Below, piece by piece: positions 1 through 42,720 of a stretch of DNA of 42,720 bases. The position numbers were made by a program, and so were the translations under genes. The DNA lies in contig JAFIFU010000030.1 of NCBI GenBank assembly GCA_020831885.1, positions 1-42,720 of the forward strand. The letters are read 5' to 3'. This DNA comes from Ectothiorhodospiraceae bacterium (GTDB lineage Bacteria > Pseudomonadota > Gammaproteobacteria > Nitrococcales > Aquisalimonadaceae). The notes under the pieces were generated by a model. That model saw only the letters and a list, made by a program, of their open reading frames with translations. It did not search any database and was not told the origin of the DNA. The stretch's first letter is position 1; every line of letters starts with the position of its first letter.

Positions 1-67
1 AATTGGTCACCGCGGCCCAGCGCCCATTGCGGGCAACCGCCAGCCAGGTGCCACCCGCCGTAAGATC
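1..67 (-). pseudogene. NRDE/TANGO2-family protein fragment
   Basis: Read on the minus strand from base 67, this stretch encodes GGTWLAVARNGRWAAVTN preceded by DLTA. This matches the conserved segment about 50-70 residues into NRDE (TANGO2-like) proteins. The usual N-terminus with the Asn-Arg-Asp-Glu motif is absent, because the DNA upstream on this strand encodes a histidine phosphatase in another frame. The fragment continues past the window edge. Family resemblance is by eye but the motif is distinctive. It is either the scar of a deletion or a chimeric sequence end. Confidence 0.6.
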
Positions 68-417
68 CCCCCCCCCCCGGCACGCCAGTCCCGCAACCAA
101 TCATCAAGCTCCGTATAGCGGCGACCCGCGATGCCCTTCAGCCAGTCAGCGCGGGCCGCCAGCTCCTCCGTGGGCGACGGGATCTCGCTCACCCGCGGTT
201 CGATGCGGGGCTCGGTGCCCCAGTGTTCCAACAGCGGGGCCGCTGTTTCCCTGGTCCGGGCCATGGGACTCACCACCACCGGCAACGGGCCCAGTGGTTC
301 AAACCGCTCCACCAGGTGTTGCGCCTGCTGCCGGCCCAGCACGTCCAGCCCCGGATCCGGATCGGCGTCCCAACCGGCAGCGGCCCGGCCGTGGCGAATC
401 AGATAGATCAAAGCCAT
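7..417 (-). pseudogene. Truncated histidine phosphatase (SixA / phosphoglycerate-mutase-like)
   Basis: The protein opens with MALIYLIRHGRA, the RHG phosphohistidine motif of the histidine phosphatase superfamily, and continues with the family's SPMARTRETA segment at about residues 50-59. Family members usually run 160-200 residues and need a second His in the C-terminal half. Here recognisable similarity stops at about residue 111 (DDWLRDW). The frame then enters a 12-G tract and out-of-frame NRDE-like sequence, and stops after 136 codons. The second catalytic His is missing, so the product is unlikely to be an active phosphatase. The ATG lies 10 bases after the stop of the upstream flavoprotein gene, consistent with one transcript. 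A sequencing or assembly fault at the homopolymer is as likely as a true pseudogene. Confidence 0.7.
67..78. repeat. 12-base C homopolymer at a gene-gene junction
   Basis: There are twelve consecutive C residues. On the minus strand the tract separates histidine-phosphatase coding sequence from NRDE-family coding sequence, and the two are in different frames. It is a likely place for an indel or a false join. Confidence 0.95.
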
Positions 418-427
418 GCCTCGCTCC

Positions 428-1540
428 TCAGGCCAGGGTTTTCAGGGCTGTGCGGGCAAAGGGCTGCAGTTGATCGGTGCGCCCATCCCGCAGCTTCAAC
501 AACCATTCCGGATCCTGCAACAGGGCACGCCCCACCGCCACCATGTCGAATTCACGGCTCTCCATCCGGCGCAGCAGTTCATCGATGCCGACCTGCTCCA
601 CCGGCTCCTTGCGGCGCTGGAACACGCTGCTGATGAAGTCGTCACTGAGGCCGACACTACCCACCGACATGGTGGGCTGACCGGATAGCTTCCGTGTCCA
701 CCCGGCGAGATTGAGGTCGGACCCCGGGAACTCCGGTTCCCAGAAACGCCGCGTGGAGGCATGGAACATGTCGACCCCGGCTTCAACCAGCGGCAACAGG
801 AACGCCTCGAGTTCCTGGGGCGAGTGCGCCAGCCGGGCCTCATAATCCTGTTGTTTCCACTGGGAGAAGCGCAGCAGGATGGCGAAGTCATCCCCCACGG
901 CACGGCGCACAGCCGCCACGATCTCCACCACGAAACGCAGGCGCTTCAGAAGCGACCCCCCGTAGGCGTCATCCCGCTGGTTGGTGCCTTCCCAGAGGAA
1001 CTGGTCCAGCAGATAGCCGTGGGCGGCATGAATCTCCACCCCGTCAAACCCCAGCCTGCGGGCGTCCCAGGCCGCCTGGGCGAAGGCCGTGACCACGTCG
1101 TCGATGTCCTGTTGGGTCATGGCGCGGCCATTGGGCTTACCCGGGGCGTACAGGCCGGAGGGGCTGTAACCGGGCGCATCCGGCGTCGGTCCCACGCCGG
1201 GACGCCGCACCGCGCCCACATGCCAGAGCTGCGGCACGATGGCGCCTCCCGCCTCGTGCACGCCGTCCACCACGCGCTTCCACCCTTCCAGAGGCGCCTT
1301 GCCGTAGAAAAGCGGCACGTTCTCGTAGCCGCTGCTGCCTGGATGGTTCACCTCCGTCCCCTCGGTGATGATCAGGCCCACCCCGGCCTGGGCGCGCCGG
1401 CGGTAATAATCCCGGACGTCCGGACCGGGCACACCGTCGGGTGAGAAATTGCGGGTCATGGGCGCCATGGCCACGCGATTGCGCAGGCGCAGGGATTTCA
1501 GCTCGAACGGTTCGAGCAGGGGTCCGAGATTCAGGTTCAC
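428..1540 (-). CDS. NADH:flavin oxidoreductase, old yellow enzyme family
   Basis: This is a single FMN-binding TIM barrel of 370 residues, predicted to be a cytoplasmic NAD(P)H-dependent ene-reductase or dehydrogenase of unknown substrate. Visible family signatures are RNRVAMAPMTR near residues 20-30, QLWHVGA at 104-110, the active-site HAAH at 171-174 followed by GYLLDQFL, and AVGRALLQDPEW near the C-terminus, a phosphate-binding segment of FMN. There is no C-terminal 4Fe-4S or FAD/NAD domain, so it is the short YqjM/OYE type rather than the 2,4-dienoyl-CoA reductase type. I chose the GTG start at 1538-1540 because GGAGG lies 5 bases upstream and family homology begins there. The frame is open 34 codons further upstream without homology. 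The truncated phosphatase gene follows 10 bases downstream. Family assignment is firm; the substrate is unknown. Confidence 0.9.
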   Translation of the reverse strand: MNLNLGPLLEPFELKSLRLRNRVAMAPMTRNFSPDGVPGPDVRDYYRRRAQAGVGLIITEGTEVNHPGSSGYENVPLFYGKAPLEGWKRVVDGVHEAGGAIVPQLWHVGAVRRPGVGPTPDAPGYSPSGLYAPGKPNGRAMTQQDIDDVVTAFAQAAWDARRLGFDGVEIHAAHGYLLDQFLWEGTNQRDDAYGGSLLKRLRFVVEIVAAVRRAVGDDFAILLRFSQWKQQDYEARLAHSPQELEAFLLPLVEAGVDMFHASTRRFWEPEFPGSDLNLAGWTRKLSGQPTMSVGSVGLSDDFISSVFQRRKEPVEQVGIDELLRRMESREFDMVAVGRALLQDPEWLLKLRDGRTDQLQPFARTALKTLA

Positions 1541-1656
1541 ACGTGCCTCCAGGCTGAATCGGTCACCAGCAGCAACGGCTTGCGACAGACAAGCAACCTT
1601 AGGTAACCCGCTTCCGCAATGCAATGCGGACTCATGGGGCAAGCCCCAGGGAAGCG

Positions 1657-3228
1657 CTAGGAAACGCTCCCTCCACCGGCCAGCCAGGCATCGCGCAGAT
1701 CCCGCTTCAGCACCTTGCCGATGGCATTCCGCGGCAGGCGGTCGGTGAGGGCAACCGCAGCCAGCCGCTGGGTCTTGCCCAGGCGCTGATTGGCCCAGTC
1801 CCGGATGCTGTCGGCGTCAGGCGCCGCCCCTTCCCGGGACACCACGAAGCCCACCGGGGTTTCTCCCCAGCGTTCAGAGGGTACGCCGACCACGGTGGCC
1901 TCGGCCACATCCGGGTGACCCCGCAGCACCTGTTCGATGTCGCTGGGGTAGATGTTGAACCCCCCGGAGATGATCATGTCCTTCTTCCGGTCGACGATGA
2001 CCAGGAATCCGTCCTGGTCGAAATAGCCCACATCACCGGTGCGGATGAAACGCTTTCCGGCGGGATCGTACCACTCCGCCTCGGCGGTCTTCTCCGGCTG
2101 ATTGTGATACCCCAGCATCATGGCGCCGGAATGGCCCACCACCTCGCCCGTTTCCCCCGGAGGCAGTTCCCGGCCCCCGTCATCAATGATCCGGATGTCG
2201 TGTCCCGGAACCGGTTGCCCCACCGTGTGCAGCTTGTCCGGAAAGCGATGGGCCTCCAGTTGGCAGACGCCGCCGCCCTCGGTCATCCCGTAGGTGTCGA
2301 TCAGTTCCCCCGGCCAACGGGCCAGCACCTCACGCTTGAGGTCCGCGGGAAACGGCGAACTGGTGCAGAACTTCACCCGAAAACCGGACAGATCAAAGCG
2401 ATCGAAATCCGGCACGGCCAGGATGCGCCGGTACTGCACCGGCACCAGTGTGGCGTGGGTGACCCGGTGCTGCTCCGCCAGTTGCAGGAAACGCTCCGCA
2501 TCGAACTTGGCCATCAGCAGCACCGCGCCGCCAAGACCGAGGCTCTGGAAAAACGGCAGCAAGGTGGTATTGGAATACAGCGGCGTGGACAACAAAGCCA
2601 GCGACCCCGGCCCGTACTGGCGGTCGATTCCCCGCCGGACATGGCCCCAGCGCTGGCTCTGTGGCTGAACGATGCCCTTGGGCACGCCCGTGGTTCCGGA
2701 GGAGTAGATGATATTGAGCGGCCAGTCCGGCTGGATCTCCACCGGCTCGGGGGCGGCCCCCTCCGGCGCCAGCCAGTCGCTGAAGTGACGGCCGCCGTCA
2801 TCATCATCCAGGGTCACGAAGGGTAGGCCCAGGCGTCCACGGACGGGCTTCAGCGCGTCTGCCACGGCCGCATCCACGAACAGAATGCGCGCCGCCGCAT
2901 CCTCAACCATCCCCACCAGACCCTCCGGGGGGGTGGACGGCGACAGCGGCGCCACGGTCACACCGGCGCGGATCGCACCCATGTACAAGGCCGCATAACG
3001 GATGGCGTTCGCCCCGCAGATGGCGATGGACTCCTGCGGGCGCACCCCCTCCCGCTGCAGGCTGGCGGCGATGCGGTCCATCAGCGCGTCCAGTTCGCCG
3101 TAGCGCAGTGTCTCACCATTCTGCAGCAGGGCCGGTGCATCAGGCTGGCGGGCGGCATGCAGCCGCAGCAGCTCGGACATGCTCACGAAGGGACGTTGCA
3201 GCAGGGTATCCAGACTGTGCTCAGGCAT
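1657..3228 (-). CDS. AMP-dependent acyl-CoA synthetase (class I adenylate-forming enzyme)
   Basis: This 523-residue enzyme would activate a carboxylic acid to its CoA thioester through an acyl-adenylate. The P-loop SSGTTGVPKG lies at about residues 176-185, followed by the YGMTEGG adenine-binding motif, the RTGDVGYFDQDGF hinge region and DRKKDMIISGGFNIYP. The catalytic Lys sits in the C-terminal RLPRNAIGKVLKRDL. Length and motif order are normal for a complete ligase. Three starts are possible: TTG at 3255, ATG at 3246 and ATG at 3228. I chose 3228 because homology begins just after it and it overlaps the stop of the upstream hydrolase remnant, suggesting translational coupling. The acid substrate cannot be read from sequence; neighbouring SDR and OYE genes suggest degradation of an unusual organic acid. 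Confidence 0.88.
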   Translation of the reverse strand: MPEHSLDTLLQRPFVSMSELLRLHAARQPDAPALLQNGETLRYGELDALMDRIAASLQREGVRPQESIAICGANAIRYAALYMGAIRAGVTVAPLSPSTPPEGLVGMVEDAAARILFVDAAVADALKPVRGRLGLPFVTLDDDDGGRHFSDWLAPEGAAPEPVEIQPDWPLNIIYSSGTTGVPKGIVQPQSQRWGHVRRGIDRQYGPGSLALLSTPLYSNTTLLPFFQSLGLGGAVLLMAKFDAERFLQLAEQHRVTHATLVPVQYRRILAVPDFDRFDLSGFRVKFCTSSPFPADLKREVLARWPGELIDTYGMTEGGGVCQLEAHRFPDKLHTVGQPVPGHDIRIIDDGGRELPPGETGEVVGHSGAMMLGYHNQPEKTAEAEWYDPAGKRFIRTGDVGYFDQDGFLVIVDRKKDMIISGGFNIYPSDIEQVLRGHPDVAEATVVGVPSERWGETPVGFVVSREGAAPDADSIRDWANQRLGKTQRLAAVALTDRLPRNAIGKVLKRDLRDAWLAGGGSVS

Positions 3229-3558
3229 TGGCGACTCGCTCTTCATTGTCGGCAACCAGCGGGGTTCCGTGGGTTTGCGTATCCGGTAACTCGGCCAGCA
3301 CGCGACGGGCCGTGGCGTCCGGGGGTTCCAGCATGAAGCAGTGCCCTCCGGCCACCGCGTCGGCCTTTACCCGGCCATTGACGGCGGCGAAACGGGTCGC
3401 GGATCCGGTCACAAAGATATAGCTCTGCGCCCCGTACAACACCACGGTCGGCGTCCGAACACGGGCCAGCGACCGCCACAGCCGGCGCGGGAAAGTGCCG
3501 AAGGTCTCCGCCTCGCGACGCGTGCGACATGTGAGCTCCACACCGCCGTCAACCCGCT
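3221..3558 (-). pseudogene. C-terminal remnant of an alpha/beta hydrolase
   Basis: About 106 codons are readable from a GTG at 3541. They contain WRSLARVRTPTVVLYG, typical of the strand before the acid residue in alpha/beta hydrolases, and AGGHCFMLEPPDATARRVL, which resembles the catalytic-His loop and last helix. The nucleophile elbow (GxSxG) and the whole N-terminal half are missing. Upstream in the same frame the reading meets the TGA that ends the NfeD-like gene, so no N-terminus is available. A full member would be about 260-300 residues. The simplest reading is an internal deletion that removed the start of a hydrolase gene and left its tail between the NfeD-like and ligase genes. A small translated protein cannot be excluded. 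Confidence 0.6.
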
Positions 3559-3963
3559 TCAGTCGCCTGTGCCGTTTTCGGGGCCGGGTTCATGGGGTTC
3601 CACGATCAGCATCAAGTCGCGGGCATCCACCACACGGACGCGGCGCCCGGCCGGCACGGGCTCGCCGCCGCGACAACGCGCGCGCCAGCTCTCGCTCGCC
3701 ACCCGCACGCGGCCCACGGGGTTCAGCCCCACCGACACGGTGGCGGACCGCCCCACCAGCGCCCTGGCACCGTGCGGCACCCTGCGTTCCAACGCAGGAC
3801 GGTACAGCGGATACAGCAGGATATCCTTCAACAGCCACAGCAGGAACAGCACCAGCGCTGCATGGAGCCGAAGCCAGCCCAGTGACACCCCCCACCAGAG
3901 CAGCGCCGCGGCAAGCACCAGGCCCGGGATCTGCAACAGGGTGTAGCGGATCAGCGTCCCCAT
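3559..3963 (-). CDS. NfeD-like membrane protein
   Basis: The product is 134 residues. Two hydrophobic segments lie at about residues 10-28 and 30-48, followed by a soluble C-terminal domain with LVGRSATVSVGLNPVGRVRV and a short strand-rich tail (VRVVDARDLMLIVEP). This is the layout of short NfeD-type proteins, with two membrane spans plus an OB-fold domain. Such proteins often accompany SPFH/stomatin proteins or membrane proteases, but no SPFH gene is present here. The ATG at 3961-3963 is preferred because the frame further upstream overlaps the SDR gene and has no homology. It starts 20 bases after the SDR stop and probably shares its transcript. Its role is unknown. Confidence 0.75.
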   Translation of the reverse strand: MGTLIRYTLLQIPGLVLAAALLWWGVSLGWLRLHAALVLFLLWLLKDILLYPLYRPALERRVPHGARALVGRSATVSVGLNPVGRVRVASESWRARCRGGEPVPAGRRVRVVDARDLMLIVEPHEPGPENGTGD

Positions 3964-3983
3964 GACGGTGCCGGCAGGGTGGC

Positions 3984-4751
<768 letters not shown>

Positions 4752-4761
4752 GGGCAAACCC

Positions 4762-5538
4762 TCACTGGCTCAGAAAATCCCGCAGCGCGCGAATGACCGC
4801 AGCGGGCTGCTCCACGCAGGGCAGGTGCGCCGCGCGGGGGATCAGCACGAGGCGGCTGTCACGTAGGGCCGAGGCCAGTTCCCGGGCCATGGCCGGGGGG
4901 GTGCCCGGGTCGTCCTCGCCCACCAGCACCAGCGTGGGGGCCTGAATAGACGGGACCAGGGCGACCAGGTCCATGTCGCGGATGGCAGCACAGCAGCCGG
5001 CATAACCATCAACCGTGGTTCGCGCCACCATACTGCGGAACAACGCCTCGGTCTCGGAGCCCCGCAGGGCCGGCGTGAACCAGCGCTCCATGGCACCGGC
5101 TGCGATCTCCTCCAGCCCCTGGTTCCGCACCGCGCGGATCCGTTCATCCCAGGGGGCGGCGTCCGGCATGCGCATGGTGGTATCGCAGAGCACCAGCCGA
5201 TCCACGCGCTGCGGGTGTGTGGCCGCGAGCTGCTGCCCGATCATGCCACCGATGGAGAGACCGCAGACATGCACCCGATCCAGGTCCAGCGCATCCAGCA
5301 GTCCCAACGCGTCGGCCACCAGCCCTTCCATGCTGTAATCGCCGGCACTGGCTTCGGTAAGCCCGTGACCGCGCTTGTCGTAGCGCAGCACACGGTAGTC
5401 CCGTTGCAGATCCTCCGCAACGGCATCCCAGACGCGCAGGTCCGTCCCCAGGGAGTTGGCAAACAGGATCACCGGGGCATCCGCCGGACCTTCCAGCGCA
5501 TAGTTGACCACAATGTCGTTGACCCGAATCGCTCGCAT
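4762..5538 (-). CDS. pcaD: Alpha/beta hydrolase, 3-oxoadipate enol-lactonase-like
   Basis: This 258-residue alpha/beta hydrolase resembles PcaD, which opens 3-oxoadipate enol-lactone in the beta-ketoadipate pathway. Visible features are FANSLGTDLRVWD at 26-38 (oxyanion region), YDKRGHGLTEA at 53-63, the nucleophile elbow GLSIGG with Ser95, the acid region VGEDDPGTPP, and the catalytic His238 in RAAHLPCVEQP. SDR, NfeD-like and CoA-ligase genes follow on the same strand. The other protocatechuate or catechol genes (pcaGH, pcaB, pcaC, catA) are not in the window, so the enzyme may act on another lactone or ester. The ATG has GGAGG 7 bases upstream. The fold is certain; the PcaD reaction is likely but unproven. 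Confidence 0.75.
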   Translation of the reverse strand: MRAIRVNDIVVNYALEGPADAPVILFANSLGTDLRVWDAVAEDLQRDYRVLRYDKRGHGLTEASAGDYSMEGLVADALGLLDALDLDRVHVCGLSIGGMIGQQLAATHPQRVDRLVLCDTTMRMPDAAPWDERIRAVRNQGLEEIAAGAMERWFTPALRGSETEALFRSMVARTTVDGYAGCCAAIRDMDLVALVPSIQAPTLVLVGEDDPGTPPAMARELASALRDSRLVLIPRAAHLPCVEQPAAVIRALRDFLSQ

Positions 5539-5562
5539 GACACCGCCTCCGTAAAAGCCTAT

Positions 5563-5581
5563 GGACGTCCGGAAAACGTCC
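5563..5581 (-). terminator. Intercistronic hairpin upstream of pcaD-like gene
   Basis: The sequence GGACGT-N7-ACGTCC forms a perfect 6-bp stem between the stop of the small membrane protein and the start of the pcaD-like gene. On the minus strand it is followed by GGCTTTTAC, a weak T tract. It could be a weak terminator or an mRNA-stability hairpin. Confidence 0.3.
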
Positions 5582-5587
5582 GTGCTC

Positions 5588-6082
5588 TCACCCCTTTCCC
5601 GCGGCTTCCAGCCAGTCCTTCTCGTCCAGCCTGGGGACCGTGACCAGCGCCAGCGCCTCCACCCGCATCAGCGGCCGGCGCTGGCGCTTGACCTCCCTGA
5701 AATAGGTGGCCGCGGCCTCCGACGCCTCACAGGCCCGGGCCACCTCGTCCAGCAGACCTGGCACCGCCTCCGCAGGCCGGAACAGGGCCGGCGTGGCCAC
5801 CAGCTCCCGCGCCAGCAACCAACCCCGGGGAAGAACCATGATCAGGACCAGTGCCGTCACGATCACGATCCAGTCCGGCAGCAACACGGCCATGGCCACC
5901 CACAGCGCCAGGAAAAAGGCGATCTCCACGCCAATGCGCTGCAGGTAACGGCGCCGTTCCCGCTCCAGGGCCTCCCGCATCGCCGCATCGGGCGGCCCCT
6001 TGCGGTTGATGATCCAGTAGGCGAACCGGGATGCGATCGCGTCCGCGAACGCCACCGAGCGCCCGGCCAGCAGCCCTCTCAT
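5588..6082 (-). CDS. Conserved hypothetical membrane protein
   Basis: The product is 164 residues and I do not recognise the family. A basic, helical N-terminus (RERRRYLQRIG at about 41-51) precedes one long or two closely spaced membrane segments at about residues 52-85 (IAFFLALWVAMAVLL and WIVIVTALVLIMVLP). A cytoplasm-like charged tail follows, with helix-forming ARACEASEAAATYFREVKRQRR. There is no signal peptide or catalytic motif. GGAG lies 9 bases before the ATG. It is the first minus-strand gene left of the divergent region facing the acyl-CoA carboxylase, and may head the pcaD-SDR-nfeD transcript. Confidence 0.7.
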   Translation of the reverse strand: MRGLLAGRSVAFADAIASRFAYWIINRKGPPDAAMREALERERRRYLQRIGVEIAFFLALWVAMAVLLPDWIVIVTALVLIMVLPRGWLLARELVATPALFRPAEAVPGLLDEVARACEASEAAATYFREVKRQRRPLMRVEALALVTVPRLDEKDWLEAAGKG

Positions 6083-6303
6083 TCAGCATACTCCGCTCGA
6101 CACCGATGCAGCGAAGCAGGCTACCATTGCTGGCCGGGAAGGGCGACTGCCGGGGGCCGCCGCCGGGTGCACCCGGGCGCTCTGGTTGTGGCCATCGATG
6201 ATCGACACGGTATTGCGGACGCGGAATCACCACCTCTGCGCTCGCGCCCGTGATCGGCAGGCCGCACAATGGCCTTGCTGAACACTTGGTAATGGGAGGA
6301 CAC

Positions 6304-9594
<3,291 letters not shown>

Positions 9595-9768
9595 CAGGAT
9601 AGCGCCGAGTGCTTGACCTATGCTAAGAATCAGGAAAGGGCCATTCGGCACCCCGGGGATGGCCCGGCGTCGTCCCGGGGCCTGCCGGCGGCACCGAGCG
9701 GCAACCCCGGATCAGGGCAGAATCCCTGGCGGGTGGACAAGGCGAACAATAAGCGGAGGAGAGACACC

Positions 9769-10572
9769 ATGGCCCCAGCGGCAACGGCAAAACTGGACCT
9801 GGGGGGCGATCAACCGGTCGTCATTCGCGCCGTCACGATGGAGCACCCCTGGATGTGGCTCAAGGCGGGCTGGCGGGATCTGACCCGTTGCCCCGGAACC
9901 AGCATCGGTTACGGTGTGATCTGGGTTGCGCTGAGCCTGCTGCTGGTGGGAGGGCTGTGGGGGGCCGGTCAGGGCTCATGGCTGCTGCCACTGCTCGCCG
10001 GTTTCATGCTCATGGGGCCACTGGTGGCGGTGGGCACCTATGACATGAGCCGCCAGTTGGACCATGGCGGCCGGCCTTCCCTGGGACAGGCCCTGCTCAC
10101 CTGGCGCCGCAACGCCACTCAGATCGCACTGATGGGTGTGCTGCTAATGATCTTCCTGCTGGCCTGGATCCGTTTCGCCACGCTGCTGTTCGCGCTGTTC
10201 TTCGGTGTCAGCATCCCCACCGTGGAAACCACGCTGGTGTATACGGAACTGCTGCAATCCGGCACCGGCATCGCGCTGATCGTCACCGGAAGCGCCATCG
10301 GTGCGATCCTGGCCTTCACCGCGTTCGCACTGAGCGTGGTTTCGGTGCCACGCCTGCTGGACAGGCCTGAAACCAGTGTGCTGGAAGCGGCCATCACCAG
10401 CCTGGCGGTGGTCAAGCACAACCTCAAGCCCATGCTCCTCTGGGGCCTGATTCTCAGCGTGGTGACCTTCCTCGGCCTGGCGGTGGGTCTGATCGGCCTG
10501 GCGGTGGCGCTGCCGGTGCTGGGGCACGCCAGTTGGCGCGCCTACAAGGATCTGGTGGTCAACGGCGAGTAA
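9769..10572 (+). CDS. DUF2189-family integral membrane protein
   Basis: The product is 267 residues. A short soluble N-terminus contains VIRAVTMEHPWMWLKAGWRDLTRCPG, the typical opening of DUF2189 proteins. About six hydrophobic segments follow (for example IGYGVIWVALSLLLVGGLW, LLPLLAGFMLMGPLVAVG and ILSVVTFLGLAVGLIGLAV). The conserved tail is PVLGHASWRAYKDLV. The family function is unknown; members are often near respiratory genes, which is not the case here. The ATG at 9769 follows GGAGGAG by 8 bases. An in-frame upstream extension to 9613 has no homology. The 174-base gap after the carboxylase suggests its own promoter. Confidence 0.85.
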   Translation: MAPAATAKLDLGGDQPVVIRAVTMEHPWMWLKAGWRDLTRCPGTSIGYGVIWVALSLLLVGGLWGAGQGSWLLPLLAGFMLMGPLVAVGTYDMSRQLDHGGRPSLGQALLTWRRNATQIALMGVLLMIFLLAWIRFATLLFALFFGVSIPTVETTLVYTELLQSGTGIALIVTGSAIGAILAFTAFALSVVSVPRLLDRPETSVLEAAITSLAVVKHNLKPMLLWGLILSVVTFLGLAVGLIGLAVALPVLGHASWRAYKDLVVNGE

Positions 10573-10575
10573 CGG

Positions 10576-10616
10576 AAAAAAGCCCCGGGGAGTGCGCCGT
10601 CACCGCTCCCCGGGGC
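10576..10616 (-). terminator. Intrinsic terminator of the quinone oxidoreductase gene
   Basis: A perfect 11-bp stem (GCCCCGGGGAG with CTCCCCGGGGC) has a 13-base loop. On the minus strand it is followed directly by six T residues. It lies 30 bases past the stop of the minus-strand oxidoreductase. The stem may also slow plus-strand transcription leaving the DUF2189 gene. Confidence 0.85.
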
Positions 10617-10645
10617 CCGATCCCGGTTTCCGGAGCGCGGCCTGG

Positions 10646-11632
10646 TCAGCCCACATCCACCACCACATTGCCGATAACGCCCCCTTCCTCCACCAGACGA
10701 TGGGCTTCGGCCGTCCGCTCCAGTGGCCGGCGTTCCGCCACCCGGTGCTTCAGCACACCGGCCTCCAGCAGGCGGGTGAGCGCGCTGACGGCCCGCCGAC
10801 GGTCCAGCGGCGTCAGGTTGTAGACGATGAAAAACTGAAGGCTGACGTTTTTCACGATGGCCGGGAAGAACGGCACCGACACCTGTCCGGCGTCGCTGCC
10901 GTAGACCACCAGTTCACCATCCTGCCGGATGACGGCGAAATCCAGTTGGGCGTTCCCGGATAGCTCCACTTCGATGATCCGGTCCACGCCGCGTCCCCCG
11001 GTGACGGCCTCCACCCGCTCCCGCACCGGATCCTCCCGGTAATTCAGCACCACATCCGCCCCCAGATCCCGGGCAACCGCCGCCTTTTCGGCGTTGCTGA
11101 CGGTGGTGATCACGGTGGCCGCACCGGCGAGCCGCGCCATCTGCAATGCATACTGACCGACGCTCCCCGCCCCACCGGCAATCAGAACGGTCTTGCCGGC
11201 TACGCCGCCATTGCAGTGAACGGCATGCCAGGCGGTCAGTGCCGGAATCCCCAGGCAGGCCCCCACTTCGTCGGGCACATTCTCCGGCAGACGCACCGCC
11301 TGCTGCTGCGGAAGCACCACGGCCTCGGCGGCGGTACCGTCAGGACGCTGCCAGGCGGCGTTCCAGACCCAGACCCGTTCCCCCACCCGGGAGGCTTCCA
11401 CGCCCGGGCCCACCGCATCGATCACGCCGGCACCGTCGCTGTGGGGAATGATCCGGGGGAAGGGCAGTTCCCGGCTCCGCACGCCGCCCCGGGTCTTGAC
11501 GTCGGACGGATTCACGCCGGAGCAGCTCAACCGCACCCGGACCTCGCCCGGGCCGGGCTCCGGCAGGGGCACATCGATCAGCCGCAACACGGCTTCTGCC
11601 GGACCGGTCTGCTGGTACGCTATGGCTCGCAT
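10646..11632 (-). CDS. NADPH:quinone oxidoreductase (zeta-crystallin-like MDR)
   Basis: This 328-residue medium-chain dehydrogenase/reductase has a GroES-like N-terminal domain (GVNPSDVKTRGG) and a Rossmann domain with AGGAGSVGQYALQMARLAGA. The Cys and His ligands of zinc alcohol dehydrogenases are absent, which places it with the quinone oxidoreductase group. Reduction of quinones or enones with NADPH is expected. The ATG at 11632 has GGAGGAG 9 bases upstream; the frame extends 24 codons further without homology. The gene stands 68 bases from the tag stop codon on the same strand and ends at a strong terminator. The physiological substrate is unknown. Confidence 0.88.
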   Translation of the reverse strand: MRAIAYQQTGPAEAVLRLIDVPLPEPGPGEVRVRLSCSGVNPSDVKTRGGVRSRELPFPRIIPHSDGAGVIDAVGPGVEASRVGERVWVWNAAWQRPDGTAAEAVVLPQQQAVRLPENVPDEVGACLGIPALTAWHAVHCNGGVAGKTVLIAGGAGSVGQYALQMARLAGAATVITTVSNAEKAAVARDLGADVVLNYREDPVRERVEAVTGGRGVDRIIEVELSGNAQLDFAVIRQDGELVVYGSDAGQVSVPFFPAIVKNVSLQFFIVYNLTPLDRRRAVSALTRLLEAGVLKHRVAERRPLERTAEAHRLVEEGGVIGNVVVDVG

Positions 11633-11700
11633 GAAAAGACTCCTCCTGGTTACCAACCATTCACTGGATAAAGCCACTCTGCTGATCGATGCGATCCGGT

Positions 11701-12297
11701 TCAATGACTCAAGGACAACGCCCGGACCTGCGCGTGGCGGGGACAGGACAGCAGGTGATCATTCACCATCCCCACCGATTGCATGAAGGCGTAACAGATG
11801 GTGGTGCCAACAAAGCGGAAACCGCGTTTCTTCAGGTCGCGGCTCATGGCATCGGACGCCGGTGTGGAGGCGGGCACCTCCGTCAGAGACCGGAAGCGAT
11901 TGGTGCGCGGCCGGCCGTCCACGTAACGCCAGAGGTAATCCGCCGGGGACGATACCTGCTCGCACAGCTCCAGCCAGGCCCGGGCATTGCCCACCGCCGC
12001 CCGCACCTTCAGCCGGTTACGGACGATACCCGGATCCTGCAGCAGACGCTCCACATCCGCGTCCGTGAAACGGGCGATGACTTCCGGATCGAAACCGGCG
12101 AATGCGCGATGATAGCCCGCGCGTTTCCGCAGAATGGTGGCCCACGAGAGTCCCGCCTGGGCACCCTCCAGTATCAGCATCTCGAACAGGTGCCGCTGAT
12201 CACGGCTTGGAACCCCCCATTCCTCGTCGTGATAACGGATGTACTCGGGAAAACCGAGACACCAGGGGCAACGCGGGTCATCCTGATCGGCCATCAT
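11701..12297 (-). CDS. tag: DNA-3-methyladenine glycosylase I
   Basis: Tag removes 3-methyladenine from alkylated DNA in base excision repair. The 198-residue protein shows the zinc-binding N-terminus RCPWC, then EYIRYHDEEWGVP, FEMLILEGAQAGLSWATIL with the helix-hairpin-helix region, and the C-terminal zinc ligands in VNDHLLSCPRH. Length is normal for the family. GGAGG lies about 9 bases before the ATG at 12297; a second ATG follows immediately and could be used instead. It probably forms a unit with, or is transcribed independently of, the lipase-like gene 191 bases upstream. Assignment is firm. Confidence 0.95.
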   Translation of the reverse strand: MMADQDDPRCPWCLGFPEYIRYHDEEWGVPSRDQRHLFEMLILEGAQAGLSWATILRKRAGYHRAFAGFDPEVIARFTDADVERLLQDPGIVRNRLKVRAAVGNARAWLELCEQVSSPADYLWRYVDGRPRTNRFRSLTEVPASTPASDAMSRDLKKRGFRFVGTTICYAFMQSVGMVNDHLLSCPRHAQVRALSLSH

Positions 12298-12488
12298 CCG
12301 GTTGATCCTCCAAGAATACGGGGAACTCCGGATCCGGCGCCGCTGGGCACGCCCAGTGCCGGGTTCCACCCCCGGCCATCAACAATGAACGGAATCGGTG
12401 AAGGGAATCAACAGGCGCGGATCCCTCCCGCCGGCTGGCCCGTGCGGCGAGCCGGTTCCCGGGATCAGGACCGTGGGCTGAAACGGCC

Positions 12489-13907
12489 TCACCGCGGTGG
12501 GACGGCGCGAAGCCGGAACACGCTACGCGCCTGCAACCGCTCCAGCACGATATCCACCAGCAAGGTGCGGTGCGGCTGGAAGAATCTCGCCAGATCCTCC
12601 GTATCCAGGCGGAGATCCTCGATTTCCTCGTCAGTAAAGGTGCTGAACCCGGCCACCACGCCCGACTCCCCGAGGATGGGCGACGCGGTGATGGACAGGC
12701 CGAGCTGCGTCTGCGCCTCGGCCACCGCCTGCTGCAACCGGTTGGTATCGATATACAGGCTCCGATAGGAGGCGTCCTGCTTGTAGACATGCACGTCGCG
12801 GATCACCTCGGCGTGCATCCGCCGCGCCAGCCGGCCACCGTCCCGTTGCCCCTCCCGGGGATCGTAGAACTCGATCATGTAATCGGTCACGGGCTCCCCG
12901 AACTGATCCCGGACCCGGACCACCGTATTCTGATAGCCCGGTTTCCCCTGGTTACCACCGGGTTGCCGGGTGAGCGCCGCGTTCGCCTCGTCGCACTCCT
13001 GGCAGAACGCCTCGAAGGCGTCGTCTTCCACCGTCAGCGCCCGGACCACGAGATCCAGCGTCCTGCGCTGGGCACGGCTCAGCCCGCCACGCCCGCTGTC
13101 GAGCTTGATGGAAGAATGGTCGATACGGTCCAGGATGCGAAAGGCCGTGCGCCCGGCGGAAAGCGCATGGTTCACAACCTTGGGCACCGTCACCAGGCGG
13201 TCCGGATCGTCCGGATCCGCCGCTGATTTCTGACTGAAATCGATGCGGATACGGGCGCAATCCAGATTGGCCGTGGAGATACGGACGGTTCCATCCCCTC
13301 CTTCCTCGTTGGCCACGGAACGGATTCCGGAATAGCCGGTGTTGCCCACCAGCACGGTGCACAGCGTCCGGCCGGGGGCGAACATCCCGTTACCGGCCAC
13401 GAAGCGGTCCGCCTCGGCCAGTTGCCAGGAGTAGGGGCTGGCCAGCTCCAGCCCACGCAGGATGTGCGCCCCGGTGTTGAACAACTGCTGCCCGGGCTGT
13501 CGCCGGATGAACCCCTTGGTCACGCGTCCCACCATTGACCGGCCCACATGGGCCAGGGGCGAGCCGAAATTGGCGGGGGCCAGCATGACCAGGTGGCGGA
13601 TGGGCGTGCGATCCGTATCGAAGTGCCGTCGCAGCCAGTCACGGATCACCAGACCGCCGGTGGAATGGACGATGACATCGACGCTGCGCCGGCGACGCGG
13701 CAGGCCACGGACCCGCCAGGCCCGATCCAGCGCAGCCTGCAGATCATCGAAACGCAGCGCATCGCTCATGCTGAGATAATCGCCGACGGATACCCGCTCA
13801 ATGGGGACATCGGGCAACTCCCGGCTCAGATGCCGCGCCAGGCGGTCGAAGGAATCACCACTGTCATTCCAGCCGTGCAGGATGACCAACGGCCGCTCTG
13901 CTGCCAT
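12489..13907 (-). CDS. Lipase/esterase-like alpha/beta hydrolase with extra C-terminal domain
   Basis: The product is 472 residues. The N-terminal half resembles PGAP1/lipase-type hydrolases: oxyanion motif LVILHGWNDSGDSF at 7-20 and nucleophile elbow VHSTGGL with Ser82, followed by MLAPANFGSPLA. The region around GGDGTVRISTANLD is typical of lipases of this group and is followed by a candidate catalytic His in DHSSIK. From about residue 330 the sequence changes to a strand-rich module (NTVVRVRDQFGEPVTDYMIEFYD) that looks like an Ig/CNA-B-type beta-sandwich, then a helical tail (FTDEEIEDLRLDTEDLARFF). No signal peptide is seen, so it is predicted to be cytoplasmic. GGAGG lies about 9 bases before the ATG. 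The substrate is unknown, and the C-terminal domain call is tentative. Confidence 0.78.
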   Translation of the reverse strand: MAAERPLVILHGWNDSGDSFDRLARHLSRELPDVPIERVSVGDYLSMSDALRFDDLQAALDRAWRVRGLPRRRRSVDVIVHSTGGLVIRDWLRRHFDTDRTPIRHLVMLAPANFGSPLAHVGRSMVGRVTKGFIRRQPGQQLFNTGAHILRGLELASPYSWQLAEADRFVAGNGMFAPGRTLCTVLVGNTGYSGIRSVANEEGGDGTVRISTANLDCARIRIDFSQKSAADPDDPDRLVTVPKVVNHALSAGRTAFRILDRIDHSSIKLDSGRGGLSRAQRRTLDLVVRALTVEDDAFEAFCQECDEANAALTRQPGGNQGKPGYQNTVVRVRDQFGEPVTDYMIEFYDPREGQRDGGRLARRMHAEVIRDVHVYKQDASYRSLYIDTNRLQQAVAEAQTQLGLSITASPILGESGVVAGFSTFTDEEIEDLRLDTEDLARFFQPHRTLLVDIVLERLQARSVFRLRAVPPR

Positions 13908-13981
13908 GGACGCGCCCTCCCCCGATCATGCGCTGCGCCATTCACCGAGTCGCCAGTATAGGACAGGCGCCGGACAGCGGC

Positions 13982-14230
13982 TCAGCGTGGCCGCCGGTCC
14001 CCCTCCACCACCTTCGCTGTGAACACGCTGCGCCCGTAGGTCTGGAACGCCCAGCGCATGGTGTCGTTGAGAACACGCATCACATCGTCGAACTCACCGA
14101 ACAACTGGGTGCTCATGCGCCCGGAAAGAACCTCGAGCCCGCTTTGCTCCAGGCGTTCCACCACGGCAATCACCTGATCCCGATAGCCGTCGTTCAGCGG
14201 GTAATAGCTCACTTCAGCGGATATGAACAT
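13982..14230 (-). CDS. YkoF/MTH1187-like small protein
   Basis: This 82-residue protein (MFISAEVSYYPLNDGYRDQVIAVVERL opening, LFGEFDDVMRVLNDTM in the middle) has the beta-alpha-beta-beta-alpha-beta pattern of the YkoF / MTH1187 family. Some members bind thiamine or hydroxymethylpyrimidine. No thiamine transport or synthesis genes are adjacent, so ligand and role remain open. The start has GGGAGGG upstream. It lies 74 bases before the lipase-like gene on the same strand. Confidence 0.65.
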   Translation of the reverse strand: MFISAEVSYYPLNDGYRDQVIAVVERLEQSGLEVLSGRMSTQLFGEFDDVMRVLNDTMRWAFQTYGRSVFTAKVVEGDRRPR

Positions 14231-14399
14231 GGACTGCCCTCCCGATTACCGAACAGATCGATGGCACGGTCACCCCGCCCCCACGGCTGTGCCCGGAAAA
14301 GGGCGGAGTGCACTTCATCCATCAGATTATCCTCCGGCGCCGCTGGATGCATCCGGCGTCCACGCCGGTTTACCGAGGAGTCGATAACGGCGTGAGAAC

Positions 14400-14445
14400 T
14401 TGAGCGCTTCTCAGATAGTAGTATGCTCTCCGCCGGTTCAACCGG
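14400..14445 (+). promoter_or_regulatory. Putative promoter with palindrome for the membrane-protein/rhomboid pair
   Basis: TTGAGC at 14400-14405 and TATGCT at 14422-14427 are separated by 16 bases and resemble -35 and -10 boxes. A perfect 6-bp inverted repeat, CCGGTT-C-AACCGG (14433-14445), covers the expected start of transcription and could be an operator or a 5' UTR hairpin. Prediction is by eye. Confidence 0.4.
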
Positions 14446-14469
14446 TATGGCAAGCACAGGGAGGTCACC

Positions 14470-15087
14470 GTGAAACCGGTCATCCAGAAGAACAAGGAGG
14501 CGGCCATCAAGGCAGGCGAGAAGCTGAAGAGCATGGACCACCGGGATCTGGGGAACTCCGGGTTCTGGATCTCGCAGCTATTCGTGGTGGTGGCCACCAT
14601 CATCGGGGTTTACCTGGCCGCACATGCGGGCCTGAAACAGGCCATCGTGTTCGACGAACTCACCACCCGGGAACGCAATTACCACCTGCGCGCTTCGCTG
14701 CATGACGAACTCCGGGACAACGTCCACGTGTTGCGGAACTACGTGGAAGAAAGCCTTTCCCAGAACCTGTCCCGCACGATGCTGCAGAACCAGCGCCCCG
14801 CCATCTCGCAGTTCATCTGGGAGACCATGCGTTACTCGCCCCGGACGCTGGAGACACCCAGCGTTTTTCTCACCGAGGGCAGGCGCTTCTATGCCCGGGC
14901 CGAGGACATCATCCGCAAGGCAGAAAACGGCGTTTACGGAGCACAGCACGCCGCCGGACTGCTGGACGATTTGCTGAACCAAATGGAAGAGGAACTGCTA
15001 CCGCGGCTCCATGACAACTACACCGCCCTGGGCGAGGAACTCCGGCGGCAGGGTGTGAACCTGGAAACGCGGAAGGAGCGTGAGTAA
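14470..15087 (+). CDS. Membrane-anchored hypothetical protein
   Basis: The product is 205 residues and I do not recognise the family. The N-terminus is Lys-rich (KNKEAAIKAGEKL), then one membrane segment at about residues 32-54 (FWISQLFVVVATIIGVYLAAHAG). The remainder is soluble and predicted helical, with ERNYHLRASLHDELRDNVHVLRNYV and a C-terminal coiled-coil-like EEELLPRLHDNY. The start is GTG with GGGAGG upstream. Its stop TAA overlaps the ATG of the rhomboid gene by one base, a tight coupling. It may be a partner or substrate of that protease. Confidence 0.75.
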   Translation: MKPVIQKNKEAAIKAGEKLKSMDHRDLGNSGFWISQLFVVVATIIGVYLAAHAGLKQAIVFDELTTRERNYHLRASLHDELRDNVHVLRNYVEESLSQNLSRTMLQNQRPAISQFIWETMRYSPRTLETPSVFLTEGRRFYARAEDIIRKAENGVYGAQHAAGLLDDLLNQMEEELLPRLHDNYTALGEELRRQGVNLETRKERE

Positions 15088-16175
15088 TGCCTGAAAAGAA
15101 GCGCTGCCCCGAATGCCGCCGGCAAAGCCTGCGGGTGCACTATTTCCAGGGCGAAGAGGTGGACGTTTGTGACCGCTGCAGCGGCATGTGGTTCGAACAC
15201 GGCAACCTCAACGCCGTCATCGCCGCGAAGGACGACCAGTCGGACACCGCGGACTACACCGCCTCCCTCGGTCGTCACCAGGGTATCAGCCCTCGCCGGT
15301 GTCCGGATTGCGGCGACAGCCTGCAGACCTTCCATCTGCTGGAAGACTACCACCTGGACATCGATGTGTGCCGACGGTGCGATGGTGCCTGGGTGGAGAA
15401 GGCAGCCGCCTCCCGGGTTGCGAAATCCTCGCTGATCCGGGGAGCGCTGGAGGACATGAACGCCGGCACATCATGGAAGCCCTGGGTGTTCCAGTTCCTG
15501 CTCCGCATGCCGGTGGAGTACAACGTCAGGCCCCGGCGGACGCCATGGGTGACGATGACGCTGATCGCGCTGAACAGCCTGATTTTCCTGCTTTATGCAT
15601 TCGATACCCGCATGTTCGGTTATGTGGTGGAACATTTCGCCCTGTCACCCGCCGCCGTTCAATCCGGGGAGCGCTACTGGACGTTCCTCACGGCCATGTT
15701 CCTGCACGGTGGTTTTGTCCACCTGCTGGGTAACATGTATTTCCTCTGGCTGGTCGGGGCCAATCTGGAAGATGCGCTGGGGCGGTTCCGCTTCCTGGCG
15801 CTGTACCTGATCTGCGGCCTGGCCGCCGGCCTGATCAGCGTGCTGGCCAACCTGGGCTCGACCATTCCATCGGTGGGTGCCAGCGGTGCCATCGCCGGGC
15901 TGTTCGGCATGTATGCGCTCTGGTTCCCCAACGCCAGCCTGACCTTCATGTTCTTCGTCTACCAGAAAAAACTCGCTGTTTACTGGTACTTCGGGCTCTG
16001 GTTGGGCCTGAATATCCTTGGCATGGCCGTGGGGGGCCAGGGCGTGGATTACTGGGCACATATCGGCGGGTTCGTTGCAGGCCTGGCCCTGGGGATCGCC
16101 CTGCGCCAGCGGGTCTGGGACGCCAACCCCCTGCTCGCCTATCTGGCCGGCCCGGAGGTCAGGATCCGACGCTAG
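15087..16175 (+). CDS. Rhomboid intramembrane serine protease with two N-terminal zinc ribbons
   Basis: The product is 362 residues. Two TFIIB-type zinc ribbons come first: C7-x2-C10 with C28-x2-C31, and C72-x2-C75 with C95-x2-C98. The rhomboid core follows (about 150-345), with HGGFVHLLGNMYFLWLVG, the catalytic GASGAIAG (Ser266) and AHIGGF (His325). It should cleave membrane-spanning substrates within the inner membrane; the zinc ribbons face the cytoplasm and may bind a partner or regulate access. The ATG overlaps the upstream stop (TAATG). The stop codon TAG lies on the junction with a TIR element copy, so the last residues may differ from relatives without the element. Confidence 0.9.
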   Translation: MPEKKRCPECRRQSLRVHYFQGEEVDVCDRCSGMWFEHGNLNAVIAAKDDQSDTADYTASLGRHQGISPRRCPDCGDSLQTFHLLEDYHLDIDVCRRCDGAWVEKAAASRVAKSSLIRGALEDMNAGTSWKPWVFQFLLRMPVEYNVRPRRTPWVTMTLIALNSLIFLLYAFDTRMFGYVVEHFALSPAAVQSGERYWTFLTAMFLHGGFVHLLGNMYFLWLVGANLEDALGRFRFLALYLICGLAAGLISVLANLGSTIPSVGASGAIAGLFGMYALWFPNASLTFMFFVYQKKLAVYWYFGLWLGLNILGMAVGGQGVDYWAHIGGFVAGLALGIALRQRVWDANPLLAYLAGPEVRIRR

Positions 16176-16236
16176 GGAACCGCTGACCGATTCCCGGGAC
16201 GCTCCGGCTTTGCAGCGCAGGGGCAAGGGGCGGCTT
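16175..16236 (+). mobile_element. Single-ended copy of the TIR element (copy A)
   Basis: The sequence starting directly after TA (16173-16174) aligns to the left end of the complete element at 32719: 33 of the first 43 bases are identical by eye. It includes the blocks GATTCCC/TATTCCC and GGCTTTGCAGCG, then GGGGCAAGG and GCGGCT. No matching right terminus is visible before the pyc stop at 16259. It is an old or truncated copy. TA plus the first element base G make the TAG stop of the rhomboid gene. Confidence 0.7.
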
Positions 16237-16243
16237 GAGAACC

Positions 16244-16256
16244 CGCCTGTCGGGTG
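16244..16256. terminator. Weak hairpin between convergent rhomboid and pyc genes
   Basis: A short inverted repeat, ACCCG and CGGGT around a few bases, lies in the 83 bases between the two convergent stop codons. There is no T tract on either strand. It may contribute to termination for either gene, but the call is weak. Confidence 0.2.
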
Positions 16257-16258
16257 GC

Positions 16259-19200
16259 TCAGGCCTCGAATTCCACCAGCAGATCCTTGGCCTCGATCTC
16301 GCTGCCCGGCCCGGCGTGCACGGCCTTCACGGTACCATCACGCTCGGCGTGCAGACCGGTTTCCATTTTCATGGCCTCGATGGTCAACAACAGGTCGCCC
16401 TTGCGCACCCGCTGCCCCCCCTTCACCGCCACACTGCCCACGACACCGGGCATCGGGGCACCGACGTGGGCCGTGTTGCCGTCCTCGGCCTTGAGCCTGG
16501 CGGCGGCCTGGGCCTTGATCTTTCGGTCCGCCACGCGCACGGTGCGGGGTTGGCCGTTGAGTTCGAAGAACACCCGGACGTCCCCGTCGTCGCTCACTTC
16601 GCCCACCGCCATCAGGCGCACTTCCAGGGTCTTGCCCGGATCGATCTCAACACTGATCTCCTCGCCGGGCTCCATGCCATAGAAGAAGTTCTTGGTGGGC
16701 AGGGTACGCACGGGACCGTACAGCCGATGGCGCTGGGCATAGTCCAGGAAGACCTTCGGGTACATCAGGTAACCGTTCAGGTCCTCGTTATCCACCGACT
16801 GTCCATCAAGTCTGGCACTCAGACTGGCCCGTTCGGCCTCCAGATCAACCGGTTCCAGGAACTTGCCGGGCCGCTCGGTATGCGGCGTCTCACCCTTCAG
16901 CGCCTTTTCCTGCAGCGCCTTCGGCCAACCGCCGGGCGGCTGGCCCAGATTTCCCCGGAGCATGTCGATCACGGAATCGGGGAACGTCACATCCACTTCC
17001 GGATCCTCGATCTGTTCCCGGGAGAGGTTCTGACTCACCATCATCAGGGCCATGTCGCCCACCACCTTGGAGCTGGGCGTGACCTTGACGATATCGCCGA
17101 ACATCTGGTTCGCGTCGGCATAAGCCCGCGCCACCTCGTGCCAGCGCTCCTCCAGACCCAGGGACCGGGCCTGGGCCTTGAGATTGGTGAACTGGCCACC
17201 AGGCATCTCGTGCAGATAGACCTCGGAGGACGGCGACTGCAGACCCGATTCGAAAGCCCCATAGTGGAGCCGCACCTGCTCCCAGTAATCGGAGATCTCG
17301 CGCACGGCGCTGATGTCCAGGCCGGTATCCCGCTCCGTGTGACGCAGGGCCTCGACAATGGAGCCCAGGGTGGGCTGGGAGGTGTTGCCCGAGAGCGCGT
17401 CCATGGCGGCATCGGCGGCATCCACGCCCACTTCCGCCGCGGCCAGGATGGTGGCGCCGGCCAGACCGCCGGTGTCATGGGTGTGGAAGTGGATCGGCAG
17501 CCCCACTTCCTCCTTCAGCGCACGGAACAGCAGCTTGGCGGCGTCGGGCTTGAGCAGCCCGGCCATATCCTTGACGCCCAGGATATGGGTGCCGGCGTCC
17601 CGAAGGTCCTTCGCCATCTTCACGTAATAGTCGAGGCTGTACTTGGCCCGTTTCGGATCGAGGATATCGCCTGTGTAGCAGATAGCGGCCTCACAGACCT
17701 TGCCGGATTCCAGCACCGCGTCAATGGCCACACGCATGTTCTCCACCCAGTTCAGGCTGTCGAACACCCGGAACACGTCGACGCCGGAGCGGGCCGCCTG
17801 CTCCACGAAGAAGCGCACCACGTTGTCCGGGTAGTTGGTATAGCCCACCCCGTTGGAGGCGCGCAGCAGCATCTGTGTCATGACGTTGGGCATGGCAGCG
17901 CGGATATCCCGCAACCGCTGCCAGGGACACTCCTGCAGGAAACGGTAGGCCACGTCAAAGGTGGCGCCGCCCCAGCACTCCACACTGAACAATTGGGGCA
18001 GATTGGCCGCATAGGCCGGTGCCACGCGGATCATGTCGATGGAGCGCATACGGGTGGCCAGCAGGGACTGGTGCGCGTCGCGCATGGTGGTATCGGTGAG
18101 CACCAGGCGTTTCTGCGCGGCCAGCCAGTCGGCAACCGCTTGCGGACCCTGCTCCTCCAGCAGGTTGCGTGTGCCCGGCTCCGGCGTCCCGCGCGGGGTC
18201 GGCGGCGTCGGATCAGGGACGTCGGCACGGGGTCGTGGCCGGCCGGCTGTCTCCGGGTGGCCGTTCACGGTGATATCGGCCAGATAGGTCAGCAGGCGGG
18301 TGCCACGGTTCTGGCGCACGCGGAAATCGAACAGCTCCGGGGTGGTGTCGATGAACCGGGTGGTATAGCTGTTGTCCCGGAAGCTCGGATGTTTCAGCAG
18401 GTTTTCCACAAAGGGGATGTTGGTGGATACCCCCCGGATGCGGAACTCGTTCAGCGCGCGGACCATGCGGGAGATCGCTTCGCCGGGCGTCGGCGCCCAG
18501 GCAGTGACCTTCACCAGCAGCGAATCGTAATGGCGGGTGATCACGCCGCCGGAGTAGGCGGTGCCGCCATCCAGGCGGATCCCCATCCCCGTGGCGGAGC
18601 GGTAGGCGGTCAGGCGGCCGTAGTCCGGAATGAAGTTGTTGTGGGGGTCTTCGGTGGTCACCCGGCACTGCAGAGCGTGGCCGCGCAGACGGATATCACT
18701 CTGGCTGGGCATGCCCGTGGCATCCGCCAGCCGGGCCCCCTCGGCAACGCGGATCTGCGCCTTGACGATGTCCACCCCGGTCACCTCCTCGGTGACCGTA
18801 TGCTCCACCTGAATCCGGGGATTCACCTCGATGAAATAGAAGCGGTCGGTATCCATGTCCATCAGGAACTCAACCGTACCCGCGTTCTGATACCCCACGT
18901 GGCGCGCCAGCCTGAGGGCCATCTCACAGAGCTCCTCACGCTGGGGGTCCCGCAGGTAAGGCGCCGGAGCGCGTTCCACCACCTTCTGGTTGCGCCGTTG
19001 CACGGTACAATCCCGTTCGTACAGATGGTAGATGTTGCCGTGCAGATCACCCAGGATCTGCACCTCCACGTGGCGGGCGCGCTCGATCATCTTCTCCAGA
19101 TAGCCTTCGCCGTTACCGAACGCGGCTTCGGCCTCGCGCCGCCCTTCCCGGATTTTGTCCTCCAGCTCCTCCGGCTCCCGGATCGGGCGCATGCCGCGAC

Positions 19201-19702
19201 CACCGCCACCCCAGGAGGCTTTCAGCATCATGGGGTAGCCGATGTCATCGGCCCAGCGGCGCGCCTCGCCCATGTCCTCGCCCAGCACCTCGGAGGCGGG
19301 GATCACCGGCACCCCTGCCGCAATGGCCACGCGGCGGGCGCTTGCCTTGTCGCCCAGGGCGCGCATGGTGTCGGCGTTCGGGCCGATAAAGGCGATACCC
19401 GCGGCGACGCAGGCGTCCACCAGGGCGGGATTCTCCGAGAGCAGTCCATAACCGGGGTGAATGGCATCCGCGCCACACATGCGGGCCACGCGGATCACTT
19501 CATCGATGGACAGATAGGCCGCAACCGGTCCCAGCCCCGCCCCCACCTGATAGGCCTCATCGGCCTTGAAGCGGTGCAGGCTGAGCTTGTCCTCTTCGGC
19601 ATAGATGGCCACGGTGCGCTTGCCCAGTTCATTGGCGGCGCGCATCACGCGGATGGCGATCTCGCCCCGGTTGGCCACGAGAATCTTGCGGAACGCTGGC
19701 AT
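16259..19702 (-). CDS. pyc: Pyruvate carboxylase
   Basis: Pyruvate carboxylase makes oxaloacetate from pyruvate, bicarbonate and ATP to refill the TCA cycle. The 1147-residue chain has the canonical order. First is biotin carboxylase (FRKILVANRGEIAIRVMRA; KASWGGGGRGMR; EVNPRIQVEHTVTEE). Next is the pyruvate-type carboxyltransferase (LTDTTMRDAHQSLLATRMR; CWGGATFDVAYRFL; HFHTHDTGG). Last are the PC tetramerisation region and a biotinyl domain with EAMKMETG and target Lys1112. Length equals the usual alpha4 form. The ATG at 19702 has GAGGGGGAG upstream. It is preceded by 252 non-coding bases after the Crp/Fnr gene, so it probably has its own promoter. Assignment is firm. Confidence 0.97.
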   Translation of the reverse strand: MPAFRKILVANRGEIAIRVMRAANELGKRTVAIYAEEDKLSLHRFKADEAYQVGAGLGPVAAYLSIDEVIRVARMCGADAIHPGYGLLSENPALVDACVAAGIAFIGPNADTMRALGDKASARRVAIAAGVPVIPASEVLGEDMGEARRWADDIGYPMMLKASWGGGGRGMRPIREPEELEDKIREGRREAEAAFGNGEGYLEKMIERARHVEVQILGDLHGNIYHLYERDCTVQRRNQKVVERAPAPYLRDPQREELCEMALRLARHVGYQNAGTVEFLMDMDTDRFYFIEVNPRIQVEHTVTEEVTGVDIVKAQIRVAEGARLADATGMPSQSDIRLRGHALQCRVTTEDPHNNFIPDYGRLTAYRSATGMGIRLDGGTAYSGGVITRHYDSLLVKVTAWAPTPGEAISRMVRALNEFRIRGVSTNIPFVENLLKHPSFRDNSYTTRFIDTTPELFDFRVRQNRGTRLLTYLADITVNGHPETAGRPRPRADVPDPTPPTPRGTPEPGTRNLLEEQGPQAVADWLAAQKRLVLTDTTMRDAHQSLLATRMRSIDMIRVAPAYAANLPQLFSVECWGGATFDVAYRFLQECPWQRLRDIRAAMPNVMTQMLLRASNGVGYTNYPDNVVRFFVEQAARSGVDVFRVFDSLNWVENMRVAIDAVLESGKVCEAAICYTGDILDPKRAKYSLDYYVKMAKDLRDAGTHILGVKDMAGLLKPDAAKLLFRALKEEVGLPIHFHTHDTGGLAGATILAAAEVGVDAADAAMDALSGNTSQPTLGSIVEALRHTERDTGLDISAVREISDYWEQVRLHYGAFESGLQSPSSEVYLHEMPGGQFTNLKAQARSLGLEERWHEVARAYADANQMFGDIVKVTPSSKVVGDMALMMVSQNLSREQIEDPEVDVTFPDSVIDMLRGNLGQPPGGWPKALQEKALKGETPHTERPGKFLEPVDLEAERASLSARLDGQSVDNEDLNGYLMYPKVFLDYAQRHRLYGPVRTLPTKNFFYGMEPGEEISVEIDPGKTLEVRLMAVGEVSDDGDVRVFFELNGQPRTVRVADRKIKAQAAARLKAEDGNTAHVGAPMPGVVGSVAVKGGQRVRKGDLLLTIEAMKMETGLHAERDGTVKAVHAGPGSEIEAKDLLVEFEA

Positions 19703-19955
19703 GTCTCCCCCTCGTTATCGTCCCATCCCCGACGCCGCGCGGAAGTCCCGCAGCGATTGCCGTCATCCGCCGGGAAGGGGTCTCACCATACACCGGGCGG
19801 AACCCCGGCCGCCAGCCAAACGGATTCGACCATACCGGCGGCCGGCGGCGTACAGGAATCCGCAAAGGGTGAAGACACAAGGGTTCAGCCCGGCAGCGGG
19901 AGGCCCGGGAAGCGTCGACGCCCTCGCGCGGTCACGGGAATACCTCTGTAGATTC

Positions 19956-20717
19956 CTACGGCTTGGTTCCGGGAATGCGCAGCTCACGCTCCATGGAATC
20001 CAGCACCGTATCAACTCGGGAATAAGCCGCCAGGGTATCCACGTCATCGATCACGATCCGGGAACCGCGCATATGCACGCCCCTGTCCCGGAGCTGGGCG
20101 AACGCCCTGGACAGGTGCTCCGGGGTGATACCCATCCGCTCCGCCAGCACCCGCTTCGGATACGGTAAATGGATCTGGCCCGTGCCACGCTGCTCATGCG
20201 CCAGTTGAACCAGAAACGAGGCGATGCGCTCTGCCGATGTACGCAGTTTCAAGTCCTTGATCTGCCGTACCATCCCCCGGTAGTGTCGGGCCATGGCACT
20301 CATCAGCGCCAGGGCCAGCGGCGGCTCCCGCAACAGTGTGTGGCGCAGATGCCGGGCGGGGATCAGCAACAACCGGCAAGGCTCCAGCGCCCGGGCACTC
20401 ATCAGGTACGGGGCATCGGTCACCACCGCCGCGAGGATGAAGCAGTCCACCGGCTGCACCACCTCCACAACCACCTCGTTTCCGGCGCCGTCCTGCCCCA
20501 CGAGTTCCACGACGCCATCCAGCAGGACATGCAGGTGGTCGGGGGCATCACCCTGTCTCAGAACCTCGCTGCCGGCGGGCAAGGACTGGGTCAGCGCCGG
20601 TTCCAGCAAGGCATCCCGGCTCTCCCGGTTCAGCCCGTCGAACAGCGGCAACTGTCCGATCCGGGCGATGTCCAGGGCGTCAACGGGGTCCGCCCCCTCG
20701 ACCGTCGGCTTGTTCAA
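19956..20717 (-). CDS. Crp/Fnr-family transcriptional regulator
   Basis: The 253-residue protein has an N-terminal cyclic-nucleotide-type effector domain (FDGLNRESRDALLEPALTQSLPAGSEVLRQGDAPDHLHVLLDGVVEL). A long dimerisation helix follows, then a C-terminal winged helix with KRVLAERMGITPEHLSRAFAQLRDRGV. The N-terminal Cys cluster of oxygen-sensing FNR is absent; the two visible Cys (PVDCF, EPCRL) are isolated. It is therefore more like DNR/Crp branches that sense NO, haem or other signals. The start appears to be TTG with AGGGGA 6 bases upstream. Its targets are unknown. Confidence 0.88.
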   Translation of the reverse strand: MNKPTVEGADPVDALDIARIGQLPLFDGLNRESRDALLEPALTQSLPAGSEVLRQGDAPDHLHVLLDGVVELVGQDGAGNEVVVEVVQPVDCFILAAVVTDAPYLMSARALEPCRLLLIPARHLRHTLLREPPLALALMSAMARHYRGMVRQIKDLKLRTSAERIASFLVQLAHEQRGTGQIHLPYPKRVLAERMGITPEHLSRAFAQLRDRGVHMRGSRIVIDDVDTLAAYSRVDTVLDSMERELRIPGTKP

Positions 20718-20818
20718 CGGATGTCCCCTGATATTCTCCTCCAGAATGACTACTTTAATTACTTCTTTTATCCAGCGCGAGCGCGGAACGCACAGAGCGC
20801 AGAAAAACGGTGGAAACA

Positions 20819-20833
20819 GCGGGTTCAGCCCGC
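20819..20833 (-). terminator. Possible terminator of the TRAP-marR operon
   Basis: GCGGG-TTCAG-CCCGC forms a 5-bp stem just after the marR stop. On the minus strand it is followed by TGTTTCCACCGTTTTT, an interrupted T tract. The signal is weak but well placed. Confidence 0.35.
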
Positions 20834-20839
20834 CCCGCG

Positions 20840-21325
20840 CTACCGTTGGTCGATGCGGGTAAGCTGGCGCTCCAGCTTCGCGATGATGTTGAACAGGTCC
20901 CGGTACTCGGCGGCGGAGAGCGTGGCAACCACGCGGGCCTCCCAGGCGTGGGCTTCCGGGATGAGCTCGGCCAGCAGTGTCTCGCCCTGCCCGGTGAGCC
21001 TCAGGAACTGGACGCGCTGATCGTCGTCGGAGGGCGTACGGCTGATCAGCCCGCGCCGTTCAAGGGCATTCACCGCCCGCGAGACACGGGCCTTGTCCAT
21101 GCGCGTGAACTCGCTGATCTGCTTGGCGGTGAGCACGTCCTTGTGACTGATCCAGGCGAGCACCCGCCATTCCGGGATGCTGATACCGAACCGCGCGCTG
21201 TAGATCGTGGAGAGCCCCTGACTGACCCGATCCGCCAGATTGCTCAGCCGATAGGGCAGGAACTGGTTCAGATCCAGTTCGGGCCGGGCGGGGCGGGGCT
21301 TGGCGGCGTGGTCCTCTGCGTTCAT
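20840..21325 (-). CDS. MarR-family transcriptional regulator
   Basis: The 161-residue protein carries the MarR winged helix: LTAKQISEFTRMDKARVSRAVNALERRGLISR with the wing SDDDQRVQFLRLT. Long N- and C-terminal helices for dimerisation flank it. Such proteins usually repress catabolic or transport genes and release DNA on binding an aromatic ligand. It is the last gene of the TRAP operon, 15 bases after dctM. The best operator candidates are the two TATAGTT-N8-AACT palindromes at 24290-24311 and 24432-24453, in the divergent region before dctP and the MBL gene. The ATG at 21325 is preferred over a TTG three codons upstream. Confidence 0.9.
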   Translation of the reverse strand: MNAEDHAAKPRPARPELDLNQFLPYRLSNLADRVSQGLSTIYSARFGISIPEWRVLAWISHKDVLTAKQISEFTRMDKARVSRAVNALERRGLISRTPSDDDQRVQFLRLTGQGETLLAELIPEAHAWEARVVATLSAAEYRDLFNIIAKLERQLTRIDQR

Positions 21326-21340
21326 ACGGTGCAACCTCGC

Positions 21341-22636
21341 TCAGTACAGCAGCTGCGGCAGAAACAGGGCGATGCCCGGGAAAACCAGCACCAGCAGCGC
21401 CCGTGCCATGCCCGCGAACCAGAACGGCGTGACGCCCCGGAAAATCGTGGCAGTGGACACGTCGGGCAATACGGCTCTCAGCACGAAGACGTTCATGCCC
21501 ACCGGCGGCGTGATCAGGCTGATTTCGATGACGATCACCACGAGGATCCCGAACCATACCAGATCGAAACCGAGGCCGGCCACGACCGGGAAGAACACCG
21601 GCACCGTGAGCAGCAGCATGGACATGCTCTCGAACACGCAGCCCAGCACGATGTAAATCGCCAGAATAAGCAGGATGACCATGAAGGGACTGATCTCCCA
21701 GGCGGTCACCAGCGCCAGCAACTCTCCCGGCAGCCCTGCCCGGTTGATGAAATTGGTGAAGATCAGCGCCGCCATGATCACGGCAAACAGCATGGCCGTG
21801 GTCCGCACCGTGTCGATGAGCACGTCCATGACGATGGGTAATGTGAGCTTGCGCTTGAGCAGCGCGATCAGGAAGGCGCCCATGGCGCCGACCCCCGCGG
21901 CCTCGGTGGGCGTGAAGATGCCCGCATAGATCCCGCCGATCACGAACACGAACAGCGTCAGCGTGCTGCCCACTTCCCGCAGGCCGCGTATCCGCGCCGG
22001 CCAGGGAACGGGCTCCGCCGCCGGGCCAGCAGCAGGATCGCGCCACAGCACCCATTTGATGGCCACCAGGTACAGCAGTATGCCGAGTATCCCGGGCAGG
22101 AAACCGGCAGCGAACAGTTCCCGGATACTGGACTCGGTGAGAATGCCGTAGATCACCAGCATGACGCTGGGCGGGATCAGGATACCCAGGGTACCCCCGG
22201 CCGCGATGGCGGCGGAGGCCAGCGAATCCTTGTAGCCGTACTTGCGCATCTGGGGCATGGCCACCCGCCCCATGGTCGCGGCGGTGGCAAGACTGGAACC
22301 ACAGATGGCGCTGAAGCCCCCGCAGGCGACGATGGTGGCCATGGCCTGACCACCCTTCCAGTGGCCAAGGAACCCGTTGGACGCCGAGTACAGACCATCC
22401 GACAGGCCGGCGCGCGCCACCAGATTACCCATCAGGATAAACAACGGGATCACGGAAAGGCCGTAGTCCTGGGCCGTATCCACAATGCGTCGGGCGGCCA
22501 TGGCCTCGGCGGCATTCCAGTTGCCGGTGATCAGGTAGAAGCCGAAGAACCCCACCGCCCCCATGGCGAAGGCCAGCGGCACGCGCAGGAACACCAGGGC
22601 AAGCAGTGCCCCGAAGCCGATCAGCGATTCCGTCAT
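21341..22636 (-). CDS. dctM: TRAP transporter large permease (DctM)
   Basis: The product is 431 residues of almost continuous hydrophobic segments (about 12 spans). It shows the DctM signatures PLAFAMGAVGFFGF, GLSDGLYSASNGFLGHWKGG and SLASAAIAAGGTLGILIPPSVMLVIYGILTESSIRELFAAGFLPG, with LITPPVGMNVFVLRA near the end. It forms the ion-coupled permease of the TRAP system with DctQ. The ATG at 22636 overlaps the dctQ stop (ATGA), so earlier in-frame starts inside dctQ are rejected. The substrate is most likely an aromatic acid, judged from the divergent catabolic genes. Confidence 0.93.
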   Translation of the reverse strand: MTESLIGFGALLALVFLRVPLAFAMGAVGFFGFYLITGNWNAAEAMAARRIVDTAQDYGLSVIPLFILMGNLVARAGLSDGLYSASNGFLGHWKGGQAMATIVACGGFSAICGSSLATAATMGRVAMPQMRKYGYKDSLASAAIAAGGTLGILIPPSVMLVIYGILTESSIRELFAAGFLPGILGILLYLVAIKWVLWRDPAAGPAAEPVPWPARIRGLREVGSTLTLFVFVIGGIYAGIFTPTEAAGVGAMGAFLIALLKRKLTLPIVMDVLIDTVRTTAMLFAVIMAALIFTNFINRAGLPGELLALVTAWEISPFMVILLILAIYIVLGCVFESMSMLLLTVPVFFPVVAGLGFDLVWFGILVVIVIEISLITPPVGMNVFVLRAVLPDVSTATIFRGVTPFWFAGMARALLVLVFPGIALFLPQLLY

Positions 22637-23172
22637 TGATCCCTGCCCGCGCTGAGTGGTCCGCCACTGTCCAGGATGCGCAGGCCCTCCATCAGATAGA
22701 GCAGCGCGCGAATACCGCAAAGCACTGCGGAGATGGCCAGCAGGATGGACATCCCGTAGATGAAATAGCCGACGGGCAGGTGCAGGAACTGGGTGCGGTC
22801 GCCCCAGTCGATGGCCCGTTCCCCCAACGCCCAGGACCGCCGGGCCACCACCCAGAGAGCCACCGCGCTGAACCCGTTGACCAGCAACTGGCGCACCCAG
22901 ATCAGACCCCGGGGGAAGATCGTGTCCACCAGATCCACGGCGATATGCCCTTCACGCCAGGACACCACCGGCAGCGCCAGGAACACCAGGGCCGCCAGCA
23001 TCAACTGGGTGAGTTCCACCGTGCCCACGATGGGCATGTTGAACAGGAACCGCCCCAGCACATCACCCGTGGTCAGCAGCATCAGCGCGAACAGAACCGA
23101 TCCGGCCAGTCCTTCCAGCGTCCACTGCAGACCACGGCCGATGGTGCTGAACCCGATCGGCCGCGACTGCAT
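22633..23172 (-). CDS. dctQ: TRAP transporter small permease (DctQ)
   Basis: The product is 179 residues with four predicted membrane spans. It has the DctQ-type segment TTGDVLGRFLFNMPIVGTVELTQLMLAALVFLALPVVSW and REGHIAVDLV. It pairs with the large permease to form the membrane part of the TRAP importer. The start has GGAGG upstream and lies 15 bases after the dctP stop. The stop overlaps the dctM start, indicating strict co-translation. Confidence 0.92.
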   Translation of the reverse strand: MQSRPIGFSTIGRGLQWTLEGLAGSVLFALMLLTTGDVLGRFLFNMPIVGTVELTQLMLAALVFLALPVVSWREGHIAVDLVDTIFPRGLIWVRQLLVNGFSAVALWVVARRSWALGERAIDWGDRTQFLHLPVGYFIYGMSILLAISAVLCGIRALLYLMEGLRILDSGGPLSAGRDQ

Positions 23173-23187
23173 GGTTCCTCCGTGGGG

Positions 23188-24252
23188 TTACGGCCGGACT
23201 TCGACCGTTTCCGGAGCGATGCTGGGCTCCTGGGAGGCACGGGCCAGTTCCTGGCGGAAGTGCGCCAGGGCTGCTTCACCGTCCACGCCGCGGTTGCTGG
23301 CAGCCGTCCGCACCCACTCGTCGGGCAGGTCCGCGGTCAGCTCGCGCAGCCGTTCCAGATCGGCGTCACTGATCTGGTTGAACACCACGTCATAGTCCTC
23401 GCTGAACCCCACGGCACGCTCATCGTGCGTATCCATCATGTAACCGAAAAGACGGGACAGCCGTTCGCCGGACACCTCCATGATGGCATTGCGGTCGGCT
23501 TCGTCGATGCTGTTCCAGGTGTCCGGATTCACGACGATGGCGAAGCTTCCGCGGTAGAAGCCGCCCGGCACGGTGAGGACGTTCGGCGTCACTTCCGCCA
23601 GTCGGAAGCTGCGCAGGGCCTCGATGGTCAGCATGGCGCCTTCCACCACACCCTGGGATGCGGCCTCGTAGACGCCGGTGGGCGGCAGTGCCACACCGAC
23701 AATGCCCAGTTTCTCCGCCACGCTGTTCATCACGCCGCCGCCGACCCGCATCCGCTTGCCGCGGAGGTCGTCCAGGCCGGTGATCTCATCGGCGGCGAAG
23801 GCCTGACCGGGCCCGTGCATGCCCAGCCCGACCACCACCACGCCGCGGTGCTCATTGGCATCCGCCAGGTACGCCTGATGGGTACGCCAGTAGGCGGCGG
23901 CCGCCGCCTCCGAGGTGAACTCCTCGAAGGTGGGGAACTCCGGCAACTGGGTCAGCTGGAAGCGGCCGGCCATGTGGCCGTGGAAGATCCAGGTCGCGTC
24001 GGCGATTCCGTCTGCGACGATCTCCATCTGGGCGGGGGGAGGTCCCAGGTCATGGTTCACGTTCAGTGTCACCCGGCCATCGGTGGCCTCCTCGATCCAC
24101 TGCTTCCAGGTGGGCCAGACGATGGTGTTCACTCCGTGATTGGGGCCACCCCAGGTGCTGACCTGGATAACCGTCTGTGCCATGGCCGAGCCACTGATAG
24201 CGGATCCGGTGATTGCGGCGGCGGCCGTCAGGCCGATTAGCAGCTTCTTCAT
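23188..24252 (-). CDS. dctP: TRAP transporter substrate-binding protein (DctP)
   Basis: The product is 354 residues. A cleavable Sec signal peptide of about 25 residues ends at AMA-Q, so the mature protein is periplasmic. The mature part starts with VIQVSTWGGPNHGVNTIVWPTWKQWIEEATDGRVTL. It contains the conserved LRGKRMRVGG, whose Arg usually binds the substrate carboxylate, and GVVEGAMLTIEALRSF. It captures a carboxylated solute for DctQM. The first gene of a four-gene operon (dctP-dctQ-dctM-marR), it has GGAGGAG before its ATG and lies opposite an aromatic-catabolism operon. A 3-hydroxyphenylacetate-like ligand is an inference. Confidence 0.93.
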   Translation of the reverse strand: MKKLLIGLTAAAAITGSAISGSAMAQTVIQVSTWGGPNHGVNTIVWPTWKQWIEEATDGRVTLNVNHDLGPPPAQMEIVADGIADATWIFHGHMAGRFQLTQLPEFPTFEEFTSEAAAAAYWRTHQAYLADANEHRGVVVVGLGMHGPGQAFAADEITGLDDLRGKRMRVGGGVMNSVAEKLGIVGVALPPTGVYEAASQGVVEGAMLTIEALRSFRLAEVTPNVLTVPGGFYRGSFAIVVNPDTWNSIDEADRNAIMEVSGERLSRLFGYMMDTHDERAVGFSEDYDVVFNQISDADLERLRELTADLPDEWVRTAASNRGVDGEAALAHFRQELARASQEPSIAPETVEVRP

Positions 24253-24289
24253 GCTCTCTCCTCCATAGGGGCAGCAGGCATTACCCTTT

Positions 24290-24311
24290 TATAGTTGCAC
24301 TCAAAACTATA
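24290..24311. promoter_or_regulatory. Operator-like palindrome 1, dctP side
   Basis: TATAGTT-N8-AACTATA is a perfect 7-bp inverted repeat about 40 bases upstream of dctP. A TATAAA on the minus strand (24287-24292) overlaps it and could be the dctP -10 box. The shared core with site 2 is CAC followed by AAAACTA. The form is typical of MarR binding sites, and a marR gene closes this operon. Confidence 0.65.
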
Positions 24312-24431
24312 TAGAAAGCTGCATAATGATAAAAGCGCTGCAGTAAACCGCATATCCGCCAAAAAATGCGGCGTCGCAACAAACCCTTCGACTGCCTTGC
24401 AATCGATCGGAGGCTGTGCTGTGCTTGATTA

Positions 24432-24453
24432 TATAGTTTCACCTAAAACTAGT
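24432..24453. promoter_or_regulatory. Operator-like palindrome 2, MBL/mhaA side
   Basis: TATAGTT-N8-AACTAGT is the second copy of the palindrome, with the same spacing and the same TATAGTTNCAC and AAAACTA blocks as site 1. It lies about 30 bases before the MBL start codon, so binding could block that promoter. An A+T-rich stretch, rare in this window, surrounds both sites. Confidence 0.65.
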
Positions 24454-24484
24454 TGTGACGTCGAACGAATCCCGGAGGAGCACG

Positions 24485-25453
24485 ATGGCCAAGCAGTTCG
24501 CCTCCCACGCCGACACTGAACCGAAACAGGTCAGCTTCACCCGACTGGGTGAGGGGCTTTACGCCTACACCGCCGAGGGCGACCCGAACACCGGCGTGGT
24601 CATCGGCGACGACAGCGTCATGGTGATCGATACCCAGGCGACGCCAATCATGGCGCAGGACGTGATCCGTCGGATCCGCGAGGTCACCGACAAGCCCATC
24701 CGTCATGTGGTGATGACGCACTACCACGCGGTCCGGGTGCTGGGGGCTTCCGCCTACGAGCCCATCAACATCTACGCCAGCCGCAACACCTACGAGCTGA
24801 TCAGGGAACGCGGCCAGCAGGACTACGAGTCGGAGGTCGGCCGCTTCCCACGCCTGTTCCAGGGCGTGGATTCCGTGCCGGGGCTCACCTGGCCCACCCA
24901 TGTGTTCGAGCGCGAACTGACGCTGTTCATGGGCAAGCGGGAAGTGCGGATCATGCATCTCGGGCGGGGTCACACCAAGGGCGACACGGTCGTCTGGCTG
25001 CCCGAGGAAAAGGTACTGTTCTCCGGCGACCAGGTGGAATACGGCGCGACGCCCTATACCGGCGATGCCTACCACGAGGACTGGCCGGGCACCCTGGACA
25101 AGCTGCTGGCACTGGATCCGCAGAAGCTGGTTCCCGGGCGTGGCGAGGCCCTGCAGACGCCTGAGCAGTGCCGGGAGGCCATCGCGGGCACCCGGGATTT
25201 CCTGCTGGAGATGTACGGCAGCGTCAAGGCGGGCAAAGCCGCCGGCAAGTCGCTGGCCGAGTGCTACGCGGAAACCTACGCGAAGCTCAGCCCGAAGTAC
25301 GGTCACTGGGTGATCTTCGATCACTGCCTGCCATTCAACGTCACCCGCTGCTACGACGAGGCCGGCGGCGAACACCCCGACCCGCGCATCTGGACAGCGG
25401 AGCGTGACAAGGAGATGTGGCATTCGCTGCAGGACGTGGTGGAGAACCGGTAA
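24485..25453 (+). CDS. MBL-fold hydrolase-like protein with altered metal motif
   Basis: The 322-residue protein has the metallo-beta-lactamase fold. TGVVIGDDSVMVIDTQAT at 36-53 is the usual opening, HLGRGHTKGDTVVWLP provides the third metal His, and LFSGDQVEYG the bridging Asp. The first motif, normally HxHxDH, reads MTHYHAVRVLG: His79 and His81 are kept, but Asp is Val and the last His is Arg. Normal two-zinc chemistry is therefore doubtful; a one-metal site or non-hydrolytic role is possible. The ATG at 24485 follows GGAGGAG. It is the first gene of the operon with the mhaAB-like, hmgA, fah and maiA genes and lies next to operator 2. Its reaction is unknown. Confidence 0.8.
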   Translation: MAKQFASHADTEPKQVSFTRLGEGLYAYTAEGDPNTGVVIGDDSVMVIDTQATPIMAQDVIRRIREVTDKPIRHVVMTHYHAVRVLGASAYEPINIYASRNTYELIRERGQQDYESEVGRFPRLFQGVDSVPGLTWPTHVFERELTLFMGKREVRIMHLGRGHTKGDTVVWLPEEKVLFSGDQVEYGATPYTGDAYHEDWPGTLDKLLALDPQKLVPGRGEALQTPEQCREAIAGTRDFLLEMYGSVKAGKAAGKSLAECYAETYAKLSPKYGHWVIFDHCLPFNVTRCYDEAGGEHPDPRIWTAERDKEMWHSLQDVVENR

Positions 25454-25514
25454 CCGTCGCGCCGGCGCCCGCCCGGACTGCTGCGACGGGACCCGGGCCC
25501 GGAAGGGGTCAGAC

Positions 25515-27224
25515 ATGCCCAGGACCTATACCAACCCGCAGTACCCGTACCGCCCCCCCGCCGAGCTGGGGGGGGGCGGCGAAGGCCGCTGTCCGGTGGC
25601 AATCGTCGGCGCGGGCCCGTCCGGCCTGACCGCCGCCATCGATCTGGCGCGTCAGGGGATCGCCTCGGTGGTGCTGGACGACAACAACACCGTCAGCATC
25701 GGATCCCGGGCCATCTGCTTCGCCAAACGCACGCTGGAGATCCTGGACCGCCTGGGCGCGGCCGAGCGCATGGTGAAGAAGGGCGTGACCTGGCAGGTGG
25801 GGAAAGTGTTCTTCCGGGAGCGTCAGGTGTATGCGTTCAATCTGCTGCCGGAACAGGGGCACAGGATGCCGGCGTTCATCAACCTGCAGCAGTACTATTT
25901 CGAGGAATACCTTGTTCACCGCGCTGAACAGCTCGGTGACCGGATCGACCTGCGCTGGAAGAACCGCGTCACGGCGGTGGACAGCCGACCGGACCACAGC
26001 CTGTTGACAGTGGAGACCCCGGACGGCAGCTATCGCCTGCGCTGCGACTACCTGCTGGTGGCCGATGGCGCCAACAGCGACATCCGCGACATGCTCGGCC
26101 TGGAATCCCGCGGGCAGATCTTCAACGACCGCTTCCTGATCGCCGACGTGGTGATGACGGCGGACTTCCCCTCCGAACGCTGGTTCTGGTTCGACCCGCC
26201 GTTCCACCCGAACCAGTCGGTATTGCTGCACAAGCAGCCGGACAACCTCTGGCGCATCGACTTCCAGCTCGGCGCGGATGCCGACCCGGAGGAGGCGCTG
26301 AGGGAAGAGAACATCTGCCGGCGTGTGCGGGCCATGCTGGGGCCGGAGGTGGACTTCACGCTGGAGTGGGCCAGTGTCTACACGTTCCGCTGCCGCAAGA
26401 TGGACCGGTTCATTCACAACCGGGTGTTTTTCATCGGCGATTCCGCTCACCAGGTATCGCCCTTCGGCGCCCGGGGCGCCAACGGCGGCATCCAGTCGGT
26501 GGAAAACCTGGCCTGGAAGCTGGGCCGCGTGATCCACGGACAAGCCCCGGAAGCCTTGCTGCAGACCTATGACAGCGAGCGCCAGCATGGTGCCGCCGAG
26601 AACATCCTGAATTCCACCCGGGCCACGGACTTCATCACACCGAAAAGCCGTGCGAGCCGCGTGTTCCGGGACGCGGTGCTGGAACTCGCCGAGCACTACC
26701 CATTCGCCCGGGCACTAGTCAACAGCGGGCGCCTGTCCCGCCCCTGCAGCTACCCGGACTCGCCGCTGAACACACCTGACAGTGACCCTTTCCCACCGGC
26801 CATGGCCCCCGGCACGCCGCCGCAGGACGCCCCGGTTCAGGTGAACGGACAGGTCGGCTGGCTGCTGCACCAGGTCGGAGACGTATTCACCCTGCTGGTG
26901 GACGGCCAGGTGCCGGACACGGAGGCAGACCTCCTGGAAGCGGAACTGCGCACACTGCAGGAGCGTGAGGATCTGCGGCTTGTCCTGGTGGGGCCACTCC
27001 CGCCAGGCCTGAAGGCGCCTGGCGATGCCCGCCTCATCCAGGACACCGAAGGCCTGGTGCGTCAGCGCTACGCTCTGGAAGGCGGCAACGCTTACCTGCT
27101 CCGGCCCGACCAGCACGTGGCCGCCCGCTGGCGGCGGCTTTCCGCCGGGCCCGTGACCGAAGCCCTGGACCGTGCCTTGGGCCATGCTCTCGTCACAAGG
27201 GAGGCACGTCATGCCGAAGCTTGA
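25515..27224 (+). CDS. mhaA: FAD-dependent aromatic hydroxylase, MhaA-like
   Basis: This 569-residue flavoprotein monooxygenase is of the p-hydroxybenzoate-hydroxylase type. It has the dinucleotide fold VAIVGAGPSGLTAAIDLARQG near 28-48, the LLVADGANSDIRDMLG motif, the FAD-ribityl motif FFIGDSAHQVSPFGARGANGG, and a thioredoxin-like C-terminal domain. The next gene encodes a 68-residue DUF2783 protein. This pair matches the two-component 3-hydroxyphenylacetate 6-hydroxylase MhaA/MhaB of Pseudomonas putida, which forms homogentisate with NADH and O2. The next gene, homogentisate dioxygenase, fits that product. The ATG at 25515 has GGAAGGGG upstream; the frame before it overlaps the MBL gene. Its end overlaps mhaB by 14 bases. 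Substrate choice is inferred from context. Confidence 0.8.
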   Translation: MPRTYTNPQYPYRPPAELGGGGEGRCPVAIVGAGPSGLTAAIDLARQGIASVVLDDNNTVSIGSRAICFAKRTLEILDRLGAAERMVKKGVTWQVGKVFFRERQVYAFNLLPEQGHRMPAFINLQQYYFEEYLVHRAEQLGDRIDLRWKNRVTAVDSRPDHSLLTVETPDGSYRLRCDYLLVADGANSDIRDMLGLESRGQIFNDRFLIADVVMTADFPSERWFWFDPPFHPNQSVLLHKQPDNLWRIDFQLGADADPEEALREENICRRVRAMLGPEVDFTLEWASVYTFRCRKMDRFIHNRVFFIGDSAHQVSPFGARGANGGIQSVENLAWKLGRVIHGQAPEALLQTYDSERQHGAAENILNSTRATDFITPKSRASRVFRDAVLELAEHYPFARALVNSGRLSRPCSYPDSPLNTPDSDPFPPAMAPGTPPQDAPVQVNGQVGWLLHQVGDVFTLLVDGQVPDTEADLLEAELRTLQEREDLRLVLVGPLPPGLKAPGDARLIQDTEGLVRQRYALEGGNAYLLRPDQHVAARWRRLSAGPVTEALDRALGHALVTREARHAEA

Positions 27225-27417
27225 ACTGGAGCCCAACTTCAGCGATGCGGACGCCTTCTACGCGGCACTGGCGGATCTGCATCGGGACTGCAGCGAAGCG
27301 GTCAGCGAGCGCATCAACGCCCGTCTGATCCTGCTGTTGGCCAATCACATCGGCGACGGCCAGGTCCTGCACGAGGCCCTGCGCATCGCCGGAGAGATCA
27401 GGAACGACCCGGCATGA
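27211..27417 (+). CDS. mhaB: DUF2783 small protein, MhaB-like coupling component
   Basis: The 68-residue protein ([19 protein letters not shown] opening, [15 protein letters not shown] middle) matches DUF2783 in size and pattern. In P. putida the equivalent MhaB is a small protein needed to couple NADH oxidation to hydroxylation by MhaA. GGGAGG lies before the ATG, and the gene overlaps the end of mhaA, so equal translation is expected. No catalytic residues are evident. The family assignment is good; the coupling role is by analogy. Confidence 0.78.
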
Positions 27418-27427
27418 GGATCAGCCC

Positions 27428-28738
27428 GTGAGTGGAGAAACACGCGATTATCTGAGCGGATTCCGCAACCATTTCGCCACCGAGGCGCTGCCGGGAGCGC
27501 TGCCGACCGGGCAGAACTCGCCCCAGCGCTGCCCTTACGGCCTTTACGCCGAACAGCTCACCGGCTCGGCCTTCACCGCACCGCGGGAACGCAACCTGCG
27601 GAGCTGGCTGTACCGCATCCGTCCGTCGGTGGCGCAGTCCGCCTACCGGCCGCTGGAGCTTGCCCGGGTACGCACGGCACCGGTAAGCGAGGCCCCATCC
27701 GACCCCAACCAGATGCGCTGGGACCCGATGCCGTTGCCGGAGCAGCCCACCGACTTCATCGACGGCCTGCTCACCGTGGCCACCAATGGCGATGCCGGCG
27801 GCCAGGCCGGCTGTGGCGTTCACCTGTACGCCTTCAACCGGAACATGGAGCAGCGCTTCTTCTACTGCGCCGACGGAGAACTGCTGCTGGTGCCGCAGCA
27901 GGGCGAGCTGCTGGTTCGTACCGAACTGGGGCTCATCGAGGCACGGCCCGGCGAGATCGCCGTGGTGCCGCGGGGCATCAAGTTCCAGGTAGGGCTGGGA
28001 ACCGGCTCCGAGGCGGCCCGGGGCTACATCTGCGAGAACTACGGCAGCCCCTTCGAACTGCCCGGGCTCGGCCCCATCGGCGCCAACGGGCTGGCCAATC
28101 CGCGGGATTTCCTCACACCGACCGCATGGTACGAGGACGCTGCCGGGGACTTCGAACTGGTGACAAAATTCGGCGGGCGCTTCTGGTCCGCCCGGCTGGA
28201 TCACTCGCCGCTGGATGTGGTGGCCTGGCACGGCAACTACGCGCCGTACAAGTACGACCTGGCCCTGTTCAACACCATCAACACGGTGAGCTTCGACCAC
28301 CCGGACCCGTCCATTTTCACCGTGCTGACCTCGGCTTCCGACACCCCCGGCATGGCGAACATCGATTTCGTCATCTTCCCGCCCCGATGGATGGTGGCCG
28401 AGCACACGTTCCGCCCGCCCTATTTCCACCGCAATGTGATGAGCGAGTTCATGGGCCTGGTGCACGGCGTGTACGATGCCAAGGCGGAGGGCTTCCTGCC
28501 CGGGGGGGCCAGCCTGCACAACTGCATGTCGCCCCACGGGCCGGATACGGTCACCTTCGAGAAGGCCTCGTCGGTGGATCTGGTGCCGGAGTACCAGGGG
28601 GATACCCTGGCGTTCATGTTCGAGAGCCGCTACGTGTTCCAGCCCACCACCGCGGCGCTGGAGGCGGATTTCCGGCAGCGGGACTACGTGAATGTCTGGC
28701 AGGGGCTGGACGCCCGGTTCGACCCGAACAGGCCGTGA
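27428..28738 (+). CDS. hmgA: Homogentisate 1,2-dioxygenase
   Basis: HmgA opens the ring of homogentisate to maleylacetoacetate with Fe(II) and O2. The 436-residue protein has the N-terminal [26 protein letters not shown] signature, a cupin core, and the iron-site segment [16 protein letters not shown] with its His and Glu, then [11 protein letters not shown] with the second His. Length is normal. The start is GTG with GAGGA 7 bases upstream, 10 bases after the mhaB stop. It is the central enzyme of this operon. Confidence 0.96.
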
Positions 28739-28766
28739 GCCCGACTCAGGAACAAGGAAACACCGT

Positions 28767-29792
28767 ATGAAACTGGCAACACTGAAAACCGGCGCCCGGG
28801 ATGGCGAGCTGGTGGTGGTCTCCCGGGACCTGTCCCGGGCTGTACCCGTACCCCGGATCGCCCCCACGCTGCAGGCGGCGCTGGACGACTGGGAGGCCCT
28901 TGCGCCGCGGCTCCAGCGGGTTTACGCGGACCTGAACGCCGGGCAGGCGCAGGACGCCTTCGCACTGGATCAGAGCAAGCTGCATTCCCCCCTGCCCCGC
29001 GCCTACCAGTGGGCCGACGGCTCCGCCTACCTGAACCATGTACAACTGGTGCGCCGGGCCCGCGGGGCGGAAATGCCGGAAAGCTTCTGGACCGACCCGC
29101 TGATGTACCAGGGCGGCTCGGACAGCTTTCTCGCTCCCCACGATCCCATCGAGGCCGCCAGCGAGGACTGGGGCATCGACTTCGAGGGCGAGATCGCGGT
29201 GATCACCGACGACGTGCCCATGGGCACAACCCCCGAACAGGCCGCCGGGCACATCCGTCTGCTGATGCTGGTAAACGACGTCAGCCTGCGCGGCCTGATC
29301 CCGGGCGAACTGGCCAAGGGCTTCGGCTTTTTCCAGGCGAAACCGGCCTCCAGCTTCTCGCCCGTCGCGGTCACCCCGGACGAACTGGGCGACGCCTGGC
29401 AGGGCGGCCGTGTGCATCTGCCCCTCACCGTGCTTCTCAACGGCGAGAAGATCGGCGAGCCCCAGGCCGGCCCGGACATGATCTTCAACTTCCCGCAACT
29501 GATCGCCCACGTGACCAGGACCCGGCACGCGGCAGCGGGCACCATCGTGGGCTCCGGCACCGTCTCCAATCCCGGGGCGGACGGCGGCCCCGGAAAGCCG
29601 GTGAGCGAAGGCGGGGTGGGCTATTCTTGCCTGGCGGAGGTGCGCATGGTGGAGCAGATCGTCCACGGGGAAATCCGCACCCCGTTCTTGCGCTTCGGCG
29701 ATCGGGTGCGCATGGAGATGTTCGACGCCCATGGGCAGAGCATCTTCGGCGCCATCGACCAGCAGGTGGTCCGCTACGAGGGTCCGAGATGA
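28767..29792 (+). CDS. fahA: Fumarylacetoacetate hydrolase
   Basis: FAH cleaves fumarylacetoacetate to fumarate and acetoacetate, the last step of homogentisate degradation. The 341-residue protein starts MKLATLKTGARDGELVVVSRD, typical of the bacterial FAH branch. It has the metal-site pattern DFEGEIAVITDDVPMG and LMLVNDVSLRGL, followed by GFFQAKPASSFSP and the GSGTVSNPGADGG loop. The ATG at 28767 has AAGGAA upstream; an in-frame extension overlapping hmgA is rejected. Its TGA overlaps the maiA ATG (ATGA). Confidence 0.92.
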   Translation: MKLATLKTGARDGELVVVSRDLSRAVPVPRIAPTLQAALDDWEALAPRLQRVYADLNAGQAQDAFALDQSKLHSPLPRAYQWADGSAYLNHVQLVRRARGAEMPESFWTDPLMYQGGSDSFLAPHDPIEAASEDWGIDFEGEIAVITDDVPMGTTPEQAAGHIRLLMLVNDVSLRGLIPGELAKGFGFFQAKPASSFSPVAVTPDELGDAWQGGRVHLPLTVLLNGEKIGEPQAGPDMIFNFPQLIAHVTRTRHAAAGTIVGSGTVSNPGADGGPGKPVSEGGVGYSCLAEVRMVEQIVHGEIRTPFLRFGDRVRMEMFDAHGQSIFGAIDQQVVRYEGPR

Positions 29793-30427
29793 AACTGTAC
29801 GGCTATTTCCGGTCGTCCGCCGCCTACCGGGTACGCATTGCGCTGAACCTGAAGGGCGTCGACTACGAGCAGCTCCCCGTGAACCTGGTCCAGGGCCGGC
29901 AGCACCGCGAGGACTATCGCCGCATGAACCCGCAGGCCCTGGTGCCGTCGCTGGAGACTGACGACGGTGTGGTGCTGACCCAGTCGCTGGCCATCTGCGA
30001 GTACCTGGACGAGCGCTATCCGGAACCGGCGTTGCTGCCATCGGATCTGGCGGACCGCGCCCGGGTGCGGGCGCTGGCCAATGCGGTGGCCTGCGACATC
30101 CACCCGGTGAACAACCTGCGCGTGCTGCAGTACCTGACCGGCACGCTGGGCGTCAGCGAGGAGCACAAGCTCGCCTGGTACCGGCACTGGGTCATCGAGG
30201 GTTTCAATGCGCTGGAGGCCATGGTGGCAGGGACCTCCACCGGCCCCTACTGCCTGGGAAACCGGCCCACCCTGGCGGATGTCTGCCTGGTGCCCCAGGT
30301 GTTCAACGCCCAGCGCTTCGACGTGGACCTGGAACCCTATCCCACCATTCGCCGCGTTGCGGAAGCCTGCAACGGGCTACCGGCGTTTGCCGAGGCGCAT
30401 CCCAGCCGACAGCCGGATCACGCCTAG
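29789..30427 (+). CDS. maiA: Maleylacetoacetate isomerase (zeta-class GST)
   Basis: MaiA isomerises maleylacetoacetate to fumarylacetoacetate with glutathione. The 212-residue protein has the zeta-GST start MKLYGYFRSSAAYRVRIALNL (glutathione-binding Ser-Ser; the third position Cys found in many relatives is Ala here), NPQALVPSLETDDG, LTQSLAICEYLDERYP, and the C-terminal domain with CDIHPVNNLRVLQYL. It is coupled to fah by an ATGA overlap and is the last gene of the operon. Its stop codon shares the palindrome CTAG with the stop of the opposite-strand DUF6455-like gene. Confidence 0.94.
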   Translation: MKLYGYFRSSAAYRVRIALNLKGVDYEQLPVNLVQGRQHREDYRRMNPQALVPSLETDDGVVLTQSLAICEYLDERYPEPALLPSDLADRARVRALANAVACDIHPVNNLRVLQYLTGTLGVSEEHKLAWYRHWVIEGFNALEAMVAGTSTGPYCLGNRPTLADVCLVPQVFNAQRFDVDLEPYPTIRRVAEACNGLPAFAEAHPSRQPDHA

Positions 30428-30873
30428 GGCGACACTTGCCCGGCCGCCAGCCCATCGAAGGCGGCGGCATTCGGGCAGAAGCCCCGACAGGTTTCCGCAG
30501 GCTCACCGCCGCGCATGGCGCGCCAGCAGCGCCCGGCGACTCCGCAGGCATCGCAGGTCTTCCGCAACCCACGCCGCTCCTCCGCATCCAGGGCGTTCCA
30601 ACGTGCCTGACCGACTCCGAAGCGCTCCCGCATCAACGGCATCAGTGTATCCGCGTGGCGCAGGGACAAGGCCCCGGGAACACTCAGCAGGCGCTCCACT
30701 TCCTCGGCAAATGCCGGCTCCAGTCGGGCGTCCGCCTGGGCAACAATGCGTTCCAGGGCTTCCGGGGCGTGCAACTGCAACGCCTGCACAGCCGAATGCT
30801 GTCTGGCGGCCGCCAGGCGCCCCAGGAAGCCCGGCCTCCGCGACGGTACACCGGTCCGGGGCGACGTATTCAT
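30424..30873 (-). CDS. DUF6455-like cysteine-rich protein
   Basis: The product is 149 residues. The C-terminal third holds a Cys cluster, TCDACGVAGRCW, followed about 11 residues later by TCRGFCPNAAAF, a pattern seen in DUF6455-type proteins that probably binds metal or an iron-sulfur centre. The N-terminal part is helical and Ala/Arg-rich without a known domain. The ATG at 30873 is chosen because GGAGG lies 8 bases upstream; the ATG at 30879 is too close to the same site. It lies downstream of the Lrp gene on the same strand and converges on maiA with a 4-base overlap of stop codons. Function unknown. Confidence 0.65.
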   Translation of the reverse strand: MNTSPRTGVPSRRPGFLGRLAAARQHSAVQALQLHAPEALERIVAQADARLEPAFAEEVERLLSVPGALSLRHADTLMPLMRERFGVGQARWNALDAEERRGLRKTCDACGVAGRCWRAMRGGEPAETCRGFCPNAAAFDGLAAGQVSP

Positions 30874-30941
30874 GGGCATCTCCTCCTGTTCATGGATCCA
30901 CGATGCCCGAACTCCGGGAGAACGGTATTGACCCGGATCAA

Positions 30942-31427
30942 CTACCACGCCCGCCTGTCCGGCAGCGGCAGGGCCACGGTCGCCTTCAACTCCTGCAGCA
31001 GGATGTTGGAGCGCACCCCACGCACCATGGGCAGCCCCAGTAACCGGTGCAGCAGAAAGTCCGAAAAGGCCTCCAGATCCGGCGCGACCACCCGCAGCAG
31101 GTAATCCGAGTCACCGGTGACCGCCCAGCATTCCAGCACCCATTCGTAACCGGCGATGGCCTCGGCGAAGGCGGTGCCGGATTCGGCGCCATGCTGTTCC
31201 AGGGACACGTTGACGAAGGCCATCACCTGAAGCCCCAGGCGACGCCGGTCCAGCAACGCAGCGTAGCCGCGGATCACGCCCAGGGACTCCAGCTTGCGCA
31301 GGCGTCGATTGCACTGGGAGGGGGACAGGCGAACCCTGTCCGCCAGTTCCACGCTGCTCAGGCGACCGTCCAACTGGATGGCTTCCAACAGACGACAGTC
31401 ATAGCGGTCCAGTTCCATCGTGCGCAT
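30942..31427 (-). CDS. Lrp/AsnC-family transcriptional regulator
   Basis: The 161-residue protein has an N-terminal HTH ([50 protein letters not shown]). A RAM/effector-binding domain follows, with [13 protein letters not shown] and [19 protein letters not shown]. Lrp/AsnC proteins sense amino acids or related acids. The gene is transcribed away from hpd across a 150-base shared region, so control of hpd in response to tyrosine, phenylalanine or 4-hydroxyphenylpyruvate is a reasonable inference. The ATG at 31427 has GAAGGAA about 7 bases upstream; the frame runs 14 codons further. Confidence 0.9.
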
Positions 31428-31478
31428 GATTTTTCCTTCATAATGTCCATTGATGCACGACTTTCGCATGAATCACCC

Positions 31479-31506
31479 GATGTAAGCATGATAACGCATG
31501 CACATC
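31479..31506. promoter_or_regulatory. Imperfect palindrome between lrp and hpd
   Basis: GATGT-AA-GCATG-N6-CATGC-ACATC is an interrupted inverted repeat with two 5-bp arm pairs in the divergent region. A related TGATGC...GCATGAATCA repeat lies at about 31451-31475. Both are candidates for Lrp-family binding; no clear -35/-10 pair could be fixed. Confidence 0.35.
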
Positions 31507-31577
31507 GCAGCCCTGGCGGAATAAGGTGTTGCCATGGCTTGCACTCAGGGCAGGCCCCCTGCATGGAGGAGGCAGAC

Positions 31578-32654
31578 ATGAGCAACGCGGCTGAACGATC
31601 GCTGTGGGACAACCCGCTGGGGACCGACGGTTTCGAGTTCGTGGAGTACGCGGCCCCCGAGCCCGGGCAGCTTGCCGATGTGTTCCGGCGCATGGGCTTC
31701 ACCGAGATCGCCCGCCACCGCAGCAAACGGGTGAGCCTGTTCCGGCAGGGCGACATCAACTTCATCCTGAACGCGGAACCCGGTAGCCAGGGCATGTCCT
31801 TCGCCGCCGCCCACGGCCCCTGCGCCAACGCCATGGCCTTCCGGGTCCGGGATGCCCGCGCGGCGGTGGAAGCACTGCGTGCTGCGGGCGCCACCATCGT
31901 GGAGGCAAAGGCCGGCCCCATGGAGCTGAACATCCCGGCCATCGAGGGCATCGGCGGATCGCTGCTGTACCTGGTGGACCGCTATGGTGACCGCTCGATC
32001 TACGATGTGGATTTCGAACCGATTCCCGGCGCGGACCAGAACCCGGTGGGCCACGGCCTGACCTACATCGACCACCTCACCCACAACGTGGCCCGGGGCA
32101 ACATGGACCGCTGGGCACAGTTCTACGAGCGGTTGTTCAATTTCCGCGAGATCCGCTATTTCGACATCGAGGGCAAGCGGACCGGGCTCAGCTCCCGGGC
32201 CATGACCAGCCCGGACGGCAAAATCCGCATCCCGATCAACGAGTCGGCGGACGACAAGAGCCAGATCGAGGAATTCCTGCGGGAATACAAGGGCGAAGGC
32301 ATCCAGCACATCGCCCTGGGCACCGATGACATCTACGCCACCGTGGACAGCCTGCGGGCATCCGGTGTAACAATGCTGGATACTCCGGACACCTATTACG
32401 AAAAAGTTGACGAGCGGATCCCCGGTCACGGCGAGAGCGTGGAGCGCCTGCGTGAGAAGCGCATCCTGATCGACGGGGCACCCACCGAGGGGCAGGGCCT
32501 GCTGCTTCAGATCTTCACCGAGACCATGATCGGCCCGATCTTCTTCGAGATCATCCAGCGCAAGGGCAACGAGGGTTTCGGCGAGGGCAACTTCAAGGCC
32601 CTGTTTGAGTCCATCGAGGAAGACCAGATCCGCCGGGGGGCACTCGACGACTAG
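31578..32654 (+). CDS. hpd: 4-hydroxyphenylpyruvate dioxygenase
   Basis: Hpd converts 4-hydroxyphenylpyruvate to homogentisate with Fe(II) and O2, the entry of tyrosine into the homogentisate pathway. The 358-residue protein has two VOC-fold halves. The iron ligands are visible as His in YIDHLTHNV, His in [11 protein letters not shown] and Glu in [22 protein letters not shown], near the C-terminus as usual. The ATG at 31578 follows GGAGGAGG; the frame upstream runs antisense to lrp and is not coding. The CoA-ligase gene follows after 21 bases and probably shares the transcript. Confidence 0.96.
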
Positions 32655-32675
32655 CCAAACAGGAAGGAGACCACC

Positions 32676-34520
32676 TTGCCGGCCGACACACTGCTGACAC
32701 TGAAGCCCCTGTACACTAAGGAAACACTGATCTATTCCCATGGTGCTCTGGCTTTGCAGCGTGTTCGGGGGCAAGGCGCGGCTCGCAGGCAATGGCGAGC
32801 CCTTGGCAAGAGCCGCAACGCGGCAACCGGACACGCTGCAAAGCCCCGTAGGGCGGGCCATTCGCGCACGCTGAGCGGCGTTGGCGTTCTTGACAAGGAC
32901 CCCGGCCATTGCCTGCGAACGCCGCCTTGTCAGCGCACGCGAAGGGCTCCGCAGAGCACCATGGGAATAGATCAGTGTTTCCCTAACGCCCTGCGCAAGT
33001 ACGGGGATCGCACCGCTGTCCAGTTCAACGGCCGGCGGCTGAGCTATGGCGAGCTGCTTGGCCAGGCCTGCCAGGCAGCCCACGCCCTGATGGGTGCCGG
33101 AATCACACCGGGTACCCGGGTTGCACTGGTCATGTCCAACTGCCTTGAATACGCCGTTGCCGACCAGGCCATCATCCAGTGCGGCGGCGCCAAGGTACCG
33201 CTCAACCACATGCTCGGGGAAAAGGAGATCCGCTACATCCTGAAGGACGCCAACGCCCGCGTGGCCGTGGTGGGTCCCAACTTCTTCGACATCATCGCCC
33301 GCAACCGTGCCGACTGGCCGGAGCTGGAACTGGTGGTGGGCCTGGCCGATGCCGCCGACTGCCCGGAGGGCTTTCTGCCCTGGTCGGAGTTTCTTGCCCG
33401 CGGCAGCGCAACACCGCCCGACGTCGCGGTGAAGCCGGAGGATCTGGCCCTGATCGCCTACACCGGCGGCACCACCGGCCTGCCCAAGGGGGTGCTCCAC
33501 ACCCAGCGGACCGTGGCGCTGGACATGTTCTCCCACATCATGGAAATCGGCCTGCAGGACGACGAACGCCTGCTGCTGTCCTCGCCGCTGCCGCACAGCG
33601 CCGGCTTCCTGATGCTGGCGGGCCTGCTCAAGGGTGCCATCCATTTCATCGAGCGCGGCTTCGACCCGGAAACCGTGGTCCGGCGCATCCAGGAGGACCG
33701 AATCACCCTGGTGTTCATGGTCCCCACCATGATTTACCGGGTGCTGGACTGGATCGGCCGGGACCACTACGACCTCAGTTCCCTGCGCACCGTGCTCTAC
33801 GGTGCGGCGCCGATTACCGTGGAGCGGCTGCGCCAGGGGTTGGAGCGGATCGGGCCGGTGTTCATGCAGCTCTACGGCCAGACCGAGGCCCCCAACTTCA
33901 TCACCCGCCTGCGCCGGGAGGATCACCGACTGACCCCGGAGGCCCTGCACCGGCTGAAGAGCTGCGGTCAGCCCGTGGCCATGGCCCAGGTACGCATCGT
34001 CGACGACTCCGGGCGGGAGGTGCCCCTGGGCGAGAGCGGCGAGTTGGCCGCCCGCACGCCCTATACCATGACCGGCTACCATGGCCTGCCGGACAAGACC
34101 GCGGAAACCCAGGTGGACGGCTGGCTACGTACCGGCGATATCGCCCGCCAGGACGAGGACGGCTACGTCTACCTGCTGGATCGCAGCAAGGACATGATCA
34201 TCACCGGCGGCATGAACGTGTACACCACGGAAGTGGAAAACGCGATTCAGGGCTGCTCCGGCGTGGGACAGGTGGCGGTGGTCGGCCTGCCGGATCCGGA
34301 CTGGGGGGAGGCGGTCACCGCCTTCGTGGTGCGCGCCCCGGGGGCCGACATCAGCAAACAACGGATTCTCGACCACTGCCGCAACGAACTCTCCGCCTAC
34401 AAACGCCCCAAGGCGGTGCATTTCGTCCACAGCCTGCCGCTCACGGCTTACGGCAAACTGGGTAAAAAGGCACTCCGCGCCCAGGGTGCGGACAAGGCTC
34501 ACAAGGAGCACACGCGATGA
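32676..34520 (+). CDS. AMP-dependent acyl-CoA ligase with an in-frame mobile-element insertion
   Basis: The reading frame runs 614 codons from a TTG with a strong AGGAAGGAG site. The first 14 codons read MPADTLLTLKPLYT. The next 89 codons are entirely mobile-element sequence. Family homology then starts at NALRKYGDRTAV. Motifs downstream are intact: YTGGTTGLPKG, LYGQTEAP, RTGDIARQDEDGY, DRSKDMIITGGMNVY and LTAYGKLGKKAL. Removing the element and one TA restores LYT-NALRKYGD in frame, giving a normal ligase of about 525 residues. Translation may read through the element, or restart at an ATG supplied by its right terminus (32961). The substrate may be an aromatic or arylalkanoic acid, from hpd upstream and the ThDP gene downstream (ATGA overlap). 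Confidence 0.85.
   Translation: MPADTLLTLKPLYTKETLIYSHGALALQRVRGQGAARRQWRALGKSRNAATGHAAKPRRAGHSRTLSGVGVLDKDPGHCLRTPPCQRTRRAPQSTMGIDQCFPNALRKYGDRTAVQFNGRRLSYGELLGQACQAAHALMGAGITPGTRVALVMSNCLEYAVADQAIIQCGGAKVPLNHMLGEKEIRYILKDANARVAVVGPNFFDIIARNRADWPELELVVGLADAADCPEGFLPWSEFLARGSATPPDVAVKPEDLALIAYTGGTTGLPKGVLHTQRTVALDMFSHIMEIGLQDDERLLLSSPLPHSAGFLMLAGLLKGAIHFIERGFDPETVVRRIQEDRITLVFMVPTMIYRVLDWIGRDHYDLSSLRTVLYGAAPITVERLRQGLERIGPVFMQLYGQTEAPNFITRLRREDHRLTPEALHRLKSCGQPVAMAQVRIVDDSGREVPLGESGELAARTPYTMTGYHGLPDKTAETQVDGWLRTGDIARQDEDGYVYLLDRSKDMIITGGMNVYTTEVENAIQGCSGVGQVAVVGLPDPDWGEAVTAFVVRAPGADISKQRILDHCRNELSAYKRPKAVHFVHSLPLTAYGKLGKKALRAQGADKAHKEHTR
32719..32983 (+). mobile_element. Complete 265-bp MITE-like element (copy B)
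   Basis: Terminal inverted repeats of 32 bp (32719-32750 and 32952-32983) match at 31 positions; only the outermost base differs. TA dinucleotides flank both sides (32717-32718, 32984-32985), as expected for a TA target duplication. Further internal inverted repeats pair 32750-32764 with 32831-32845 (15 of 15) and 32772-32795 with 32906-32929 (imperfect). It encodes no transposase, so it would need one in trans. Element plus one TA is 267 bp, or 89 codons, which keeps the host gene in frame with no stop codon. Confidence 0.9.
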
Positions 34521-36199
34521 ATCCGCCACAGCACCACCGCACCGGGGGCGAGATTCTGGTGCAGCAGTTACGCCTGCACGGCGTGGACCGCATCTTCTGC
34601 GTGCCGGGGGAAAGCTATCTGGCGGTGCTGGACGCACTGGTGGATGCGCCGGACATCGCTGTCACCGTCTGCCGCCACGAAAGCGGCGCAGCCATGATGG
34701 CCGAGGCCTACGGCAAGTGTACCGGCCGGCCCGGCATCTGCTTCGTCACCCGGGGCCCGGGCGCCACCAACGCCCTGGCAGGGATCCATATCGCCCACCA
34801 GGACTCCACGCCACTGATCCTGTTCATCGGCCAGGTGGCCCGCGACGCCGAGGAACGGGAAGCATTTCAGGAGATCGACTACCGGCGCATGTGCGGGCAA
34901 CTGAGCAAATGGGTAGCCCAGATCGACCGGACCCGGCGCATCCCCGAGTTCATTGGCCGCGCCTTCCACACCGCCACCGCCGGCCGGCCGGGACCCGTGG
35001 TGTTGGCCCTGCCCGAGGACATGCTCACCGAACGGGCGGATGCCCCGCCGGCCCGCCATTACACCCAGGTGGAAACCGGCATATCGCCGGAGGCGCTGGC
35101 GAACATCCGCGACCATCTGACCCAGGCGGAACGCCCCATGGTCATCATCGGTGGAGGAGGCTGGGATGCGGAATCCTGCGAAGCGCTGCGCCGCTTCGCC
35201 GAAGCCTGGGATCTGCCGGTGGCGGTGTCCTTCCGCTGCCAGGGTTATTTCGATGCCCTGCACCCCAACTACGCCGGTGACGCCGGCCTGGGCGTGAACC
35301 CGAAGCTGGTGGAGGCGATCCGCGAATCCGATCTGCTGCTGGTGGTGGGCCCGAAACTGGGTGAATCCACCACGGGCGGTTACACGCTGCTGGACATCCC
35401 CCTGCCCCGGCAAACCCTGATCCACCTCCACGCCGACGCTGAGGAGCTGGGTCGCGTGTACCAGCCCACGCTGGCCGTCAACGCGGACATGCGCGCCGCA
35501 CCCCGGGCCCTGGCCACCCTGGACCCCCCGCCGGAACGCCCCTGGGCGGCACGGACCCGGGAGATCAATCAGTCCTACCGGGACTGGACCGTGCCCCCGG
35601 AAAACCCCGGACCCCTGCAGATGGGCGAGATCATCACCTGGCTCAACGCGCATCTGCCAACCGGGGCGATCATCGCCAACGGCGCCGGCAACTACGCCAT
35701 CTGGCCCAACCGCTTCTACCGCTACCGCGGTTACCGCAGCATGCTGGCGCCCACCTCCGGCTCCATGGGTTATGGTGTCCCGGCGGCCATCGCGGCCAAG
35801 CTGCTGTACCCGGAACGCCCGGTGGTGGCCTTCGCCGGTGACGGCTGCTTTCAGATGACCGGGCAGGAACTGGCCACCGCGGTGCAGTACGGGGCAGCCG
35901 TGATCATCCTCCTGGTCAACAACGGCAGTTACGGCACCATCCGCATGCACCAGGAACGGGAATATCCGGGACGGGTCAGCGCCACCGAGCTGCACAACCC
36001 GCACTTCGCCCGGCTGGCCGAGGCCTGCGGCGCCCATGGCGAACGGGTGGAACGCACCGAGGACTTCGCGCCGGCCTTCCAGCGGGCCGGGGCGACGGGC
36101 CGACCGGCGCTGATCGAGCTGATTCTGACCCCGGAGGCCATCGCACCGGGCAAGACCATCAGCGGCCTGCACGGCGACAACGAAAGGAGACAGCCATGA
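34517..36199 (+). CDS. Thiamine-diphosphate-dependent enzyme, acetolactate-synthase-like
   Basis: The 560-residue protein has the three ThDP-enzyme domains. The N-terminal PYR domain has the catalytic Glu55 in VCRHESGAAMMAEAYG, followed by FVTRGPGATNALAGIHIAHQDSTPLILF. The central domain contains RPMVIIGGGGW. The C-terminal PP domain has the ThDP/Mg motif GDGCF...NNGSYG. It could be a 2-oxo-acid decarboxylase, a carboligase or an acetolactate-synthase relative; the sequence does not decide. Its position between a CoA ligase (ATGA overlap) and an NTF2-like protein (ATGA overlap), after hpd, suggests action on an aryl-pyruvate or aryl-glyoxylate. That is inference only. Confidence 0.82.
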   Translation: MNPPQHHRTGGEILVQQLRLHGVDRIFCVPGESYLAVLDALVDAPDIAVTVCRHESGAAMMAEAYGKCTGRPGICFVTRGPGATNALAGIHIAHQDSTPLILFIGQVARDAEEREAFQEIDYRRMCGQLSKWVAQIDRTRRIPEFIGRAFHTATAGRPGPVVLALPEDMLTERADAPPARHYTQVETGISPEALANIRDHLTQAERPMVIIGGGGWDAESCEALRRFAEAWDLPVAVSFRCQGYFDALHPNYAGDAGLGVNPKLVEAIRESDLLLVVGPKLGESTTGGYTLLDIPLPRQTLIHLHADAEELGRVYQPTLAVNADMRAAPRALATLDPPPERPWAARTREINQSYRDWTVPPENPGPLQMGEIITWLNAHLPTGAIIANGAGNYAIWPNRFYRYRGYRSMLAPTSGSMGYGVPAAIAAKLLYPERPVVAFAGDGCFQMTGQELATAVQYGAAVIILLVNNGSYGTIRMHQEREYPGRVSATELHNPHFARLAEACGAHGERVERTEDFAPAFQRAGATGRPALIELILTPEAIAPGKTISGLHGDNERRQP

Positions 36200-36621
36200 A
36201 CAATCGCGACCTGGTCCACGCCTACTTTGATGCCTGCACCCGGGGGGATCTGGAGGGCATCCGCGCGTCCTTCTGCGATGATGCGGTGGTCTACGACACC
36301 AACCATCGCCCGGTGCGGGGCGCGGAAGGGATCGCGGCCTTCTACGTGAAGATACGCGAACGCTGGGGCGAAGCCGCCTGGTACGTGGACACCTTCGTTG
36401 GCGATGCGCAGGCCGCCGCCATCGAATGGACCATGTTGGTACCCCACCAGGGGAAGACCTGCGCGGTCCGCGGCTCGGAGCACTACACCTTCCGCGACGG
36501 CCGCATCGCCCAGATCCGCCAGTACTGGACCTTCGATCCGGAACGGGTTGAAACCGGGCTGCGCGACTTCCCCTATGCCGGGGACCCGCGCTTCGCACCG
36601 GTGGAAGGAAAGCGCGACTAG
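36196..36621 (+). CDS. NTF2/SnoaL-like protein
   Basis: The 141-residue protein (NNRDLVHAYFDACTRGDLEGIRASFCDDAVVYDTNHRPVRGAEGIAAFY opening, HYTFRDGRIAQIRQYWTF core) has the cone-shaped alpha+beta barrel pattern of SnoaL/NTF2-like enzymes. Members act as cyclases, isomerases or binding proteins for small molecules. It is the last gene of the hpd-ligase-ThDP unit, joined by an ATGA overlap, so it probably works on the product of that module. No specific reaction can be assigned. Confidence 0.8.
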   Translation: MNNRDLVHAYFDACTRGDLEGIRASFCDDAVVYDTNHRPVRGAEGIAAFYVKIRERWGEAAWYVDTFVGDAQAAAIEWTMLVPHQGKTCAVRGSEHYTFRDGRIAQIRQYWTFDPERVETGLRDFPYAGDPRFAPVEGKRD

Positions 36622-36632
36622 TGTCCCGTAAC

Positions 36633-36663
36633 GCACGCTCGTTTTCTTTGTGGGCGAGAGTGC
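36633..36663 (+). terminator. Hairpin after the NTF2-like gene
   Basis: GCACGCTCG and CGAGAGTGC form a 9-bp stem with one mismatch, with a 13-base loop, 11 bases after the stop of the hpd operon. Only CTTTG follows, so it is a weak terminator candidate. Its right arm runs into the inner edge of element copy C. Confidence 0.3.
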
Positions 36664-36721
36664 CTTTGCCCCCGAACACGCTGGAAAGCCAGAGCACCGC
36701 GGGAATAGATCAGCGCTTCCT
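36655..36721 (-). mobile_element. Single-ended copy of the TIR element (copy C)
   Basis: Read on the minus strand from 36721, about 57 bases match the left end of the complete element with 5 differences by eye, including TGATCTATTCCC, GGTGCTCTGGCTTT and CAGCGTGTTCGGGGGCAA. TA (36722-36723) flanks the terminus. No opposite terminus is seen toward 36621, so this is a truncated copy. It lies between the hpd operon and the convergent nitroreductase gene. Confidence 0.8.
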
Positions 36722-36806
36722 TAGACGACGGTTTGCTGACAGTCCGGGGACAAATCAAAGAAGCCGCAATACCGACCCCGGGCACGCTGCGCACCATGAG
36801 AATTGA

Positions 36807-37499
36807 TCACTCGATCCCGCGGAACTGTACGAACTCCTCCAGCGGGGCGCGCCGGGTGACGAGCTGGTTGACCGGATGCTCCGGGTCGCCATAGCCGATC
36901 GACATGCCGCTGAACAGCATCAACTCCTCGGGGGGCTCCAGGAATCGGCCGATGGTCTGCGGGTACATGGACCAGCATTCCTGAGCGCAACTGTGCAGGC
37001 CCTCTTCACGCAGCAACAGCATTACCGTCTGCAGGAACATGCCCAGGTCGGACCACTGCGGCGGTCCCATGTCACGGTGCACGTAACAGAACAGCGCCAC
37101 CGGTGCGCCGAAGAACTGGTAATTGCGTGCAAACCATTGGCGCCGGGCATCCTTGTTTTCCCGGGGAATACCCAGCAGGCCGTACATGTCCTCGCCCACC
37201 TGGAAGCGGCGGTCCCGATAGGGGGAAACCAGGTTGGGCGGATAAACGTCGTACTCCTTGTCCTCCCCCCGGGGGAACTCCTGCACCCTATCCCGCATGA
37301 TGGCCTTCAGGGTGTCCAGTTCCTGGCCGCCCACCACGTAGATATGCCAGGGCTGCAGATTACCACCGGACGGTGCACGGGCCGCCTTCTCCAGCACGCG
37401 GCGGATGATGGCCCCATCCACCGGGCGGTCCAGGTAGGCCCGTGCCGAGAGCCGGCTGGCGACGGCATCGCTGACGCTGCGGGCAGGATCAGTCTTCAT
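36807..37499 (-). CDS. Nitroreductase-family FMN oxidoreductase
   Basis: The 230-residue protein has the nitroreductase opening RLSARAYLDRPVDGAIIRRVLEKAARAPSGGNLQPWHIYVV, where the Arg and Ser/Asn bind FMN. It continues with DLGMFLQTVMLLLREEGLHSCAQECW and IGYGDPEHPVNQ. It would reduce nitro groups, quinones or an enoate with NAD(P)H as a dimer. GAGGAA precedes the ATG. It follows the CoA-ligase gene by 75 bases on the same strand and converges on the hpd operon. Confidence 0.9.
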   Translation of the reverse strand: MKTDPARSVSDAVASRLSARAYLDRPVDGAIIRRVLEKAARAPSGGNLQPWHIYVVGGQELDTLKAIMRDRVQEFPRGEDKEYDVYPPNLVSPYRDRRFQVGEDMYGLLGIPRENKDARRQWFARNYQFFGAPVALFCYVHRDMGPPQWSDLGMFLQTVMLLLREEGLHSCAQECWSMYPQTIGRFLEPPEELMLFSGMSIGYGDPEHPVNQLVTRRAPLEEFVQFRGIE

Positions 37500-37574
37500 C
37501 TGATGATTCCTCGCTTGACAGCCTGCGATGGCCGACGCCGCCGCAGGTTCAGGTGTATTTCAGCACGTGGGCGC

Positions 37575-39209
37575 TCAGGTCTCTGGCAGGGTGTAGCGCC
37601 TGAATTGCTCCCGGAGCTTGACCTTCTGGATCTTTCCCGTGGCCGTATGCGGGAGTTCCGTCACCGTCACCACATCATCGGGCAGCCACCAGCGGGCGAC
37701 CCGGGTCTCCAGGAACTTCAGCATGTCCTCCCGGCTGATCTCGCGGCCTTCCCGGGGGACCACCAGCAATAGCGGGCGCTCCTGCCACTTGGGATGATGC
37801 ACGCCGATGACAGCGGCTTCCGCCACGTCCGGGTGTCCCATGGCCGCGTTCTCCAGATCCACGGATGAGATCCACTCGCCTCCGGACTTGATCACGTCCT
37901 TGGCCCGGTCCACCAGTGTGACATAACCATCGGCATCCACGGTGGCGATGTCCCCGGTGGGGAAGAAGCCCTCTTCATCCAGCACGGGCTCGTCCTTTCG
38001 GAAGTAGCCGCTGGCAATCCAGGGCCCCTTCACCATCAGGTGGCCGGAGGTCTTGCCATCCCAGGGAAGCGCCCTGCCGTCCTCGTCGGCGATCTTCACC
38101 TGTACGCCCCATACCCCACGACCGGGCTTCATCTTCAGGTTGATCTGCTCCTCCGGGGAGAGATCGCGGTGCTTGGGCAAGGGCCGGTTGATCACGCCAA
38201 TGGGACTGGTTTCGGTCATACCCCAGCCCTGCACCACTTCCACGCCCAGATCCCGCTCGAAGCGTTCGATCATGGAGCGGGGCGGCGCGGCACCACCGAT
38301 ACCCACGCCTTGCAGTTTCAGGGACCGCACATCCAGATCCGGGTTAGCGTCCAGGTACTGGAAGAACATCAGCCATACAGTGGGCACGGCCTGGGAGAAA
38401 TTCACGTCCTCATCGCGCATCAGCCCGAACAGATTCTCGCCGTCCAGCCGCGGCCCGGGGAGCACCAGTTTGGCGCCGGCCATGGCGGCGGCGTAGGGCA
38501 TGCCCCAGGCATTGGCGTGGAACATGGGCACCACCAACAGCATGGTGGCCGAGGAACTCATGGCGAACGTGTCCGGCGCCATTTCCATCAGTGAATGCAG
38601 CACAGTGGAGCGGTGGGAGTAGAGCACGCCCTTGGGATTGCCGGTGGTACCGGAGGTGTAGCACAGCGACGAAGCGGTGCGCTCGTCGAACTGGGGCCAG
38701 GTGTAATCCTCGCTCTGGGAGGACACCAGCTCCTCGTAGCAATGCAGGTTCGGCACTTCCATGTCGGGCATGTGTGCCCGGTCGGTCATGGCAATATAAT
38801 GCTCAACGGAGGTCAGCCGGGGCGCCAGCTCCTGGACCAGCTCGGCAAAGCTGATGTCGAAGAACAGCACCTTGTCCTCGGCATGATTGATGATGTACTC
38901 GATCTGTTCCGGGAACAGCCGGGGGTTCACCGTGTGAAGCACGGCCCCGGCGCCAGAGACGCCGAAGTACAACTCGTAGTGGCGGATCGTGTTCCACGCC
39001 AGCGTACCCACCCGGTCATGCATGCCCACGCCGAGTTCGGACAGCGCGTTGGCGACCTGTTTGGAACGCCTCTGGAGTTGCCGGTAGTTGCTGCGGTGGA
39101 TCGGCCCCTCCACGGTCCGCGAGACGATCTCGGTATCCGGGTGAAAGGTCGCCGCGTGGTCGATCAGCGACGAAATCAGCAAGGGTTGGTCCTGCATCAG
39201 CCCGAACAT
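37575..39209 (-). CDS. Fatty-acid--CoA ligase (AlkK/FadD-like)
   Basis: The 544-residue ligase starts [30 protein letters not shown], an opening like that of AlkK-type medium-chain acyl-CoA synthetases. Motifs are [59 protein letters not shown] and [18 protein letters not shown]. It should activate medium- or long-chain fatty acids for beta-oxidation. The ATG at 39209 follows GGGAGGAG; the frame extends 16 codons further without homology. A thiolase gene lies 66 bases upstream on the same strand, a fitting beta-oxidation partner. Confidence 0.9.
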
Positions 39210-39275
39210 GGTTCTCCTCCCGTCTTTGAGTGCGCGGCTCCATGGGCCAACCGGCAAGCTGGGGACATGGCTTCC

Positions 39276-40442
39276 TTAGAGCCGCTCGATAATGGTGGCG
39301 GTGGCCATACCGTGCCCGATGCACATGGTCTGCAGGGCGAACTGGCCGCCGGTGGCCTCCAGGCCGCACACCATCTTGGCCATCAGACCGCCGCCAGTGG
39401 CCCCCAGCGGATGCCCGTGGGCCACCGCGCCACCCCAGGGGTTCACCCTGTCCATGTCGGCTCCGGTCTCCCGGGCCCAGGCCAGCACCACGGTGGCAAA
39501 GGCTTCGTTGATCTCGAACCAGTCGATGTCCTTGATGGTCAGCCCGGCGCGTTTCAGCGCCAGTTGCGTGGCAGGCACCACCCCCATCAACTGGAGCTCC
39601 GGATCATCCCCCACCACGACCCGGGCACGGAAGCGGGCCCGGGGGCGGAACCCGTCCGCCTCGGCCACTTCACGGTTGGCCACCAGCACCGCGGAGGCGC
39701 CATCGGAGATCTGGCTGGCGTTGGCGGCAGTGACCACCCCGTCCTCGCGGAACACGGTTTTCAGTGAAGCCATCTTCTCCGGATCCACACTGGCGCGCAC
39801 GCCTTCATCCAGCGTCATCTCGATGGCGTTTCCATCGGCGTCCAGACCCGGGGTGGGCAGCAGCTCGGCGGTTGGCCCCTTGGCCCGCGCCTGCATGGCG
39901 CGCCGGTGGCTTTCCATGGAGAATGCGTCCACCTCCTCACGGCTCAACCCCCACCGCTTCGCCACCAGCTCCGCGGACAGCCCCTGGTGGATCAGGTTCT
40001 GTTTCTCGAACAGGGCCGGGTTGAGGATTTCGTAGCCGCCCCTGGTTCCGTCCGGGTCGATGTCACCGAACATGGGCACGCGGGTCATGCTCTCCACGCC
40101 GCCACCGATAGCGTACCGCATGTCGCCCGCTGCCACGGCCTGGGCGGCGAAATGCACTGCCTGCTGGGCCGAGCCGCACATGCGGTTGAGGCTCACCCCG
40201 GGCACGGTCACAGGGAAGTCCGCCAGGATGGCGCCCAGACGGCCGATATTGGCGCCCTGTTCCCCGGCCTGGGTGACGCAGCCCGCCACCACATCCTCCA
40301 CCCGCTCCGCCGGCAGTCCCGCGCGGTCCACCAGCCCCCGCAGGGCATGCCCCAGCAGCGCGTCCGGGCGAAACTCCCGGTAGGCGCCGCCACGGCGACC
40401 GAAGGGTGTACGAATCGCATCGACAATGACTGCCTCGCTCAT
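39276..40442 (-). CDS. Acetyl-CoA acyltransferase (thiolase)
   Basis: The 388-residue type II thiolase carries the nucleophilic Cys in [16 protein letters not shown], the NEAFATV motif, [15 protein letters not shown] with the catalytic His, and the second Cys in [12 protein letters not shown] at the C-terminus. It cleaves 3-oxoacyl-CoA with CoA, or condenses acetyl-CoA. Next to a fatty-acid CoA ligase, degradation is more likely. It could also handle the acetoacetyl-CoA derived from homogentisate breakdown. The ATG at 40442 is preferred because GAGG lies 8 bases upstream; the ATG at 40448 is too close to it. Confidence 0.93.
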
Positions 40443-40499
40443 GCCCATGTCCTCACGCTGGAAATAGTTGACGTATTAATTTAACACCGGTGGACGGCG

Positions 40500-40520
40500 A
40501 AAAAATCGTCGGTTCCGACG
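40500..40520 (-). terminator. Hairpin with T tract in a divergent intergenic region
   Basis: CGTCGG-TT-CCGACG (6-bp stem, 40507-40520) is followed on the minus strand by A and six T residues. It has terminator form, but no minus-strand gene lies to its right in the window; it sits upstream of the thiolase start. It could be a leader attenuator or a relic. The surrounding TTGACGTATTAATTTAACACC is A+T-rich and may contain the thiolase promoter. Confidence 0.3.
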
Positions 40521-40650
40521 AAGCCATCCGGGGCAACCCGCGGCAATCATGTTAGGCAGGCAGGGCATGCCAATACTTCGCGATCGACATCCTGAAACAG
40601 TGTTCCACGGCAGGCCTGTCGGACTGCTGGCCTGAACGGACGAGGCCCAC

Positions 40651-41058
40651 ATGGTCAAACTGGTGTACTGCGTGCGGAAACGGCCGGAAATGTCCCGGGA
40701 CGCATTCAGCCGCTACTGGCTGGAACGACACGGCCCGCTCGTGCAGCGCTACGCCGGGGCGCTGGGTGTTTCACGCTACGTGCAAAGCCACCTGCAGGAA
40801 CCCGTGGAGAACGAGGCCATACTGAAAAGCCGGGGGCTGGCCGAGCCCTATGATGGCATCGCGGAGCTGTGGTGGGATGACATGGAAACGTACCGCGCCC
40901 ATGCCCATTCACCGGCAGCGCGGGAGGCCCGCCGCGCGCTGCTGGAGGACGAAGCCGCCTTCATCGACTTCGCCCACTCCCGGCTGTTCATGACCCGGGA
41001 GCACGTCATTTTTGACGCACAAGAAGACAGTAGTGATTGTTTGAAGCGCCTCGTCTGA
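40651..41058 (+). CDS. EthD-domain protein
   Basis: The 135-residue protein has the EthD-type ferredoxin-like fold: LVYCVRKRPEMSRDAFSRYWLERHGPLVQRYAGALGVSRYVQSH at the start and the second half FIDFAHSRLFMTREHVIF. EthD-family proteins assist oxidative degradation or act as small dimeric decyclising or transfer enzymes; the reaction is not known here. GAGG lies upstream of the ATG. It precedes an acyl-CoA synthetase gene by 27 bases and probably shares its transcript. Confidence 0.85.
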   Translation: MVKLVYCVRKRPEMSRDAFSRYWLERHGPLVQRYAGALGVSRYVQSHLQEPVENEAILKSRGLAEPYDGIAELWWDDMETYRAHAHSPAAREARRALLEDEAAFIDFAHSRLFMTREHVIFDAQEDSSDCLKRLV

Positions 41059-41085
41059 CGGGACCAGGCAGCCGGAGGAGCCCCA

Positions 41086-42642
41086 ATGTATCTGACGCAA
41101 CCGCTGCACAAGGCGCTGCGGGAATGCCCGACCAGGACGGCCACCGTGTTCGCCGGGCGCCGGCACACGTACGCGCAATTCGCTGATCGCGTCGCCCGGC
41201 TGGCTGCAGGGCTGCGCGCCCTGGGCATGCAACCTGGCGACCGGGTGGGTATGCTGAGCCTGAATTCCGACCGTTATCTGGAGTACCTGTACGCGGTGCT
41301 CTGGGGAGGCGGCGTGATCAACCCGGTTAACATCCGCTGGAGCGCTCAGGAAGTCGCGTATTCGCTGGATGATTGCGACACCCGCATTCTGCTGGTGGAC
41401 GATGCCTTCAGCGCCTACTTGCCGGACTTGCGTGCGGAATCCCGTTCACTGCGCACCACGGTCTACGCCGGGGATGACGAGACGCCCGACGGGATGCACG
41501 GCTACGAGGCCCTGGTCGGTGACCATGCCCCCATGGACGACGCCATGCGTCATGATGACGATCTGGCCGGCATCTTCTACACCGGGGGCACCACCGGCCT
41601 GCCCAAGGGCGTGATGCTCAGCCACCGCAACCTGTATTCCGACGCCCTGGGCACACTGGCCGCGGGTTACCGCCAACCGGCGGTGGTTGGCCTGCATGCG
41701 GCGCCCCTGTTCCATGTGGGAGGCATCGGGCTGACCGTGCAACTCGCCGCCCGGCTGGCCACCCACGTCGTGATTCCCCAGTTCACCCCGGAGGGGGTTC
41801 TGGAAGCCGTTTCTGCTGAAGGTGTCGGTGAGACGTTTCTGGTGCCCACCATGCTGAAACGCGTGGTGGAGCACCGGTCTTTTTCCGACTTCGACACGGA
41901 CAGCCTGGGCTGCGTGCTGTACGGTGCCGCGCCCATCGACTCCACGCTGCTGGACCGGGCCACGCGCGCGCTGCCCAATGCGGATTTCATCCAGCTCTAC
42001 GGCATGACCGAACTCTCCCCGGTGGCCACGTTGCTGCCCGCCTGGTGCCATAAGCCGGAGGGCCGGAAGGCCGGCAAGCTGCTGTCCGCCGGCAAACCGG
42101 TGAGTACGGCGGAGCTGCGCATCGTCGACCCGGAAGGACGGGATGTGGAGACCGGTACGGTGGGCGAGATCGCCGTTCGGGGCCCCACGGTGATGCAGGG
42201 CTACTGGAACAAGCCCGAACAGACCGAGGCCGCGCTGCGCGACGGCTGGATGCATACCGGCGATGCCGGTTACATGGATGCCGACGGCTTCCTCTACGTG
42301 GTGGACCGGCTCAAGGACATGGTGATCAGCGGCGGCGAAAACGTGTACTCGGTGGAGGTGGAGAACGCCATTCTCAAGCTGCCCCAGGTCTCCGCATGCG
42401 CGGTTATCGGCATCCCGGACGAGGATCTCGGGGAGCGGGTGCACGCAGCCATCGTGCTGAAGGAAGGCGCCTCGTTGGACTTCGAGACCTTGTCCAGGCA
42501 TTGTCGTTCCCTGATCGCCGGCTACAAGTGCCCGCGCAGCATGGAGCTCCGCGATGAACTGCCGCTGTCGGCCGCCGGCAAGCTGTTGAAATTCAAATTG
42601 CGGGAACCCTACTGGAACGCCCGGGAACGCCAAGTGAGCTAG
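41086..42642 (+). CDS. Acyl-CoA synthetase (class I adenylate-forming)
   Basis: The 518-residue protein is a complete adenylate-forming ligase, with FYTGGTTGLPKGVMLSHRN as P-loop and LYGMTELSPVATLLPAWC as adenine motif. HTGDAGYMDADGFLYVVDRLKDMVISGGENVYSVEVENAI is the hinge and swivel region, and LPLSAAGKLLKFKLREPYW holds the catalytic Lys. It resembles long-chain or aromatic acid ligases of uncharacterised catabolic operons. GGAGGAG lies upstream of the ATG. An EthD gene precedes it and another gene starts 37 bases after its stop. Substrate unknown. Confidence 0.9.
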   Translation: MYLTQPLHKALRECPTRTATVFAGRRHTYAQFADRVARLAAGLRALGMQPGDRVGMLSLNSDRYLEYLYAVLWGGGVINPVNIRWSAQEVAYSLDDCDTRILLVDDAFSAYLPDLRAESRSLRTTVYAGDDETPDGMHGYEALVGDHAPMDDAMRHDDDLAGIFYTGGTTGLPKGVMLSHRNLYSDALGTLAAGYRQPAVVGLHAAPLFHVGGIGLTVQLAARLATHVVIPQFTPEGVLEAVSAEGVGETFLVPTMLKRVVEHRSFSDFDTDSLGCVLYGAAPIDSTLLDRATRALPNADFIQLYGMTELSPVATLLPAWCHKPEGRKAGKLLSAGKPVSTAELRIVDPEGRDVETGTVGEIAVRGPTVMQGYWNKPEQTEAALRDGWMHTGDAGYMDADGFLYVVDRLKDMVISGGENVYSVEVENAILKLPQVSACAVIGIPDEDLGERVHAAIVLKEGASLDFETLSRHCRSLIAGYKCPRSMELRDELPLSAAGKLLKFKLREPYWNARERQVS

Positions 42643-42679
42643 CGGACGGGATTTCACCCCCCGCAGGAGGAGACACCAC

Positions 42680-42720
42680 ATGTACACGCTGGGGCGAGTG
42701 CTTTCCTGGCTGAACACGAC
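42680..42720 (+). CDS. Start of a further gene, cut by the window edge
   Basis: GGAGGAG followed by ATG gives MYTLGRVLSWLNT before the window ends. The good ribosome site and the same direction as the acyl-CoA synthetase gene indicate the next cistron of that operon. Thirteen residues are too few to name a family. Confidence 0.55.
   Translation, partial: MYTLGRVLSWLNT

Follow-up and report, generated by a model that had tools for sequence, protein, structure and literature searches.

Known elements of comparable kind set the frame for the locus described here. Passages of PMC10969869 describe it as "not unusual" that ORFs of intragenic MITEs are fused in frame, and state that Rickettsia palindromic elements (RPEs) fuse in frame at unusually high frequency. 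The same passages mention ERIC, QMITE1 of Coxiella and BOX as other MITEs with ORFs or in-frame fusions, which we liken to the present element by description only. The IS5 target motif is given as YTAR in an excerpt of PMC10359306. A literature search for MITEs in Ectothiorhodospiraceae returned one paper, PMC3832224, which has the term in a reference only. In this study, we analysed a 42,720-nucleotide stretch of gammaproteobacterial DNA (the window) in which a short element with inverted termini lies inside a CoA-ligase gene (Table 1). The best explanation, which we hold with good confidence as a joint account, is that an IS5-derived MITE landed in frame by chance and is read through from the TTG start codon, giving the ligase a probably disordered segment of 89 residues.

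The initial annotation had placed a MITE-like element in frame at the 5′ end of the ligase gene, and this description was borne out by the inverted termini, the duplicated target, the many copies of the family and an element-free allele in a relative. The position 14 codons inside the gene was confirmed in the sequence. As had also been noted, the ligase frame meets no stop within the element; it runs uninterrupted from TTG 32676 as far as its stop at 34520 and crosses the element in the sole stop-free phase of that strand. The limits of the element had to be redrawn. A repeat finder recovered the inverted repeat, and the termini, previously given as matching at 31 of 32 positions, were identical over 31 bp: the repeat stands, while the mismatch disappears because the earlier repeat started one base too far out. 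The supposed TA duplication gave way to a 4-bp CTAA of the YTAR type and the length of 265 bp to 263 bp. CTAA was chosen as the duplication unit because the identical flanks of other copies are 4-bp YTAR motifs. Flanks of 4 bp were identical in 12 of 26 paired copies of the genome that contains the window (hereafter the host genome) and non-identical in 14; 11 of the 12 were YTAR. This motif stood directly outside 86 of 127 distinct ends in the host genome and was missing from the other 41. The net insertion of 267 bp, a multiple of three, holds under either parse and corresponds here to the element plus one duplication (263+4), or 89 codons. Reading all six frames revealed no transposase gene in the 263-bp element, and an Rfam scan of the whole window at gathering thresholds gave no match. 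Since the termini show no divergence, transposition into the ligase gene was probably recent.

Table 1. Position of the element, the interrupted gene and related features (window coordinates unless a locus is named).
Feature	Position	Strand	Basis or remark
MITE, GC 0.64, without transposase gene	32720..32982	+	263 bp; 31-bp perfect termini
Left terminal inverted repeat, 31 bp	32720..32750	+	Repeat finder and terminus comparison
Right terminal inverted repeat, 31 bp	32952..32982	-	Repeat finder and terminus comparison
Left target-site duplication CTAA	32716..32719	+	YTAR duplications at other copies
Right target-site duplication CTAA	32983..32986	+	YTAR duplications at other copies
Acyl/aryl-CoA ligase (AMP-binding) gene, element in frame	32676..34520	+	614 aa from TTG 32676
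Shine-Dalgarno-like AGGAAGGAG	32661..32669	+	6 bases before TTG 32676; kept in relative; read from sequence
In-frame ATG within right terminus, alternative start giving MGIDQCFPNALRKYGD...	32961..32963	+	Read from sequence
4-hydroxyphenylpyruvate-dioxygenase-like gene upstream, start approximate	31575..32654	+	PF14696 E=1.2e-61
Thiamine-pyrophosphate enzyme downstream, start overlaps ligase stop	34517..36199	+	PF02775 E=5.3e-47; NF006052 E=6e-266
selD pieces	L155 3824-4702 and L197 1-150		Two contig ends; element ~30 residues before C-terminus
1,202-bp elements	L291 (G001); L292, L302, L312 (G003)

The search for an element-free allele in close relatives, proposed at the outset as a check, was successful in one relative, with the same start and frame. 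The ligase orthologue of this same-genus genome shares 88% amino-acid identity with the window ligase and lacks the element, and the BLASTN alignment of the window to it breaks at the insertion. The relative reads TTG CCG GCC GAT ACA CTG CTG ACC CTG AAG CCT TTG TAC ACC AAC GCG CTG CGG AAG, and its start codon, ribosome-binding site and frame are those of the window allele minus the insert. This allele encodes LYTNALRK, so the N-terminus that had been expected after removal of the element exists in nature. The position of the CTAA duplication reads CCAA there. The two records of this allele, L032 and L061 (Ectothiorhodospiraceae bacterium isolate CSSed162cmB_49), were identical at 4,527 of 4,527 shared bases and hence count as one relative. 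Two findings named beforehand as contradicting an insertion, an N-terminal extension without inverted repeats and an element-free allele in another frame, did not occur in this one relative. BLASTN similarity to the two records ends about 84 bp upstream of the insertion point, and the dioxygenase-like gene had no similarity there. Over the 495 codons downstream, the ligase has been under constraint, with a dN/dS of 0.12 relative to this allele and 36, 23 and 148 differences at the three codon positions; this conservation mostly records the period before the insertion and is thus no evidence of function in the present protein.

The element belongs to a dispersed family. With up to 3 mismatches allowed, 155 family termini were found in the 4.13-Mb host genome versus 0 for a reversed-pattern control (100 of them were listed; 127 distinct ends entered the flank analysis and 141 the coding-run survey). 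Family termini were present in 13 of the 59 genomes searched, host genome included. Besides the window element, five copies measured exactly 263 bp, two of them paired copies of the host genome and three from G002, a genome of the same genus; these five matched the window element at 237-249 of 263 positions. The window itself carries two single termini of the family, at 36700-36720 and 16176-16196, with 1 and 3 mismatches and TTAG and CTAG flanks, respectively. Many contigs end within about 50-60 bp of perfect termini (C2, C9, C62, C65, C67, C76, C81 and C108 are examples). Because the draft assembly breaks close to such termini, young insertions are probably under-represented among the complete copies.

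The 4-bp YTAR target indicates the IS5 family. Among 30 transposase loci retrieved from relatives, four contain elements of 1,202 bp, which we consider candidate full elements: their ends are like GGAAACGCTGATTTATTCG and they contain a 340-codon transposase frame. YTAR flanks all four on both sides, the two flanks being identical only in L292 and L312, and their outer 19 bases match the MITE terminus at 15-16 positions. The two transposases scanned, those of L302 and L291, matched NF033581, the IS5 family, with a best E of 5.9e-102. A PF01609 (IS5-type transposase) search of the host genome gave no intact match, and its single DUF772 match lay in a locus without family termini; these searches identified no autonomous element in the host genome. 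The lack of a PF01609 transposase may be genuine, or it may arise from the draft assembly, which breaks at many copies and in which a collapsed transposase copy could be missing. We classify the element as an IS5-derived MITE, with its likely autonomous type in relatives.

The ligase is probably not the only gene with an in-frame copy. The two parts of a selD gene lie at contig ends: the 5′ part on C101, which ends 91 bp inside the element after ...PQTSGGLLLSVHPSWEDSV, and the 3′ part on C65, which starts 55 bp before the element end and continues with KGIGREHGIALMPFGEAVKADGPSLIRVHG and a stop. These element pieces have the same orientation as the window element and differ from it by 1 mismatch in 91 and 0 in 55 bases, the middle being unassembled. 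As neither G001 nor G002 has a close selD orthologue (the best, in G001, reaches 40%), the gene was compared with solved structures. The joined non-element residues align with chain residues 217-340 of SelD 3u0o, the last ~22 coming from C65, and it is very probable that this 263-bp element also lies in frame in selD. A phosphodiester glycosidase gene (L002, PF09992) contains a 263-bp copy in frame, in the orientation opposite to that of the ligase copy; a candidate ATG lies some 12 codons ahead of it, and a signal-peptide-like stretch follows it immediately. With its non-element part as query, orthologues were found in G002, G001, G004 and G007, and none of these four has a family terminus in its 5′ region; the G002 gene has short element remnants just past its 3′ end and ~230 bp upstream. 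The glycosidase is a likely third in-frame insertion, and stays likely instead of established because its native start is uncertain. An aldo-keto reductase gene (L195, PF00248 E=2.9e-42) is interrupted after 214 codons by a copy that is out of frame and ends the reading frame. An FMN-binding gene beside L012, with an ORF that spans the element, was rejected as an in-frame case and left uncounted, given that the element is upstream of a start codon preceded by a good ribosome-binding site.

A different relation to genes was seen at stop codons. We surveyed coding-like runs of at least 80 codons that meet the element in the host genome and in G001, G002 and G005; the survey is incomplete, because the ligase and the glycosidase fall below this threshold and were found through paired copies. 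The stop lay inside the YTAR duplication in 18 of 25 runs of the host genome and in 37 of 50 across the four genomes (L116, L122, L126 and L204 are examples), and two more host-genome runs in the stop phase have non-YTAR flanks. In element-rich loci, the element stands directly behind 19 of 45 stops in YTAR context versus 0 of 143 other stops. At L017 (1477-1658), a cation-efflux gene ends in EKH and a stop codon supplied by the terminus of an old copy. From these positions, the element is seen to insert at gene stop codons and to rebuild them. A narrow literature search for one exact wording of such a stop-codon overlap yielded no match.

Regarding the product of the interrupted ligase gene, TTG 32676, with its strong and conserved ribosome-binding site, most likely remains the translation start and would give a protein containing KETLIYSHGALALQR..., in which the 89 element-derived codons are read through into a disordered internal segment near the N-terminus. 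The ligase domains are PF00501 (E=4.7e-80), from residue 104 of 614, and PF13193 (E=1.2e-20). In an AlphaFold2 model built with 13 sequences (mean pLDDT 74.6), the core ligase fold was intact and the first helix spanned residues 98-109; the insert is predicted to be disordered because pLDDT was below 50 over residues 1-96. The RNA of the element is predicted to form a hairpin of -179 kcal/mol (z -12.9) with the right terminus fully paired, and so stable a predicted structure could lower expression or favour another start. A consensus scan of 32600-33100 found no sigma-70-like promoter or terminator, and an element-borne promoter or terminator was discarded as a candidate.

The same hairpin, together with the foreign segment, might instead block useful expression and make the insertion a hypomorphic or null allele, an early pseudogene. 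There would have been little time for decay, since the termini show no divergence, and loss of the ligase could be tolerated because the host genome has further ligase genes, three of them 66-69% identical to this one. Against this, the frame is intact from TTG to stop, the gene is constrained relative to the orthologue and the predicted core fold is preserved, so that we regard a null allele as rather unlikely. The likelihoods attached to the alternatives are not mutually exclusive, and a null allele is compatible with our preferred account of where the insert came from.

A second alternative is that the ligase starts at the ATG of the right terminus, which had been pointed out as a possible start and is indeed in frame. 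The protein would then have a short swapped N-terminus and no long insert, and the first helix of the model comes just after this codon (residue 96). In the glycosidase, the same ATG would directly precede the signal-peptide-like MGIVPCFPKAGWWIPALLLLLLVLQPGAA (judged by eye), which an extension of 100 residues would otherwise displace. However, by eye the ligase ATG has no ribosome-binding site at normal spacing, whereas the native TTG keeps a strong one that is conserved in the relative; moreover, the predicted fold leaves no base of the terminus unpaired, and no promoter-like site was found. A start within the terminus is therefore quite improbable for the ligase and is most attractive for the glycosidase. 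Read-through from the TTG is the favoured reading.

The initial annotation had left open whether the frame survived by selection or by chance, and our tests (phase share, shuffles, codon positions and stop counts) favour chance. The MITE transposed into a CTAA site that lay 14 codons within the ligase gene, and this target was duplicated. The gene stayed in frame because the site read nCT/AAn, a stop-free phase, the element measured 263 bp (+4 = 267) and its interior was open. YTAR is limited to two phases in coding DNA because in-frame Y/TAR is a stop, and only in nYT/ARn are both the duplication and the terminus free of stops. Phases were counted in 151 kb of sequence, made up of 176 coding-like ORFs of the window and of loci that surround copies; ORFs with a terminus were excluded, as were the initial 60 bases of every ORF. 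The compatible phase accounted for 22 of 35 YTAR sites (8 of 11 in a first count of the window alone). Given this share and a 263+4 length divisible by three, an in-frame outcome is expected in about 63% of such gene insertions. The clear gene-interior insertions were in the compatible phase in 3 of 4 cases (ligase, selD and glycosidase, the last counted despite its uncertain native start; the aldo-keto reductase was out), and at the phase rate the probability of 3 or more of 4 is 0.53. Left out of this count were L017 (duplication decayed), L152 (flank CGCC, not YTAR) and L020 (a 90-codon run of doubtful coding status, flank TCAG); with L017 and L152 the in-frame share becomes 3/6, and with L020 too 4/7. 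Among the long runs of G001, G002 and G005, 2 of 5 are entered in the compatible phase (L230 and L274) and the others in the stop phase (L231, L218 and L250). Compared with the expected ~63%, none of these shares indicates an excess of in-frame insertions.

The element sequences were also examined for signs of a selected peptide. The six copies of exactly 263 bp, the window element included, had 91 changes from their consensus, 33, 32 and 26 by codon position, and 2 stops versus 4.2 expected in simulation (P=0.19). In the compatible phase, 10 of their 12 strands were open versus 8.4 expected (P=0.24); copies of 256 and 264 bp (L228 and L229, in G002) and of 266 bp (L114, in the host genome) were left out of this test. 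These six copies thus displayed neither codon-position bias nor a significant lack of stops. Shuffles that kept the termini were open in 51% and 49% of cases on the respective strands and in 23% on both. Ten paired copies of 265-271 bp in G001 and G005 had a frame-keeping length in only 2 cases (269 bp); all 10 had a stop on at least one strand, and each 269-bp copy was open on a single strand. A selected open frame was consequently discarded as unsupported, the codon positions being even and the stop count compatible with neutral mutation. That the subfamily is a true protein-invading element selected for in-frame compatibility, as proposed for RPEs, is very improbable: the 10 open strands of 12 and the two clear plus one likely in-frame cases in a single genome would suit it, but the codon positions and stop counts fit neutral mutation, the in-frame share is accounted for by phase frequency, a frame-keeping length is lacking in the near-full copies of 256 and 264 bp and in most of those of 265-271 bp, and out-of-frame gene insertions exist in the host genome and its relatives. 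Weak selection would still be compatible with so few cases (four interior insertions and six element copies). The tests support, short of proof, a mechanical origin of the frame match over a selected coding function: it would follow from YTAR targeting at high genomic GC combined with the length and composition of the subfamily.

As for its place among known systems, the element is short, has inverted termini, a target duplication and dispersed copies, lacks a transposase gene and is missing from the corresponding site of one relative, all of which characterize a MITE. With the IS5-family insertion sequences (NF033581) it shares the YTAR duplication and outer termini resembling those of the 1,202-bp elements of relatives; unlike them, it has no transposase gene, the resemblance is limited to the outer termini, and a likely autonomous partner was found in relatives but not in the same genome. 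It may be speculated, although we find it doubtful, that an IS5-derived MITE acts in this GC-rich gammaproteobacterium as a portable protein segment and start codon, steered by YTAR to rebuilt stops or to a readable phase. If so, the ligase, selD and glycosidase would be repeated in-frame fusions and the terminus a supplier of new translation starts. In any case, selD is a natural setting in which to learn whether an important enzyme can accommodate an insert of 89 residues. Like the RPEs, as these are presented in passages of PMC10969869, the element is a short palindromic mobile sequence lying in frame in genes for unrelated proteins, here the ligase, the two ends of selD and, likely, the glycosidase. 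In contrast to the RPEs, the six copies give no sign of peptide conservation, and most long coding runs that meet the element in the host genome end in a YTAR stop (18/25). The case belongs to a known kind, the in-frame fusion of a MITE with a gene, to which it adds a measurable mechanical reason for the in-frame outcome. Outside Rickettsia, target-site phase, stop-free termini and element length can thus suffice for such fusions in the absence of a selected peptide, and this provides a null expectation for testing claims that in-frame insertions have been selected.
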